Part shown: in pieces, positions 1-64,000 of the stretch
Layout: each line of letters starts with the position of its first letter
How positions within the stretch are numbered: position 1 is the stretch's first letter
Origin: Lysinibacillus sp. FSL W8-0992
Lineage (GTDB): Bacteria; Bacillota; Bacilli; Bacillales_A; Planococcaceae
Length of the DNA stretch: 64,000 nt
Reading direction: 5' to 3'
Assembly (NCBI RefSeq): GCF_038008685.1
Contig: NZ_JBBOZQ010000001.1
Span: 2,170,001 to 2,234,000 of the forward strand
Translations under genes and position numbers: made by a program
Notes under the pieces: model-generated
The model's input: only the letters and a program-made list of their open reading frames with translations
What the model was told of the DNA's origin: nothing
Database searches by the model: none

Positions 1-70
1 GCAAACAGGATTTAATTAGAGCCAAATCAGTTTTGATTGCTTCTTTGTTTATAATGTCTATTTCATCCAT
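1..70 (-). CDS. 5' end of an unidentified gene, cut by the window edge
   Basis: Reading leftward from an ATG at 70, 23 codons are open to the window edge (MDEIDIINKEAIKTDLALIK...). An AGGGGTG ribosome binding site lies at 77-83, a normal distance upstream. The visible part is acidic and hydrophilic and matches nothing I recognise. It is divergent from the penicillin V acylase gene, and the two share a 160-bp intergenic region with a palindrome. Confidence 0.45.
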   Translation of the reverse strand, partial: MDEIDIINKEAIKTDLALIKSCL

Positions 71-100
71 TAATAATCACCCCTACAAACATAATACAAT

Positions 101-160
101 ATTAGTAATCATTATCCAATACGATGAATTGGATGATACATCGTTGGATAATGTACTAAT
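101..160. promoter_or_regulatory. Imperfect palindrome between divergent genes
   Basis: The arm ATTAGTAATCATTATCCAA (101-119) is answered by TTGGATAATGTACTAAT (144-160), an inverted repeat with a two-base insertion. A second small inverted repeat, CGATG/CATCG (122-126, 139-143), sits inside. There is no T tract, and it lies between two divergent starts, so an operator is more likely than a terminator. The bound protein is unknown. Confidence 0.4.
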
Positions 161-197
161 GATTTAAAGCACCATCTATTTTTATTTACCACTTTAA

Positions 198-1244
<1,047 letters not shown>

Positions 1245-1247
1245 TAA

Positions 1248-1290
1248 AGCACCAGGCGCTTATTATGATGTATGAGCACCTGGTCTTTTT
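1248..1290 (+). terminator. Terminator of pva
   Basis: ACCAGGCGCT (1251-1260) pairs with GAGCACCTGGT (1274-1284) with one mismatch and is followed by CTTTTT. Confidence 0.75.
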
Positions 1291-1341
1291 ATGTCTTTTA
1301 ATCACCTCAGAAACTCATTCGTGATAGAGATTGGATTTTTT

Positions 1342-1376
1342 AGTGGATGGCTAAAATAACATAGTAGTGGCTGGTT
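1342..1376 (+). promoter_or_regulatory. Direct-repeat pair upstream of the MocR gene (site 1)
   Basis: AGTGGATGGCT (1342-1352) and AGTGGCTGGTT (1366-1376) are direct repeats exactly 24 bp apart, 100 bp upstream of the MocR-type start. The same repeat and spacing recur at 2910-2944 and near 3283-3318. MocR/GabR-type dimers are known to bind direct repeats, so autoregulation is inferred. Confidence 0.55.
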
Positions 1377-1475
1377 CATGACAAGCAAACTTAGATTAAT
1401 ATATAATCTTTTAGCTTGTATAAAACTGCTAAAAGATGAAAGCATGTTTGATAGAATATTATGAGGTGAGTATAT

Positions 1476-2906
1476 ATGGATTGGAAACCAGATAGAAAAG
1501 CAAAGAAAGCTATCTATAAACAACTCGCAGAATATATTGAAAAGGGGATAGCTGATGGTACATTTCCACCTGATAAACCATTACCATCAGAGAGGTATTT
1601 GGCTAGTACATTGCATGTAAATAGAAGTACGGTCGTTCATGCATATGACGAATTAGAATCTTTAGGGCTAATTGATAGAACTAGAGGAAGCGGTACTACG
1701 ATAAGTAAAGATATATGGGGTATAACAAAAAAGCGGATTCCGAGCTGGAATCGATATATTGAGGCGGGTTCATTTTTACCTAGTCTACCTGTAACACAAA
1801 AAATAAGAAAAGAAGCAGTTGAACATAAATTAATCAATTTAGCTTCCGGTGAATTGTCAGAAGATCTTTTCCCTAAAAGATTTTTAAGCGAGATTACTTC
1901 AACGCGTTCTTTTATTGGAAGCTTAGGATACGATCATCCACAAGGAAATGAAATCCTTAGAAGTACACTTACAAAACATGTGAAAATTAGTCGAGGAATC
2001 GAAACAAACGCTTCTTCAATACTTATAACATCTGGAGCGCAACAAGCATTACATTTAATTGTCCAATGTTTGTTAAAGCCTGGTGATGCAATTGCTATAG
2101 AAGACCCTTCATATAATTACAATCTTCCTACTTTTAAATCAGCAGGTATCCAAGTACATTATTTACCTGTTAATGAAGAGGGGATTAATCCAGAAGATTT
2201 GCAAATGTTATATAAAAAACACCGAATAAAAATGATTTTTTTAAATCCATATTTTCAGAATCCGACTGGCTACTTAATGAATCAAAAGAAAAAAGAAGCG
2301 ATTTTAGACATATCCTCTAAGCTTGGAATTCCTGTTGTAGAAGACGATCCTTATAGTTTAACCGCTTTTTCAGGAGAAAAAATTTCAACCCTTAAATCAA
2401 TGGATAAGAACGGCAATGTTTTATATATTAGCTCGTTGTCTAAAATTGTCGCTTCAGGACTAAGAATTGGGTGGATTATAGGCCCAACATCAGTAATTGA
2501 AAGATTGTCCGATGCGAAGCAACAATTAGACTTTGGTCACTCAAGCTATACACAATGGATAGCCAATGATTTTTTAGAATCAGAACATTTCCATTCACAC
2601 ATGAAATGTTTAATTAAGGAATTAGAAAAAAGAAGAAATACAATTATTAAAAGCCTTGATACTTATTTAAAAGGGCTTGTGGAATATTCAATTCCGCAAG
2701 GTGGTATTCATATATGGTGTAAAATACTAAAAAGCTTTAATGAAACCCAGTTACTTGAGGAGTCCATCAAGCAAGGCGTCATTTATGCTCCAGGCTCAAC
2801 ATTGGGTTCCAAAGAAAGCTTTGTTCGTTTTACTTTCGCAAGGGAAGATGAAGATTCGATTGATGAAGGTATAAAAAGGTTTGCACAAGCTCTTCATAGT
2901 TTGTAG
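1476..2906 (+). CDS. MocR/PdxR-type regulator (GntR DNA-binding domain fused to aminotransferase-like domain)
   Basis: The 476 residues have a GntR winged helix-turn-helix at about 12-80 (PLPSERYLASTLHVNRSTVV) followed by a class I/II aminotransferase fold from about 120. The PLP-binding lysine is K323 in SSLSKIVASGLRIGW, so the effector domain can probably bind PLP. MocR proteins such as GabR and PdxR sense a metabolite through this domain and usually control a neighbouring gene. The start follows GAGGTGAG (1462-1469). Three direct-repeat pairs with 24-bp spacing lie upstream, just downstream, and before yfmQ. No amino-acid or vitamin B6 gene sits next to it, so the ligand cannot be told. 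Confidence 0.9.
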   Translation: MDWKPDRKAKKAIYKQLAEYIEKGIADGTFPPDKPLPSERYLASTLHVNRSTVVHAYDELESLGLIDRTRGSGTTISKDIWGITKKRIPSWNRYIEAGSFLPSLPVTQKIRKEAVEHKLINLASGELSEDLFPKRFLSEITSTRSFIGSLGYDHPQGNEILRSTLTKHVKISRGIETNASSILITSGAQQALHLIVQCLLKPGDAIAIEDPSYNYNLPTFKSAGIQVHYLPVNEEGINPEDLQMLYKKHRIKMIFLNPYFQNPTGYLMNQKKKEAILDISSKLGIPVVEDDPYSLTAFSGEKISTLKSMDKNGNVLYISSLSKIVASGLRIGWIIGPTSVIERLSDAKQQLDFGHSSYTQWIANDFLESEHFHSHMKCLIKELEKRRNTIIKSLDTYLKGLVEYSIPQGGIHIWCKILKSFNETQLLEESIKQGVIYAPGSTLGSKESFVRFTFAREDEDSIDEGIKRFAQALHSL

Positions 2907-2909
2907 TTA

Positions 2910-2944
2910 ATTGGATGACTAAAAATAAGCAAGAGTGGATGGTT
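2910..2944 (+). promoter_or_regulatory. Direct-repeat pair downstream of the MocR gene (site 2)
   Basis: ATTGGATGACT (2910-2920) and AGTGGATGGTT (2934-2944) repeat at 24-bp spacing, matching site 1. The site begins directly after the MocR stop codon and precedes a stretch of about 200 bp that ends in a terminator but holds no convincing gene. Confidence 0.55.
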
Positions 2945-3111
2945 TAAATGATATGGAAAACCTATATGATCGTAATAAGGGAAGAGAGCATCATCCCTTA
3001 AGCATTAGCTGCTGATGAGAAAAACTCAAGGTGGCTACCTTTTATTATATTTTATACCGCGTTCATTTTATGATTTAGAATTATTCCCACTCTAAGCTTA
3101 AAATGAAAGAA
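2945..3111 (+). other. Non-coding stretch between operator site 2 and a terminator
   Basis: This stretch has only tiny open frames (17 and 20 codons starting at 2948 and 2953, without good ribosome binding sites). It could be a small RNA, or what is left of a MocR-controlled gene whose body was lost. I recognise no known RNA family. Confidence 0.3.
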
Positions 3112-3160
3112 AATAGAGTAAGCTTCCAATCCTCAGGTTGGAAAATTACTCTATTTTTAT
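3112..3160 (+). terminator. Strong intrinsic terminator
   Basis: AATAGAGTAA (3112-3121) pairs with TTACTCTATT (3146-3155). An inner stem TTCCAATC/GGTTGGAA surrounds a short loop, and TTTTTATT follows. Confidence 0.8.
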
Positions 3161-3282
3161 TATGTCACAATACTTTCATTTGATATTCAAATCTTGTATG
3201 GTATGGTGTTGAATGGAGCATTTCATGAAATCCAATTACTCAATGAATGTAGCAAAAAGATCATTATATGTATCTCTAAAAT

Positions 3283-3318
3283 AAATGGATGGTCAAAAAA
3301 GTATCAAATTGGATGGTT
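3283..3318 (+). promoter_or_regulatory. Direct-repeat pair upstream of yfmQ (site 3)
   Basis: AAATGGATGGTC (3283-3294) and AATTGGATGGTT (3307-3318) again have their TGGATGG cores 24 bp apart. The downstream repeat runs straight into TATAAT (3318-3323). A lone further copy, ATGGATGAT, lies near 3349. This suggests that yfmQ or its promoter is under the same MocR-type regulator. Confidence 0.55.
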
Positions 3319-3456
3319 ATAATCATTATAATTCCTTTATCATTGAGAATGGATGATGAAACATTTATCTAGGTATTTAGTGAAACAATGGCAATGAAGG
3401 TGATAATAAATTATTTGCTATAAAAATGATAAATTTATTGAAAGAGTTGATATGAT

Positions 3457-3903
3457 ATGACATGGGGTTTAATTATTACAATAGTGATTGGATCGATTGT
3501 TAAATTGTTAATGAGTCCTCCAAGTATCGTTGTGGCATGGACTGTAAGTAAATTTGAACTTCATAAAAAACTGGATTCAAAAGATGTTACGGTAACCTAT
3601 AACGGAAAGAACTTAGAAGAAGTAGAAAAAAACAGATTTACTGACTATTTTAATGAAGCGTCCTTTTTAAAAAAGCATTATATCTTCCCAGGCAATGAAA
3701 AATTATTTCTAGAGCCAGAATCGAATGTAACACCATTTGTCATCAACGTAAAAAAGGGAAAAAAAGAAGATGTTCATTTCTTTGTTTTTAATTACGATAA
3801 TCACGTTGATGTAGTGAAGAAATACAAAGAGAAAGTTGTTTCTTATAGTATAAGTTCTGAACATCTACAAAAATTTTCTTTGTCTCCTAAAGCAGTAATT
3901 TAA
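3457..3903 (+). CDS. yfmQ: YfmQ-family protein of unknown function
   Basis: The 148-residue protein starts with one hydrophobic segment (about 3-26, ending at SPPSIVVAW), then a charged domain with FELHKKLD, YFNEASFLKKHYIFPG and DDVVKKYKEKV-like stretches. This layout matches the Bacillus YfmQ family as I remember it. No activity is known for the family; the N-terminal helix suggests membrane anchoring. It ends at a perfect terminator. The upstream MocR-like repeat pair (site 3) suggests control by the regulator at 1476-2906, which is not the usual context for yfmQ. Confidence 0.7.
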   Translation: MTWGLIITIVIGSIVKLLMSPPSIVVAWTVSKFELHKKLDSKDVTVTYNGKNLEEVEKNRFTDYFNEASFLKKHYIFPGNEKLFLEPESNVTPFVINVKKGKKEDVHFFVFNYDNHVDVVKKYKEKVVSYSISSEHLQKFSLSPKAVI

Positions 3904-3949
3904 AGGGCTAAAATACCCTTACCATTCAATTACAAAATCGTTTATCCAG

Positions 3950-3993
3950 CCAGTTATCGGTATAGTACCGATAACTGGTTATTTTAATTTTTG
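3950..3993 (+). terminator. Terminator of yfmQ
   Basis: A perfect 11-bp stem CCAGTTATCGG/CCGATAACTGG with a 7-base loop is followed by TTATTTTAATTTTT. Confidence 0.88.
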
Positions 3994-4193
3994 TATTCGA
4001 TTAAGAAGTTTTGACCGTTTGTTCTATATAGCTTAATTTATTCGTCTATCATCTTAGTGTAGTTTAATATCAAGACTTTTTTCATGTAAAAGAATGAACT
4101 AAACTTTTTGAAAAGTAGTTGTTAAATAGAAAAAAATTTCCCTTTATAGGATGTTAGCTAACAATAAAAATACAACCTATGGGAGGAATTTCA

Positions 4194-4637
4194 ATGGGAT
4201 TTTATTCAACAACCCGAACTGTAAATGCTTCAACAGCACAAATAGCGGACATGATACATGCACAACAAAAGGCAATGGAACTTCTCAAGCGAAATGATTT
4301 AAGTTCATCTATCGTAAAAAATACATTCACTTCATATGGTGCAGCTGTTTTAGGGCTTGTGTTCGTGACAAGCACAGCTGCTTCTGTTGCAGCCGGTTTT
4401 ATTAGCCTTTTAGCAAGCCTCAATGCTTCTGAAAAAGCTTGGCTAGAGAATGATGTGAAAAATGGATATCTACAGCTTTTAGAAACACATTTTACGATGG
4501 TAAATGGAGGATGGGCTTCATGTAACATGACGCTTACACTCAACAAAGAGCGTCCTGGTTATGAATTTGGATTTATCAAATCTAGAAAAATTAATAGTTT
4601 CACAACTCCTAGTGGAGAAATCGCAATACAGAATTAA
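4194..4637 (+). CDS. Small protein with an Ala/Ser-rich hydrophobic centre, function unknown
   Basis: The gene encodes 147 residues from the ATG at 4194, chosen because GGGAGG (4181-4186) sits at ideal distance; an upstream in-frame ATG at 4179 would lie in front of that site. Residues about 45-80 form a hydrophobic, Ala/Ser/Val-rich segment (YGAAVLGLVFVTSTAASVAAG); the C-terminal half is polar, with two Trp and one Cys. There is no typical signal peptide. A perfect 10-bp palindrome, GTTAGCTAAC, lies at 4154-4163. The composition recalls small secreted or membrane-active proteins, but I do not recognise a family. Confidence 0.6.
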   Translation: MGFYSTTRTVNASTAQIADMIHAQQKAMELLKRNDLSSSIVKNTFTSYGAAVLGLVFVTSTAASVAAGFISLLASLNASEKAWLENDVKNGYLQLLETHFTMVNGGWASCNMTLTLNKERPGYEFGFIKSRKINSFTTPSGEIAIQN

Positions 4638-4640
4638 TGA

Positions 4641-4674
4641 AAAAGGCACTTACTAAATTGTAAGTGCCTTTTAT
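4641..4674. terminator. Bidirectional terminator between convergent genes
   Basis: A 13-bp perfect stem AAAAGGCACTTAC/GTAAGTGCCTTTT (4641-4653, 4660-4672) has A and T tracts on both sides, so it serves both flanking genes; the minus-strand stop codon lies inside it. Confidence 0.88.
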
Positions 4675-5102
4675 TCCGTCGCCTTTTTTAAAATAGTAAA
4701 AAAATCGCTATCATTTGAGATTGTATAGGTCTCTTTTGTACTAATGACAGTCAGGGATTTATTTTGAGAATCAAGGAACATCGCATGACCTGTATTTAAT
4801 GTAATGTTGATTCGGTAATCATAATCAAGCCAGGTTGTTGTAACATTTCCAAATTTGGCATTTTTAAAAGCTTCTATAAGTTGCTGTTGTGTTTCTTCGG
4901 GGAGTTTAATTTCCACAAATATATCTTTGTCGTCTATATTGATACTATGAACAGTTACAGTTGAATTTGCTGCATTAAAATTAGCGTTTTTTAATATATC
5001 TGTTGCAGAATAAGTTTGGTTTTTCTTTGTAATAAAACTACTAGTCACAACGATTATGAGTAAAGGCAAAATAACGGTTAATATATATTTTGATTTTTTC
5101 AT
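4671..5102 (-). CDS. Exported or membrane-anchored protein, function unknown
   Basis: The 143-residue protein opens with MKKSKYILTVILPLLIIVVTSS, a lysine start and one hydrophobic helix without a lipobox Cys, so it is either secreted or N-terminally anchored. The rest is a small polar domain with beta-rich stretches (DKDIFVEIKLPEET, WLDYDYRINITLNTG). No catalytic motif is seen. Its start is preceded on its own strand by AGAGGGG. The family is not recognised. Confidence 0.65.
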   Translation of the reverse strand: MKKSKYILTVILPLLIIVVTSSFITKKNQTYSATDILKNANFNAANSTVTVHSINIDDKDIFVEIKLPEETQQQLIEAFKNAKFGNVTTTWLDYDYRINITLNTGHAMFLDSQNKSLTVISTKETYTISNDSDFFTILKKATE

Positions 5103-5223
5103 ATAGACCCCTCTTAATCCTTTTTCAATAATTATAATATGACAGCAAGTAGTTGAAAACGAAGAAGAAACAGGTTATTTTATATAGATAAATGAGCGTG
5201 TTTTTCAAGGTGGAATAAATGAA

Positions 5224-5481
5224 TTGATAGAAGATTTACTTGCAGCATTCATACCTAATGTTAGTATTGCTTTAGATACGCGAAAAATCGATAGAAATAT
5301 TGAATTGTTAAAGAATGAATTTTGGTTTGAAGATATTTATAATGAAGAAAAATATCGAAAGTTATTTTTCGTAAATAGAGAAGTAAGGAGATATCTACAA
5401 AATACTCGTCGTGTGAAAAGAATGATAAAGAAGGAAAAAATTCAAAATGCATTTATAACCTTTTTAAATAAACAACTATGA
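5224..5481 (+). CDS. Small basic protein, function unknown
   Basis: This is an 85-residue frame from a TTG at 5224, about 10 bases after AAGGTGG (5207-5213); the ATG at 5219 in another frame stops after two codons. The protein is rich in Arg, Lys and Glu, and its C-terminal half is strongly basic (RRVKRMIKKEK). It lies 24 bp upstream of the DUF4256 gene, so the two are probably co-transcribed. No family is recognised. Confidence 0.5.
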   Translation: MIEDLLAAFIPNVSIALDTRKIDRNIELLKNEFWFEDIYNEEKYRKLFFVNREVRRYLQNTRRVKRMIKKEKIQNAFITFLNKQL

Positions 5482-5505
5482 CAATTTTATATGGGGGAAA
5501 CGAAT

Positions 5506-6066
5506 ATGCCAAATAAAGAGTTATCACTTGAGCAACATGAGGAACTATTAAAAACTTTGCAAGACCGATTTGAGAAAAATATGAATCGCCATCAAGGTCT
5601 CGAATGGGCTAAAGTACAAGCTAAGCTTGCAGCTCATACGGAAAAACTTTGGTCGCTTAATGAAATGGAAGTTACAGGCGGCGAGCCGGATGTTGTCGAG
5701 TATGATGAAAATACGGACGAGTACATTTTTTATGATTGTGCAACAGAAAGTCCTAAAGGTCGTAGAAGCTTTTGTTACGATCGTGAAGCATGGGAATCAA
5801 GAAAGAAGCATCAACCAGAAAATACAGTAATCGACATGGCAACTACCATGGGCATTGAACTGTTAACGGAGGAACAATACCGAAAATTGCAAGAACTAGG
5901 AAATTTCGATTTGAAAACATCAAGTTGGGTACAAACACCTGCAAATATTAGAAAACTTGGCGGAGCTATCTTTTGTGATCGTCGCTACGACACTGTCTTT
6001 ATGTATCATAATGGAGCAGATTCCTACTATGCTGCAAGAGGCTTCCGTGGCTCGCTTAGGGTTTAA
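5506..6066 (+). CDS. DUF4256 domain protein
   Basis: The gene encodes 186 residues from the ATG at 5506; GGGGGAA (5493-5499) is the ribosome binding site, and the earlier ATG at 5491 overlaps it. The sequence matches the DUF4256 layout: a helical N-terminus (SLEQHEELLKTLQDRFEKN), the core EWAKVQAKL...LWSLNEMEVTGGEPDVV, CATESPKGRRSFCYDREA, and the end ADSYYAARGFRGSLRV. Function is unknown. It has two conserved-looking Cys and many aromatic residues but no known catalytic motif. Confidence 0.85.
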   Translation: MPNKELSLEQHEELLKTLQDRFEKNMNRHQGLEWAKVQAKLAAHTEKLWSLNEMEVTGGEPDVVEYDENTDEYIFYDCATESPKGRRSFCYDREAWESRKKHQPENTVIDMATTMGIELLTEEQYRKLQELGNFDLKTSSWVQTPANIRKLGGAIFCDRRYDTVFMYHNGADSYYAARGFRGSLRV

Positions 6067-6071
6067 TCGTT

Positions 6072-6098
6072 AGAGCTGTTGAGACAGCTCTTTTTTAT
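6072..6098 (+). terminator. Terminator of the DUF4256 gene
   Basis: AGAGCTGT/ACAGCTCT with a TGAG loop is followed by TTTTTATT. Confidence 0.85.
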
Positions 6099-6206
6099 TT
6101 CTTAATAAGAGTTTGAGGTAGATATATAGGAACTGTGATTTTCACAAATAGTTGAGGAATAAAATATTAAAAATAGCAGATAGAACAAATAGTTAGGGCG
6201 AATAGA

Positions 6207-6701
6207 ATGAAGGATAAGAAGGAACGATTGAAAGAATTGCTTGCTCAGCAAAAGCAAAAAATAATAGAAGAGGAGGAAAAAAGAGCTTATAAAATCGTTT
6301 TAGAGGAAGTAAATGATTTGTTTTCGAATATGAGTGTTGAAGAGGAAGTAGCCATTTTATCAAAAGAAGATTCTAAAAAAATCACCGATGATTTATTTGA
6401 AGCATTTCCATTTGGTCACTCGGGAATTGACTGGACACTTATGTTTTCTAAAACTATTTTTTCTAACTTTGTTGATTATGAAAGCGCGCTAGTGGAATTA
6501 GTAATGAAAAATCATAAAGTACATGATGAAATTTGTTATATCATTGATCTGAATGCTCAACATGTTATTAAAACAAAATTGTTTAACATTATTTATAGAG
6601 TCGAAGAAGTGAGGTGTTGGGATAAATATATTTATGCACCTCAAATTAAATTGGTTATTGAATTCCCTTCGAATGATATTGCGGTAGGATGGAAGGAATA
6701 A
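6207..6701 (+). CDS. Hydrophilic protein of unknown function
   Basis: The gene encodes 164 residues from an ATG preceded by TAGGGCG. Residues 1-35 are a highly charged, probably coiled-coil helix (KKERLKELLAQQKQKIIEEEEKR); the rest is a mixed globular domain ending IEFPSNDIAVGWKE. It has no signal peptide or membrane helix. The context (several lone small unknown genes, each with its own terminator) looks accessory. An immunity-like or regulatory role is possible, but nothing in the sequence proves it. Confidence 0.6.
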   Translation: MKDKKERLKELLAQQKQKIIEEEEKRAYKIVLEEVNDLFSNMSVEEEVAILSKEDSKKITDDLFEAFPFGHSGIDWTLMFSKTIFSNFVDYESALVELVMKNHKVHDEICYIIDLNAQHVIKTKLFNIIYRVEEVRCWDKYIYAPQIKLVIEFPSNDIAVGWKE

Positions 6702-6738
6702 ATTTTTATAATATAGCAAATCAGTTAGAACAATAATG

Positions 6739-6784
6739 AAAACAGTCATCAATGCAACATTTGCAATGGTGACTGTTTTTACTA
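6739..6784 (+). terminator. Long hairpin terminator
   Basis: AAAACAGTCA pairs with TGACTGTTTT and continues through an inner TGCAA/TTGCA stem with one mismatch; a T run follows. Confidence 0.85.
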
Positions 6785-6865
6785 TAAGTATTATAAAATA
6801 TTTAGCTAGTCTATATTGAGTTACTTCTTACCTAATATGAAAGTTGTTCGGATTAAGGATTAGAT

Positions 6866-6900
6866 TAAAAGGGTCACCAGGCTGGGAGCAACCCTTTAAT
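6866..6900 (-). terminator. Probable terminator of the YjcZ-family gene
   Basis: Read on the minus strand, AAAGGGT and ACCCTTTT enclose an inner CCAG/CTGG pair. The T tract is short, so strength is uncertain. Confidence 0.55.
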
Positions 6901-6930
6901 TTAGAGAGGTGCATTATTGCTATGATAGTA

Positions 6931-7098
6931 TTAACAATCGTCTCCAGAACTTATGAAAGTAGCGCCGACAATAATTAAAAGAATAAATAGTACAACGATT
7001 AGCACGAATGTTGAACCGTTATTGTTATTACCATAATCATAGTTATTTACTCCACAACAATTATTGTTCCAATTGCCTGCATTTCCGTAGTATCCCAT
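6931..7098 (-). CDS. YjcZ-family sporulation small protein
   Basis: The 55-codon gene begins MGYYGNAGNWNNNCCGVNNY and ends in one membrane helix (TFVLIVVLFILLIIVGATF). This is the YjcZ-family pattern: a Gly/Tyr/Asn-rich head and a conserved FVLIVVLFILLIIVGA helix. Such peptides are known from spore-forming Bacillaceae, are often transcribed in sporulation, and probably sit in a forespore or spore membrane. A perfect AAGGAGGGA ribosome binding site lies 7 bases upstream (7106-7113). Two adjacent Cys in the head are unusual for the family. Confidence 0.88.
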   Translation of the reverse strand: MGYYGNAGNWNNNCCGVNNYDYGNNNNGSTFVLIVVLFILLIIVGATFISSGDDC

Positions 7099-7185
7099 GG
7101 AAAAATCCCTCCTTTCTTCAATGTATAATATGTATTCTGCAAAGAAGTGGGGGGGTGTTTATCCATTAAAAATTTAAACTAGTAA

Positions 7186-7295
7186 TATTTTGTGGGAGAT
7201 GATAAAAGAGGTGTCGACGAAAATGCTACCCTATATATGAAATTTGTAAGCCATCTTCAGCAAGTTTCATAAGGAGCCTTTAGTTTTTGAAATAG
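7186..7295 (+). pseudogene. Scrambled upstream part of a decayed gene
   Basis: Short coding-like pieces appear in different frames here (MKFVSHLQQVS near 7238-7270; HKEPLVFEIATTL near 7268-7306) and seem to lead into the frame at 7296-7427. Joining them needs at least two frameshifts, so this is tentative. Confidence 0.3.
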
Positions 7296-7427
7296 CGACC
7301 ACTTTATAAACATTTAGGTAAGTTTTCCATAGTAAATAGCCTAAAACACTACGATAAAGATTTAGTAGAATATCAGCAATATCAAAACTACTTAAAAAAA
7401 GATTTAATTGAAGTCCCTCTATACTAA
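7296..7427 (+). pseudogene. C-terminal remnant of a decayed gene
   Basis: A 43-codon open frame without a start codon reads RPLYKHLGKFSIVNSLKHYD... and ends ...DLIEVPLY at a TAA. The composition looks like real protein. Upstream pieces in other frames suggest two frameshifts. A transposase C-terminus is one possibility, but I cannot identify the parent. Confidence 0.4.
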
Positions 7428-7445
7428 GTATCCCTTAATAATGGA

Positions 7446-7480
7446 AAATCGCCGATAAAACCGTTTCAATCGCCGATAAG
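7446..7480. repeat. Short direct repeat ATCGCCGATA
   Basis: AATCGCCGATAA occurs at 7446-7457 and again at 7469-7480, followed by AGGCG. It is a small intergenic repeat next to the palindromic element and may be a remnant of a repeat array. Confidence 0.5.
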
Positions 7481-7515
7481 GCGCTATGAATGTGTCTTGC
7501 GGAGAATGCTGATAT

Positions 7516-7626
7516 AAAAAAAATCCACTCGCTTTCCGCGGGCACAACGTAAGCCGCAACCCTCGCTATGCGCGGTGTTAAGTCTTACGCTACGTGCGTT
7601 CCCGCAGGAGTAAGCGTGGATTTTTA
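7516..7626. repeat. Large imperfect palindromic intergenic element
   Basis: AAAAAATCCACTCGCTTTCC on the left is mirrored by AGTAAGCGTGGATTTTT on the right (about 7516-7540 and 7608-7626), with a GC-rich middle that is far above the local base composition. It resembles repetitive palindromic units found between genes in Bacillales and may also end transcription of the minus-strand ATPase gene. It has no coding capacity. Confidence 0.65.
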
Positions 7627-7673
7627 CTTAAAGACAGAAAATTCAAAATCGTTTGGGTGACTGGCACTTTTCG

Positions 7674-9410
7674 TTACATCGCTACCCAGTGATCTTTAGA
7701 AACTTCCACAAGTTGTGTGTTGTCTAAATTAAAACGATTGATCATCAACTCTTCTTCTGACATGACCTGACGTTTCTTTTGTTTTTCAATTGCCGGGTCT
7801 GGTATTGGAATTGATTGTAGTAACATTTTTGTATAGGGATGCTGTGGGTTCGCATAGAGTTCTTCGCTTTCCGCTAATTCCACAATTTTTCCTCCGTACA
7901 TCACGGCTACGCGATCACTAATATGCTTCACCATCGACAAATCATGTGCGATAAATAAATAAGTCAAACCTAGTCGTTGTTGTAATTCTTTCAATAAGTC
8001 TACAACTTGTTTTTGAATCGAAACATCTAGGGCAGAGAGTGGTTCATCACATACAATAAAATTCGGCTCCACTGCTAAAGCACGGGCAATACCAATACGT
8101 TGACGTTGCCCGCCGCTAAATTCATGTGGATAGCGTAAAGCATGCTCCTTTTTTAAGCCTACTAGTTCGAGTAATTCCTCAATACGTGCGCGACGTTCCT
8201 CAGCTGATTTCGCCAATTTATGTACATCAAGTGCCTCCCCGATAATATCAAGAACCTTCTTACGAGGATTTAATGATGAGTATGGATCCTGGAAAATGAT
8301 TTGCATGTGTCGTCGCATACTTTTTAATTCACCTTTAGATAAGCGTGTGACAGGAACCCCTTTATACAATACTTCGCCATCTGTTGGCTCATGGAGCTGT
8401 AAAATCGTACGTCCTGTTGTCGATTTACCTGAACCAGATTCGCCTACGAGCCCGAGTGTCTCACCGGGATAAATACGGAATGACAAATCATCTACTGCTT
8501 TTAATAGTTCACCTTTTTTTAAATCGAAATGCTTAGATAAATTCCGTACTTCAATTAGCGGTACGTTCAAATCGGTACCTTCTTCGATATTAGGAGGCTG
8601 TTTTGGTTCTTTCTTTTCGTGAAGCTTCGGCAGTGCATTTAATAGTTTCTTCGTATAAGGATGTTGCGGATTAGCAAATATCTCTTCCGTAGTTCCTTCC
8701 TCAACAATTTCTCCCTCTTTCATGACAATGACACGATCGCACATACCTGCAACAACACCTAAATCATGCGTAATTAAAATGATTGATGTTCCTAGACGTT
8801 CTTGCATTTGCTTCATAATGCTTAAAATCTGTGCTTGAATTGTGACATCTAGCGCAGTTGTTGGTTCGTCTGCAATCAACAGGGAAGGGTTACATGCAAG
8901 GGCCATCGTAATCATGACACGTTGACGCATACCACCACTAAATTCATGTGGGTACTGCTGATAACGTTCTTCACTATTTTTAATGCCAACTAATTTTAAT
9001 AATTCAATCGTTTTTTCGTATGCTTGCTTTTTGGACATTTTTTGATGCTTCATTAAACCTTCAGCAATTTGCTCACCAACACGAATGGTTGGGTTAGTAG
9101 AAGTCATCGGGTCTTGGAAAATCATACTGATGTCTTTACCCCGGATGGCTTCCATTTGTTTTTCCGATTGTGTCACTAAATTTTCCCCTTGGAAAAGGAT
9201 TGTACCTGACTTTAAAAAAGAGGGCGGTGATGGGAGAAGACGCATAATGGAACGAGCGGTTACACTTTTCCCGCTACCAGATTCTCCAACAATGCCGACT
9301 GTTTCTCCTTTATTGACATAAAAGTTAACACCTTTTACTGCTTCAAATTCGCTTTCACCTGTAATAAAAGAAACGCGTAAATCTTGTATTTCAAGAATTT
9401 TTTCACTCAT
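7674..9410 (-). CDS. Fused two-domain peptide ABC transporter ATPase (DppD-DppF type)
   Basis: The 578-residue protein holds two complete ABC ATPase domains. Domain 1 (about 5-265) has Walker A GESGSGKS, signature FSGGMRQR and Walker [13 protein letters not shown]. Domain 2 (about 285-545) has [17 protein letters not shown] and [12 protein letters not shown]. Each is followed by the oligopeptide-type C-terminal part ([24 protein letters not shown]) typical of Dpp/Opp ATPases. In most Bacilli these are two genes; here they are one chain, which would supply both nucleotide-binding sites. The gene is divergent from the two permeases and binding protein, which must be its partners. The ribosome binding site is AAAGGATG. 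Confidence 0.93.
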
Positions 9411-9542
9411 CGAATGCTCATCCTTTAATAAATTTCAAATATTCTTATTGACGAACTGTAGTCGTTCATACATACTATACTATACAGGTAGGTATTGTAC
9501 AATATAGAGTGTAATGTAAATTTTATCATTTTATTTTCATAC

Positions 9543-9559
9543 CTTACTACTATAGTAAG
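9543..9559. promoter_or_regulatory. Perfect palindrome in the transporter control region
   Basis: CTTACTA-CTA-TAGTAAG is a perfect 7-3-7 inverted repeat 20 bp upstream of the permease start, in the divergent control region. It is possibly an operator; the protein is unknown. Confidence 0.4.
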
Positions 9560-9578
9560 CGAAGAAAGGAGGAAATAC

Positions 9579-11009
9579 ATGAACAATTTTCAGAATATTA
9601 GAAAGCTTAATGAAAGTTATTACTTTAAGCAAATTTTTAATGAAATGACGAGGAAAACTAGTTATTCTATTGTGTTATTTTTACTAGGATTTCCAGTGCA
9701 TATTGTTACATATTTTTTATATTTGTTAAAAAAAGATAAACATTCATATGCTCAAATGTTTGCACAAACGAAAGAAAGATTTATTTCGCAAGGGAAAATT
9801 CAAGCATGGGAAGCGGAATATAGGCAGCAGGAACAAACGAAGGCAGCATTTTTTAATAAATCGCTGAATGAACAGCAACTTGCATCAGTAGTTAATCAAC
9901 TAACGGAACAAAAGCTTAATAGAGAAGTAGAAAAAATACTACTAAACGAAGGTATTGCAAAACAATCCTACAAAAAGTATTTTAGTGAACTACTCGAAAA
10001 TCCGATTTTTTTAGCTGTGTCATTTATTCCGGGTATTTTAATGTATTGTTTCCTAATTCTATGCAGTAATGCGTTTAGTCGATTTATCGTTGAGCGCTTA
10101 TTCCAAAGTGCATTTGTCATTGTTGGTGTGGCGACATTAGTATTTACTATTTTATATTTATCGCCATTTGATCCTGCACGTAATTTGTTAGGAATCGAGG
10201 CAACACCTGAACAAGTCGCAAATTTTAATAAAATTCATGGATTAGATCAGCCATATTTAGTGCAGCTCTGGCATTCCTTATCTGGACTATTTACATTTGA
10301 CTTAGGAAATTCCTTTGAAGGTAAAGAAAACATTACGCAAAGTATTATGAATAAGTTTCCAGTAACATTGGAAATTGCGCTATTTTCATTATTGATGGCG
10401 GTGGCGATTGCCATTCCTGTTGGGATAATTTCAGCGGTCCGACCGAATTCGTTTGCAGATTATGCGTTTATGTTTATCGCACTTATTGGTTTATCAATTC
10501 CGAGCTTCTGGCAAGGACTCATTTTTATTTTAACGTTTTCATTAAAATTACAATGGTTCCCTGCTACGTATAATCCGAATAATTGGTTATCCATTGTCAT
10601 GCCGGTTGTTGTATTAGGTACTTCTATTACAGCGTCGATTGCACGAATGACAAGATCGAGCATGCTTGAGGTAATTCATGAGGACTATATTATTACGGCA
10701 AAAGCGAAAGGATTGAGTGAGCGCAAAGTCATTACAAAGCATGCGATTCGCAATGCGATGATTCCGATCGTTACCGTAATTGGTCTTTTATTTGGTGGTA
10801 TGCTTGGCGGTGCTTCTGTTACTGAAAAAGTATTTAATATTAGTGGAATCGGAAGTTATATAGTAGATAAGCAATTCATTCCGGATATTCCTGCCATCCT
10901 CGGTGGGGTTGTTTATATTGCCATTACAATTTCAATTGTCAATATGGTGATTGATGTGCTATATGCGTTCTTTGATCCACGCATTCGTTCAAAAATGAAG
11001 AAATCTTAG
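9579..11009 (+). CDS. Peptide ABC transporter permease, DppB/OppB type with extra N-terminal part
   Basis: The gene encodes 476 residues from the ATG at 9579 (AAAGGAGG at 9566-9573); an upstream in-frame start at 9495 lacks a ribosome binding site. The last 310 residues are an ordinary DppB permease: FQSAFVIVGVATLVFTILYLSPFDPARNLLG, the inner-membrane domain, and the EAA loop AKAKGLSERKVITKHAIRNAMIPI. In front lie about 160 extra residues with a membrane helix (SYSIVLFLLGFPVHIVTYFL), a charged cytoplasmic stretch (KERFISQGKIQAWEAEYRQQ) and another helix. Normal DppB starts directly with its first helix. It is followed 13 bp later by the second permease. Confidence 0.9.
   Translation: MNNFQNIRKLNESYYFKQIFNEMTRKTSYSIVLFLLGFPVHIVTYFLYLLKKDKHSYAQMFAQTKERFISQGKIQAWEAEYRQQEQTKAAFFNKSLNEQQLASVVNQLTEQKLNREVEKILLNEGIAKQSYKKYFSELLENPIFLAVSFIPGILMYCFLILCSNAFSRFIVERLFQSAFVIVGVATLVFTILYLSPFDPARNLLGIEATPEQVANFNKIHGLDQPYLVQLWHSLSGLFTFDLGNSFEGKENITQSIMNKFPVTLEIALFSLLMAVAIAIPVGIISAVRPNSFADYAFMFIALIGLSIPSFWQGLIFILTFSLKLQWFPATYNPNNWLSIVMPVVVLGTSITASIARMTRSSMLEVIHEDYIITAKAKGLSERKVITKHAIRNAMIPIVTVIGLLFGGMLGGASVTEKVFNISGIGSYIVDKQFIPDIPAILGGVVYIAITISIVNMVIDVLYAFFDPRIRSKMKKS
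9585..9599 (+). promoter_or_regulatory. CodY-box-like sequence at the permease start
   Basis: AATTTTCAGAATATT differs from the CodY consensus AATTTTCWGAAAATT at one of 15 positions. CodY represses many peptide transporters in Gram-positive bacteria when branched-chain amino acids and GTP are plentiful, so control here is plausible, although the box lies inside codons 3-7. Confidence 0.4.
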
Positions 11010-11022
11010 GAGAGGGTATATT

Positions 11023-12519
11023 GTGAAATTCATATCGAATGTAAAACTGCTTATGAAAATAACGCAAGAATATGTCAATGCACAGTTTACCATTGCCTTT
11101 TCTGCTATTTTTTCAGTGCTGTTTTTACTAAATAGTTTTGATTTTGTAAATGGCGTATGGCGACCTTATGTCCTTACGATATTTGTTATTTATGCCTGTA
11201 CGACATTATATATATGGTTTACATCTTTTCAAATAAAAAAGGATTTAGCAAAAGAACGCGAAATTCAAACACGTACACGACTGCTTGGTTATCCATTAAT
11301 GCTAACAGTCTTAGTGGGTAATGTATTTGCAGCAGGCTTCGGATTTATGCTGGCAACGAAAAATAAAACTGCAGAATATACTTTTGCTATCTATGCATTT
11401 ATTACTCAGATTTTTATTATTCTTATTTCGGCATTGAATCTATTTAAGCCTTATGTGGTGGATACATTTTTATTAGCAATGGGAGCATTTTTAGTACTTG
11501 CGGTCTTTTATGCGGTGATGGCTGTACTTGTAGCTCGATACGTTACAGTAAGCGATGCCCCTAAATGGATGATACCGCTTGGAGTAGTATTGCTTTTACC
11601 TGCGCTAACAGGAAATCTTTTTTCATTCCTACTTGGCTGGACATTAATTAAAAAAGCCCGCAATACGGATCCATCTGCCGTTGAAAAGTGGCAGAAAATA
11701 TGGAATAAAATATTGCGTAATACGATGGCTGTATTCGGTATGTTCTTTATTATATTTATGTTCTCGCTATCGGTCGTTAGTTCATGGACATTTGATTACG
11801 ATTTTGCAGTGCAAAATAATTATAGTGCGTTATTACAAACACCTTCTTTGGATTATCCACTAGGGACTGATAACTTTGGTAGAGATTTATTTTCAAGAAT
11901 CGTGTTTGGAGCTCAAATCTCTTTAATTGTTGGCTTCTTTTCAACTATTATCCCAGCTGCAATAGGAGGAGCACTTGGCGCATTTTCAGGCTATTATGGA
12001 AAAAATACAGATAACATCATAATGCGTCTACTTGATATTTTATATGCTATCCCAGGTATCTTACTGGCAATTGCAATCATTGCGGCATTTGGTGCAAACA
12101 CAGTGAATTTAATTATTGCATTGAGCGTAGGGGCAATCCCGACATACGCAAGAACGATGCGTGCTAATGTCATGCAAATTGCCAATTTTGAATTTGTTGA
12201 ATCAGCAAGGGCACTTGGTGTGTCTGATGCTGCCATTATTTTTAAGCATATCGTACCGAACTCTCTCGCTCCGATGATAGTGAAAGCGACTTTAACAATT
12301 GGTGGAGCAGTTATTTCAACAAGTAGTTTAAGCTTTCTTGGACTTGGAATTGAGCCACATATACCGGAGTGGGGCAATATTTTAAAAGTAGGCAGTACGT
12401 ATTTAGAAACAAATTCTTATGTAGCTATTTTCCCAGGTTTATGCATAATGCTACTCGTCTTATCGTTTAACTTTTTCGGTGATGGGTTACGTGATGCACT
12501 TGATCCGAAAACAAACTAA
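11023..12519 (+). CDS. Peptide ABC transporter permease, DppC/OppC type with extra membrane domain
   Basis: The gene encodes 498 residues from a GTG at 11023 after AGGAGAGGG. The C-terminal 260 residues are a normal DppC: LGTDNFGRDLFSRIVFGAQISL, the EAA loop ARALGVSDAAIIFKHIVPNSLAPMIV, and the end FNFFGDGLRDALDPK. The first 240 residues are an added region with about six hydrophobic helices joined by short charged loops. I do not recognise this region from standard DppC proteins. Both permeases of this system carry such additions, which points to a distinct transporter subfamily. The next gene starts 25 bp downstream. Confidence 0.9.
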   Translation: MKFISNVKLLMKITQEYVNAQFTIAFSAIFSVLFLLNSFDFVNGVWRPYVLTIFVIYACTTLYIWFTSFQIKKDLAKEREIQTRTRLLGYPLMLTVLVGNVFAAGFGFMLATKNKTAEYTFAIYAFITQIFIILISALNLFKPYVVDTFLLAMGAFLVLAVFYAVMAVLVARYVTVSDAPKWMIPLGVVLLLPALTGNLFSFLLGWTLIKKARNTDPSAVEKWQKIWNKILRNTMAVFGMFFIIFMFSLSVVSSWTFDYDFAVQNNYSALLQTPSLDYPLGTDNFGRDLFSRIVFGAQISLIVGFFSTIIPAAIGGALGAFSGYYGKNTDNIIMRLLDILYAIPGILLAIAIIAAFGANTVNLIIALSVGAIPTYARTMRANVMQIANFEFVESARALGVSDAAIIFKHIVPNSLAPMIVKATLTIGGAVISTSSLSFLGLGIEPHIPEWGNILKVGSTYLETNSYVAIFPGLCIMLLVLSFNFFGDGLRDALDPKTN

Positions 12520-12544
12520 AATTATTTATTGGAGGAATACAGAG

Positions 12545-14356
12545 ATGAACAAAAAATTATTTACACTTGCTGCATCAGCAACCGTTGCGGCGGTCGCTTT
12601 AGCAGGGTGTGTAGAAACTAAATCGAATGTTGAAAATAAAGGTGATAAGTCAGATACAGCGAGTACAAAACCTGTTATTGAAGTGCTAGGTATGGCAGCT
12701 CAAGAACAAGATATGAATATTGTGCGCGACCAATTAGTGAAAAATGGCTTTGATGTAAAATTAAATATTCAACCAGACTTCGGTTCATATTCAGCACAAA
12801 AAGATGCGGGTAACTATGATGTCGCAATTTCTAGCTGGACGACTGTAACAGGAAATCCAGACTACGCAGTACGTGGGTTATTTAAAACTGGTGGAGATTA
12901 TAGTGTGACTGCAGATGCTACAGTCGATAAATTAATTGATGAAGCTAGTACATTAACTGGCGATGATACCAAAGAGAAATATAAAGAGCTTGAGCAAGCA
13001 TTAGTATTTGATAATGCTTATATTGCACCTTTATACATTTCTCAAAAATTCCAAGGTATTTATTCGAAAAAAGTAAACCCAGATACTGTACGTTTACCAA
13101 AATCTCGTGCTCAAGCATGGGAATCAATTGCATTTAATGATACTGCTAAAAATGCGACAGACACATTAGTGTTGCATCAATCAATTGGCTCATTAACTTC
13201 TTTAGACCCGATTAAAGGAAATGACGGTTCAATTAATACATTAAATACGAATATGTATGTTCGATTAGTGAATTTATCAGATACTGATGAAGTAGTATCT
13301 GACGGCTCATTATCTTATAATCACGCTATTTCTGAAAATAACCAAGAGTACTATTTCGTATTACGTGATGATATTAATTTTGCTAAAGTGGAAAATGGCA
13401 AAGCAGTGGATACTGGCGATTTAGTATCAGCTGAAGATGTTGTATTCTCATTAGAACGTGCGAAAGATCAAAATTCAGTACCAGACCACCGCACATATTC
13501 TATTCATGAAAATATTGATTCCGTAGAGGTAGTTTCAGATATTACTTCACTTGAATCTGTGAAAACAGCTGATGGAAAGTCAGTTTTAGATGAACTATCA
13601 GATAAACTACCAGCAGCTATTGCTCAAGTCGTAACGGACGAAGCGAAAGTAGACAATGCAGCAGGTAAATATCAAGTAGTGAAAATTATAACACCAAATC
13701 CATTCCCACAAGTGCTGAATTATTTAGCTCACCAATCGGGGGGGATTGTGTCTGAAGCGGCGGTTAAAGCGGTTAATACGTTTGACGTAGCAAGCTATGA
13801 TCCAAATGTAAATGTTGCATACGGTGACCAAGCTACTGTTACAGAAGGTGCAACTTATGCAAACCATTTAGCGGCTTCTGGACCTTACATTTTAGTGCAA
13901 AAAAATGATTACGAAGCAACATTTGTCAAAAACCCTGCATACCAAGTTGGTACTGACAACGAGCCGAAAATTAATAACATAAGTGTTCGTTTCATTGAAG
14001 ATAATGATAGTGCGCTATCTGCACTTCGTAATGGTGAAATTGATGTATTACAATCAGTACCAGAAACTAAAATTGATGTAGTAAAAGGCGATGCTAACTT
14101 AACATTAAAAACAGCTGATAGTAATGCTGTCTCTTATTTACTCGTTAATCCAAAAGGTCGCGAAGTATCGAAATCGGTAGACTTACGTAAAGCAATCCTT
14201 TACTCTATTAACCAAGATGAATTTATTAGCTACTACCAAGGCAATAAAAAGCCAGCAGTATCAACAGTTTCTCCACTTGTTGACACAGGCTTAAAGCTAA
14301 CAGCAGATAGCTCAAAAGTAAAAGAATTTTTAAGTGCTTATAAAGCTAGTAAATAA
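12545..14356 (+). CDS. Peptide-binding lipoprotein of SBP_bac_5 type, apparently circularly permuted
   Basis: The 603-residue protein starts at the ATG at 12545 (GGAGG at 12531-12535). It has a lipoprotein signal with lipobox LAGC (Cys22). After a linker, residues 43-200 look like the end of a SBP_bac_5 protein (QLVKNGFDVKLNIQPDF, NYDVAISSW, TVDKLIDEASTL, EKYKELEQALVFDNAYIAPL). Residue 203 onward looks like the beginning of one (LVLHQSIGSLTSLDPIKGN, SAEDVVFSLERAKD), and the chain stops soon after DLRKAILYSINQDEF, in the middle of the usual family order. No frameshift is seen. It should capture peptides or similar solutes for the two upstream permeases. Confidence 0.88.
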   Translation: MNKKLFTLAASATVAAVALAGCVETKSNVENKGDKSDTASTKPVIEVLGMAAQEQDMNIVRDQLVKNGFDVKLNIQPDFGSYSAQKDAGNYDVAISSWTTVTGNPDYAVRGLFKTGGDYSVTADATVDKLIDEASTLTGDDTKEKYKELEQALVFDNAYIAPLYISQKFQGIYSKKVNPDTVRLPKSRAQAWESIAFNDTAKNATDTLVLHQSIGSLTSLDPIKGNDGSINTLNTNMYVRLVNLSDTDEVVSDGSLSYNHAISENNQEYYFVLRDDINFAKVENGKAVDTGDLVSAEDVVFSLERAKDQNSVPDHRTYSIHENIDSVEVVSDITSLESVKTADGKSVLDELSDKLPAAIAQVVTDEAKVDNAAGKYQVVKIITPNPFPQVLNYLAHQSGGIVSEAAVKAVNTFDVASYDPNVNVAYGDQATVTEGATYANHLAASGPYILVQKNDYEATFVKNPAYQVGTDNEPKINNISVRFIEDNDSALSALRNGEIDVLQSVPETKIDVVKGDANLTLKTADSNAVSYLLVNPKGREVSKSVDLRKAILYSINQDEFISYYQGNKKPAVSTVSPLVDTGLKLTADSSKVKEFLSAYKASK

Positions 14357-14377
14357 AGTGTCAGACACATGAATTGA

Positions 14378-14421
14378 AGTGCTTCAAATCCTAATCTAAG
14401 GGTTTGAAGTGCTTTTTTTTG
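14378..14421 (+). terminator. Terminator of the transporter operon
   Basis: CTTCAAATCC pairs with GGGTTTGAAG, extended by wobble pairs, and is followed by eight T. Short palindromes AGTGTCAGACAC (14357-14369) and AGTGCCAGGCACT (14422-14434) flank it. Confidence 0.8.
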
Positions 14422-14505
14422 AGTGCCAGGCACTTTTTGTTTAAATTTGGAACTTAAACCAAGTTTAGTCGTATATAAAGTAAAAGAATAAAAGGAGAGT
14501 TGTAT

Positions 14506-14844
14506 ATGCGAAAGAAAAATTACATCATTTTAATTGTAACATTGGTTGTGGAAGCGATTATTACGTACTTTATTGCATCATTTTTCTCCGTTAGATTTAT
14601 CGAAATAATGTTCTTTATTGGCTTTGCAATTGCTGGCGGTATTTTTTACTTTTCGAGTAGTGGTGGTCCAATAGCTAGATTCAATGAAGTGGCAGTGACT
14701 GCTCAAACAGGTCTCATTCTTAAAAGCGAGCAATATATCGCAAAGAAAGGACCGATATTTTTTGCTTCCGTACTATTTTGTTTAATTGGACTAGTTTTCT
14801 TTCTTCTTCTAATTGCAGGCATAATTCCACCTAAAGAAATTTAA
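14506..14844 (+). CDS. Small membrane protein with three helices, function unknown
   Basis: The gene encodes 112 residues from the ATG at 14506; AAAGGAG (14490-14496) fits, and a TTG two codons earlier is the alternative. Three hydrophobic segments are clear: IILIVTLVVEAIITYFIASFF, IEIMFFIGFAIAGGIFYF and FASVLFCLIGLVFFLLLIAG. A polar loop (SSSGGPIARFNEVAVTAQTG) lies between the second and third. It has no catalytic motif and no recognised family. It stands alone between terminator-like hairpins. Confidence 0.65.
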   Translation: MRKKNYIILIVTLVVEAIITYFIASFFSVRFIEIMFFIGFAIAGGIFYFSSSGGPIARFNEVAVTAQTGLILKSEQYIAKKGPIFFASVLFCLIGLVFFLLLIAGIIPPKEI

Positions 14845-14856
14845 ATAATGTTGTTT

Positions 14857-14940
14857 AGAGGAGAGCATACGGCTGACGCAGCTCTCTGCAAATTAAAAAG
14901 CCCTTCTAGTCTTTCAAGGATTGGAGGGGCTTGTTGTTGT
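14857..14940 (+). terminator. Two hairpins after the small membrane protein gene
   Basis: GAGAGC/GCTCTC (14861-14884) is followed by AAGCCCTTC/GGAGGGGCTT (14898-14931). The second is followed by TGTTGTTG, a weak T tract, so termination strength is uncertain. Confidence 0.5.
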
Positions 14941-15052
14941 TTACGAGAACAAGTATAGGTAAAAAGTCTCGCAGCATTATTAAATCAACGTAACGAATAG
15001 ATTGCATAATACTTGGAAAGTACTTTATGTAAAAAAGTTGGAGTTGATTTGT

Positions 15053-15253
15053 TTGGAATTTATTAAAGATAAAGAGCTTTACTGCTATAGCTGTCGTAAA
15101 AAGACGCTCTTTACATGTAAAGACGGGCATCATAAAAGTGGTGTAGAAAGTCATTGCAGTGAATGCAGTGGCATTTGGTTTGAATGGCAAAATCGAGCAG
15201 TTGAAAGAGAAATGGAGAAATGGGTTGAATATAACCAAAGAATCGTAAATTAA
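15053..15253 (+). CDS. Small zinc-ribbon-like protein
   Basis: The gene encodes 66 residues from a TTG at 15053, 9 bases after GGAG (15040-15043); a longer frame from 15002 is open but has no ribosome binding site. Two CxxC pairs and a further Cys (CYSCRKKTLFTC, SHCSECSGIW) suggest a zinc-binding knuckle. The C-terminus is charged and helical (QNRAVEREMEKWVEYNQR). I do not recognise the family; small zinc ribbons of this kind may bind nucleic acid or proteins. Confidence 0.55.
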   Translation: MEFIKDKELYCYSCRKKTLFTCKDGHHKSGVESHCSECSGIWFEWQNRAVEREMEKWVEYNQRIVN

Positions 15254-15322
15254 TACAAGCGCTTCACAATTTATGTTATTCTACCTTGTAAATTATTATA
15301 TTAAAAGAAAGATTTTACCTTA

Positions 15323-15340
15323 AATTATTGCGATAATTTG
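15323..15340. repeat. Small palindrome AAATTAT-TGCG-ATAATTT
   Basis: A perfect 7-bp-arm inverted repeat lies in the 200-bp gap before the ketosynthase gene. The gap also has TATAAT at about 15425-15430. It may be an operator; there is no further support. Confidence 0.3.
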
Positions 15341-15462
15341 CTTAAAAGTGATACAAATTATCCAAATAGGTCACTTACTTAGAACTTAAGGCTTCCGAAT
15401 ATAGACTATGTCCGATTTAGTTGTATATAATGGAATAAAGTTAAAGTGTGAAGGTGATATAT

Positions 15463-16641
15463 TTGGACGACATAGTCATAACAGGATATGGCATTAAAGC
15501 TCCTGGAATTTTAGATAAATTTAGCTTTTTAAATGTATTAGAAAAAGGTATTTGTACTCAGGGCATTTTAAACTATGCTCAACAGCCTCACACTAATATC
15601 GTAGCGGGTTTGATTGAAGATAGCTTCTTGGAGATAAACGGGGTAAGTTATCATCGCCATCCGCGTTCTGTAAGAATGGCAATTGCCGCTGCATTGGATG
15701 CATCTGAAATGTCAAATTTAAATGATTTTAAACCACATCGAATTGCAGTAATTATGGGGACATCCGCAGGAGCCATTCTTGAAATCGAAAAATACGCTTC
15801 GGATGCTTTTGATTTAAGGAAGTTTCCGATTCATGGGGTTTCCCTTGTTGATACGCACACACTTTCAAGCTCTGTTGCCGAAGCAATCGGTTCGTGTGGT
15901 TCTGCCTTTACAGTAACAACAGGCTGCAGTGCTAGTTTAGACGCTATATTAATAGGGAAACAGCTATTGGAGTCTGGAAGTGTTGATGCTTGTATTGTAG
16001 GAGGAACAGAGGCTCCATTAGGCCAATGGACAATTAATGGCTTTAAAAAAATAAGGTCACTTTCTACGGAGATTTCAATCGAAAAAGCTGGTGTACCGTT
16101 TTCAACTCAGCATCGCGGCTTCGTGTTATCCGAGGGAGCTGGTGTAATGGTTTTAGAGCGTAGGCAATCAGCAATTACAAGAGGACAGAAGATATATGGA
16201 AAAGTTGAACGTGTTGTTTCAAGAAATGAAGGACAAAAACTATTAACCTCTGATATTACTGGTAGACATATGCTGGACGTTTTTCAAGAAACAGTCGGAG
16301 ATACTATACCAAGCTATATAAACAGTCAGGCGTTAGGTATTGAGGTAAATGATCAGATAGAACGCTTTACTCTGAAAGAAACATTTGGCTCTAAAGTGCC
16401 TATTACTTCAATTAAAGGAATGATAGGTCACACATTTGGTGCAATGGGTGCGATGCAAATTATTGCATCTTTATTATCAATGGAATATGGGTTTATACCT
16501 CCAACGATTAAAACATCAGGTCATGGGTTTGAAGACATACCTATTGTTTATGAAACTAGACATCAAGCGGTAGAGTCTGTATGTATTACTACTCATGGGA
16601 GTAGCGGGAATAATGCTTGTCTATTACTGACACATACATAG
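15463..16641 (+). CDS. Beta-ketoacyl-ACP synthase-like protein lacking one catalytic His
   Basis: The gene encodes 392 residues from a TTG at 15463 after AAGGTG (15451-15456). It has the thiolase fold of FabF/KAS II enzymes: the nucleophile elbow TTGCSAS with Cys155, VGGTEAP, the AGVPFSTQHRGFVLSEGAG stretch (usually PFDxxRDGFVxGEGAG), and KGMIGHTFGAMGA with His323. The other catalytic His (NAHGTxT in KAS II) is replaced: the aligned stretch reads INSQALGIEVND, with Gln289 at the His position. Condensation with malonyl-ACP should be impaired, so it may act on other acyl groups or as a partner subunit. No ACP or fatty-acid gene is nearby. It lies 12 bp before the GGDEF-EAL gene. Confidence 0.85.
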   Translation: MDDIVITGYGIKAPGILDKFSFLNVLEKGICTQGILNYAQQPHTNIVAGLIEDSFLEINGVSYHRHPRSVRMAIAAALDASEMSNLNDFKPHRIAVIMGTSAGAILEIEKYASDAFDLRKFPIHGVSLVDTHTLSSSVAEAIGSCGSAFTVTTGCSASLDAILIGKQLLESGSVDACIVGGTEAPLGQWTINGFKKIRSLSTEISIEKAGVPFSTQHRGFVLSEGAGVMVLERRQSAITRGQKIYGKVERVVSRNEGQKLLTSDITGRHMLDVFQETVGDTIPSYINSQALGIEVNDQIERFTLKETFGSKVPITSIKGMIGHTFGAMGAMQIIASLLSMEYGFIPPTIKTSGHGFEDIPIVYETRHQAVESVCITTHGSSGNNACLLLTHT

Positions 16642-16653
16642 GAGGCTCTTTAT

Positions 16654-19062
16654 ATGTTTTTTATATTTTTAATTTTATTATCATTTATTCCCGTTTGTGT
16701 TGGGATTACGATTTTAGTGCTATTCAAAAAAAATAAACTTTCTAAAATTATTTTTTTATTCCTTCTTTTAGCCTCATTTTGGCACATAGATGTTTCGTTT
16801 TTATACGCATATCGACTGTTTACCGAAGAAACTATAATGTTCTTTTTCAAACTTTTTCGATTTGGGTCAATCATGGTCACACCAACGATTTTTTATATTG
16901 GTTATACCATTGTTCAAGAAATACTCCCTAAAGAGTATCAAAAAAAGTGGCGCTATCTTGTTAATCGGACGACCGTTTTTATATCTTACGCATTTGCTCT
17001 TCTTGGTTACATAATCGGTTGGAGTTCTAAAGGGATTAGTAAATTAGAACTTATTAAAATGGAAACTAGTATATTTTATTTTCCAGTGGATGGCGAGCTG
17101 TCATGGATTTTTAATTTTAATGTCCTTCTTTTTATTGTATGTATCATTATTAGTTTGTTAATTAGTTTAGATGTACAAAATAAGAGTGAACGTTCGTTTT
17201 TGTTATATTTTAATATTTTCACGGCCATTGGGTTTACCATTGGCTACTTAAATATGTTTCCTAGTTCAAGATTGTATCCAAGCTCGATTGCCGTTTTAGT
17301 CTTTGCAATTTCTATTTTAATTCTTTCGAGTCGCATGCATCTTGAAATCGTAAACAATATGAATAAAAGGCTATATGAGCAAAAGCAGTTTTTATTTAGG
17401 GTTATCGATTTAAATCCTAACTACATTTATGCGCAAGATGAAAATGGTCGTTATACTTTGATGAATAAATCCTATGCGCAGTTAATGGGCATGAGCTTTC
17501 AAGATATGATTGGGAAAACGGACACGGATTTACTAATCGATTTGTCTGATGAGGAAGATAGCCTCGATCAAGAAAAAGGTATGTTCAAGCTACCTGAAAA
17601 ACATTTCATAAAAGAGGAAGCTATTACAGCAGCTTCGGGAGAAGTTGTATGGGTCCAAACTGTCAAAGTACCAATTCATTTACATGAAAGTTCTACGTTA
17701 CTTGCTGTATCAACTGATATTACTGAACGCAAGCAGTATGAAGATGAAATTAAATTTCAAGCAAATCATGATGCTTTGACGGGGTTACCGAATAGAAGAA
17801 TGTTCAATGATGATTTAATCGCCCTTTTAGAAAAGGCTAAAGCGGAAGGTAGTCAAAATGCAATATTGTTCTTCGATTTAGATCGTTTTAAATATATCAA
17901 TGACACACTTGGTCATGATGTAGGTGATTTATTATTAGTAGAAGTATCAAGACGAATTGAAATGCTATTAGAAGAAAAACATAACATGGCTAACATTTAT
18001 CGACTTGGTGGAGATGAATTTACAATCTTATTGCCCTATTATGATGCCACTGAAAGTGAGGCATTTGCTAAAGACTTATTAGCACAATTTATTACAGGCT
18101 TTTGGATCGATGGTAGTGAGTATTTCATTACACCGAGTATTGGCATTAGTACGTTCCCAAATGATGGCTATGATGCTAATACATTAATTAAGCATGCAGA
18201 TACAGCCATGTACTATGTAAAAGAAAGAGGGAAAAATAACTATCAATTATTCACCTCAGAAATGCAACAACATTTCTATAGGAAAATGATGATTGAAAAA
18301 CAATTACGAACAGCACTCGATAATGAGGAATTTGAACTTTATTATCAGCCCATTATGGATGTGAAAACGAATGAAATCATCGGTATGGAATCACTAATCA
18401 GATGGAACAATGCAGTACTTGGACAAGTAACCCCAGACGAATTCATTTCCATTATGGAGGAGACTGGAATGATTATTCCTATCGGTAAATGGGTATTGAA
18501 TACGGCCATTGCACAAACTGCGCATTGGCATCGTGAATCAAATAAGCGATTAAAAATAAGTATAAATGTCTCAGTGAAGCAGTTACTCGAATCAACATTT
18601 GTAGATAGTGTCCAGCATGCAATAGAGAATGCAGAACTTGATGCGACCTATGTTGTATTAGAGATAACGGAAAGTATCGCAATGTATGCTGAGTCAATGA
18701 TTGAAAAATTATGTGCATTAAAAAAACTAGGTATAAGTCTATCGATGGATGATTTCGGAACAGGGTATTCATCACTTAGTTATTTAAATAAATATCCACT
18801 CGATTCCTTGAAAATTGATAAATCATTTGTAATTGGCATGAATCAAGATGATGAGAACAAAGCACTCGTAAAAACCATTATTGCGATAGCCAAACAACTC
18901 GATTTGAAAGTGATAGCTGAAGGCGTAGAAGGTAAGGAAGAATATCACTTCTTGGCTGAGATTGGCTGTGATTATGCTCAAGGGTACTTGTTTAGCCGTC
19001 CACTCCCTGTTGCAGAATTTAAAGGGAAATGGCTTATAGACACTGACGTCTCATATAAATAG
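16654..19062 (+). CDS. Membrane-bound GGDEF-EAL protein (c-di-GMP synthesis and breakdown)
   Basis: The gene encodes 802 residues with AGGAGG (16641-16646). Residues 1-230 form seven hydrophobic helices like the 7TM sensor of some histidine kinases. A PAS domain follows (about 245-370, ending DITERKQYEDE), then GGDEF (about 375-530) with an intact GGDEF at 452-456, then EAL (about 545-795). EAL residues are mostly kept: ESL at 579, NVSVKQL, LEITES, DDFGTGYSS, KIDKSFV and AEGVE. The RxxD inhibitory site usual before GGDEF is missing (HNMANIYRLGGDEF). Both activities are possible, and which dominates cannot be read. A c-di-GMP riboswitch occurs at 60478, so the cell does use this signal. Confidence 0.92.
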   Translation: MFFIFLILLSFIPVCVGITILVLFKKNKLSKIIFLFLLLASFWHIDVSFLYAYRLFTEETIMFFFKLFRFGSIMVTPTIFYIGYTIVQEILPKEYQKKWRYLVNRTTVFISYAFALLGYIIGWSSKGISKLELIKMETSIFYFPVDGELSWIFNFNVLLFIVCIIISLLISLDVQNKSERSFLLYFNIFTAIGFTIGYLNMFPSSRLYPSSIAVLVFAISILILSSRMHLEIVNNMNKRLYEQKQFLFRVIDLNPNYIYAQDENGRYTLMNKSYAQLMGMSFQDMIGKTDTDLLIDLSDEEDSLDQEKGMFKLPEKHFIKEEAITAASGEVVWVQTVKVPIHLHESSTLLAVSTDITERKQYEDEIKFQANHDALTGLPNRRMFNDDLIALLEKAKAEGSQNAILFFDLDRFKYINDTLGHDVGDLLLVEVSRRIEMLLEEKHNMANIYRLGGDEFTILLPYYDATESEAFAKDLLAQFITGFWIDGSEYFITPSIGISTFPNDGYDANTLIKHADTAMYYVKERGKNNYQLFTSEMQQHFYRKMMIEKQLRTALDNEEFELYYQPIMDVKTNEIIGMESLIRWNNAVLGQVTPDEFISIMEETGMIIPIGKWVLNTAIAQTAHWHRESNKRLKISINVSVKQLLESTFVDSVQHAIENAELDATYVVLEITESIAMYAESMIEKLCALKKLGISLSMDDFGTGYSSLSYLNKYPLDSLKIDKSFVIGMNQDDENKALVKTIIAIAKQLDLKVIAEGVEGKEEYHFLAEIGCDYAQGYLFSRPLPVAEFKGKWLIDTDVSYK

Positions 19063-19099
19063 TATGTTCATTTAATTGATAAAGAAATAATTGGTAGCG

Positions 19100-19130
19100 A
19101 GGCTTTCTCTTCATGAGGAAGCCTTTGCTT
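19100..19130 (+). terminator. Probable terminator of the ketosynthase / GGDEF-EAL operon
   Basis: AGGCTTTCTC pairs with GAGGAAGCCT around a short loop, followed by TTGCTT. A second, weaker inverted repeat, CATGCC/GGCATG, lies at about 19193-19228. Confidence 0.55.
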
Positions 19131-19330
19131 GTGGGCAAATGTTGTAGGGCATTGATCCTTATCGGATAGCTTGTCCAATTTTTTTGGTCTTTCATGCCTC
19201 GCGTTTTACAAAAGGCTTCGTGGCATGGATGTTTGTCACTTTGTATTGTTACCAATTAGATAGTATAAATATGATACTATTGAAAAAAGTTGGAGATTAA
19301 CAAGATAGATTTGAAGGTGGGATAGTAGAT

Positions 19331-20539
19331 ATGAAAAAGTGGATTGTTTTATTTACTTTACTAATGTGTTTAAGCTTTCAATTAAATACTGAAGCTAAAG
19401 TCATATGGGATGGAGCGGAGATTACAAAAGGACAAACGGGTAAATTAACATTTTCAAAAGACGTGAAAATATATAAAAAAAGTGACGACGGTACGTTTAT
19501 TTCACTCGTTGTGAAAAAAGGGGAATTTTATCGCGTATATGGCCATGAGTATTCGACTGTTGGCAAAGTATATAATATGAGTGGTGGTTATCGTGTACAA
19601 GCAACAGATTTAGTTATTTATAAGGAAGTGCCGTTAGCTATCCAACAACAAGTATCAGGTGTGAAGTTTACTGTAGGGATGCCTATTTTTGCTAATTCTG
19701 CAAAAGGCGTGTCCATTAAAGAAGCCCCGAATAGTGCAGCGAAAACTATTTTGCATACACCGTATGGGGCTGTTTTTAAGGTAGTTGAGCTGAGTGGGGA
19801 TTATGTAAAAGTAGAATACAATCCAAGAACTGATACAACAATTGATTATATTTGGGGATATGTACCACAAGACTATGTGTCAAACTTACCTGAAGGAACA
19901 ATCCAATATGTGAATCAAATTGTTGATTTATCCGTTCGTCCTGGATGGCAAAGCCAGTCATTAAAACCTGGTACATCAGTTGCGGTCTATTTCACAACAG
20001 CAGATGGTCGGGCATATGTGTCCTCAAATAAACTATATGGGTACATACCTGTAAGTGCTTTGTCAAAGACGCCAATCGTTGATAAGGAATTGCAGGTATT
20101 AGCGGAACCGTCGAGCTTATTATTTGATGCAACTAAAAAAATTGCCTTATCGGAAACAGCACCTTATTACTATTTAACAGAGTTTTCGCCGACTTCTAGT
20201 AATCGTTGGCAAGGGAAAATGCAACTAGTAAATGATGATGAAATTAGTGGTGGCAAACAAATAGCAGGTGTACTAAGCTACACACTTATAAATAAGAAGC
20301 TAACGTATCATTTAGAAAGCGAACTACATGATCAAAAAATTATGATGCAGTTCCCGTTAAAAGTAAATGATACAATCTATGTCAATGGTCAAGCGCAAAA
20401 AGTGAGCAAAATTTATGAGCAATACGCGTTAAATATTACAGGTAGTTATAAAACATTTACAAATGTTGTAATAGCAGGGGATTACATTATTGCGAAAGGT
20501 TTAGTGAAGGGACCTTATAATTATTGGATTCAATCGTAG
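19331..20539 (+). CDS. Secreted protein with SH3-like repeats
   Basis: The gene encodes 402 residues with a cleavable signal peptide (MKKWIVLFTLLMCLSFQLNTEA-K). The mature part is beta-rich and reads like bacterial SH3-type modules: VSIKEAPNSAAKTILHTPYGAVFKVVELSGDYVKVEY...WGYVPQDYV (about 135-185) and VDLSVRPGWQSQ...YGYIPVSAL (about 205-245). A C-terminal domain of about 150 residues is unfamiliar. SH3 modules in Bacilli often bind peptidoglycan, so the protein probably works at the cell wall. No hydrolase domain is present. It has its own promoter region and a GGTGGGAT ribosome binding site. Confidence 0.75.
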   Translation: MKKWIVLFTLLMCLSFQLNTEAKVIWDGAEITKGQTGKLTFSKDVKIYKKSDDGTFISLVVKKGEFYRVYGHEYSTVGKVYNMSGGYRVQATDLVIYKEVPLAIQQQVSGVKFTVGMPIFANSAKGVSIKEAPNSAAKTILHTPYGAVFKVVELSGDYVKVEYNPRTDTTIDYIWGYVPQDYVSNLPEGTIQYVNQIVDLSVRPGWQSQSLKPGTSVAVYFTTADGRAYVSSNKLYGYIPVSALSKTPIVDKELQVLAEPSSLLFDATKKIALSETAPYYYLTEFSPTSSNRWQGKMQLVNDDEISGGKQIAGVLSYTLINKKLTYHLESELHDQKIMMQFPLKVNDTIYVNGQAQKVSKIYEQYALNITGSYKTFTNVVIAGDYIIAKGLVKGPYNYWIQS

Positions 20540-20617
20540 CGTGGTCTATTAGGAAAGTCTGGTGTTTCTGATTGAGCGAAAACGCTCTTATAGTAAAAAG
20601 TTGAATTAGCAAAAAAA

Positions 20618-20646
20618 TTGAAATATTCGTAATGAGAATTTATAAT
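20618..20646 (+). promoter_or_regulatory. Sigma-A type promoter for the two mini-genes
   Basis: TTGAAA (20618-20623) and TATAAT (20641-20646) are 17 bp apart, close to consensus, 34 bp upstream of the first mini-gene. Confidence 0.7.
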
Positions 20647-20679
20647 AATGACAAATATTTTTGGGAGGGATTTTTTTAT

Positions 20680-20742
20680 ATGAAAGGAAACCCTTTAACA
20701 GGGAACATATATGAGCTTGTAGGGGTACCTTGGAGACAGTAA
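20680..20742 (+). CDS. 20-residue peptide, possible leader
   Basis: The peptide is MKGNPLTGNIYELVGVPWRQ. The ATG follows a very strong GGGAGGG (20663-20669) and a consensus promoter, so translation is likely. Its TAA stop merges with AAGGAG, the ribosome binding site of the next mini-gene, suggesting coupled translation. I do not recognise it. It could be a leader peptide whose translation opens the second gene, or a small effector. Confidence 0.5.
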   Translation: MKGNPLTGNIYELVGVPWRQ

Positions 20743-20758
20743 GGAGTGAAGACAATAA

Positions 20759-20926
20759 ATGATATATCGATTTTTATTGTTGCTAGCTACCCTCATCTTT
20801 ATAGTCAATTTATATGTCCTTCCAACATTTTTCTCCATTGAACCGGACCGTACAGGTACTTTGATTGGATTAATAATCATCATCGTTATTATTAATCATT
20901 TATTAAACAATAAAGTTAACAATTAA
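20759..20926 (+). CDS. 55-residue membrane peptide
   Basis: The peptide has two membrane helices: MIYRFLLLLATLIFIVNLYV and TGTLIGLIIIIVIINHLL, joined by a short polar loop (FFSIEPDRTG). The ribosome binding site AAGGAG (20741-20746) overlaps the stop of the 20-residue peptide. A terminator follows directly, so the two mini-genes form a complete transcription unit. The function is unknown. Confidence 0.65.
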   Translation: MIYRFLLLLATLIFIVNLYVLPTFFSIEPDRTGTLIGLIIIIVIINHLLNNKVNN

Positions 20927-20932
20927 TTTTCT

Positions 20933-20972
20933 CGTGCAGCTCCTTGCAATAGGAATGCTGCATGATTTTTTA
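20933..20972 (+). terminator. Terminator of the mini-gene pair
   Basis: GTGCAGC-TCC pairs with GGA-AT-GCTGCAT around a loop, followed by GATTTTTT. Confidence 0.8.
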
Positions 20973-21117
20973 TGTTTCAGCTATTTTTTTGAATGAAATG
21001 TCTATTTTATGTATTTAAATTGAAAAAAATGTTCAAAAAAAACAAAAAGATGCGCTCATTGACCAAAATAGTGGTACAGTTAGAAAGTATATTTTAAAAG
21101 TGAGTAGGAGACAAAAG

Positions 21118-21495
21118 ATGATTGAAATCAAAACATCTCCATTAAGCAATGGAGAATTCAATAGAGGGGTATTTGCTACATGTGATATCCAAAAAGGAGA
21201 GCTTTTACACGAAGCACCAGTTATTTCCTATCCAAATGAACAGCATCAACACATTGAGCAAACATTGCTTGCTGATTATGCTTTTGAATATGGAATAGGT
21301 CAATCTGCTATCCTTCTTGGCTATGGCATGTTGTTTAATCATTCTTATGAACCGAATGCAACGTATGAGATTAATTTTAGAAACCAAACATTTGATTTCT
21401 TTGCTTACAAAGATATCAAAGCAGGGGAAGAAATATTAATCAATTATAATGGCGATGTGGATAATCAAGATCAGCTATGGTTTAACGAGGAATAA
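21118..21495 (+). CDS. SET-domain protein
   Basis: The gene encodes 125 residues from the ATG at 21118 after TAGGAG (21106-21111); a GTG at 21100 is the alternative. It is a minimal SET domain: GVFATCDIQKGELL near the start, NHSYEPNATYEI (the NHSxxPN motif) in the middle and KAGEEILINYNGD at the end. SET domains transfer methyl groups from S-adenosylmethionine to protein lysines. Bacterial lone SET proteins have few known targets, so a substrate cannot be given. There are no pre- or post-SET cysteines. Confidence 0.85.
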   Translation: MIEIKTSPLSNGEFNRGVFATCDIQKGELLHEAPVISYPNEQHQHIEQTLLADYAFEYGIGQSAILLGYGMLFNHSYEPNATYEINFRNQTFDFFAYKDIKAGEEILINYNGDVDNQDQLWFNEE

Positions 21496-21519
21496 AAAAA
21501 GAATTAAAAGCTCGCCCAG

Positions 21520-21552
21520 CCCCGTACAAATAACTTGTATGGGGTATTTTTT
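21520..21552 (+). terminator. Terminator of the SET-domain gene
   Basis: CCCCGTACAA pairs with TTGTATGGGG (one mismatch), followed by TATTTTTT. Confidence 0.82.
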
Positions 21553-21675
21553 AATTCGATACGGAGTAACGGAAACTTAATAGTAAAGAAAATAAAAATA
21601 ATTTATATAAGTGGTAGACAAATGAGATTTTATATAATATAATAAATTTAATAACATCGTTTGCGAAGAAACAAT

Positions 21676-21740
21676 AATTCACATGTTACAAAGAGTAATC
21701 GTGTTTTGTTCGGTACTTTTTGTAATATGTGAATTTTTTT
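21676..21740 (+). promoter_or_regulatory. Terminator-like hairpin in the cold-shock gene leader
   Basis: AATTCACATGTTACAAA (21676-21692) pairs with TTTTGTAATATGTGAATT (21717-21734) with one mismatch, and seven T follow. It lies within the region 50-115 bp before the start of the cold-shock gene. Long structured leaders are usual for csp mRNAs and change fold with temperature. Here the shape also fits a transcription attenuator. Confidence 0.5.
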
Positions 21741-21790
21741 CTTTTGAGGAAATCGGATATTATTAAATACAATTAATGGAGGTCATTCAA

Positions 21791-21994
21791 ATGACACAAC
21801 AAGGTACAGTAAAATGGTTTAACGCAGAAAAAGGTTTCGGTTTCATCGAAGTAGAAGGCGGAAACGACGTATTCGCTCACTTCTCAGCTATCCAAGGTGA
21901 AGGTTTCAAATCACTTGACGAAGGTCAAAAAGTTGAATTCTCAGTAGAAGACGGCCAACGTGGACCTCAAGCTACAAACATCGTAAAACTTTAA
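21791..21994 (+). CDS. Cold-shock protein (CspB/CspD type)
   Basis: The gene encodes 67 residues from the ATG at 21791 (TGGAGG at 21777-21782). The OB-fold has both RNA-binding motifs, KGFGFIEV and DVFAHFSAI, plus the typical end [10 protein letters not shown]. Such proteins bind single-stranded RNA and DNA and act as RNA chaperones in cold and in fast growth. Codon use is that of a highly expressed gene (GGT, CGT, ATC, GAC). It is monocistronic, ending in an 18-bp perfect terminator. Confidence 0.95.
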
Positions 21995-22018
21995 TTTTTA
22001 ATTAAACTAACGATACAC

Positions 22019-22065
22019 AATGTAGGCAAACTCAAAGAAATTTGAGTTTGCCTACATTTTTTTTG
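22019..22065 (+). terminator. Terminator of the cold-shock gene
   Basis: A perfect 18-bp stem (22019-22036 with 22041-22058) has a GAAA loop and a run of T. Confidence 0.95.
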
Positions 22066-22164
22066 AATGAAATTTAAGTAGTAGCCTTTGCGTTCCTCTA
22101 AAGCGTCTAGAACGCATGTAAAGTAACAGAATCTTATACGTGGAAACATACTTCTATTATGAAG

Positions 22165-22178
22165 TTAAAGCGCTTTAA
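22165..22178. repeat. 14-bp perfect palindrome TTAAAGCGCTTTAA
   Basis: It lies 120 bp upstream of the TetR-type gene. It recalls a CcpA cre core but lacks the full consensus. The role is unknown. Confidence 0.3.
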
Positions 22179-22259
22179 AGGCTTGTTAAGAAGCTTATGA
22201 ACGATTTTGTACTTCGTGGCTGTAAAAAGTGCTTGAGTTTGTTTTGGACTTCCGTTATA

Positions 22260-22286
22260 TTAAAAGAGACTAAAAGGTATCTTTTT
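22260..22286 (+). promoter_or_regulatory. TetR-type operator 1
   Basis: TAAAAGAGACTAAAAGGTATCTTTTT is an imperfect inverted repeat lying between a possible -10 (TTATAT, 22255-22260) and the ribosome binding site of the TetR-type gene. A near-identical copy precedes the next gene, so autoregulation is likely. Confidence 0.65.
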
Positions 22287-22297
22287 CGGAGGTGCAC

Positions 22298-22900
22298 ATG
22301 AAAAAAGGTGAAATAACAAGGCTTAATATTATTCGAAAATCTGCTGCGATTTTTAACACAAAAGGATACATGACAACGACGATGAGCGACATTATTCAAG
22401 AAACAAATATTCAAAAAGGGGGGATATATCGACATTTTAAGGATAAAGAGCAACTGATGCTCGAATCTTTTCAGTTCTCAACTGAAACAATGAAAAACCA
22501 TCTAATGGAAAGTGTTGCTCAACACGACCATGCAACGGACAAATTACTTGCATTTGTAGAGGGCTTTTTACAATTAAGTGAAGGAGAACCGATAGTAGGA
22601 GGGTGCCCTATTTTTAACGCAGCAACCGAAATGGATGATCTAGACGGAAGTGCATTGCTACCATCGATTACTGAAGCAATGGATATGATGGTCATGTGGT
22701 TGGTAAAAATAATAAAGGATGGTATGAGACATCAGCAATTGAAGCAAACGATACAGCCATATGAAACAGCAATATTTATTGTGTCGACACTTGAAGGTGG
22801 ACTCGTATTAGATAGATTAAAAAAGGATGAGCATTTAACGGAGGTTTTAATAAATCATTTGAGGCAGTATATTTCAATGATAGCTACAGAGCGGCAATAA
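22298..22900 (+). CDS. TetR/AcrR-family repressor
   Basis: The gene encodes 200 residues from the ATG at 22298, 5 bases after CGGAGG. The N-terminal helix-turn-helix is standard (MSDIIQETNIQKGGIYRHFKDKEQL, about 24-48). The C-terminal ligand domain has GCPIFNAATEMDD, typical of the TetR group that controls hydrolases and quinone or lipid genes. Two almost identical operators, one before this gene and one before the hydrolase gene, show what it probably binds. The inducer is unknown. Confidence 0.92.
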   Translation: MKKGEITRLNIIRKSAAIFNTKGYMTTTMSDIIQETNIQKGGIYRHFKDKEQLMLESFQFSTETMKNHLMESVAQHDHATDKLLAFVEGFLQLSEGEPIVGGCPIFNAATEMDDLDGSALLPSITEAMDMMVMWLVKIIKDGMRHQQLKQTIQPYETAIFIVSTLEGGLVLDRLKKDEHLTEVLINHLRQYISMIATERQ

Positions 22901-22913
22901 AGCCGTCTTTTTT
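22889..22913 (+). terminator. Short terminator after the tetR-type gene
   Basis: A five-pair stem GCGGC/GCCGT (one wobble) is followed by CTTTTTT. It is weak, and the promoter and operator of the next gene follow directly. Confidence 0.5.
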
Positions 22914-22919
22914 ATAATT

Positions 22920-22945
22920 AAAAAGAGACCATTCGGTATCTTTTT
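22920..22945 (+). promoter_or_regulatory. TetR-type operator 2
   Basis: AAAAAGAGACC-ATTC-GGTATCTTTTT is an inverted repeat with one mismatch between arms. It sits between TATAAT (22913-22918) and the ribosome binding site of the hydrolase gene, in the same geometry as operator 1. Confidence 0.7.
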
Positions 22946-22956
22946 GGAGGGTTAGA

Positions 22957-23823
22957 ATGAGCTATTTATTATTTTTTGCTTTCTTCGTGCTTATTTTATT
23001 TTTGAGAAGCTATATCATTTTGCATATTTTTACACCAAAGCGAAAAAAGGAAAAAAAATATCCGCAATCATCTTTTGAAAATATCGAAATTAGGATGGAA
23101 ATAGGAGCTGTCAGAGGTTGGCTGATTAGAAGTGACAAGGGTAAGGGGTGTTTTCTACTGATTCACGGGTGGGGCTCTAATAAGTCTGATATGTTGCGAT
23201 ATGTCGACCCAATAGTAACTCGCGGCTATGACGTTGTAATGATAGATGTACTTGGTCATGGGCAAAGTGACTCCGTGCAAAAACAAGTAAGTATTGAATC
23301 GTTTGTCCAAACGATAACATCCACGATTGATTATGTGACAGAAAGACCAGATATTAACTGTAAGTCTATTTATGTTTTAGGGCATTCAATGGGAGGGATA
23401 GCTGCAAGTATTGTAAATGCCCAAGATTCAAGAATACATGCTCTTATCACTGACTCAATGCCTACATCACTAAAGAGTATTAGCAATTCAATGGTGGAAA
23501 AAGTAACAGTACCTTATATGCCAATTGGTTGGCTATTTGTTAGTTGGTTTTTATTAAGAGGAGGTGTTTTTTTAAAAGCTAGAAAAGAGTGGCGTCTTGA
23601 AAAAATATTAAAAAACCAACAGTCACCGTCTCTTGCTATTCACTCAATGCAAGATAAAAAAGTACCCGTTTCAAATGTGGAAGTTTTAAAAAATGGTAGC
23701 AACTTTAAACAAGTAATTAAAGTGGAAACAAAGGGTCACCATAATTGTGTGAAAGATCCGTTTTTTTGGAATTACGTTTTTCAATTTATAGAGAGTAATA
23801 AGGGGGATATAGAAAATGATTAA
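22957..23823 (+). CDS. Membrane-anchored alpha/beta hydrolase
   Basis: The gene encodes 288 residues. An N-terminal membrane helix (residues 1-25) is followed by an alpha/beta-hydrolase domain. Motifs are HGWGSN (oxyanion hole, about 70-75), nucleophile GHSMGG with Ser144, acid in HSMQDKKVP and His in KGHHNC. The family includes esterases and lipases; the substrate is unknown. The TetR operator overlaps its promoter, and the lpd gene overlaps its end by 8 bases, so repressor, hydrolase and Lpd belong to one regulated unit. Confidence 0.9.
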
Positions 23824-25213
23824 TATTGATACACTCGTGATTGGTGCAGGTCCTGGAGGGTATGTGGCGGCTATTCGTGCTACTCAAATGGGGCAAAATG
23901 TAACAATTATAGAGAAGGAATTTTTAGGAGGAGTATGCTCGAATGTCGGTTGTATTCCATCGAAAGTATTGATTTCTGTAGGTCATCGTTTTGAGCAAGC
24001 AAAGCATTCAGAAGATATGGGAGTAGTTGTTCAAGAAGTAAAACTAGACTGGACAAAAGTACAAGAGTTTAAAAAGGGGATCGTTTCTAAATTAGTAGGT
24101 GGCGTTGAAAGTCTGCTAAAAGGCAACAAAATCGACATAGTGAAGGGGCAGGCATACTTTGTAGATAAAAATACTGTACGTGTCATCGAGGGTGGAAGCT
24201 CAGAAACGTACACATTTAACAATGTGATTATCGCAACAGGTTCTCGTCCAGTTGAAATTCCAACTTTTAAATTCTCTGATCGTGTCCTAAACTCTACTGG
24301 CGCACTTTCTTTACAAGAAGTACCTGGTAAATTAGTTGTTATCGGCGGAGGCTACATCGGAACAGAACTAGGCTCAGCTTATGCAAACCTAGGTTCACAA
24401 GTAACAATTATCGAAGGCGGCAAAGACATTTTAGCTGGTTTCGAAAAACAAATGACACAAATCGTGAAAAAAGGCCTTAAAAAGAAAGGCGTTGAAATTG
24501 AAGTAAACGCATCTGCAAAAGGCGTTGAAGAAACAGAAAACGGCGTAGTTGTAACATATGAAGTTGGCGGAGAAGAGAAAAAAGTCGAAGCTGATTACGT
24601 ATTAGTAACTGTTGGTCGTCGTCCAAATACAGATGAAATGGGTCTTGAAGGTGTTGGAATTGAATTCGGCGAACGTGGTCTAATTAATGTTGACAAACAA
24701 TGCCGTACAAACATTCCAAACATCTATGCAATTGGTGACATCGTAGCGGGTCCACAGCTTGCACACAAAGCTTCTTATGAAGGTAAAGTTGCTGCTGAAG
24801 CAATCGCTGGCGAGAAATCAATCGTAGATTATTTAGCTGTTCCTGCTGTATGCTTCACTGATCCAGAAATGGCGACAGTGGGCTATAACGAAGAACAAGC
24901 TAAAGCTGAAGGTATTGAATATACTGCAGCAAAATTCCCATTCGCAATAAACGGTCGTGCACTTGCATTGAACCAAACGGAAGGCTTCGTGAAGCTTGTT
25001 ACGCGTAAAGAAGATGGCATATTAATCGGCGCTCAAATCGTAGGTGCAGGTGCATCTGATATGATCGCTGAACTGACGCTTGCAATTGAAACGGGGATGA
25101 CAGCAGAAGATGTTGCATGCACGATACACGCTCACCCAACATTAAGTGAACTGACAATGGAGGCAGCCGAAGTAATAATAGGGAGACCAATTCATATGAT
25201 AAAAGCCCGATAG
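23816..25213 (+). CDS. lpdA: Dihydrolipoyl dehydrogenase
   Basis: The 465-residue flavoprotein oxidises dihydrolipoamide with NAD. It has the FAD site [14 protein letters not shown], redox disulfide [13 protein letters not shown] (Cys41, Cys46), NAD site [13 protein letters not shown], and the dimer-interface HAHPTLSE with the catalytic His. It lacks the extra N-terminal residues of Bacillus PdhD. No dehydrogenase or acyltransferase subunit is nearby; instead it follows the TetR-controlled hydrolase. Codon use changes inside the gene: roughly 24230-25090 uses the optimal codons of a highly expressed gene, while both ends use ATA, AGG and GGG freely. This suggests gene conversion with a housekeeping pdhD copy. 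Confidence 0.93.
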
Positions 25214-25236
25214 ATTGATATAGAGCTAAAAAGGAA

Positions 25237-25275
25237 AGCCTGTTTTGAGAACTTTGTTCAAAACAGGTTTTATCA
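25237..25275 (+). terminator. Terminator of the hydrolase-lpd operon
   Basis: CCTGTTTTG (25239-25247) pairs with CAAAACAGG (25259-25267), with extra inner pairs AAC/GTT; TTTTAT follows. Confidence 0.82.
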
Positions 25276-25389
25276 TATGAGCGGAATTAAATGAACAAGC
25301 GAAAAAGTAATTCAAATCATGTCGTATTAGTTGTTTGTATTTTGTCACTTTAGGATAGACTGAAATCAAAAGTAAAGGAGGGCATGCAA

Positions 25390-25803
25390 TTGTTACAAAT
25401 TGAATCTAATATCGTCGGAAAAGAAATTAGCTTTGGCTATTTACGAGATCAAATCGAGAGGCATGGTTTTACAATTGGAGGCAATTGGGAGTATCACAAA
25501 GGTAGCTTTGATACGATTTTATCGAGCGATGGTGGCGAAACAATCTATTTACGCGTACCGTTTATCGTGACACAAGGTGAACTAGATTTTTATGATGCAC
25601 AAATTCGCTTTCAAAACCCCTTTGTTATTAAACATGTCACAAATGTAGGATTAGATTATGATGAAGGATCATTGCTTGATGCTACGGGTGCTAGTCAATT
25701 CCAAACACCGCTTGATAAAGATGGGCATATACATGATAAAAGTAAATGGATACAAGTTGGTGAAAAGGTAGTAGCTGATAAAGTTCTTCCTTATTTTCAT
25801 TAG
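25390..25803 (+). CDS. yugN: YugN-like family protein
   Basis: The gene encodes 137 residues from a TTG at 25390, 7 bases after GGAGG; the ATG at 25384 is too close to that site. The layout (IVGKEISFGYLRDQIERHGFTIGGNWEYHKGSFDTIL, then YLRVPFIVTQGELD, and an end ADKVLPYF) fits the YugN-like family of Bacillales. These proteins have no known activity. The gene is monocistronic. I am fairly sure of the family but not of its function. Confidence 0.72.
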   Translation: MLQIESNIVGKEISFGYLRDQIERHGFTIGGNWEYHKGSFDTILSSDGGETIYLRVPFIVTQGELDFYDAQIRFQNPFVIKHVTNVGLDYDEGSLLDATGASQFQTPLDKDGHIHDKSKWIQVGEKVVADKVLPYFH

Positions 25804-25927
25804 CCTTTACACCAATAATATTACGTTAGTCACACTTTTAATAAGTAGTGGCTTTTATTATGCTTAAAACTTTAACAATATTAAATAATACGCTAGCAGC
25901 CTACAGTGATGCGTAAGAAAATTCTTG

Positions 25928-26341
25928 CTATAGCGTACCTTCGTTGTGATAAAGCGCATGATTTTTAAAGAGATTATCAATTCCACCTATATAATACGGC
26001 ATTCTAGTGCTAGCTATATCAATAGTTGCCCATTCAATGTGAGAAATTTCATCAGGTAACGTTATTTCTTCTACACCTTCTACTATTTGCCCTTCAAAAG
26101 TGAAAAATAATGCATGATGATTCCTAACAGTAAATTTTGCCTCATTAACTGCGAGTAATTTTCCTATTTCAACAATATAGCCTGTTTCTTCTTTGACTTC
26201 ACGGATTGTCGCTTCAAATAGTGTTTCATCTGCCTCAACTTTCCCGCCTGGAAGCGACCAATGACCTTCGTGATTATGAACCATCAGTATTTGATTTTTG
26301 AGGTTTTTAATTAAAGCATAGACGACTTTTACTTCCTCCAT
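25928..26341 (-). CDS. Nudix hydrolase
   Basis: The gene encodes 137 residues on the minus strand with AAAGGAGAG before the start. The Nudix box is complete: GGKVEADETLFEATIREVKEE, followed by TGY. It lies in a normal Nudix fold starting VVYALIKNLKNQILMVHNHEGHWSLPG. Family members cleave nucleoside diphosphates linked to other groups, often oxidised nucleotides. The substrate cannot be read from the sequence. It stands alone between genes on the other strand. Confidence 0.9.
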   Translation of the reverse strand: MEEVKVVYALIKNLKNQILMVHNHEGHWSLPGGKVEADETLFEATIREVKEETGYIVEIGKLLAVNEAKFTVRNHHALFFTFEGQIVEGVEEITLPDEISHIEWATIDIASTRMPYYIGGIDNLFKNHALYHNEGTL

Positions 26342-26484
26342 GTCTCTCTCCTTTTAATATCATTTTTTAGTTAAATATGTACATAATAGTTTAATGGTAT
26401 TTAAATGGAAAGTAAATATATCATTTTCTATTAACATAGGAAGTTGGTATGTTGAAGAAAACTTCAAGAAAAGAGGGAAAGCGA

Positions 26485-27564
26485 TTGAAGAAAAAAATTA
26501 ACTTTTTGTTTTTAATAATGATTTTGCTGACTGGGTGTTCCGCAAATACACAACAACAGCCTACGAAGCATAGGGAGGGGAATGTTACAGATAATCTAGA
26601 ACAAAGCAATATGAACTTAGAAATAGTAGCGGATAATTTAGATATCCCATGGGCTATTGAAAAATATAAAAATATGTTTTACGTTACGGAGAGAACAGGA
26701 CATATTGTAAAAATTAACGAGGGAGAAGTGGAGAGACAACGAGTTAATTTGAAAAAAGAACTAGCGACAGCTGCTGAAGCAGGATTACTAGGGTTTGTAC
26801 TTGCACCAGATTTTTCTGATTCAAAACTTGCGTATGCTTATTATACGTATGTGGATGGAGACAAACAGTTTAATCGCATTGTGACACTTCGACAAGAGGG
26901 GGATGTTTGGTATGAAGAACATTTGCTTCTTGATCATATAATAAGTGGTACTTTCCATCATGGGGGAAGGCTTAAAATTGGGCCGGACGGCAAGCTTTAT
27001 GCAACTGTTGGCGATGCGTTGCAATCGTCTGTAGCGCAAGACCTGTCCGCATTAGAAGGGAAAATTTTACGCATTAATTTAGACGGAACTGTTCCCTCTG
27101 ATAATCCATTTCCAAATTCATTTGTTTATAGTTATGGACACCATAATCCACAAGGGTTGACGTGGTCGTTAGATGGCACATTATTTGCAAGTGAGCATGG
27201 CAACAGCGCCAATGATGAAATAAACAAAATTGAAGCAGGACAAAACTATGGGTGGCCAATAATAGAAGGGAGTGACACACGACAACGGATGAAATCACCG
27301 TTGTTTACATCAGGAAGTAACACAACTTGGGCTCCGTCTGGCATCGATTATAATAATAATAAATTGTATGTAGCTGCATTAAGAGGAGCAGCTGTTTTGG
27401 AATTTAATCTTGAAACAAACACCCAACGGGAAATAATAGCGGGATTAGGAAGAATTCGAGATATACTAGTGGACGAACAGTATCTTTATTTTGTTAGCAA
27501 TAATACAGATGGACGTGGGACTCCACAAAATAATGACGATAAACTATATCGAATACCATTATGA
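26485..27564 (+). CDS. Glucose/sorbosone dehydrogenase-like lipoprotein
   Basis: The gene encodes 359 residues from a TTG at 26485 after AGAGGGAAAG, which gives a proper lipoprotein signal (MKKKINFLFLIMILLTGC, lipobox Cys18); a longer form from the ATG at 26449 is possible. The rest is a six-bladed propeller of the soluble quinoprotein glucose dehydrogenase family (FHHGGRLKIGPDGKLYATVGD, GHHNPQGLTW, SEHGNSANDEINKI, NYGWP). Such proteins may use PQQ, but Bacillales generally do not make it, so the natural cofactor and sugar are uncertain. It lies outside the membrane, lipid-anchored. Confidence 0.88.
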   Translation: MKKKINFLFLIMILLTGCSANTQQQPTKHREGNVTDNLEQSNMNLEIVADNLDIPWAIEKYKNMFYVTERTGHIVKINEGEVERQRVNLKKELATAAEAGLLGFVLAPDFSDSKLAYAYYTYVDGDKQFNRIVTLRQEGDVWYEEHLLLDHIISGTFHHGGRLKIGPDGKLYATVGDALQSSVAQDLSALEGKILRINLDGTVPSDNPFPNSFVYSYGHHNPQGLTWSLDGTLFASEHGNSANDEINKIEAGQNYGWPIIEGSDTRQRMKSPLFTSGSNTTWAPSGIDYNNNKLYVAALRGAAVLEFNLETNTQREIIAGLGRIRDILVDEQYLYFVSNNTDGRGTPQNNDDKLYRIPL

Positions 27565-27616
27565 TATAATGATTTTGAAAACTTTGAATTGGTTGGAAAA
27601 GTTGAGGAGGGTAATG

Positions 27617-28039
27617 ATGGTTACGAATTATAAGACAATCGCTGTAGCAATAGATTTTTCAGAGCAGTCGTTGAAAGCCTATGAGCGAGCATTAAAATTG
27701 GCAATAGAGTATGGGGCAACATTACAATTAGTGAATGTCATTGACACGAAGTCGTTCGGGGCTGTTACGGCATATGACTTGAAGTATGCTGAGAAATTGA
27801 AAGAAGAGAATTTTATTAAAATAGAGAAGTTAAGAAAAGAAGCTCAAACAGCAGGTGTAACAGAAGTATTAGCTAATGTAGAAACTGGTTCGCCGAAAAG
27901 TATACTTACACAACTGCCAGCTGTAGACTTACTGGTATGTGGTGCAACGGGGTTAAATCAATTAGAAAAGATAGTACTCGGCTCAGTAGCGGAGCGTATC
28001 GTCCGATTAGCATCATGTGATGTATTGATTGTACGCTAA
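27617..28039 (+). CDS. Universal stress protein (UspA family)
   Basis: The gene encodes 140 residues from the ATG at 27617 (GAGGAGGG at 27604-27611; ATG at 27614 also possible). It has the UspA alpha/beta fold: VAIDFSEQSLKAYERALKLA at the start and VCGATGLNQLEKIVLGSVAERIVRLASCDVLIVR at the end, which contains the ATP-binding GxxGxxxxxxGSVA pattern. Members act in stress survival by mechanisms that differ between species. Two terminators follow. Confidence 0.92.
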   Translation: MVTNYKTIAVAIDFSEQSLKAYERALKLAIEYGATLQLVNVIDTKSFGAVTAYDLKYAEKLKEENFIKIEKLRKEAQTAGVTEVLANVETGSPKSILTQLPAVDLLVCGATGLNQLEKIVLGSVAERIVRLASCDVLIVR

Positions 28040-28056
28040 TTAGATAAAATAATTAC

Positions 28057-28090
28057 ATATCACTAGAAGGCTAGTGATATATAATTTTTC
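28057..28090 (+). terminator. Terminator of the usp gene
   Basis: A perfect 10-bp stem ATATCACTAG/CTAGTGATAT has an AAGG loop and ATAATTTTT after it. Confidence 0.82.
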
Positions 28091-28098
28091 ACAAGAGG

Positions 28099-28136
28099 AA
28101 AAGCCAATCTTCGAGATTTCGATGGTTGGCTTTTTT
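28099..28136 (+). terminator. Second terminator after usp
   Basis: AAAAGCCAATC pairs with GGTTGGCTTTT, and the T run continues to 28136. Confidence 0.8.
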
Positions 28137-28147
28137 GCTAGATATAA

Positions 28148-28193
28148 ATAAAAAAGACCGAGAAAATGAAATCATTTTCTCGGCTCTTTTTAT
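28148..28193. terminator. Terminator of the qox operon (bidirectional)
   Basis: A perfect 12-bp stem CCGAGAAAATGA/TCATTTTCTCGG has A-rich and T-rich flanks, so it works in both directions; it ends directly at the qoxD stop. Confidence 0.88.
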
Positions 28194-28474
28194 TAGTAAC
28201 CCCAGATCATTGCGAATAATGTACCAAGGATTGTCACAACAGCTACGAACACTGAATATAAAATTGTTGTATATAATGTTTTTTTATCTTCAGATTCACC
28301 AATGTGCATGAATAATACTAATTGAACAGTTGCTTGTGCAAGTGCAGTCACTAATAGGATAGCAAATGCTATATTGTAAGACATATCAAATTTCACAACT
28401 GCTAAAGCGATAATAGTTAGTAATAGTGAGAAGCCGAAGCCCATCACATGTTGTTTTGGGAATAGTTCCTTCAT
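28193..28474 (-). CDS. qoxD: Cytochrome aa3 quinol oxidase subunit IV
   Basis: The 93-residue protein has three membrane helices (HVMGFGFSLLLTIIALAVV, IAFAILLVTALAQATVQLVLFMHIGE, TILYSVFVAVVTILGTLFAMIWGY), the size and pattern of QoxD/CyoD. Subunit IV helps assemble the oxidase. Its ATG overlaps the qoxC stop by one base (TGATG), so translation is coupled. It is the last gene of the operon. Confidence 0.93.
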   Translation of the reverse strand: MKELFPKQHVMGFGFSLLLTIIALAVVKFDMSYNIAFAILLVTALAQATVQLVLFMHIGESEDKKTLYTTILYSVFVAVVTILGTLFAMIWGY

Positions 28475-29073
28475 CAGCTAATCAGTCCTTTCAAGTAGAC
28501 GAAGCTGAAGATGAAAATCCAAACAACGTCTAGGAAGTGCCAGTACAGTGAGAAGATAAACGCTTTGTTAGCCGTTTGTGGGTTTAAGCCACGTCTTGCT
28601 ACTTGGATTAAAATTGCAACGCCCCAGAAGAAACCAAATGTTACGTGGGCACCGTGCGTACCAAGTAAAGTCATTAATGCAGATAAAAATGCACTTGTTG
28701 TAATTGTTGCACCTTCATGAACATAAGTGACGAACTCATCGATCTCAATACCTAAGAAGCCAAGACCTAAAATAAGTGTAATGATGAAGAATGTCATCAT
28801 TGCTTTTTTGTTTCCAAGACGCATAGCGTGTACGCCAAGACCGATTGTAAAACTACTTGCTAGTAGTAAAAATGTTTCTAATAATACTGGTGTTAACTCG
28901 AAAATCTCAGCACCATCTGGGCCGCTACCTGTACGAGTGTGGAGCGTAAAATAGACAGCAAAGAGTGTAGCGAATAACATGATTTCGGCTCCAAGGAAGA
29001 TCCAGAAACCAAAAATCTTTAAGCGGTTTTCCTCTGTACTATATTCTAATGGAAGTGAAGAATCGATTTTCAT
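28474..29073 (-). CDS. qoxC: Cytochrome aa3 quinol oxidase subunit III
   Basis: The gene encodes 199 residues from the ATG at 29073, one base after the qoxB stop; GAGAGGTGAT is its ribosome binding site. Five helices and the subunit III motifs are clear: FGFWIFLGAEIMLFATLFAVYF, TLLGTHGAHVTFGFFWG and SLYWHFLDVVWIFIF. Subunit III stabilises proton uptake in heme-copper oxidases. Confidence 0.95.
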   Translation of the reverse strand: MKIDSSLPLEYSTEENRLKIFGFWIFLGAEIMLFATLFAVYFTLHTRTGSGPDGAEIFELTPVLLETFLLLASSFTIGLGVHAMRLGNKKAMMTFFIITLILGLGFLGIEIDEFVTYVHEGATITTSAFLSALMTLLGTHGAHVTFGFFWGVAILIQVARRGLNPQTANKAFIFSLYWHFLDVVWIFIFSFVYLKGLIS

Positions 29074-29074
29074 A

Positions 29075-31018
29075 TTATTTATCACCTCTCAAACTTTTTT
29101 CAGTTTCCGTAATTTCTTCAACTGAAATGTAACGACCATGATCATTTTCAAATGAACGAAGAGCCATAAAGCCAAATACAACAAGCATGCTGATGATGGC
29201 TGGAATCCATAGACTAAATACAGCAAAGAACGCTGCTAGGAATAAGAATCCACTTGTCCAGAAAGGAGTACCTGTGTTGTTAGGCATATGGATTTTTTCA
29301 ATTTTACCTGCAGTAATATCGCGACCTTCTTTTTTCGCGAACCAGAACTCATCTAAACGTGACACGTTTGGTACTATTGCAAAGTTGTATTCAGGAACTG
29401 GAGAATGAGTAGCCCATTCTAATGAACGACCATCCCAAACATCTGCTTTCTCGTTACGAGGCATATGTTTCCAGCTGTAGTAAATGTTATAACAGATTAA
29501 CGCAAAGCCTACTGCAAGTCCAAGTGCACCGATGAACGATAGCATGTTTAATGGACCATAACCAGTTGAAGCTGAATAAGTGTACATACGACGTGCATAA
29601 CCATCTAAACCTAAGATGAATAGAGGGAAGAACGTTACGTTGAAGCTGATAGCGATGAACCAGAAACCAGCTTTCCCTAATTTCTCATTTAAACGGAAAC
29701 CGAACATTTTTGGCCACCAGAAATGGTAACCTGCAAGTACACCAAATACTGTACCTGGAATTAATACATAGTGGAAGTGGGCAACTAAGAACATCGTATT
29801 ATGATATTGATAGTCGGCACTTGCCATTGCTAGCATTACACCTGTAACCCCACCAATTGTGAAGATCGGAATAAAGCCAAGCGCATAAAGCATTGGGGTA
29901 GTGAATTGAATCTTACCGTGCCTCATTGTGAGCAACCAGTTGAACATTTTAACCCCGGTTGGAACAGCAATCGCCATTGTTGTAATAGAGAATACACTGT
30001 TTACCATAACGCCGTGACCCATTGTATAGAAATGGTGGGCCCATACTAAGAATGATAGTAATGAAATGACAACCATACTCATTACCATTGATTTGTAACC
30101 GTATAAGTTTTTACGTGCAAATGTTGCAATAACCTCTGAGAAAATACCGAATGCTGGTAGGATAACGATGTAAACTTCAGGATGTCCCCAAACCCAGAAT
30201 AGGTTGGCCCAAAGCATATCCATACCGCCGTCTGTCATTGCAAAGAATTTTGTACCGAATTGACGGTCTAACATCATTAATGCAAGTGCTACAGTTAACA
30301 CTGGGAACGCAAATACGATAATAACGTTTGTAATTAAAATTGACCAAGAGAACATTGGCATTTTCATTAATGTCATACCAGGAGCACGCATTTTAAAGAT
30401 CGTTGTGATAAAGTTCACACCCGTCAATAGCGTACCAATCCCAGATAATTGTAGTGCTAATGAATAGTAGTTGTTCCCTACAGTTGGACTAAAATCAGTA
30501 CTTGCTAATGGGAAGTAAGCTGTCCAACCTGCGTCTGGTGAACCACCAATAATGAATGATAGGTTCAGCAAGCCACAACCTGCTGCGAATGCCCAGAAGC
30601 TGACTGCATTAAGACGTGGGAATGCAACGTCACGTGCACCGATTTGTAATGGGATAACAATGTTCATTAAACCGATTACAAATGGCATCGCCATAAATAA
30701 AATCATGATTAAACCATGTGTAGTGAAAATCTCGTTATAGTGTTGTGCATCAAGTAGTCCGTTATCAGGAACGGCTGTTTGTGCACGCATTAAAAGTGCG
30801 TCGATACCACCGCGGAATAGCATTAAAAGTGCTACGGCGATATACATAATACCGATCTTTTTATGATCGACTGTTGATAGCCAGTTTTTATAGAAGTAGC
30901 CCCATTTTTTAAAATAAGTAAGGCCTGCTACGACAACAACTGCACCAACTACGATACTGATAGCTGCCGCTAAAATCATCGGTTCTTGCAGTGGATGGAA
31001 TAATTCTTCCATACTCAT
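29075..31018 (-). CDS. qoxB: Cytochrome aa3 quinol oxidase subunit I
   Basis: The gene encodes 647 residues from the ATG at 31018 (AAAGGAGCG upstream; a TTG six codons earlier lies before that site). This is the catalytic heme-copper subunit: [16 protein letters not shown] contains the cross-linked His-Tyr pair, [13 protein letters not shown] supplies two more copper-B His, and [13 protein letters not shown] binds the hemes. It oxidises menaquinol, reduces oxygen to water and pumps protons. Its long form with extra helices at the C-terminus is normal for QoxB. Confidence 0.97.
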
Positions 31019-31045
31019 AGGATGCGCTCCTTTCAAATTTGAAAA

Positions 31046-31987
31046 TTAGTGTGAATGTGTTGATTCGGCATCAGTGTTTGAATGATCCATATCTTCATGA
31101 TTCATGTCTTCGTCAGACATGTCCATGTCACTATGGTCCATACCCCCCATATCCATATCACCATGTGCCATTGGTGCTGGGCTGAAATCTAAGTGAGTAG
31201 ATGAGTAGCTTGAACGACCTACGTGTTCAGCTGCTAATAATTCCTTGAATTTCTCTTCAGTTAATGGTTTTTCGTTCGCTTTTACATCAGAAACCCATTG
31301 ATCGAAGTCTGCTTGTGTCATAGTTTGTGCTTCAAATTCCATTTCCGCAAATCCACGACCGTTAAAGTTAGAGTTACGACCCATGAAAGAGCCAATTTCA
31401 TCAGCTGCAAGGTGAATAGTTGTTAACATGTCACTCATCGCATATTTTTGACCAGCTAACTGTGGAATCCAGAAACTTGTGATTGGTCCGAATGAATACA
31501 ATTTAAACTCAATTGGACGATCAGTTGGAATGTTTACATAGTTCACAGTCTCAATACCCTCTTCTGGATAGCTGAAATGCCATTTCCAGTTTGAAGATGC
31601 TGCATAAATAACAAGTGGTTCTTTATTGTCATAACCTTCTGGTGTTGTTTCTACCGAACTAGTTGTTTTAACAGTAACAATTGCTAGGAATGCTACGATA
31701 ATAATAGGAATAACTGTCCACGTAATTTCAAGTACGTGACTACCTTCTTCATGAGGTGGCTCATAATCGGCAGATGCTTTTGATGCGCGGTATTTTGTTA
31801 ACATAAACGCAAAAAGCACATACACGACTAGTAAAATAACTGCCATTGTAATAATGGATAAAATAATTGTGTTTGATAATGTTTGAGCATTCGGTCCTTT
31901 TGGATTGAAAACTGTTAATGGTTCACAACCAGACAGGATTGCGATAGCGCCAAATGCTAAAAACATTAAGCTTAATTTTTTATTCAT
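31046..31987 (-). CDS. qoxA: Cytochrome aa3 quinol oxidase subunit II with His/Met-rich tail
   Basis: The gene encodes 313 residues and is the first gene of the operon. It has a lipoprotein signal (lipobox LSGC, Cys21), two membrane helices (LSNTIILSIITMAVILLVVYVLF and LEITWTVIPIIIVAFLAIV), then the cupredoxin domain. The copper-A Cys pair is absent (SFGPITSFWIPQLAGQKYAMSD), as expected for a quinol oxidase. The last 43 residues, after SPAP, hold 6 His, 8 Met and 10 Asp (MDMGGMDHSDMDMSDEDMN), an extension I would not expect in B. subtilis QoxA. It might bind copper outside the cell. Confidence 0.95.
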   Translation of the reverse strand: MNKKLSLMFLAFGAIAILSGCEPLTVFNPKGPNAQTLSNTIILSIITMAVILLVVYVLFAFMLTKYRASKASADYEPPHEEGSHVLEITWTVIPIIIVAFLAIVTVKTTSSVETTPEGYDNKEPLVIYAASSNWKWHFSYPEEGIETVNYVNIPTDRPIEFKLYSFGPITSFWIPQLAGQKYAMSDMLTTIHLAADEIGSFMGRNSNFNGRGFAEMEFEAQTMTQADFDQWVSDVKANEKPLTEEKFKELLAAEHVGRSSYSSTHLDFSPAPMAHGDMDMGGMDHSDMDMSDEDMNHEDMDHSNTDAESTHSH

Positions 31988-32097
31988 GTTTGACTCCTTT
32001 CTATAAAACGGCTATTCATAAATTTCATGTGTAGTAGTATTGATTCACATTTATAAATAGTGGGTATTGAGGTCACCTCTTTTATCTGATGTACCAA

Positions 32098-32283
32098 TCA
32101 AGTACAGTTGCATTTACAATGACAATGGCATGGTTCAATATGAAACATAATGTCTTGTAATTGATTGGTCTGATGCAAGCGTTCACATACATGATGATTT
32201 ATGCACCATAAATTGGACAAAATTTTAATGTCGATGGTCACATCACGTCTTTGTTTGCATATAGGATTATACGCCCGCTTCAC
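32098..32283 (-). CDS. Possible small Cys/His-rich protein upstream of qox
   Basis: A 61-codon frame on the minus strand reads MKRAYNPICKQRRDVTIDIK... and ends MFHIEPCHCHCKCNCT, with 7 Cys and 7 His. Amino-acid mix and codon use look protein-like. But the start would be GTG after a T-rich stretch without a ribosome binding site, so it may be a shadow of the qox leader. If real, the tail would bind metal. Confidence 0.35.
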   Translation of the reverse strand: MKRAYNPICKQRRDVTIDIKILSNLWCINHHVCERLHQTNQLQDIMFHIEPCHCHCKCNCT

Positions 32284-32712
32284 TAAAAAAAAAAATAATT
32301 AATTATAAATATGATAATGAAAGGGGGGTGAATATGAACATTTTTTGAACAAAAAAAGCTATTTTGCTATTGGTATTTTTAGGTTTTGTTAATTAAACAC
32401 TGTATAAACGTTGAAAATACTGAGTTTGTCGTATTTAACTAAGTAAATAAATTATTTGTGAAAAATCCTATTTCACATTTTAGACGACGATTTGTAATAA
32501 AGTCCTTGTCGTGCCTCTGTTTTTAATTCTTTTTAGTTGCGTTTTTTTTAAAAAAGGAGTATATAAAAAGACAGTTTTTCAACGATTAAAGGATAAAATT
32601 TCTATGTAAGGAATGATTAGAGAGAGGATATTGGAACAATGATAAAATTATGTTAACATAATTAAGCGCTTTCAATATTTAACAGAAATTAGTATATCAA
32701 TATGGGTGGTTC
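32284..32712. other. AT-rich intergenic region without recognised genes
   Basis: It lies between the candidate small gene and the terminator of the DUF2785 gene. It holds an AAGGGGGGTG ribosome-binding-like site (32320-32329) followed by ATG AAC ATT TTT TGA, an open frame of only four codons. I see no other structure beyond AT-rich promoter-like sequence. Confidence 0.4.
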
Positions 32713-32713
32713 C

Positions 32714-32748
32714 GAAAAAAAAGAACATCCAATGTGATTTGGATGCTC
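32714..32748 (-). terminator. Terminator of the DUF2785 gene
   Basis: On the minus strand, CATCCAA and TTGGATG pair around a 6-base loop and are followed by a long T run (A tract at 32715-32722). Confidence 0.82.
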
Positions 32749-32757
32749 TAGCATTAG

Positions 32758-33600
32758 TTAAGAACCGAGCTTCAGCCACTTTGCTACTTGGATATACAGT
32801 GTGTTTTGAAGTTTAGGTGCTTGATTATTCATTTTTAATGCGAAATACAATGTCTTCATCGCGTTTAATGTGCAAGTACGTCCGCTAAAAAAACTCTCAT
32901 TATAACCTTGCGTTACTAAATGCATTTCGAATTTATCAAAAGCTTGCTCTACCCATTCCGATAAGGCTTCTTCAGAATAGCCCCTTGCTAATAATGCCTC
33001 AATGATATTTACAAAGCGTTCTTCCTCATCGTTTACATAGACAACATCTTTCCAAGTTGCCAATTTCAGTGCGTGTAAGATGGATGGTGCATATTGCAAG
33101 TCGAACTTAGGGTGTTTAATTGTCATGGCGGCTAAATCGGCCCCATGTGCAATGCTGTGTGCCCAACCTTTGCCTTCGACATGTCCTCTTGTATCCTTTT
33201 CAAGTAACAAATAACGACCGATTTTTTTAAAGAAAGATTGTAAGCTTGTCTCATTTAAAATAAGGAGCTCACTATCTTTTGCAAGAATGCTAGCGACAAG
33301 TAACGCTGAAAAGGAGCGTGTGAATACACTATCATCCATTTGTTCCCCGATGTTTGCATATAAGTAATCGTCACCTATTGCCGTATCGAACAAATTTTGG
33401 AGTTGCTGTGAATTTAGTAAGTTATCACTGAGCAGGTCGATAAAAGTTCGATAGATAAGGTGATCGCGTAGCTTTTCATCAGTTGAGCCGATGTGCGTTA
33501 ACATTTCCTCCAATAGCCAGTCGCCTTCTTTTTCAAAAAACGCTTGTCTTGCTGTAAGTGTCATTGAAGAAAATGTTTGTAATGCTTCTTTTATATCCAT
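32758..33600 (-). CDS. DUF2785 domain protein
   Basis: The gene encodes 280 residues from the ATG at 33600 (TTGGAGG upstream). The helical protein has the features of DUF2785: DHLIYRTFIDLL, GRYLLLEKDTRGHVEGKGWAHSIAHGADL and RGYSEEALSEWVEQ. The DxRGxVxxxGWAHSxAHxADL stretch is the family hallmark. No function is known for the family; it has no signal peptide or membrane helix. It is monocistronic with its own terminator. Confidence 0.88.
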   Translation of the reverse strand: MDIKEALQTFSSMTLTARQAFFEKEGDWLLEEMLTHIGSTDEKLRDHLIYRTFIDLLSDNLLNSQQLQNLFDTAIGDDYLYANIGEQMDDSVFTRSFSALLVASILAKDSELLILNETSLQSFFKKIGRYLLLEKDTRGHVEGKGWAHSIAHGADLAAMTIKHPKFDLQYAPSILHALKLATWKDVVYVNDEEERFVNIIEALLARGYSEEALSEWVEQAFDKFEMHLVTQGYNESFFSGRTCTLNAMKTLYFALKMNNQAPKLQNTLYIQVAKWLKLGS

Positions 33601-33615
33601 GATAATTGCCTCCAA

Positions 33616-33769
33616 TAATAAATCTATTTTTTTATTATACCTTCTTTACTAAAAAAATTTGTTAGATGTGAATTTTTTAATGGTTACTTTCGCAATTGGA
33701 ATACCGGAATCTATCGAAAGCTGATATGATTAGAGCGCAACGAATTGAAGGATTGGTGTTTAATCATGA
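33616..33769. other. Short gap between two minus-strand genes
   Basis: It contains the upstream region of the DUF2785 gene. I see no further gene or structure. Confidence 0.4.
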
Positions 33770-33770
33770 C

Positions 33771-33799
33771 AAAAAGACATACTTGGCAAGTATGTCTCA
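33771..33799 (-). terminator. Terminator of the minus-strand gene at 33871-34335
   Basis: AGACATACTT/AAGTATGTCT is a perfect 10-bp stem with loop GGC; on the minus strand it is followed by TTTTTG. Confidence 0.8.
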
Positions 33800-33870
33800 G
33801 ACATAAGAATAGTTTATGGGCTAGTCGGTTTCAAAAGAATGATCTACATAAAAGGTTTTTGTTTAGCTTC

Positions 33871-34335
33871 CTATAATATAACAGCAGACTTTATGCCGAG
33901 CGGCCATTCGATAAATGTGTTTTGATTTGTTTTTAATTCAACAAGGATATTTGCATTTTTGATGGCATCTAAAAGCCACTCACTATAATAGAGCGTTGGG
34001 GTGGGATGCTGTAAAATGCGTTCCATATCTTTTGTGTCAATATGCAGAATCTTATAATTGCATTCAATGTGAACACTTTGGGGAATAATATAAAGTGATT
34101 CCTGATGATGCCCAATTGAGATGGAACCGGGTATAGTACCTTGAATACTTGAGATATGTGTCGTTGCTTCTTTCGTAAACGTATTAATTTTTGTACGTGT
34201 AAAAAATTCGAAGTCAATTGAATAATCTTGTAGCGGACCGTGTGCTGTTGTAATCGATATAACTTTAATTGATAGTGCCTCGAAAGCGGGGGAGATGCGA
34301 CTATCGAATTCAATGATTGTATCCATTAATGGCAT
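33871..34335 (-). CDS. Protein of unknown function
   Basis: The gene encodes 154 residues with AAGGAGTG before the ATG. It is beta-rich, with no signal peptide, membrane helix or catalytic motif; notable stretches are IDFEFFTRTKINTFTKEATTHISSIQGTIPG and YYSEWLLDAIKNANILVELK. It is divergent from ysoA. Family not recognised. Confidence 0.65.
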   Translation of the reverse strand: MPLMDTIIEFDSRISPAFEALSIKVISITTAHGPLQDYSIDFEFFTRTKINTFTKEATTHISSIQGTIPGSISIGHHQESLYIIPQSVHIECNYKILHIDTKDMERILQHPTPTLYYSEWLLDAIKNANILVELKTNQNTFIEWPLGIKSAVIL

Positions 34336-34531
34336 GTATTACACTCCTTGTGAACAACTTGTTTTCGTCTAGCTAACAATGACTATGGTTGAAGCACTTT
34401 CTATCAATAAGGTAAATAATGTTAGGTATTATTAATTATAATTCAATTCATTACAAAATATGAATATAAATTCAATTATTTTTGTTAAAAATAAACAATT
34501 AGGAACTAGTGAACTAAAAGAGGTGAGAAAA

Positions 34532-35521
34532 ATGACAAAGCAAAAGCCCCATGTTATTAAACATGACAATATTGTTGTTTTTCCTGGTGCAACCCAAACG
34601 CTAATTCGTGAGGGCCATATGTATGTGGAAAAATATCAATATGAAGAGGCAGTTGCATGTTTTGAAAAGGCGTTTTTATATGACAAAGGAGATGAAAAAG
34701 CGTTAAGTGCCTATGCGTATGCTTTATATGAGCTGAAACTATATGTGCAAGCTAAAGACGTATGTGAGCAATTGTTAGCTATGGGCACTTCGATGTATGT
34801 TGAAGTGATGGAGCTATACATTACGATTTGCATGCAGTTAAAGGAATATCATCAAGTTGAGTCTATAATAACTACGTTAATTGAGGAAAAAGTTCTTCCG
34901 GAAGCACAGCTAGAAAAATTTGAACGCTTAAAAAGTATAAATAGTGAAGTCGCTAAAAATCTTCAGCAACGAGAAGATGTACAAGAATTGATAGAAGCGC
35001 AAGAATATGAATTAGAAAAATTTACCACACTTACATCGAATGAACAATCGTTGCGATTGCATCGCCTGATGGATACGAATGTAAGGCAGATAAAAATGCT
35101 TTTAAAGGCTATTATCGAATGTTCGGATATCCATCCATTTGTGCAGAGTCTTGCACTTATTTTGCTAGTAGAGCAAGAAGTTTCAATTGAAGTTACTGTT
35201 ACAAAATTTGAACAAACAAAAACTATTAATCCGATTGATCTTGCGTTACCTAATCAATTACAGCAGTATGGTGAAATAAAAAAAATTATAGAATCTAAAT
35301 TAGAACAAGACCCATCAACATTGGAAATGGTACAATATTTAATGGCTAAGCATGCAATTGTTACGTATCCGTTTGAATGGCACCCGTTTGCAGCCGATGA
35401 TATTGCATATAGTTATATTGATTTTGTAAAAGCAATGCTTGGTAAGGTGCAGGAAATGGACTATGAAATCATCGACTTTTTACAAATGTTAGAAAAACTA
35501 ACAGAACTCCATGAAGTATGA
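34532..35521 (+). CDS. ysoA: TPR-repeat protein YsoA
   Basis: The gene encodes 329 residues from the ATG at 34532 (GAGGTGAG at 34520-34527); a longer frame from 34460 has no ribosome binding site. It has TPR-like helices at about 25-110 (VEKYQYEEAVACFEKAFLYDKGDEKALSAYAYALYELKLYVQA), then a mostly helical part. Its place directly upstream of tig matches ysoA of B. subtilis. TPR repeats mediate protein contacts; the partner is unknown. Placement beside trigger factor and the Clp and Lon proteases suggests a link to protein quality control, an inference from context only. Confidence 0.82.
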   Translation: MTKQKPHVIKHDNIVVFPGATQTLIREGHMYVEKYQYEEAVACFEKAFLYDKGDEKALSAYAYALYELKLYVQAKDVCEQLLAMGTSMYVEVMELYITICMQLKEYHQVESIITTLIEEKVLPEAQLEKFERLKSINSEVAKNLQQREDVQELIEAQEYELEKFTTLTSNEQSLRLHRLMDTNVRQIKMLLKAIIECSDIHPFVQSLALILLVEQEVSIEVTVTKFEQTKTINPIDLALPNQLQQYGEIKKIIESKLEQDPSTLEMVQYLMAKHAIVTYPFEWHPFAADDIAYSYIDFVKAMLGKVQEMDYEIIDFLQMLEKLTELHEV

Positions 35522-35809
35522 AATAAGTTGAAACTATGCGCATCTATGATATACTAAAATGGTTGTCAAAATCGTAGTTACGAATAAATTGTCTAACATT
35601 TAAACTTGATTCAACCGAAGTCCCCTAATTTAACAAGTAGGTGGATGAATGTCAAAGGATTTTACTATTTAGTAGGGGATCAAAACTTTAACTAAATGCT
35701 AAGTCTTTGACACAAGTTGCGGATTTACAAAAAATTATCGAGAAATCGAAATCCGAACACAATTACGTCATGCGTAATTGAAACTAGATTATTTTGGAGG
35801 TATTTATAC

Positions 35810-37099
35810 ATGTCAGCAAAATGGGAAAAACAAGAAGGAAATATCGGTACTCTTACAATCGAAGTACCAGCTACTGAAGTAGATGCAGCGATGGACCAAG
35901 CGTTCAACAAAGTTGTGAAACAAATTAACGTACCAGGTTTCCGTAAAGGTAAAATGCCTCGTAAAATGTTTGAACAACGCTTTGGAATTGAATCTTTATA
36001 TCAAGATGCATTAGAAATCATTGTTCCAGATTCTTATGCAAAAGCAATCGACGAAGCTGGTATTATGCCAGTTGATTACCCAGAAATTTCTGGTACAGAA
36101 AACTTCGTTCATGGTCAAGACTTCTCATTCACTGCTCAAGTAACAGTGAAACCAGAACCAAAACTTGGCGACTACAAAGGCTTAGAAGTTACGAAACTTC
36201 CAGTTGAAGTAACGGACGAAGAAGTTGAAGCTCAAATTCAAGAACAATTAGCACGTAAAGCTGAACTTGAAATTAAAGAAGATGAAGCTATCGTAGAAGG
36301 CGACACAGCGGTAATCGACTTTGAAGGTTTCGTAGGCGAAGAAGCTTTCGAAGGCGGAAAAGGCGAAGACTACCCATTAGAAATCGGTTCAGGTTCATTC
36401 ATTCCTGGATTTGAAGAGCAATTAGTAGGCGTAAAAGCTGGCGAAGAGAAAGACGTTACTGTAACTTTCCCAGAAGAATACCACGCTGCTGAATTAGCTG
36501 GTAAAGAAGCTACTTTCAAAGTAACTGTTAAAGAAGTGAAAACAAAAGTACTTCCTGAGCTAAACGATGAGTTTGCAAAAGAATTAGATCCTGAAGTTGA
36601 AGGCGTAGAAGCATTACGTGCTAAAATTAAAGAACAAACTGCTACTCAAAAACAAGCAGAATCAGACGCTACACTTCGCGACGAATTAGTAGAAAAAGCT
36701 GCTGACAATGCAGAATTCGAAGTACCAGCTGGTATGGTTAACTCTGAAACAGATCGTATGCTACAAGAGTTTGGCCAACGCTTACAAACACAAGGTATGA
36801 ACTTAGACCTTTACTACCAATTCTCTGGTCAATCAGAAGAAGATTTACGTGGTCAAATGAAAGAAGAAGCTGAAAGCCGTGTACGTGTTTCATTAACTCT
36901 TGAAGCAATCGCTGATGCAGAAAAAATTGAAGCTACAGAAGCTGATATTGAAGCTGAATTAGAAAAAATGGCTGCTCAATTCAATATGACAAAAGAACAA
37001 ATTACTGGCGCTCTAGGCGGTACTGCTGTTCTTGAAAATGATATTAAAATCCAAAAAACAGTTGAATTTTTAGTAGAAAACGCTAAAATTACTGAATAA
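35810..37099 (+). CDS. tig: Trigger factor
   Basis: The gene encodes 429 residues from the ATG at 35810 (TTGGAGG at 35794-35800). Three domains are present: the ribosome-binding tail with the signature [17 protein letters not shown] (about 42-58), the FKBP-type prolyl isomerase (about 160-245, [20 protein letters not shown]), and the C-terminal chaperone arms. It meets nascent chains at the ribosome exit. Codon use is strongly optimised, as for an abundant protein. It ends at a terminator, so clpX has its own promoter. Confidence 0.98.
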
Positions 37100-37134
37100 G
37101 ATTTTTTACGTAACTAGATAGAAAAATTAAGAAG

Positions 37135-37168
37135 ACAAGGTACGGCGTAAAACCGTGCCTTGTTTTAT
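37135..37168 (+). terminator. Terminator of tig
   Basis: ACAAGGTACGG pairs with CCGTGCCTTGT (one wobble), followed by TTTTATC. Confidence 0.85.
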
Positions 37169-37690
37169 CACACATAGCTTTTTAGTTTAGGCTAAAGGGG
37201 CCCCAACCTCTCAAGGTCAAGGACGACAAAAAGTAAGTCTGATTTTTACTAACTGTTATACTTTTGGTGGCCACTTTAGTTAATTTACTTATACATAGTA
37301 TTGTTGTTTAACTTTTTACACGATGCTAAATTTTAACATCATTGTAGTAGAGCCGAAAAGTAGCAGTAATTATAGCGCCCCCATTATAATGGAAGAAGAG
37401 CGCATATAGGTTTTACGAGTGAGGGAACTAAACCTCGAAGGAATGAAGCTAAATAATCAATAAGTGGTCATGGGTTAGTCTGAATGGTCGCATCAACACG
37501 AATTATTTGCATGAAAGCGAGCAGACGGCGGTTAATGTTTTAGTGCGGAAGACTGCCAATTCCTAGCTAACTGACCTCGTGCTTGAAGACTTTGAAAATA
37601 CTTCAAAATCTAGACGCATTTGCGCCATGACGTAAATGTTGCAATCAATTTATTTGATAATGGTTCAATAATCTTGTAAGATTGTAGCTT
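37169..37690 (+). other. Unexplained 520-bp non-coding block between tig and clpX
   Basis: No reading frame of useful length is present on either strand. Local GC is higher than in the other intergenic regions, and several small inverted repeats occur: GCGC...GCGC around CATTATAATG (37374-37402), AGGTTT/AAACCT (37408-37434) and TTGAAG/CTTCAA (37583-37606). It matches no riboswitch, T-box or structural RNA that I know. It could hold a structured or small RNA, or be a decayed gene. Confidence 0.35.
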
Positions 37691-37708
37691 GAATAGGGGT
37701 GAAACATA

Positions 37709-38980
37709 TTGTTCAAATTTAATGATGAAAAAGGCAATTTAAAATGCTCATTCTGTGGTAAGCCACAAGAACAAGTACGTAAATTAGTTGCAGGTCCAGG
37801 TGTTTATATTTGTGATGAATGTATCGAACTTTGTTCAGAAATCGTTGTAGAAGAACTAGGTGTTGAGGAAGAAATCGATTTCCAAGATATTCCGAAACCG
37901 AAAGAAATCCAATCGATTTTAAATGAGTATGTAATTGGACAAGAGCGTGCTAAAAAAGCCTTAGCGGTTGCGGTTTACAATCACTACAAACGCATCAATA
38001 CTAATAGTAAAATCGATGATGTGGAATTAGCAAAATCGAACATTGTGTTAATCGGCCCAACTGGTAGCGGTAAAACATTATTAGCTCAAACATTAGCACG
38101 TATACTAAACGTTCCTTTCGCAATTGCAGATGCTACTTCTTTAACAGAAGCTGGTTATGTAGGTGAAGACGTTGAAAATATTTTATTAAAATTAATCCAA
38201 TCAGCAGATTATGATATTGAACGTGCGGAAAAAGGAATCATCTATATTGATGAAATCGATAAAGTTGCACGTAAATCAGAAAATCCGTCGATAACTCGTG
38301 ATGTTTCTGGTGAAGGGGTCCAACAGGCGTTGCTAAAAATTCTAGAAGGCACTGTTGCAAGTGTACCTCCACAAGGTGGACGTAAGCATCCGCACCAAGA
38401 ATTTTTACAAATTGATACAACAAATATTTTATTTATCGTAGGCGGAGCATTTGATGGTATTGAATCCATCATTAAACGTCGTCAAGGTGAAAAAGTAATT
38501 GGTTTCGGTTCAGATCCTAATAAAGTTGAAGTGGACGAAGGTTCATTAATGGCGAAATTGATTCCTGAAGATTTGTTGAAATTTGGTCTAATTCCAGAAT
38601 TCATCGGTCGATTACCTGTACTTGCAAGCCTAGAGCAATTAAATGAGGCAGCACTTGTACAAATTTTGACGGAACCAAAAAATGCGCTTGCGAAGCAATA
38701 TCAAAAAATGCTTGAACTAGATGGTGTTGAGCTTGAGTTTGATGAAGGTGCCCTTTCTGAAATTGCAAAGGAAGCAATTGAACGTAAAACAGGTGCACGT
38801 GGTCTTCGTTCAATTATTGAGTCAACAATGCTTGATGTAATGTACGAATTACCTTCACGTGATGACGTGAAAAAATGTATCATTACTGCAAAAACAATTA
38901 CGGAAAAAGAAAAACCGAAATTGCTTCTTGAAGATGGCACTGAACTCGATGAAGGTAGCGACACAAAAACTTCGGCATAA
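37709..38980 (+). CDS. clpX: ATP-dependent Clp protease ATP-binding subunit ClpX
   Basis: The gene encodes 423 residues from a TTG at 37709 after GGGGTGA. The N-terminal zinc finger has Cys13, Cys16, Cys35 and Cys38 ([16 protein letters not shown]). The AAA+ domain has Walker A GPTGSGKT, Walker [11 protein letters not shown] and the pore loop GYVGEDV. IGF, the ClpP-docking loop motif, is present (EKVIGFGSD). It unfolds tagged proteins and feeds ClpP. In B. subtilis lonB follows; here lonA follows directly after a terminator. Confidence 0.98.
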
Positions 38981-39024
38981 TAAACAGACGTAGCGTCTAT
39001 TGTTATGAGAAAAAGAGTAACTTA

Positions 39025-39075
39025 GCTGACTTCGATTGTGCAATGTTCGCACATATCGGGAGTCAGCTTTTTATT
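39025..39075 (+). terminator. Terminator of clpX
   Basis: AGCTGACT pairs with AGTCAGCT across an inner GTGC/GCAC stem; TTTTTATT follows. Confidence 0.85.
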
Positions 39076-39210
39076 CATACATAAAGCTGAAGACTGTAAA
39101 TAGATGAAATTTTTGGCTCGTTTGAATAGATAGTGTGAATCGGTTTTTTAAACACATACTAGAAGCGCGGGATTGTGAATAAGAAAATTTTGACGGAGGT
39201 GAATACCCGC

Positions 39211-41535
39211 ATGGTAACAATTCAAAAAACAACAAATGTACCATTATTGCCTTTACGTGGACTTTTAGTATACCCGTCGATGGTGTTACATATTGATGTG
39301 GGTAGAAATCGTTCTGTAGCGGCGCTAGAACAAGCGATGTTAGAGGACCAATTGATTTTATTGGTAACGCAAAAAGAAATGCACGATGAACAGCCAGAAG
39401 AGCAGGATTTATATCAAGTAGGCACAATGGCTTATGTGAAGCAAATGCTAAAGTTACCAAATGGTACGCTACGTATTTTAGTGGAAGGTGTAGCACGTGC
39501 AACGTGGTCCAACTATCAAGCATTAGAGAAATATACAGTTGTTGATATTGATGTTAAAGAGGAGAAAATCGATAAAGATGTGGAAACACAGGCCTTAATG
39601 CGTACATTGTTAACGTATTTTGAAAGATATGCAAAATCCTCCAACAAAATAACAACAGAAACAATTAATACAGTTGCAGACATTGAAGAACCAAGCCGTC
39701 TTGCTGATATTATTGCCTCGCATTTACCAATTAAAATTGCGGATAAACAAGAAGTTTTAGAAATGCTAAATGTTAAGAAACGCTTAGATCATTTAATTAT
39801 TCGCCTGCATGATGAGCAAGAGGTCCTGGATCTTGAAAAGAAAATTAATTCAAAAGTAAAGCAATCAATGGAGCGTACGCAAAAGGAATATTACTTACGC
39901 GAACAAATGAAGGCTATCCAAACAGAGCTTGGCGATCGAGAAGGTAAAACTGGTGAAGTAACGGAATTACGAAAGCTCATTGATGAAACAGGTATGCCTG
40001 AATCTGCAAAAGAAGCAGCGCTTAAAGAACTGGATCGTTATGAAAAACTACCTAGCGCAAGTGCGGAAAGTGGAGTAATACGAAACTATATTGACTGGTT
40101 AGTGTCTTTACCTTGGACAAAGTCAACTGAAGATCGAATGAATATTGATCATGCTGAGGAAATTTTAAATAGAGATCATGCTGGATTAGATAAAGTAAAG
40201 GAACGTGTGCTTGAATATTTAGCTGTGCGTCAGTTAAAAAATTCATTACGTGGACCAATTCTATGTTTAGCTGGCCCTCCTGGAGTAGGTAAAACATCGT
40301 TAGCACGCTCAATTGCAGAAAGTTTAGATCGAAAATTTATTCGTATTTCTTTAGGCGGGGTGCGAGATGAATCCGAAATTCGAGGACATCGTCGTACGTA
40401 TGTAGGTGCGATGCCAGGTCGTATTATTCAAGGAATGAAAAAAGCAGGTACGATTAATCCTGTATTTTTACTTGATGAAATCGATAAAATGTCAAATGAT
40501 TTCCGAGGAGATCCTGCAGCCGCAATGTTAGAAGTGCTGGACCCTGCACAAAACAATACATTTAGCGATCACTATATCGAAGAACCGTATGACTTATCTA
40601 ACGTATTATTTATTGCTACAGCTAATGATTTAAGTACGATTCCTGGACCTTTATTAGATCGTATGGAAGTCATTTCGATTGCAGGCTATACTGAAATTGA
40701 AAAGGCGCAAATTACAAAAAATCATTTGATACCAAAGCAATTAAAAGAACATGGCTTGAAGAAAACGCAAGTAGTAATCAAAGATGAAGCTGTGCTGGAT
40801 ATTATTCGTTATTATACACGTGAAGCAGGTGTCCGAGGACTAGAGCGTCAAATAGCAACACTTTGTCGTAAAATCGCTAAAATTATTGTTTCTGGAGAAA
40901 AGAAACGTGTAACAGTAAATTCAAAATCAGTAATCGAATATCTTGGTAAGCACCGTTTCCGCTATGGACAAGCGGAAGAGGAAAACCAAATTGGTGTAGC
41001 AACAGGACTAGCGTATACAACTGTTGGTGGTGACACATTACAAATTGAAGTTTCCTTAACTCCTGGAAAGGGCAAAATTCAGTTAACAGGGAAACTCGGA
41101 GATGTTATGAAGGAATCCGCACAAACAGCGTTATCGTATGTCCGAACTAAAATAGAGGATCTCAATGTAGACTCAGAATATTTTGAAACACATGATATCC
41201 ACATCCATGTACCTGAGGGAGCAGTACCAAAAGATGGACCGTCTGCAGGTATCACGATGGCGACAGCAATTGTTTCGGCTATTTTACATCGTCCGATTCG
41301 TCGTGAAGTAGGAATGACTGGTGAAATTACGTTACGTGGTCGTGTACTACCAATCGGCGGTTTGAAAGAAAAAACATTAAGCGCACACAGAGCAGGTTTA
41401 ACAACAATCATTTGTCCAAAAGATAATGAACGTGATATTGAAGATATTCCTGAAAGTGTACGCGAACAACTCACATTTAAACTAGTGTCATCTGCTGATG
41501 AAGTATTAGCAATTGCACTGGACGGAGGTTTTTAA
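39211..41535 (+). CDS. lonA: ATP-dependent protease LonA
   Basis: The gene encodes 774 residues, the same length as B. subtilis LonA, from the ATG at 39211 (CGGAGGTGAA at 39192-39201). Domains in order are the Lon N-terminal domain ([23 protein letters not shown]), a coiled coil, AAA+ with Walker [10 protein letters not shown] and Walker [10 protein letters not shown], and the protease with Ser678 in PKDGPSAG and the catalytic Lys in [14 protein letters not shown]. It degrades misfolded and regulatory proteins. It precedes ysxC with a 4-bp gap. Confidence 0.98.
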
Positions 41536-41539
41536 GGAA

Positions 41540-42121
41540 ATGAAAGTCCATAATGTCGAAATGGTCATAAGTGCAGTAAGACCGGACCAATACCCAGAAG
41601 ATGGACTGCCAGAGTTTGCATTAGCAGGTCGCTCAAACGTTGGGAAGTCATCATTTATTAACCGTATGATTGGGCGTAAGGCGTTAGCGCGTATTTCTTC
41701 TAAACCTGGGAAGACACAAACGCTAAATTTTTACAAAATTGAAGAACAGCTGTTTTTCGTCGATGTTCCGGGATATGGTTATGCCAAAGTCTCAAAAACA
41801 GAACGTGAAGCATGGGGGAAAATGATTGAACGGTACATCACTGGCCGTGAAGAATTAAAAGCGGTAGTTCAAATTGTTGATTTACGTCATCCTCCAACTG
41901 CTGATGATCGAATGATGTATGACTTTTTAAAACATTACAATATCCCTTGTATTGTCATTGCAACGAAGGCAGATAAAATTCCAAAAGGTAAATGGGATAA
42001 GCACAAAAAAGTTGTCAAGGAAACACTAGATATGGATAAAAATGATCCGCTTATTGTGTTCTCTTCTGAAAAGGGTATCGGTTTTGAAGAAGCTTGGCGC
42101 ACAATTGAAAATAAAATGTAA
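41540..42121 (+). CDS. ysxC: Ribosome-biogenesis GTPase YsxC/EngB
   Basis: The gene encodes 193 residues from the ATG at 41540, four bases after the lonA stop. It has the EngB GTPase motifs: G1 [11 protein letters not shown]2 KPGKTQT, G3 [11 protein letters not shown]4 ATKADKI and G5 SSEKGIG. It is needed for 50S subunit assembly and is essential in B. subtilis. It is co-transcribed with lonA; a terminator follows. Confidence 0.97.
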
Positions 42122-42123
42122 TC

Positions 42124-42166
42124 AAAAAACATCTATTGCGTTAGGAGCACAGTAGATGTTTTTTTA
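42124..42166 (+). terminator. Terminator of lonA-ysxC
   Basis: AAACATCTA pairs with TAGATGTTT around a 17-base loop, followed by seven T. Confidence 0.82.
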
Positions 42167-42328
42167 TTGCCTAATATTTGAATGACACACAATATTTTTT
42201 TGCTCTCTTTGTATGAAAAGAAGTGAATAAGCTGTTCTGCTGCTAGTGTGAAAGTTATGGATAAATATGAGGAAATTACTTGATGAACGGCAAGTTTAGC
42301 CGATAAATTAAATAGGAGGTGGACTAAA

Positions 42329-42502
42329 ATGGATATCGCAGCTTTATCAATCGCAATGCATCAATCTAATCTAATGCAAAATGTATCATTAGCTGTTACA
42401 AAGCAAGCAATGGAAATGCAACAGCAAAATAGTGAACAGCTAGTTGAGATGCTAGATGCTCCACATCCAACGGCTGGACATACAATTGACATCCAAGTAT
42501 GA
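42329..42502 (+). CDS. YjfB-family putative motility protein
   Basis: The 57-residue protein starts MDIAALSIAMHQSNLMQNVS and ends with HPTAGHTIDIQV; both ends match the YjfB family (putative motility proteins, found in many flagellated Firmicutes, often SigD-controlled). It is amphipathic and Gln/Met-rich in the middle (TKQAMEMQQQNSEQL). The ribosome binding site AGGAGGTGG is excellent. No motility genes are nearby, which is usual for this family. Confidence 0.85.
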   Translation: MDIAALSIAMHQSNLMQNVSLAVTKQAMEMQQQNSEQLVEMLDAPHPTAGHTIDIQV

Positions 42503-42510
42503 TGATGGCA

Positions 42511-42545
42511 AGGTAGCTTGAAGTTGGAAGCTACCTCTATCTTTA
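42511..42545 (+). terminator. Terminator of the YjfB-family gene
   Basis: A perfect 9-bp stem AGGTAGCTT/AAGCTACCT has an 8-base loop, followed by CTATCTTTAT. Confidence 0.72.
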
Positions 42546-42665
42546 TGTCTAATGGTAGATTCAAAAAAATATTAAAACAAGTTAAAATGTAACTTTTTGA
42601 ATAAGAAAAACTACCAATAATACGATATACTATTTATAAATAACAATTTTTTAAGGAGGCGGGAA

Positions 42666-44321
42666 TTGTTGAAGAAGATTCCATACATATTAATTGTCCT
42701 GTTATTAATGGCACTTAGTTTGCCATCACTACCGACTGTCCATGCCGCACAGTTAGTAACAGGAACCTTCGTTGATGTAACCTATTCAGAATATACGAAT
42801 TCAAACGGGGAAGTAGAAAGGCAGCTTAGTAAAATTACATTAGAAAATGCTAGTGGCCGTCAAGTAACATACAATATTAATAATAATGCCCGCCTGTACA
42901 TTAATAACACTGAAACTACAATTGATGGCTTTAAGATGGGCATGAAAGTAGAGGCTGAAATCAACCTTCGTAGTGTGGTTGAGCTCCGCGGTACTTCCAA
43001 TACTACTGAGGAATCAACGACAGTTGCTCAAAATCCTAGAATAGTTGCTGGCGTAATCACAAGCATCGACCCAAAAGGTTTGTTCATAATGGTGAAGCCG
43101 GATATTGGAAAAGAAACTACATATTATTTGAATAAAGATACTGCTTTTCAAAAGGGTTCTTCATCGGTAGATATTAGTGGGATGTATGTAGGTGATCGTG
43201 TAAAACTTAATTTAAAAAATAAAAGTACATCGATTGTCACAAAAGTAGATATTAGTGAGACTGGAACATTAGTTGAAAATTTATACAAAGGTGAAATTCA
43301 AGCAGTTAATATCAATGCGAACAAATTAACAGTAAAAAATCAAAATGCCTTTGTGAACTGGCAATTTGGTTCAGCAACAACAACTGCTCTTTCAACGATG
43401 AATTTTTCAACAAAGGTACCAATTTACGTTGGAAATACGAAAATTGAAAAGGGCCAATTGAAAAATTATATTGGCAGTGAAGCATATTACGCAACGGTGA
43501 AGCAATTTGGTAAAGAAGTTATTGAAAAGATTGTCGTGTTGAAAAACAATGAACGTACGTACTATGAGCCGATGATTGCTGTCGATACAGATTATCAATT
43601 GTTAAAACTTAAAACTGCTGGCACGCTGTACTTCCATGATGGGTCAATTTTAATTCGAAATGGTCGTTTTATTCAACCAACAGGATTATTGGCATATGGA
43701 ACAGCATTTGTCATTACAGACGGTGCTGCTCGCGATCATTATGCGCAAGTAGTAGATGTTACAAGTGATAGCTTTATGTCACCAAATTTAGCTTCGCATG
43801 AATTATATTATGGCCGTTTAGCACAAGCAGATGGCTACTTAATTGAAATTGATGATGCAATGAAGATTGAATCAAATGTTTTCAAAAAAACAGCTAGTAC
43901 CGTACTATCTGTTAGTAATACAACAAAAGCAATGGTAGACGATGGTAATAAAACGTACAGCGTAATGCCAGATATTGAACTGTATTTATCAGAAGGCGAT
44001 TATGGTTACTTCTACGTAAACAATGGGCATGTTCAGGCTCTTCACATGTTAGATAATGCTAAACCTGTTGCCCCACTAATGCTAGTCGGTAAACTACAGT
44101 CAGTAAAATCGACATATCCAGCTACTATTAATGTGAAAAGTGTGAGTCAATGGCAAAATGGCCGTTGGTATGAAGCTGGCCAAATGGTTGATATGAATAT
44201 TGATCAAGCTACGCTGATTAAAGCAGGGAAAGTCATTCAACCATCTGATTTGAATCCTTCTGATCGTTTAGTCGTATTATCTGACCGATTTGTAAAAGCA
44301 CATTTCATTTTAGTTGATTAA
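42666..44321 (+). CDS. Secreted multi-domain protein of unknown function
   Basis: The gene encodes 551 residues from TTG at 42666 (or the next TTG) after AGGAGGCGGG. A signal peptide (LIVLLLMALSLPSLPTVHAA) is followed by repeated small beta domains of about 90 residues, each with a G-x-I-x-x-I pattern and a value-like x-DTAF or VGDRV turn (VAGVITSIDPKGLFIMVK, KGEIQAVNINANKLTVKN, YYGRLAQADGYLIEIDD, VGKLQSVKSTYPATINVK). They resemble DUF5666-like OB-fold repeats. It heads a cluster with two SLH-type proteins and probably acts in the cell envelope. Confidence 0.7.
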   Translation: MLKKIPYILIVLLLMALSLPSLPTVHAAQLVTGTFVDVTYSEYTNSNGEVERQLSKITLENASGRQVTYNINNNARLYINNTETTIDGFKMGMKVEAEINLRSVVELRGTSNTTEESTTVAQNPRIVAGVITSIDPKGLFIMVKPDIGKETTYYLNKDTAFQKGSSSVDISGMYVGDRVKLNLKNKSTSIVTKVDISETGTLVENLYKGEIQAVNINANKLTVKNQNAFVNWQFGSATTTALSTMNFSTKVPIYVGNTKIEKGQLKNYIGSEAYYATVKQFGKEVIEKIVVLKNNERTYYEPMIAVDTDYQLLKLKTAGTLYFHDGSILIRNGRFIQPTGLLAYGTAFVITDGAARDHYAQVVDVTSDSFMSPNLASHELYYGRLAQADGYLIEIDDAMKIESNVFKKTASTVLSVSNTTKAMVDDGNKTYSVMPDIELYLSEGDYGYFYVNNGHVQALHMLDNAKPVAPLMLVGKLQSVKSTYPATINVKSVSQWQNGRWYEAGQMVDMNIDQATLIKAGKVIQPSDLNPSDRLVVLSDRFVKAHFILVD

Positions 44322-44328
44322 CAAGATA

Positions 44329-44358
44329 GAAGCTATCTCTACAATACGAGATAGCTTC
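44329..44358 (+). other. Hairpin between two exported-protein genes
   Basis: A perfect 11-bp stem GAAGCTATCTC/GAGATAGCTTC has no T tract. It may be a processing site, an mRNA-stabilising hairpin or a weak terminator inside the cluster. Confidence 0.5.
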
Positions 44359-44401
44359 ATCTGTGCATATGCATGGGAAGAAAGAGAGGGGAAAAGAACA
44401 G

Positions 44402-45850
44402 ATGCGAAACCATTTATATAAAGTAATGTTAGCCATTCTAATGGTGTTCGTTTTGGGGACAAGTATTCTAGTAGATGCCTCCGCTGCATCGGTGGAAACA
44501 ACAGGTGCTGTAAAAAATGAATATACATATGAAGAAGCAGTGTTCATTACTGGAACACCAATTATTTTTAAAGGTACGAGTAAAGATATTAAAATTACAC
44601 AAAAAGAAACAAAAGGTAAATTAACAGAAACATATAATTTAAAACTAACAGCAAGTAATGGGGCGACATTAACAAGAAATATTGCCTATGAATCTGATGT
44701 TGTTAATTATGATACAATTGGGCAAAAAACTTCCAATGGGGTTGTCAAAAAATACTCTGAAAAAATTGTTGATGGAAAAATTACGTATAATTTAGCAGAC
44801 TACCAATTTTCACAAGGTACAGTAACGGATAACCGTGCAGCTTCTGATTATTTTTCAGGCAATGTTATTTCAAGAAAAACATATACCTATCAAACAGGCT
44901 CAGGAAAAAATGCAAAAACAAATACGGTAACGATAGATATTGATAGTCGTCATGCAGGCTACGAAAATTTCTGGGGTGCAACTGAAACGCAAATTACAGA
45001 ATCTATTTATACGTACAGTGATGGTACAACTAGCCATGTGAAAAACCGTTTATCAACAAGTAAATCACGTGTCCTCAATTATGAGGAAAATCCAGGTAGT
45101 TTAGCTAGCTTCGATGGGGGCTATGCGGTCGTTAGTGAAAAAGACGTAATTTCAGAATATACGTATGACTTAGCTTCTGGCAAAAAAGGTAAAGTTGATT
45201 TGGATACTGAATTTACGCCAACAATTGAACGTCTTATAATTCCGAAGTTCCGAGATTTATCTAATCATTATGCTAAAAGTGCTATCGAGAAATTATATTC
45301 TTTAGGAATCTATTCAGATACAAGTAATTTCTTTTCACCAAACACACCGATGAAGCGAATTGATTTTACAATAGCGATTGGGAAAGCAGTCGATCTCCGT
45401 GTAATGGAAGAAAAGAATACGAAAAAAACATCCACAAGTGTCTTTAAGGATGTTAAGCGTACTGTTAAAGATTATCCATATATTGAATCAGCAGTAAATA
45501 AAGGCATTATTAAAGGTGTGACACCAGATTACTTTAAACCTGATAATGCGATTACACGTGCGCAAGCAGCTGCAATATTTGTACGTGCATTAGGGCTTGA
45601 AAATAAAGCACCAGAACCTGGCTATGTTACGGAATTTAAAGATGATGCACAAATTCCAGACTATTCAAGAGACGGAATTTATATCGTCAATGAGCTTGGT
45701 CTAATGACAGGCGACCCAGTAACTGGGCGTTTTAATCCAAACCAGCCGTTAACGCGTGCTCAAGCATCTGTAGTGCTGGAACGATTCTTAAACTATTTAG
45801 AAAATGATTTAAAACAAAACTATCGAGATGATATTTTATTCTTTAACTAA
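44402..45850 (+). CDS. Exported protein with C-terminal SLH repeats
   Basis: The gene encodes 482 residues from the ATG at 44402 after AGAGGGG. A signal peptide (VMLAILMVFVLGTSILVDASAA) precedes a beta-rich domain of about 260 residues, then three S-layer homology repeats: FRDLSNHYAKSAIEKLYSLGI, FKDVKRTVKDYPYIESAVNKGI...ITRAQAAAIFVRALGL, and the last ending LTRAQASVVLERFL. SLH repeats bind pyruvylated wall polymer, so the protein should coat the cell wall. The domain before them is not recognised. It lies 17 bp upstream of the vWA protein gene. Confidence 0.88.
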   Translation: MRNHLYKVMLAILMVFVLGTSILVDASAASVETTGAVKNEYTYEEAVFITGTPIIFKGTSKDIKITQKETKGKLTETYNLKLTASNGATLTRNIAYESDVVNYDTIGQKTSNGVVKKYSEKIVDGKITYNLADYQFSQGTVTDNRAASDYFSGNVISRKTYTYQTGSGKNAKTNTVTIDIDSRHAGYENFWGATETQITESIYTYSDGTTSHVKNRLSTSKSRVLNYEENPGSLASFDGGYAVVSEKDVISEYTYDLASGKKGKVDLDTEFTPTIERLIIPKFRDLSNHYAKSAIEKLYSLGIYSDTSNFFSPNTPMKRIDFTIAIGKAVDLRVMEEKNTKKTSTSVFKDVKRTVKDYPYIESAVNKGIIKGVTPDYFKPDNAITRAQAAAIFVRALGLENKAPEPGYVTEFKDDAQIPDYSRDGIYIVNELGLMTGDPVTGRFNPNQPLTRAQASVVLERFLNYLENDLKQNYRDDILFFN

Positions 45851-45867
45851 TGAAAGGATTGAAATGA

Positions 45868-48795
45868 ATGAAGTATGCGAAAAAGGCATTGCTATTACTA
45901 GCCTGTTTTGTACTAGCTTTTATGACTTTAACACCATCAGTCACACTGGCTGCTACAACAATTCAAGATGTACCAACATCTAATAGTAAATACAAAGCCA
46001 TCTCATGGGCTGTCGATAATGATTTACTATCGTTAAATAGTGCGAATAACTTTTTACCAAACGAACAAGTAACTGAGCGAGAGCTAGTAACAATGTTTGC
46101 TAAGCTTGATAAAAACTATGCGTTATCTTATAACGAAAACGTTGCTTATAATTTTTATAGTGATTTTTATTTACCATTTGATGGAACGCATGTCATGGCG
46201 AATCGTTCAAAATCTATAACTCGAGGTCATTTTGCACGTATTTATGCTGCATTTCAAGGTTTAGATTTGGATGAGCCACAAGCTGTACAATATTTATATA
46301 CAAACGATATTTCAACTGGTAATACTGGCAAAAAAACATTTGCTGATTTCAATCCCTCTACGAAACTATCTCGTGGCGATGCAGCTGAGTTCTTATATCG
46401 TATTGTGCAAAACAATTCCTTTGCTGTACAAGGATTGAAACGATCTGCAGCAGGACGTGATAATGATAAAATTACTTTGCCAGCAGGTTTTATGGGCTCT
46501 AATAGTGGTGAGTTTGAAGAACCAAAGGATAATGAAAATGATTTTACTGGTCCCGACTATGTTAATAATGCATTACAAAGTATTGAAGTTGAAAAACCAG
46601 ATTTAATTGCGAATGGTGAGGATATGACGCCAATTACTGTATCTTTAAAAGCATGTAATGGTGACCCAATTGCCGATGATAAGTCATATACGTTCCGTGT
46701 AACTTCTTCAAATGGAGCGGATATTGTAAATGCAGCTGGAGAAGCTGTTCGTAATGTACAATCTGACGGCGCAACAGTAACAGCATTTGTTAAAGCGAAA
46801 AAGCTAACGAAATCAGTGCGTGATACGATTACTTTTGAGCTTATTAACAACACAGATCCTAGCATGAAATGTCTTGTTGGAGAAAAAATAAATGCACACG
46901 TTCGTTACTTACCACAGCCAGAATTACGCATTGATTTTAAAGTGTATGACCCAACGAACACAGATGATAACGGAAGTGTAACACCACCATATGTACAATA
47001 TGAAAAGCCACCTGAGTTTTTCACAGAAAATTTGATTGATGTATATGGTCCTGTACCGTTAAAACCGGATGCAGATGAAAAGAAATTCAGCATTGGGCAA
47101 CAAACAAATGTTACAAATGCTCTTGGTCAAGTAGAAAATATCTACTTACAATATGGTGGTTCAGATCCGAAGTATCCAGCACTTGGATATGAGAATGCCA
47201 TTTTACAATTTGAAAACTACAATATTTCGGTATATTTATTTGAAAAAATACTGAATGATCGACTAAAAGACTCAGTGACGACGCCAGCTAAGACTGAGAT
47301 TATGTACATGATTTCTGAAGATGGTCGTCCGATTTATCGCATCCAAGGAATCGATGATAATATTGCGTCACAAGTTGAAAACATCAATCCGGTTGGGGCA
47401 ATCATTCAATTAATGAGTCCAAAATACATGCCGGAAGAAAAGAATTTGACATTAGAGCATTATGATAGTGTTATGAAAATTTATGCGATTTTAACAAGCC
47501 TAAGTAATTATGAGCGTACAGTATTATTGAAATACCAAGGTGGTAAATTACTAGGACAAGTAGAAGCATATAAGAAACGTGTAGAGGCGTTAAAAGAAAG
47601 TGCTGACGCTGCAGCAAGGCCAAATGGTAAAGATAGATATACACAAGTAATGGTGACGTTAGTGAGTCCAGGTGGAGAAATTATTACCGACTATCAAGGA
47701 ACTGTAAAAATCAAATTTGATGGTGTTGAGAAAACAGCTTCCTTCGTCACGAATACTTCGGATTATTTGAATAATACAGGTGGTCCAGGAACTGCGGTCG
47801 CTTATTTTGACTCAATCATTTATGGAAAGTCTAAAATAGAAGCAACGCTCGTTAATAAAATTGATCCACGTTATGCAACAATATTGAAGTCTCTTACGGA
47901 TAAAACGATTACGAAAGAAATTTTCACAAATCCTTACTTTAGTAAAAATGCATGTACATTAGCAACTGAAGTCGCATATGTAGTTGATTACTCATCTTCT
48001 ATGAAACGTATTGACCAAACGAATTATCGCGGTAAAAAAATGGTGGAACTGATTAATCAAATACAAGCTAAAAACAATATTGTGATTGAAACGAATACAA
48101 GTGCAAACGTATTGGGTGAGGGCAGCACCGAAAATGTCTTAAAGAAAGATTTATATCGTACATCGACGGATAAAGGTGCTACAGATATCTTTGCGGGTAT
48201 AGAGTTGGCTCTTACTAAATTCTCGAACGATACAAAAACTTCTAAATCCATTGTTGTTGTGTCTGATGGTAAAACAAGCAAATCAAAAATGACAAAAGTA
48301 ATCAATGATGCGAAAAAGAAAGGCATTAAAATTTACACTGTAAGTATGGGCAAGAAAAATCAAATTAATGAGGCAACCCTTACTCAAATAGCTTCTGAAA
48401 CTGGTGGTATTTACTATCATGCTATTGATAATTTACAATTCCATCAGGTTGCTCAAAAAATAATTGATTCGATTTTATGTAAAACGTCGCCTTCAAGTTG
48501 TATTAATCCTGAGGATATCTTTGAAGAAGCGGAAGTAACATTACGAAAAGGTTATATTACAATGAATGCAAGAATTGATGGAAATTGTTCAAATGTTGCA
48601 AATGTCATTGTTCGTTATTCTTCTGTTAGCGGGGATGTTCAATTTGAACTTAAAAAGCGTAGTGATAGTGTGTTTATGTTGACTAAAAATGTACAAACTA
48701 TGTATGACTTTAAAGTTAATGGCGACATCGAGTTTCTAGCATATGATAAAGACGGAAATGTAATTTCGCAGCAAACAGTGAAAATTACAAATTAA
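45868..48795 (+). CDS. Large exported protein with SLH-like repeats and a von Willebrand A domain
   Basis: The gene encodes 975 residues. A signal peptide (LLLLACFVLAFMTLTPSVTLA) precedes diverged SLH-like repeats (about 30-190, IQDVPTSNSKYKAISWAVDN, FADFNPSTKLSRGDAAEFLYRI). An Ig/invasin-like part (about 225-340, IEVEKPDLIANGEDMTPITVS) and a long unknown middle follow, then a vWA domain at about 700-870. Its MIDAS metal site is kept: DYSSS (Asp707, Ser709, Ser711) and VVVSDGK. vWA domains bind other proteins through a metal ion. The likely role is surface adhesion or scaffolding together with the two preceding exported proteins. Confidence 0.85.
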   Translation: MKYAKKALLLLACFVLAFMTLTPSVTLAATTIQDVPTSNSKYKAISWAVDNDLLSLNSANNFLPNEQVTERELVTMFAKLDKNYALSYNENVAYNFYSDFYLPFDGTHVMANRSKSITRGHFARIYAAFQGLDLDEPQAVQYLYTNDISTGNTGKKTFADFNPSTKLSRGDAAEFLYRIVQNNSFAVQGLKRSAAGRDNDKITLPAGFMGSNSGEFEEPKDNENDFTGPDYVNNALQSIEVEKPDLIANGEDMTPITVSLKACNGDPIADDKSYTFRVTSSNGADIVNAAGEAVRNVQSDGATVTAFVKAKKLTKSVRDTITFELINNTDPSMKCLVGEKINAHVRYLPQPELRIDFKVYDPTNTDDNGSVTPPYVQYEKPPEFFTENLIDVYGPVPLKPDADEKKFSIGQQTNVTNALGQVENIYLQYGGSDPKYPALGYENAILQFENYNISVYLFEKILNDRLKDSVTTPAKTEIMYMISEDGRPIYRIQGIDDNIASQVENINPVGAIIQLMSPKYMPEEKNLTLEHYDSVMKIYAILTSLSNYERTVLLKYQGGKLLGQVEAYKKRVEALKESADAAARPNGKDRYTQVMVTLVSPGGEIITDYQGTVKIKFDGVEKTASFVTNTSDYLNNTGGPGTAVAYFDSIIYGKSKIEATLVNKIDPRYATILKSLTDKTITKEIFTNPYFSKNACTLATEVAYVVDYSSSMKRIDQTNYRGKKMVELINQIQAKNNIVIETNTSANVLGEGSTENVLKKDLYRTSTDKGATDIFAGIELALTKFSNDTKTSKSIVVVSDGKTSKSKMTKVINDAKKKGIKIYTVSMGKKNQINEATLTQIASETGGIYYHAIDNLQFHQVAQKIIDSILCKTSPSSCINPEDIFEEAEVTLRKGYITMNARIDGNCSNVANVIVRYSSVSGDVQFELKKRSDSVFMLTKNVQTMYDFKVNGDIEFLAYDKDGNVISQQTVKITN

Positions 48796-48823
48796 TAATA
48801 TTGCTCTTATATAGAGCGATTCT

Positions 48824-48877
48824 AGACTGTAGATGAACTCAAATGATTTTTTGAGTCGTCTACAGTCTATTTATATT
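48824..48877 (+). terminator. Terminator of the exported-protein cluster
   Basis: AGACTGTAGATGAACTCAAA pairs with TTTGAGTCGTCTACAGTCT (one mismatch), followed by ATTTATATT. Confidence 0.85.
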
Positions 48878-49021
48878 GTGTTGTGAAGTAGAGCTAAAAG
48901 TCATTTCTATTTAAACCATCACAATCAACTGTATTTTCCTTATTTTCGACACAAGATGCTACTGCATAGTTAAGCCCAGTTTTTAAATTTGAAACAAGCA
49001 GTATAATTTGTTAAACTTAGT

Positions 49022-49036
49022 TTATAATAATTCTAA
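49022..49036. promoter_or_regulatory. PerR-box-like sequence upstream of hemA
   Basis: TTATAATAATTCTAA matches the PerR consensus TTATAATNATTATAA at all but one defined position. In B. subtilis PerR represses hemAXCDBL and peroxide relieves it, so the context fits. It lies about 110 bp before the hemA start. Confidence 0.55.
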
Positions 49037-49102
49037 TGTAGAAAATGAATTATAGTTCTTCATGACATGTTCACAAATTATAGATGAACTATTGTCGAAC
49101 TG

Positions 49103-49111
49103 TGCTATAAT
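49103..49111 (+). promoter_or_regulatory. Extended -10 promoter element for hemA
   Basis: TGCTATAAT (TGN plus a consensus -10) lies 36 bp before the hemA start. No good -35 is seen, as is common for extended -10 promoters. Confidence 0.45.
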
Positions 49112-49146
49112 GAGATTTGTGAATTAGAACGTGTGAGGTGTTATTC

Positions 49147-50511
49147 ATGCATACCATCGTAGTAGGCTTGAATTATAAATCAGCGCCAGTTGAAATTCGT
49201 GAAAAGCTATCTTTCATAGAGAGCGAGCTACCACAAGCAATGGAAGCGCTGCAAAAACAAAAAAGTATATTGGAAAACGTCATAGTTTCGACGTGTAATC
49301 GGACAGAAATATATGCAGTAGTTGATCAATTGCATACTGGCCGACACTATGTAAAGCAATTTTTAGCAGATTGGTTTAACTTGCCTGTGGAGACTTTTTC
49401 TTCTTATTTAACAATCCGAGAAGAAGATGAGGCATTAGAGCATTTGTTTAAAGTAACAGCTGGAATTGATTCAATGGTACTTGGTGAAACTCAAATTTTA
49501 GGACAAGTGAAGAAAAGCTTCTTAAATGGACAAGAGATTGGGACGACAGGTACGGTCTACAATCAGTTATTTAAACAAGCAGTCACATTTGCGAAGCGAG
49601 CACATAGCGAAACAGCTATCGGAGAGAATGCGGTATCTGTTTCATATGCAGCAGTAGAATTAGCAAAGAAAATTTTTGGATCTTTACAGCGCAAGCATGT
49701 TGCTATTTTAGGTGCAGGTAAAATGGGCGAACTTGCCATTGAAAATTTATATGGCAATGGCGTAGGAAAAGTAACGGTTATTAACCGTACGTTTGAAAAA
49801 GCAGAGACTTTAGCTGCTAAATTCCAAGGCGAAGCAAAATCAATGAGGGAATTACAATGCTCGTTACTTGAGGCCGACATTTTAATTACGTCTACAGGTG
49901 CAACAGATTTTGTTATTGATTATGAATTAATGCAACTTGTCGAACGCTTACGTAAAGGTAAACCATTATTTATGGTAGATATTGCGGTACCACGTGATAT
50001 TGATCCACGTGTTGGAGACTTACCAAACGTTTTCTTATATGATATCGATGATTTACAAGGTATTGTAGAAGCAAACTTAGCAGAGCGTGAACGTGCAGCA
50101 GCAGAAATTACACAAATGATTGGTAAAGAAGTTGTACAATTTAAAGATTGGTTTGCTACGCTAGGTGTCGTGCCAGTTATCTCGGCTTTACGTAAAAAAG
50201 CAAATCAAATTCAAGAAGAAACAATGATCAGTATTGAAAATAAAATGCCAGAGTTAACGGATCGTGAACGTAAGATATTAAGCAAGCATACAAAATCAAT
50301 TATTAATCAATTATTAAAAGAGCCTATCTTACAAGCTAAAGAAATGGCAAATTCATCAAAAGCAAATGAACAGTTACGTTTATTCCAACAAATTTTTGGC
50401 ATTGAAGATGCTGTGGAAGTAGAAGTAGATATGATGAGCAAGCAAGAGCTTGAGCGTAAAGAACGTTTACAGTCATCGCAAACACCTACCGAACCAAAGT
50501 ATTCTTTCTAG
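49147..50511 (+). CDS. hemA: Glutamyl-tRNA reductase
   Basis: The gene encodes 454 residues from the ATG at 49147 (GAGGTG at 49134-49139). It makes glutamate-1-semialdehyde from glutamyl-tRNA and NADPH, the first step of tetrapyrrole synthesis. The catalytic Cys50 is in STCNRTE; other marks are [17 protein letters not shown], the NADPH site [11 protein letters not shown], and [11 protein letters not shown]. The helical C-terminal dimerisation domain is complete. A strong terminator follows, so hemX and later genes may also have their own promoter. Confidence 0.97.
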
Positions 50512-50621
50512 ATATGTCTAGACATTCAAGCTCCACAATCGCTTGAGGTTCACGATGTGAGTCATGTAGCAATAGCGCTAATTGCGTAGTTTTGCTGACG
50601 TGTGCGAACTTGAAATTACAT

Positions 50622-50674
50622 GAGGCGTTTTCGTATCTGTATGGTAAACTAAAGATACGAAAACGTCTTTTTTT
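50622..50674 (+). terminator. Terminator between hemA and hemX
   Basis: GAGGCGTTTTCGTATC pairs with GATACGAAAACGTC, followed by seven T. It is stronger than expected inside the hem operon. Confidence 0.85.
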
Positions 50675-50733
50675 AGGCTGGGATACTGTTTATAGTAACT
50701 TTAGCACTTTTTGATATAAAGAAGGGATGTCCA

Positions 50734-51561
50734 TTGGCTGATTTGACAATGACAAGGCTCTATGAAGTAATGATCGTCTTGTACGCGATCAGTCTAGTGT
50801 TTTACTTTACTGATTACTTTTATAAGCAAGTACAAACAAGGCGAATTGCTTTTTGGCTTGTTTCATTTGTATGGGTAATTCAAAGTGCCATAATTATTTT
50901 AACTTTTGTAGAAACAAAACGATTCCCGATTTTATCCTTGTATGAGGGGATTCTTTTCTATTCCTGGTTACTTGTATCACTGTCGATTATTCTCCATTGT
51001 ATAGCGAGAGTCGATTTACCAGTATTTATTATCAATATATTAGGATTTGTATTTGCTAGTATATTCACATTTATGCCGAAAAGACCGACGGGTGCAGTAG
51101 GAGAGACTTTAATTTCCGAAATGCTCTTTATCCATATTTCATTTGCAATCTTATCGTATGCTGCTTTTACGTTAACTTTTGTGTTTGCGATATTGTATTT
51201 AATCTTATATCGTTTATTAAAAAAGAAAAAGTGGTCTCAACTATGGACACGTTTGCCGTCACTACAGCAAACGAGCAATTGGATGAACATATCATTTTTT
51301 ATTGGTATTCCAATGCTATTCATAAGTTTAATTTTAGGGTTTGAATGGGCATTATTAAGATTAGAGAGTTTATCTATCTTTGATGCGAAGATAATAGGGT
51401 CCTTTATCATTTTAGTATTATATTGCTGTATTTTATATGTGAATCGTAAAAGTAAGCTGACTGGTACTAATTATGCGTGGGTACATATCTATGCATATTT
51501 ATTAGTTGTTGTAAACTTCTTTTTAGGGAGTAGCTTATCTCGATTCCATTTATGGTATTAG
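50734..51561 (+). CDS. hemX: HemX, CcsA-like membrane protein
   Basis: The gene encodes 275 residues from a TTG at 50734 (GAAGGGATG upstream; an ATG at 50749 is possible). It has about eight membrane helices and resembles the cytochrome c assembly protein CcsA fold (ILSLYEGILFYSWLLVSL, LFIHISFAILSYAAFTLTFVF, FFLGSSLSRFHLWY). In B. subtilis HemX lowers the amount of HemA protein, giving feedback control of heme synthesis. Its place between hemA and hemC is the standard one. Confidence 0.92.
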   Translation: MADLTMTRLYEVMIVLYAISLVFYFTDYFYKQVQTRRIAFWLVSFVWVIQSAIIILTFVETKRFPILSLYEGILFYSWLLVSLSIILHCIARVDLPVFIINILGFVFASIFTFMPKRPTGAVGETLISEMLFIHISFAILSYAAFTLTFVFAILYLILYRLLKKKKWSQLWTRLPSLQQTSNWMNISFFIGIPMLFISLILGFEWALLRLESLSIFDAKIIGSFIILVLYCCILYVNRKSKLTGTNYAWVHIYAYLLVVVNFFLGSSLSRFHLWY

Positions 51562-51579
51562 AAGAAAGGTTGGAGACTG

Positions 51580-52512
51580 TTGAGAAAAATTATTGTAGGT
51601 TCTAGGAGAAGTAAATTAGCATTAACGCAAACAAATTGGTTCATCAATGAGCTAAAGGCAGCAGGTGCGCCGTTTGAATTTGAAGTAAAAGAAATTGTGA
51701 CAAAAGGCGATCAAATTTTAGACGTCCAACTTTCTAAAGTTGGCGGTAAAGGGCTTTTTGTAAAAGAAATTGAACAGGCACTTTTTGATAAGGAAATTGA
51801 CTTTGCTGTTCATTCTATGAAAGATATGCCTGCGGTACTACCTGAAGGTTTAGTCATTGGTTGTATCCCACCACGTGAAGATGCGCGTGATGCATTTATT
51901 TCTAAAGGTCATGTGAAGTTTGCAGATCTTCCTGCAGGAGCGGTAGTTGGGACAAGTTCTCTTCGACGTAGCGCTCAACTCTTAACGATGCGTCCAGATA
52001 TTGAAATAAAATGGATTCGTGGGAATGTAGATACACGTTTAGCAAAACTTGAAACAGAAGAATATGATGCGATTATTTTAGCTGCTGCAGGGTTAAAACG
52101 ACTTGGCTGGAGCGATGATGTCGTAACCGAATTTTTATCAGTTGAAAATTGTCTGCCAGCAGTAGCGCAAGGTTCTTTAGGTATTGAATGCCGTAAAGAT
52201 GACGCTGAATTATTAGCTGAACTAGCAAAATTAACTGATAATGCTACATGGCAAGAGGCACATGCAGAACGTGCTTTCTTAGCAGCTATGGATGGCGGTT
52301 GCCAAGTGCCTATCGCAGGGTATGCAAAGCTTAATGGGGAAGAAATTACACTTACAGGTTTAGTTGCTGCACCAGATGCATCTGTAATTTATAAAGAGAC
52401 TGTAAATGGTATTGATGCCGAAACAATTGGCAAAGAACTTGCTGAGATGTTAACGAAGCAAGGTGCCTATGATTTAATTCAACGTGTGAAGGCAGAGCAA
52501 GATGCAAAATAG
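51580..52512 (+). CDS. hemC: Porphobilinogen deaminase (hydroxymethylbilane synthase)
   Basis: The gene encodes 310 residues from a TTG at 51580 after AAAGGTTGGAG. It joins four porphobilinogens into hydroxymethylbilane. Marks are [40 protein letters not shown] and the dipyrromethane-cofactor Cys241 in [13 protein letters not shown]. hemD overlaps its end by 11 bases. Confidence 0.97.
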
Positions 52513-53263
52513 TTTACCTTTACAGGGTAAAACAATCGTTTTAACAGGAACATCTAAAACAGCAACAGTTGTAGAAGATATTTCCTCTTTAGGTGGTCAG
52601 GCAGTTTTTGCCCCATTGATAGAAACTTGCGAAATTATCGACATAAATGATGGCGTGCATTTAGAATGTGCGCGTCAATTTAACTGGCTAATCTTTACGA
52701 GTCAAAATGCGGTAGATGCTTTTGCTAAGAAGATGGATCGCAGTCATTTACGTGCAAGTCATTTTCAAGGGAAAATTGCATCTATTGGAACTAAAACTAC
52801 TGAGGCATTAGAGAAGTTAGGATTTCAAGTTAGCTTCATGCCATCAGTATTTAGTGCTGATGTATTTGTTAAAGAGTTTCCAATTATTGCAGGGGACAAT
52901 CCAACATGTTTATTTATTCGTGGAGAAAAAGCGAAAAAAACGTTAAAGGAAGGTTTGCCCTTTAAACTTAAAGAATGGACCGTTTATGAAACGATTGAGC
53001 GCCACGACCAAAAACAAGTAATTATTGATTGCATTCAGGAGTATGCAGACGTCACAGTAATATTTGCAAGTCCTTCAGCTGTAGATGTATATGCATTGGA
53101 TGTAGCATCAATCGTTGGTTGGGAAACGGTACGTGTGGCAGCAATCGGTCATATTACAGAAGCAGCTATTTTAAACCACGGTGCTGCTGTAGACATTAAG
53201 CCGAGTGTTTATACAATGCAAGCAGTCATCGAGGAATTAACGAAAGTAGAGGAAAGAAAATGA
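52502..53263 (+). CDS. hemD: Uroporphyrinogen-III synthase
   Basis: The gene encodes 253 residues, overlapping hemC by 11 bases and hemB by 4. HemD closes hydroxymethylbilane with inversion of ring D. The family is poorly conserved, but the two-lobed layout is clear: [56 protein letters not shown] and [12 protein letters not shown]. Position in the hem operon supports the call. Confidence 0.95.
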
Positions 53264-54240
53264 CAAATTTACAATTTCAAAGACATCGTCGTTTACGCGC
53301 AAATGCAACGATTCGATCTATGGTAAAAGAAACTTATTTACACAAAGAGGACTTAATTTATCCGATTTTCGTTATTGAAGGCGAAAATATTAAAAATGAA
53401 GTTCAGTCTATGCCAGGTGTTTTTCAATTTTCATTAGATAACCTAGGTGCTGAAGTTGATGAAGTTGTTGCTTTAGGTATACCTTCTGTTATTTTATTCG
53501 GTTTACCAGCGGAAAAAGATGCGGTTGGTACGGGTGCTTTCCATGATCATGGCATTGTACAAGAAGCTACGCGCCTTATTAAAGAACGTCATCCAAATCT
53601 TTTAGTTATTGCAGATACATGCCTTTGTGAATTTACAGACCATGGTCATTGTGGCTTAATCGAGGGCGACCAGATTTTAAATGACGCTTCTCTTGATGTT
53701 TTAGCACGCACTGCTGTATCACAAGCACAAGCAGGGGCAGATATTATTGCGCCATCGAATATGATGGATGGCTTTGTTGCTGCAATACGTACTGGTCTTG
53801 ACGAAGCTGGATTTGAAAATGTACCGATTATGTCATATGCCGTAAAATATGCATCAAGCTACTATGGTCCTTTCCGTGATGCGGCTGATGGAGCACCACA
53901 ATTTGGGGATCGTAAATCGTACCAGATGGATCCATCAAATCGTATGGAAGCTTTCCGTGAGGCAGAATCTGATATCGAAGAAGGTGCAGATTTCTTAATC
54001 GTTAAACCAGCTCTTAGCTATTTAGATATTATTCGAGATATGAAAAATAACTATACATTACCGATTGTTGCCTATAACGTATCTGGTGAATATGCAATGA
54101 TTAAAGCTGCAGCTATTAATGGCTGGATTGAAGAGAAAAAAGTCGTGCTTGAAACATTGCTAGGTATGAAGCGAGCAGGCTCTGATTTAATTATCACATA
54201 TCATGCTAAAGATGTAGCACGTTGGTTGGAGGAGAAATAA
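53260..54240 (+). CDS. hemB: Delta-aminolevulinic acid dehydratase (porphobilinogen synthase)
   Basis: The gene encodes 326 residues; its ATG overlaps the hemD stop (ATGA). It condenses two aminolevulinates. The Cys-rich zinc motif [15 protein letters not shown] shows a zinc-type enzyme. The Schiff-base lysines are in [15 protein letters not shown] and [12 protein letters not shown]. The ribosome binding site of hemL lies in its last codons. Confidence 0.97.
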
Positions 54241-55533
54241 ATGGCGCGTTCTTATGAAAAATCAAAGCAAGCATATGCAGAAGCTATTAACTTAATGCCA
54301 GGTGGGGTTAGTAGCCCAGTTCGTGCATTTAAATCTGTCAACATGGACCCGATATTTATGGAATCTGGTCACGGTGCAATTATTAAAGACATTGATGGCA
54401 ATGAATATATCGATTACGTATTATCATGGGGGCCTTTAATTTTAGGTCATACTCATCCAGACGTTGTAAAAGCTATTGCTGAAACAGCAGCAAAAGGCTC
54501 TTCATTTGGCGCACCTAGTTATACAGAAAATCGATTAGCTAAATTAGTATTGGATCGTCTGCCTGGTATGGAGATGATTCGCTTTGTATCATCTGGAACA
54601 GAGGCAACGATGTCTGCATTACGTGTAGCGCGCGGTGTAACAGGACGCGATAAAATTTTGAAATTTGAAGGGTCATATCATGGTCATGGTGACTCATTAC
54701 TTATTAAAGCTGGCTCAGGTGTAGCAACATTAGGCTTACCTGATAGCCCTGGTGTACCAGCGGATATTGCTCGTAATACATTAACGGTTGCTTATAATGA
54801 TTTAGAAGGTGCTCAACAAGTATTCGAAAAATTTGGTACAGAGCTTGCTGCAATTATCGTTGAACCAGTGGCAGGTAATATGGGCGTTGTACCGCCGCAA
54901 CCAGGTTTCCTCGAAGGTTTACGTGAGTTAACAACTAAACATGGTGCATTGTTAATCTTTGATGAAGTAATGACGGGCTTCCGAGTGGACTATGGCTGTG
55001 CTCAAGGTTACTTTGGTGTGACACCTGATATGACAACGCTAGGAAAAGTAATTGGTGGCGGGCTGCCTGTAGGTGCGTTTGCTGGTAAAAAGGAAATTAT
55101 GGAGCAAGTAGCACCAGCTGGGCCGATTTATCAAGCTGGCACACTATCAGGTAATCCATTAGCAATGACAGCAGGCTATGAAACTTTATCACGCCTTGAT
55201 GCAAACTCCTATGAGTATTTTAAAAAATTAGGAGATCAATTAGAGGAAGGTTTCCGTGCAGCTGCTACAAAATACAATATTCCACATACTGTTAATCGTG
55301 CAGGTTCTATGATTGGTTTCTTCTTTACGAATGAAGATGTAATAGATTTTGCTTCAGCAAAAACGTCTGACTTACAATTATTTGCTGAATATTTCCGCTT
55401 AATGGCAGAGGAAGGTATTTTCTTACCACCTTCACAATTTGAAGGATTATTTATTTCGACTGCACATACAGAAGAGCATATTGCGAAAACTGTCGCAGCC
55501 TTCCATAAAGTGTTTGAACAATTAGCAAAATAA
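54241..55533 (+). CDS. hemL: Glutamate-1-semialdehyde 2,1-aminomutase
   Basis: The gene encodes 430 residues, starting on the base after the hemB stop. It is a PLP enzyme that turns glutamate-1-semialdehyde into 5-aminolevulinate. The PLP lysine is K269 in [14 protein letters not shown]; other marks are [34 protein letters not shown] and the gating-loop [10 protein letters not shown]. It is the last gene of the operon. Confidence 0.97.
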
Positions 55534-55536
55534 CAT

Positions 55537-55567
55537 AAAGCCATCCATTTAGGGTGGCTTTTTTTAT
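55537..55567 (+). terminator. Terminator of the hem operon
   Basis: AAGCCATCC pairs with GGGTGGCTT (one wobble) around a short loop; seven T follow. Confidence 0.85.
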
Positions 55568-55651
55568 TAAAATTAAAACTTTCAGCATAGCCAAATTGTG
55601 GGCGTTTTAGTTTATAATAAAACTATTCATAATAGAAAGTAGTGAATTAAA

Positions 55652-56098
55652 ATGGCAACAGGCACACATTCAGTAGAAGTACCCGTAGCAATCGAGCATG
55701 TATGGGAATTTGTTAGCGATATGGAAAAATGGGCAAAGCTTGTCCCAGGCTATAATGCACATACAATGATAGATGATAAGCAATCTACATGGACATTTAA
55801 AGGTAATGTTGGTGTACTGAAAAAAACAGTTGAAGTAGAAATTACAATTTTAGAGTGGACAGCACCATCAAAAGTAACGTTCAATTTAAAAGGGTTATCA
55901 GATAATTTCACAGGAAACGGTTATTTCCTTGCTGAAAGCATTGATGCAGACAATACAAAAATGACAGGCTTTTTAGAGGTAACAGCAGGGGGCTTAGCTG
56001 GTCCTGTTTTAAACCCTATCTTTAAGCCAATTGTTCCAAAAGCTACCCAAATTTTAACTGATCGTGTAGCAAATAAAATTAAAATGGTTAACGTATAA
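55652..56098 (+). CDS. SRPBCC / CoxG-family protein
   Basis: The 148-residue helix-grip protein begins VEVPVAIEHVWEFVSDMEKWAKLVPGYN, the normal start of SRPBCC domains (polyketide cyclase, CoxG). The middle WTFKGNVGVLKKTVEVEITILEW and end GFLEVTAGGLAGPVLNPIF are typical of CoxG. These proteins bind hydrophobic ligands. No carbon-monoxide dehydrogenase genes are nearby, so the CoxG label is about fold only. It is monocistronic. Confidence 0.85.
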   Translation: MATGTHSVEVPVAIEHVWEFVSDMEKWAKLVPGYNAHTMIDDKQSTWTFKGNVGVLKKTVEVEITILEWTAPSKVTFNLKGLSDNFTGNGYFLAESIDADNTKMTGFLEVTAGGLAGPVLNPIFKPIVPKATQILTDRVANKIKMVNV

Positions 56099-56102
56099 TC
56101 AT

Positions 56103-56140
56103 AAAAAGCATGCCTGATTAAATTCGGGCATGCTTTTTAT
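56103..56140 (+). terminator. Terminator of the SRPBCC gene
   Basis: AAAAAGCATGCC pairs with GGCATGCTTTTT around an 11-base loop; T-rich sequence follows. Confidence 0.85.
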
Positions 56141-56210
56141 ATGAAAGCTAACTTGCTAGTTGGCTAGCATACATTCCAATTGCAATTCATATGATGCAAA
56201 GGGAGGGATT

Positions 56211-56921
56211 ATTATCGAAAAGAAAACTTGGAATATGCGAGAGACATTTTGTTTTCCGGGGTACGGTTGCCCAACAGAAATTGCTGCTGTACAGATAAAG
56301 CCACAATGGCAGTCAATGCAATTAGAAGATTCTTTAAGATTAAATGGTATTTATCATATTACAGCGCATGTACGCTTTGATTTTCAAAACATGCAAACTT
56401 TCATGGATGCTGAAGACTTAATAAGTATTGATGCGCTTGATGTTCAAGGAGACACAGGTTATTTTGAGTATGCGGTCCCATTAAATGTTGATTTACCAAA
56501 AGAGGCAGCGATTGAGGACTTAATGGTAAAAGACATTCGTCCGATACTTACCAATCAAAAGTGCCAATTAGAATGGACAGTGACAAGTACGTTTAGCGAA
56601 TCGGTGCCAGTAGTCGAACAAGTCGATGCTTTAGAAGAAAAGCTTGTAGAAGCTACAACGCATGATGCAGTGGAAGAGTCTGCATTTGTTGCGCAATCTG
56701 TTCAAGTAAAGCAACCGACAACTGTAGAAGCTAGTGCAGCTATTTCAAAATCTAAACAATCTGCACCTGCCGAGCAAAAAATCGTCCTTAGAGAGTCTTC
56801 AAGCCTTACTGCTGTGCGAGAATCGAGTTCTTGGCATGAAGTGCCGACGATGATATGGGATTTAACAGAAGGCTATACACCACTCAAAGTTCGTGTATCA
56901 AATGATATCTTTCAAAAGTAA
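56211..56921 (+). CDS. SpoVID-like spore-coat morphogenesis protein without LysM, non-ATG start
   Basis: The gene sits where spoVID lies in B. subtilis (between hemL and valS). The N-terminal 130 residues resemble SpoVID: NMRETFCFPGYGCPTEIAAVQIKP, LRLNGIYHITAHV, ISIDALDVQGDTGYFEYAVPLNVDLPK. SpoVID helps the coat encase the spore. The C-terminus (WHEVPTMIWDLTEGYTPLKV) has no LysM domain, so it is a shorter variant. An ideal ribosome binding site GGGAGGG (56201-56207) is followed in frame by ATT, ATT, ATC and no ATG; the first ATG (56235) is 28 bases away and would cut into the conserved start. An ATT (56208 or 56211) or ATC (56214) start is therefore likely. Confidence 0.65.
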   Translation: MIEKKTWNMRETFCFPGYGCPTEIAAVQIKPQWQSMQLEDSLRLNGIYHITAHVRFDFQNMQTFMDAEDLISIDALDVQGDTGYFEYAVPLNVDLPKEAAIEDLMVKDIRPILTNQKCQLEWTVTSTFSESVPVVEQVDALEEKLVEATTHDAVEESAFVAQSVQVKQPTTVEASAAISKSKQSAPAEQKIVLRESSSLTAVRESSSWHEVPTMIWDLTEGYTPLKVRVSNDIFQK

Positions 56922-57092
56922 ATAGCATAGAAGCAGTAAAAGTAATAAGATGATAAGGTCGCCAGAAGTTGGGATGATTATGACACGTATAAACTGAAAA
57001 CCACAAATCGGTATAATAATTGTTCTACAATAAAATCGAAATTGTCGTAGCCAAGGTGGTAAAAGCCAAGGGTTATACTTACGTCGTCGCAT
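56898..57092 (-). CDS. Small membrane protein, conserved-looking
   Basis: The gene encodes 64 residues from the ATG at 57092 (AAAGGAAG upstream; a GTG at 57104 overlaps that site). It starts MRRRKYNPWLLPPWLRQF, a basic, Pro/Trp-rich head I have seen in small Bacillus proteins, then two hydrophobic segments (TIIIPICGFQFIRVIIIP and LIILLLLLLLCYLLL). The function is unknown. Its last 24 bases overlap the end of the convergent SpoVID-like gene, and no terminator separates them. Confidence 0.65.
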   Translation of the reverse strand: MRRRKYNPWLLPPWLRQFRFYCRTIIIPICGFQFIRVIIIPTSGDLIILLLLLLLCYLLLKDII

Positions 57093-57153
57093 ATGAATAG
57101 TCACTTCCTTTTTCTATTTACTTTTTAAGACTAGCTGAAATTGACGAAATCAC

Positions 57154-57183
57154 TTGAAAAAATACATGAATTTGCGGTACAAT
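57154..57183 (+). promoter_or_regulatory. Promoter of the valS leader
   Basis: TTGAAA (57154-57159) and TACAAT (57178-57183) are 18 bp apart, at the right place to start the T-box leader. Confidence 0.6.
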
Positions 57184-57189
57184 GTGTAA

Positions 57190-57541
57190 AATCGAATATG
57201 GATGCTATGACAGGGAAGAGTAGATTATTTGTGCAATTATAGAGAGGAAACGGTAGCTGAAAAGTTTCTATTTGTGCGTAATTGAACGTAGCCCTCGAGC
57301 AGCTTTAGTGAACTAGTAGTAGTTAAAGCCGGTTAAACACCGTTAACGAATTGAGAGCCAGTTGTAATAAGCTTAAGTAAATCAAGCATGAATCATTATT
57401 TCGAGATGATAAGGGCATTTAGAGCACTTATTAAATGACAAATAGTGGTGTGTAAGAGTACTAATCTTAAAATGCTGGAATTAAAGGTGGTACCGCGAAC
57501 TTAAACTCCTTCGTCCTTTTGTTGACGATAGGAGTTTTTTT
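57190..57541 (+). promoter_or_regulatory. T-box leader controlling valS
   Basis: This is a tRNA-sensing leader. The T-box AAAGGTGGTACCGCG lies at 57483-57497; the UGGU bulge should pair with the 3' end of tRNA(Val). Upstream, the stem I elements AGTA, AGAGAGGAAAC and GGTAGCTGAAAAG are present (57218-57270), and a likely valine specifier GTA lies in TGAACGTAGCC (57282-57292). The terminator AAACTCCT/AGGAGTTT plus T run is at 57503-57541. Uncharged tRNA(Val) should favour read-through into valS. Confidence 0.93.
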
Positions 57542-57550
57542 ATTTGCTAA

Positions 57551-57703
57551 AAAGATGTATGCATTTTATTAGCAAATAAGCCACGTGCAATTGTCACGGA
57601 TTTATTCGGTGTGAATACACTGAAAAATCAAGACGAGTGGTTATCTAGTTTGCCAAAGCTGACGTATGTCAAAATTATTTACCAACAGGAGGAGACAATA
57701 TGA
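57551..57703 (+). other. Coding-like open frame between the T-box and valS
   Basis: From 57551, 50 codons are open (KDVCILLANKPRAIVTDLFG... ending [13 protein letters not shown]) and stop at TGA 57701-57703, overlapping the valS ATG as ATGA. Codon and residue mix look like real protein, but there is no ATG and no good ribosome binding site; a GTG at 57611 could give 30 residues. It is either a fragment of a lost gene or a short coupled leader. Confidence 0.4.
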
Positions 57704-60345
57704 CAGAAAACATTTCAATGCCTACGAAATATGATCCACAATCAATTGAAACGGGTCGCTATGAATGGTGGTTACAAGGTAAATTTTTCGAAGCACAACC
57801 TGAAAGCGGAAAGGAACCATATTCCATCGTAATTCCACCACCAAACGTAACAGGTAAATTACACCTTGGTCATGCTTGGGATACAACGTTACAAGATATT
57901 TTAATCCGTATGAAGCGCATGCAAGGTTTTGATGCACTTTGGTTACCAGGAATGGACCATGCAGGTATTGCAACTCAAGCAAAAGTAGAAGCAAAACTGC
58001 GTGAGGATAATATTACACGTTATGATTTAGGACGTGAAAAATTCCTAGAAAAAACTTGGGAGTGGAAAGAAGAGTATGCTGGGCACATTCGCTCACAATG
58101 GGCGAAGCTTGGCCTTGCATTAGACTACTCTCGTGAACGTTTCACACTCGATACAGGTCTATCAGATGCTGTTAAAACGGTTTTCGTTCAATTATATGAG
58201 AAAGGCTTAATTTATCGCGGTGAGCGTATTATTAACTGGGACCCAGCAGCGAAAACAGCCTTATCGGATATTGAAGTAATCTATCAAGATGTTCAAGGTG
58301 CATTCTACCACATGAAATACCCATTAGCAGATGGCTCGGGCTATGTGGAAGTTGCAACAACACGCCCTGAAACAATGCTTGGTGACTCTGGTGTAGCAGT
58401 TCACCCGAACGATGAGCGTTATCAACACTTAATTGGTAAAACAGTTATTTTACCAATTGTGGGCCGTGAAATTCCAATCGTAGCAGATGATTACGTTGAT
58501 ATGGAATTCGGTACAGGCGTTGTAAAAATGACTCCAGCCCATGATCCGAATGACTTTGAAGTTGGTAACCGTCATAACTTAGAACGAATTCTTGTTATGA
58601 ACGAAGATGGCACAATGAATGAGCTTGCTGGTAAATACAATGGCATGGATCGTTTTGAATGCCGTAAACAAATCGTAGCAGACTTACAAGAAGCGGGTGT
58701 CTTAATCAACATTGAAGAGCATGTGCACTCTGTAGGGCACTCTGAACGTTCTGGAGCGGTTGTAGAGCCTTACCTATCAGCACAATGGTTCGTTAAAATG
58801 CAACCACTTGCAGATGCCTCTTTAGAGCTTCAAAAAGACGAGGAAGGTAAAGTAAATTTCGTTCCATCACGTTTTGAAAACACATATTCTCGTTGGATGG
58901 AGAATATCCGTGACTGGTGTATCTCTCGCCAATTATGGTGGGGACACCAAATTCCTGCCTGGTATCACAATGAAACAGGCGAGATTTACGTAGGGAAAGA
59001 AGCTCCTGCTGATGCAGAAAATTGGACACAAGATGAAGATGTATTAGATACATGGTTCTCATCTGCACTATGGCCATTTTCTACAATGGGTTGGCCGGAC
59101 GAGGCAAATGAAGAATATCAACGTTACTATCCAACAAGTACGCTTGTAACGGGCTATGATATTATTTTCTTCTGGGTTTCTCGTATGATATTCCAAGGTA
59201 TTGAATTTACAGAACAACGCCCATTCAAAGATGTATTAATCCATGGATTAGTACGTGATGGTGAAGGACGTAAGATGAGTAAATCACTTGGTAATGGTGT
59301 GGACCCTATGGATGTTATTGAGAAATACGGTGCTGATTCACTTCGTTATTTCTTAGCAACAGGCTCTTCTCCGGGTCAAGATTTACGTTATACAACTGAA
59401 AAAGTAGAGTCTGTTTGGAACTTTGCTAATAAAATTTGGAATGCTTCTCGTTTTGCATTAATGAACATGGATGGTATGACGTATGATGAAATCGACTTGA
59501 CTGGTGAAAAATCAGTGGCTGATAAGTGGATTCTGACTCGTTTAAATGAGACGATTGAACGTGTAACATCATTAGCAGAACGCTATGAATTCGGTGAAGT
59601 AGGTCGTGAACTATATAACTTCATTTGGGATGATTTCTGTTCTTGGTATATTGAAATGGCGAAATTACCAATGAATGGTGAAGACGAAGCTGCTAAAAAA
59701 ACGACTCGCTCTATATTAGCTTATGTACTAGACCAAACAATGCGTCTATTACATCCGCTTATGCCATTCATTACAGAAGAAATTTGGCAACACTTACCGC
59801 ATGAAGGTGAGTCGATTACAGTTGCAGCATGGCCAACTGTACGCACAGACCTTCACTTTGCAGAGGAAGCAGACAATATGAAGCTTCTTATGGATATTAT
59901 ACGTTCAGTGCGCAATATTCGTGCGGAAGTTAACACACCAATGAGCAAAAAAGTACCATTATACATTTCTGCTAAGGATGCTGCTACGGTTACCATTCTT
60001 GAAGCCAATAAAGGCTATTTAGAAAAATTCTGTAATCCAGAGTCATTAACAATTGGTGAAGGCTTAGAGGCTCCAGGACAGTCTATGACTGCTGTAGTAA
60101 CAGGGGCAGAGCTATTCTTACCACTTGTGGGACTGATCAACCTGGAAGAAGAGATTGCTCGTCTTGAAAAAGAATTAGAAAAATGGGCTAAAGAAGTGAA
60201 GCTTGTAACTGGTAAGCTGTCAAATGAAAAATTTGTTTCAAAAGCACCAGAAGCGTTGGTTAACGCAGAACGCGAAAAATTAGCGGACTATGAAGAAAAA
60301 CATGCCGTTGTATTAAAACGTTTAGAAGAACTAAAAAATATGTAA
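57700..60345 (+). CDS. valS: Valyl-tRNA synthetase
   Basis: The 881-residue class I synthetase has AGGAGGAG before the ATG. It has the HIGH motif variant [13 protein letters not shown], the editing domain ([18 protein letters not shown]), KMSKS in [10 protein letters not shown], the anticodon-binding domain, and the C-terminal coiled coil ([20 protein letters not shown]). It attaches valine to tRNA(Val) and edits mischarged threonine. It is controlled by the upstream T-box. Confidence 0.98.
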
Positions 60346-60361
60346 TAACATAGTGAATGAT

Positions 60362-60405
60362 AGAAACAGCAGATGGCGAAAAAGTCATCTGCTGTTTTTC
60401 TTTTT
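60362..60405 (+). terminator. Terminator of valS
   Basis: A perfect 12-bp stem AAACAGCAGATG/CATCTGCTGTTT has a 10-base loop and is followed by TTCTTTTT. Confidence 0.9.
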
Positions 60406-60477
60406 ATAAGCCAAAAGATATGTGTTGAGTTAGGAAAAAATGTATAGTATCATACAATGTAGTTAGTATAATAGATA

Positions 60478-60568
60478 AAGGCAAACTATCCGAAAGGTTA
60501 GGACGCAAAGCCTAGGGTCTAAGGTGAAGAGAGAATTGTTTTCTTTCAACTACGATTGCCTGGTTACC
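60478..60568 (+). promoter_or_regulatory. Cyclic-di-GMP-I riboswitch (GEMM)
   Basis: The conserved core is clear: AAAGGCAAACTATCCGAAAG, then GGTTAGGACGCAAAGCCTAG with the invariant GGACGCAAAGCC (60501-60512), GGGTCTAAGG, and the closing GATTGCCTGGTTACC (60554-60568). A GAAA tetraloop caps P1b. TATAAT lies just upstream (60467-60472). A terminator follows at 60597-60630. It should sense c-di-GMP and control the gene at 60672. Confidence 0.95.
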
Positions 60569-60596
60569 ATTTAAAGTAATTTCATTTAATTTTATG

Positions 60597-60630
60597 GCTA
60601 TTCTATATTGATTAGAATGGCTTTTTTCTT
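60597..60630 (+). terminator. Expression-platform terminator of the riboswitch
   Basis: GGCTATTCT pairs with AGAATGGCT (one wobble), followed by TTTTTTC, between the aptamer and the gene. Whether c-di-GMP favours or prevents it cannot be read with certainty. Confidence 0.75.
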
Positions 60631-60671
60631 TGGTATGAAAAAGTTATGAAAAATAAAAATGGAGGTTTATC

Positions 60672-61073
60672 ATGTCTGGAAATATTGGAACAATAGTTGT
60701 GAAGGTGAACAAAGCCTGTGATGATTTAGATTTTGTTAATGCAAGAGGGCTGATAGAGGCAAATCTACTAAAGCTATCGGAAGCGAAATACTATCGTTTA
60801 TTAAACGCAAGCGGGCGCGTTCTTATTAAACATGTTTTAGCGAATAGCAATGGGCAAAATGAAGTGAAGAAAACATTAACACGTACAGATTTACTAGTTA
60901 TTAATAAGATTAATGAGTATTGTTCAAATTTTGATATTTCGATGTTGAAAAGAACATTAAAGAACTCGTTTGAATTAGTGCAAAGATCGGATGTTTTGCC
61001 ACTTTTAAATAATGATGCAAAAATTATTTTAGATGATATGGGTGCGCTATTAGGTGTCCATCAATTACAATAA
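60672..61073 (+). CDS. Unknown protein under c-di-GMP riboswitch control
   Basis: The gene encodes 133 residues with GGAGG before the ATG. It is an all-helical, soluble-looking protein without signal peptide (VNKACDDLDFVNARGLIEANLLKLSEAKYYRLLNASGRVLI; LKRTLKNSFELVQRSDVLPLLNNDAKIIL). I do not recognise the family. The riboswitch implies a role in the motile-to-sessile switch, in motility or in the cell surface. It is monocistronic, ending in a terminator. Confidence 0.8.
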   Translation: MSGNIGTIVVKVNKACDDLDFVNARGLIEANLLKLSEAKYYRLLNASGRVLIKHVLANSNGQNEVKKTLTRTDLLVINKINEYCSNFDISMLKRTLKNSFELVQRSDVLPLLNNDAKIILDDMGALLGVHQLQ

Positions 61074-61105
61074 TTTGCTGTTTATTTGAAATAAACTAGT
61101 TGAAA

Positions 61106-61150
61106 ACACACAGATAATCACTCCTAAAGTGCTTTTCTGTGTGTTTTTAA
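61106..61150 (+). terminator. Terminator of the riboswitch-controlled gene
   Basis: ACACACAG pairs with CTGTGTGT, with an inner CACT/AGTG stem; TTTTTAAA follows. A short palindrome GTGCCTGGCAC lies at 61172-61182. Confidence 0.8.
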
Positions 61151-61214
61151 AATTGTGTCTGAATTGTTTGTGTGCCTGGCACCCTTTATACTAGAGTGAG
61201 AGGGAGTGTTTCTT

Positions 61215-62507
61215 TTGTTTACAACGATAAAAGCATGTACAGATTTTATTTTTACATTAAAAGCAGTTGATTTTAAACGTGAGCCATTAGTAATGATGCG
61301 TGAAGTATTGGCCCGTTTGGGAGACCCACAAAACAAGCTACGAACTATACATTTAGCTGGTTCTAATGGCAAGGGGTCTACAGTAAACGTATTGAGGGAA
61401 ATGTTAGAGGATGCAGGTTATCGAGTAGGAGCTTTTACTTCTCCACATTTAACACGCGTTAATGAACGAATGACTATCAATGGCACGCAAATTTCTGACG
61501 AGCAATTTTTACAGTATATGAACAATATCGCTTCAATTATTGAGGCGCATTATAATGGGGACTATCCGAGCTTTTTTGAAGTCGTAACACTTATTATGTT
61601 CCAGTATTTTGCTGAAGAAGAAGTAGATTTTGCACTAATTGAAACAGGGCTTGGCGGTCGTTTAGATGCGACAAATGTCATCACACCACTTGTTTCAATT
61701 ATTACGACAATTTCATTGGAGCATACAGCATTTTTAGGCGATACGTATGCGAAAGTTGCATTTGAAAAGGCAGGTATTATTAAAGAAGGAGTACCTGTTG
61801 TGGTAGGGGTTAAAAACGATGAGGCGCTTGATGTTATTCAAAAAGTTGCACAAGAACGTCATGCGGAATGCCTTGTTTTAGGAAACTATTTTCACGTAGT
61901 GGCAAAAAATCAAGGGATTGTTATGCAAACCTTCAACTATCGTAACGCAAATGTTGAAATAAATAATATTCAACTAAAAATGGCTGGTGAGCATCAAATT
62001 GCGAATGCCAGTCTTGCCATTACAGCGATGGATATTTTACGTGAGCAAGGACATATTCAACTAACAGAACAATCAATGCGTCAGGCGTTGCAAAATGCTC
62101 AGTGGGCAGGCCGCTTTGAACAATTTCCAAATAATATCGTGCTAGACGGTGCTCATAATTCTGAAGGAACAGCCGCGTTGATTCAAACACTTCAGACTGT
62201 TTATCCAAATCATCATTATCGCTTCATTTATGCAGCGCTGTCTGATAAGGATCATGCAAATAGTATTGCATTAATGGATGGAATCGCTTCATCCATGTCC
62301 TTTACGCAAATTGGAATGCCAAATGCCATGCCAGCTGAAAAATTAGCGATGCTGTCTACGCATAATGACAAACAATATGATGCAAATTGGCAAGCAATCG
62401 TCCGTTCTGTTATACAAAGCAAGGGCCTTCACGATATTGTTGTTATTACTGGCTCACTTTATTTTATAGCGGAAGTTCGCCAATGGTTGCAGGAGGAAGT
62501 ACGATGA
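61215..62507 (+). CDS. folC: Folylpolyglutamate synthase / dihydrofolate synthase
   Basis: The gene encodes 430 residues from a TTG at 61215 (AGAGGGAG upstream; a GTG at 61206 overlaps that site). It adds glutamate to folates and may also make dihydrofolate. It has the P-loop GSNGKGST, the family marks TSPHLTRVNERM and GLGGRLDATNV, EHTAFLGDT, and the C-terminal DGAHNSEG. This is the standard folC after valS. The second folC-like gene overlaps its stop by 4 bases. Confidence 0.95.
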   Translation: MFTTIKACTDFIFTLKAVDFKREPLVMMREVLARLGDPQNKLRTIHLAGSNGKGSTVNVLREMLEDAGYRVGAFTSPHLTRVNERMTINGTQISDEQFLQYMNNIASIIEAHYNGDYPSFFEVVTLIMFQYFAEEEVDFALIETGLGGRLDATNVITPLVSIITTISLEHTAFLGDTYAKVAFEKAGIIKEGVPVVVGVKNDEALDVIQKVAQERHAECLVLGNYFHVVAKNQGIVMQTFNYRNANVEINNIQLKMAGEHQIANASLAITAMDILREQGHIQLTEQSMRQALQNAQWAGRFEQFPNNIVLDGAHNSEGTAALIQTLQTVYPNHHYRFIYAALSDKDHANSIALMDGIASSMSFTQIGMPNAMPAEKLAMLSTHNDKQYDANWQAIVRSVIQSKGLHDIVVITGSLYFIAEVRQWLQEEVR

Positions 62508-63763
62508 TTCCACAGTTTGATATATATAAGAAAAAATGGGCAATAACAAGCGATGATATCATTAAGCCTGGTCTAAAAGCTATTGAAGAGGCATTAGCGC
62601 TCGTAGGAAACCCAGAGAGAAAACTACAGATTGTACATCTTGCAGGTACGAACGGCAAAGGCTCAACACTTACATTTTTAGAGTCAATTGCACAGGAGCA
62701 TGGCTTAAAAGTAGGCAAGTTTATGTCTCCATGCATTTTAAATGTGCATGACCAAATTCAAGTAACGAAAAAGCCCATTACAGAAGTAGAGATGGATCGC
62801 GTTTTTCAACAAATGAAAAGCGCTGGACTTAGCGGTAAACTAACAGATTTCGAATTATTAACGGTTGCTGCATTCTTGCACTTTGTTAATTGTGATGTCG
62901 ATGTGGCTTTAATTGAAGCAGGAATGGGTGGCTTATTGGATAGCACCAATGTAGTGATGCCAATTGTCTCCATTATTCCAAGTATAGCGCTCGAGCATAC
63001 GAAATTTTTAGGCTCAACAATCGAAAGTATTGCTGAGCATAAAGCAGGGATTATTAAACAAAATCGTCCAGTTGTTATAGGTGAGGTACCTTTACAAGCG
63101 AAGGCAATAATTAATAATGTAGCAAATGCAAAGCAAGCACCAATTCTTGAGCTTAAAAAACAATTTACGCTAGAGCAGTCGAATCATTATGAGTGCTATA
63201 AAAATAATGAAAAAAACATCTGTATCTCCAATCTTACACGTAATATGAAAGGGCCACATCAAGGAAATAATATGGCATTAGCCATCACTGCTTTTATCGA
63301 AGTGGCTACAGTACTAGACGTTGCTATTAACGAAGAAAGTATACGCCGTGGAATAAAAGTGGCACGTATTTTAGGACGATTTGAAGAAGTAATGCCTAAT
63401 ATTATTTTTGACGGTGCACATAATCCTGCTAGTGCAGAGAAATTGGTAGAAACTGTTCGTCTTGAATTTCCTAATGAGTCGGTTACCTTCGTTATCGGCA
63501 TATTAGGTGATAAAGATGTAAAAGAAGTTTTGCAATACTTTGAGCAAATAAGTGATAGCTTTTATTTTGTTGATTTTGATAATCCACGTGCAATGTCAGC
63601 AAAAGATATGGTAGAACTAAGTAATGCACCGCACAAAGCGGTTTTAAGTGATTATCTTCAATTTATTCAGCAGCAATCAGAAAATAAATGTAGAACTATT
63701 GTATCAGGCTCTTTATATTTGTTAACAGAAGTGCGTAATAGGTTGCTACAACAAAACAATTAG
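62504..63763 (+). CDS. Second, divergent FolC-like protein
   Basis: The gene encodes 419 residues from the ATG at 62504 (GGAGGAAG upstream), overlapping folC as ATGA. It has the same fold: P-loop GTNGKGST, EHTKFLGST, GRFEEVMPNIIFDGAHNPAS. But key folate-site stretches differ from its neighbour: SPHL becomes SPCIL, ERM becomes DQI, and GGRLDATNV becomes GGLLDSTNV. In B. subtilis comC follows folC here. It may be a specialised ligase acting on folate or another carboxylate, or a regulatory partner of FolC. Confidence 0.88.
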   Translation: MIPQFDIYKKKWAITSDDIIKPGLKAIEEALALVGNPERKLQIVHLAGTNGKGSTLTFLESIAQEHGLKVGKFMSPCILNVHDQIQVTKKPITEVEMDRVFQQMKSAGLSGKLTDFELLTVAAFLHFVNCDVDVALIEAGMGGLLDSTNVVMPIVSIIPSIALEHTKFLGSTIESIAEHKAGIIKQNRPVVIGEVPLQAKAIINNVANAKQAPILELKKQFTLEQSNHYECYKNNEKNICISNLTRNMKGPHQGNNMALAITAFIEVATVLDVAINEESIRRGIKVARILGRFEEVMPNIIFDGAHNPASAEKLVETVRLEFPNESVTFVIGILGDKDVKEVLQYFEQISDSFYFVDFDNPRAMSAKDMVELSNAPHKAVLSDYLQFIQQQSENKCRTIVSGSLYLLTEVRNRLLQQNN

Positions 63764-64000
63764 GTACGTTAAGCCATTTTCACCTCATTGCGTCAAATTA
63801 TGTATATGTAATTGTTAGAAGGACAAGCAATTCGTCATCGTTCTACTGAAAACAACGTAACATTACTTTTGATAAATTACAGGTTTTCTGAATTTAGCAG
63901 AAGTTTGATACAAGCTATGCACTGCTTTCTATAATACCTAGCCCAAATGACCAAGAGAACACAAAAACATCGGCTAGATAGGATGATGTGACGAGCTTTG
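63764..64000. other. Intergenic sequence at the window end
   Basis: No gene, clear terminator or known RNA is visible in these 237 bases; only a loose GAAAAC/GTTTTC inverted repeat occurs. It may be the upstream region of the next gene. Confidence 0.4.

Follow-up and report, generated by a model that had tools for sequence, protein, structure and literature searches.

A circularly permuted SBP_bac_5 lipoprotein encoded beside N-terminally extended permeases in Bacilli

A Rotated SBP_bac_5 Lipoprotein

The 603-aa SBP_bac_5 lipoprotein encoded in the window, the 64,000-nucleotide stretch of Lysinibacillus DNA analyzed here, is circularly permuted, with the end of the usual protein coming first (Table 1). 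Its gene begins with an ATG at 12545, a few bases downstream of GGAGG, and stops at 14354–14356; the product carries the lipobox LAGC at residues 19–22 and its gene is accompanied by neighboring permease and ATPase genes, as expected of a Gram-positive ABC lipoprotein SBP. The lipobox Cys is kept in 39 of the 41 rows of alignment A2, all of whose members match PF00496 (SBP_bac_5) at E 1e-3. In the window protein, PF00496 is the sole Pfam-A family, matched in two stretches with 140.9 bits (cutoff, 32.4). The coordinates and motifs reported in a preliminary description of this gene proved correct. The protein shares with SBP_bac_5 or cluster C members, such as DppA, OppA, and GsiB, the family profile, the lipobox, and the adjoining Opp/Dpp-type permeases and ATPase, but differs from canonical members in its rotated chain, in which the new ends lie inside lobe II and the old ends are fused.

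Table 1. Positions in the window of the permuted SBP gene, its parts, and the adjoining transporter genes
Feature	Position	Strand	Basis
Fused double ABC ATPase (GisA-like), divergently transcribed	7674..9410	-	
Permease B (GisB/DppB-like), ~165-residue N-terminal extension, 2 extra hydrophobic segments	9579..11009	+	
Permease C (GisC/DppC-like), ~210-220-residue N-terminal extension, ~6 extra hydrophobic segments	11023..12519	+	
Permuted SBP_bac_5 lipoprotein gene, 603 aa, GisD-like	12545..14356	+	Profile searches, predicted structure
Lipoprotein signal peptide through lipobox Cys, residues 1-22	12545..12610	+	Sequence
Residues 43-180, canonical SBP_bac_5 C-terminal third (lobe II second half and old C terminus)	12671..13084	+	
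Residues 178-208, linker fusing old C and N termini	13076..13168	+	Alignment A2
Residues 203-603, canonical SBP_bac_5 N-terminal two thirds (lobe I, then lobe II first half)	13151..14353	+	
Terminator-like stem-loop and T run, 3' of SBP gene	14376..14415	+	Consensus scan

The order of the chain is inverted because positions 290–366 of the PF00496 profile, which match the N-terminal part of the protein (genome 2182668–2182898; 31.8 bits, alone just below the cutoff of 32.4), precede positions 11–253, which match the C-terminal part (genome 2183325–2184287; 115.1 bits). All 11 remaining SBP_bac_5 proteins of the same genome give a single colinear PF00496 match, and the segment order usual for canonical members is lacking in the 603-aa protein. 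When searched with a canonical profile built from these 11 proteins, the natural sequence yielded two inverted domains, with profile positions 385–519 at residues 49–179 followed by positions 41–344 at residues 200–579, whereas the swapped sequence (residues 203–603 followed by 43–200) yielded one continuous domain spanning positions 57–519. The 134.7 bits of this domain represent the top single-domain score among all versions (full score, 138.4; E-values in this test refer to a search space of one); scored singly, the front and rear parts obtained 36.8 and 97.5 bits, respectively. Eight control rotations reached full scores of 116.2–139.3 bits, and seven of them split into two domains. The rotation cut at 400 summed to 139.3 bits, compared with 138.4 for the swapped order, but in two domains, and a cut at 150 gave a single shorter domain (positions 41–484; 127.3 bits). 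Thus, the assignment made in the preliminary description, with residues 43–200 as the end of an SBP_bac_5 protein and residue 203 onward as its beginning, is upheld by both the PF00496 and the canonical-profile matches.

In the reverse comparison, natural and rotated profiles of 41 permuted members were matched to 57 canonical SBP open reading frames from the fetched loci, all of which follow the canonical profile colinearly (five or more are repeats of one gene). The rotated profile gave the higher best single-domain score for 52 of the 57 and no higher score for the other 5; a single domain spanning more than 400 profile positions was obtained for none of the 57 with either profile, and segments of the permuted protein within residues 333–435 have no canonical counterpart, which is relevant to these short domains. 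Sequences of solved structures align in the same rotated manner: in a phmmer search of the PDB, residues 58–163 matched residues 380–489 of 5u4o (23.4 bits) and residues 430–562 matched its residues 186–315 (12.8 bits, weak alone), and the front part as a whole aligns to approximately residues 354–507 of solved SBPs of the usual length. No solved permuted member was found among the 45 PDB sequences retrieved with the family profile and the 9 retrieved with the member from locus L069, because the best stretches were all in canonical order.

Break Point, Joined Ends, and Predicted Fold

In a further test of the permutation, 37 canonical proteins were cut at the predicted break and aligned with 40 permuted rows using MAFFT without further instruction. 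Of the 57 canonical reading frames, 37 were retained once 14 named ones had been excluded and a filter at 80% identity applied, fragment ends were trimmed after spill-over at the ends in the earlier alignment A3, and the L087 protein was omitted from alignment A4 because its reading frame begins behind an early stop. All 37 canonical N-terminal fragments landed past residue 202, and all 37 C-terminal fragments landed mainly on residues 43–202. At the break, many canonical proteins read ...YDPEKAKELLAEAG and then YPDGF.., whereas the permuted proteins end in ...ADSxKVKEFLxAYxxxK and, after the signal and linker, start with the strand following the break. The new ends therefore sit in the loop between the canonical helix DPEKAKxLLxEAG and the next strand. 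The linker over the old ends is 31 residues long in all 41 rows of A2, and three segments of the permuted protein (residues 333–376, 408–423, and 428–435) lack a counterpart in 70% or more of the canonical rows.

A structural model computed solely from 22 permuted rows was of low quality (pLDDT 49.5), whereas the model from an alignment of 40 permuted rows that also took in the canonical fragments (37 proteins) as rows reached a pLDDT of 91.1 and a pTM of 0.88. The permuted protein is thus confidently predicted to still fold as one compact structure. A sequential structure aligner placed only residues from ~198 on, and the matching fold thus spans ~198 to 603, which takes in lobe II only in part. 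Together, the profiles, the fragment alignment, and the model support both the circular permutation proposed initially and its placement of the new ends in the linker before the second half of lobe II.

Conservation and Descent

The rotated order recurs in all 27 relatives found in genome contigs; these proteins are colinear with the window protein over nearly the full length at 62–93% identity and come from Solibacillus, Metasolibacillus, Lysinibacillus, Ureibacillus, Tetzosporium, Chryseomicrobium, Paenibacillus, and a record named Bacillus ndiopicus. In counts that include the window's own genome throughout, 108 of the 261 genomes searched in the order have a match at E 1e-30. The match is full length in 107, among which G165 is counted despite an in-frame TAA, with G179 retaining only a 75-residue remnant. 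At E 1e-20, matches were found in 35 of 398 genomes sampled across the class (34 at full length); at the phylum level, the 4 matching genomes of 398 all belong to the window's class. The family of G291 carries the permuted SBP in 12 of 108 genomes, at 40–51% identity, and a Metabacillus plasmid holds the complete gene set at 58–74% identity. Several families of Bacilli thus share the rotation as a fixed trait.

Selection on the gene is purifying, with dN/dS values of 0.026–0.057 in three distinct pairs (the numbers for L036 are identical to those for L024, and dS for L006, 1.69, is near saturation) and of 0.022–0.090 for the halves taken singly. A tree of 77 rows unites the permuted proteins in a single clade (support 0.956) with a long stem, and one origin is therefore most likely. 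Searching with the rotated sequence retrieved canonical relatives at no more than 25–30% identity. The nearest canonical proteins in the tree, L143 and then L158, have a nickel SBP and DppA, respectively, as their best NCBIfam models, and for the top matches of the rotated search, L141 and L142, as well as two more near ones, the best model is GsiB, in each case under the cutoff. The ancestry thus points to the GsiB/DppA/NikA group, with GsiB not singled out.

Copy number and integrity vary in places. One genome (G173) holds two complete permuted-SBP operons (L084 and L085), whose SBPs are 64% and 61% identical to that of the window. Decayed copies were seen in the L072/L086/L087 group, comprising a C-terminal piece beside an ATPase fragment (G583), a short remnant (G179), and a gene with an in-frame stop (G165).

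Operon Organization and Extended Permeases

The permuted SBP is tied to permeases bearing N-terminal extensions. Neither the extension of permease B (9579–10071) nor that of permease C (11023–11682) has a Pfam match; by a simple hydropathy scan, the former contains a charged stretch of ~90 residues between two extra hydrophobic segments and the latter six such segments. The set of four genes, encoding the ABC ATPase, permeases B and C, and the permuted SBP, is present in 44 of the 47 loci scanned; the three loci without the full set (L072, L086, and L088) are remnants or sequence adjoining a remnant. In 43 of the 44 four-gene loci, a fused ATPase gene is transcribed divergently; in L074 (G615), two unfused ATPase genes, lying on the strand of the permeases and SBP, take the place of the single fused divergent gene. 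Among 396 genomes of the class (398 were sampled in the SBP search), the N-extended permease B was found in at least 34, and the 34 among the matches listed are those that carry a full-length permuted SBP. A nonpermuted precursor, sought through the extended permease B in the same 396 genomes, did not appear among the matches listed. Apart from other ABC ATPases and reading frames antisense to the four genes, no neighboring reading frame of ten listed loci was common to more than 2 of 22 loci.

Several features were observed around these genes. In L080 (G187), a canonical peptide-transport set consisting of an SBP, two permeases, and ATPases lies ~1.5 kb from the permuted-SBP operon. Just 3' of the window SBP gene, the palindrome AGTGCCAGGCACT followed by a T run occupies positions 14422–14434, and the genome contains 65 occurrences of the pattern AGTGCCWGGCACT, compared with 0 for the reversed control pattern. 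A consensus scan of 9300–14550 returned 7 terminator-like sites against 3.2 expected, and Rfam gave zero matches at the gathering threshold in window positions 7000–15500.

Relationship to Gis and the Candidate Ligand

Among the closest described counterparts of this operon is the GisABCD-Ggt system of Staphylococcus aureus, in which gisA is divergent from gisBCD, ggt follows the SBP gene, and nine membrane regions are predicted for GisB and GisC (PMC10355420). S. aureus gis mutants grow poorly with reduced (GSH) or oxidized (GSSG) glutathione as the sulfur source, and complete Gis systems were reported only in S. aureus and close relatives, with nearly complete ones in a few bacilli, e.g., B. 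subtilis, in a survey restricted to genomes having Ggt (PMC10355420); the string "permut" has 0 occurrences in the main text of that paper. The window operon shares with this system a divergent ATPase, two permeases with extra membrane regions, and a lipoprotein SBP, and homologous Gis-like transporters are present in several further families of Bacilli.

The link to S. aureus runs through L069 of family f9, probably the Staphylococcaceae judging from similarity to a named S. aureus record. At this locus, a gamma-glutamyltransferase gene lies 3' of the SBP gene (TIGR00066, 506.2 bits; cutoff, 357.85), and because the locus thereby shows the published GisABCD-Ggt layout, the permuted family can be regarded as GisD-like. 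A named S. aureus record is 78% identical to L069 in the ATPase and 82% in the permeases and the first 224 SBP residues, and comparison through L069 and this record suggests that the permuted family includes S. aureus GisD itself. The window proteins are 42–49% identical to their four L069 counterparts (SBP, 42%; permease C only from residue 113 on). Taken together, the window protein, whose chain is a natural circular permutant of the cluster C fold, is likely the SBP of a Gis-like ABC importer. In L186 (NZ_CP077929.1), an S. aureus linear record labeled as a plasmid, the ATPase-permease-SBP start occurs twice, inverted, the copies meeting near locus position 6625, with one arm more diverged and interrupted; this pair may be a fold-back artifact of chromosomal sequence.

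By homology to GisABCD, the ligand is, on balance, expected to be a small gamma-glutamyl or thiol peptide, namely, glutathione or its disulfide. NCBIfam searches gave GsiD as the best model for permease C and GsiC and GsiA as the second for permease B and the ATPase, respectively, all below the cutoffs. The comparison with E. coli GsiABCD is mixed: the GsiA fused-ATPase model covers residues 3–577 of the window ATPase, but the Gsi permease models match the window permeases only behind the N-terminal extensions, and the E. coli SBP (1uqw, YliB, which we take to be GsiB, as the gene names in PMC10355420 also indicate) has the canonical order.

The architecture of the binding site bears on the same question. 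In SBP_bac_5 proteins, two lobes close on the ligand and dock on the permeases, and a periplasmic scoop of DppB enters the DppA cleft, where it meets R383 and D436 (PMC12136057). The loop that may correspond to R383 is short in the eight permuted rows listed. At the position that we take to be that of D436, an Asp binding the peptide amine, Val is found in 40 of 40 permuted rows, and the canonical Asp in 12 of the 28 canonical rows with a letter there. A DppA-like dipeptide pocket is therefore unlikely, which fits another ligand such as glutathione.

There is nevertheless a distinct possibility that the ligand of the same permuted protein is not glutathione but a di- or oligopeptide of the ordinary kind, a metal chelate, or another compound. 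The window operon, unlike GisABCD-Ggt, contains no ggt, its SBP is only 42% identical to that of the ggt-bearing L069, and a search of the window's genome for Ggt (PF01019) at E 0.001 gave no match. A ggt homolog is present in only 2 of 22 compared loci (L069 and one other). The glutathione assignment may therefore not carry over at 42% identity. In the same direction, no further neighboring gene is widely common to the loci, and the NCBIfam matches of the permuted SBP are scattered over SapA, nickel, glutathione, and oligopeptide models, all far below the cutoffs. Against a different ligand stand the shared Gis architecture at L069 and the Gsi models, albeit under their cutoffs, for the permeases and ATPase; for a DppA-like peptide in particular, the invariant Val at the presumed D436 speaks against such a pocket.

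Origin of the Permutation

The rotation probably arose by one event in an ancestor of these Bacilli, either through tandem duplication followed by trimming or through gene fission and fusion. Tandem duplication with trimming, the route put forward initially, is plausible, and fission followed by fusion in the other order has a lower but appreciable probability. The position of the new ends in a helix-strand loop and the constant length of the linker over the old ends would suit fission and fusion, but either route allows both, and no duplicated, split, or tandem SBP intermediate was found in the fetched loci, for which reason the data favor neither route.

Two accounts that dispense with a permutation can be rejected. 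If residues 43–200 were an unrelated domain preceding a truncated SBP_bac_5 protein, it would be understandable that the best Pfam stretch spans only residues 261–580 and that the front part received no placement from the sequential structure aligner; this reading is refuted by the match of the front part alone to the C-terminal third of the canonical profile (36.8 bits, positions 385–519), by its alignment to solved SBPs at ~354–507, and by the placement there, in the main, of all 37 canonical C-terminal fragments. An assembly or recombination artifact, or a chimeric gene decaying in one strain, finds nothing in its favor in the window, decayed copies being confined to other genomes (the fragments in G179 and G583 and the in-frame TAA in G165), and is refuted by conservation: 107 of the 261 genomes searched in the order, as well as named assemblies from several genera, carry full-length colinear homologs, with dN/dS of 0.03–0.06.

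Implications for SBP Topology and Docking

A precedent for natural permutation of a membrane-anchored SBP exists in a different SBP family: TpMglB-2 (Tp0684) of Treponema pallidum is a naturally permuted, membrane-tethered sugar-binding SBP of the cluster B fold, with the permutation in the N lobe and a fourth hinge crossing, for which the authors named a "Type Ic / Cluster Bc" class with homologs in Gram-positive bacteria (PMC4990184). By that description, the window protein differs in belonging to cluster C, in being permuted in lobe II, and in having PF00496 as its sole Pfam family. No permuted SBP_bac_5 member was found among the matches listed in searches of the open-license PMC literature, in agreement with the initial statement that no example had been described in this family.

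The permuted SBP would operate as a Venus flytrap, capturing its ligand and passing it on to the two permeases. In canonical SBP_bac_5 lipoproteins, it is lobe I that follows the lipid anchor. In the permuted protein, the anchor and a linker of ~20–25 residues would enter lobe II instead, and the old ends in lobe I would be closed by the linker of fixed length. We tentatively suggest that these proteins could form a new topological class of cluster C SBPs, including S. aureus GisD, in which the anchor has moved from lobe I to lobe II in a manner locked with the extra N-terminal membrane segments on both permeases, such that the tethered SBP might be presented and docked unlike in DppABCDF.

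SBP_bac_5 is a large transporter-linked family that has been described with one chain order. The rotation fixed in many Bacilli causes profile tools to return two partial matches and homology searches to underrate the permuted family, one of whose members is very probably the SBP of an S. aureus importer already examined genetically. The one-to-one pairing of the permuted SBP with extended permeases across the genomes sampled represents a natural experiment on whether the position of the SBP anchor matters for docking.
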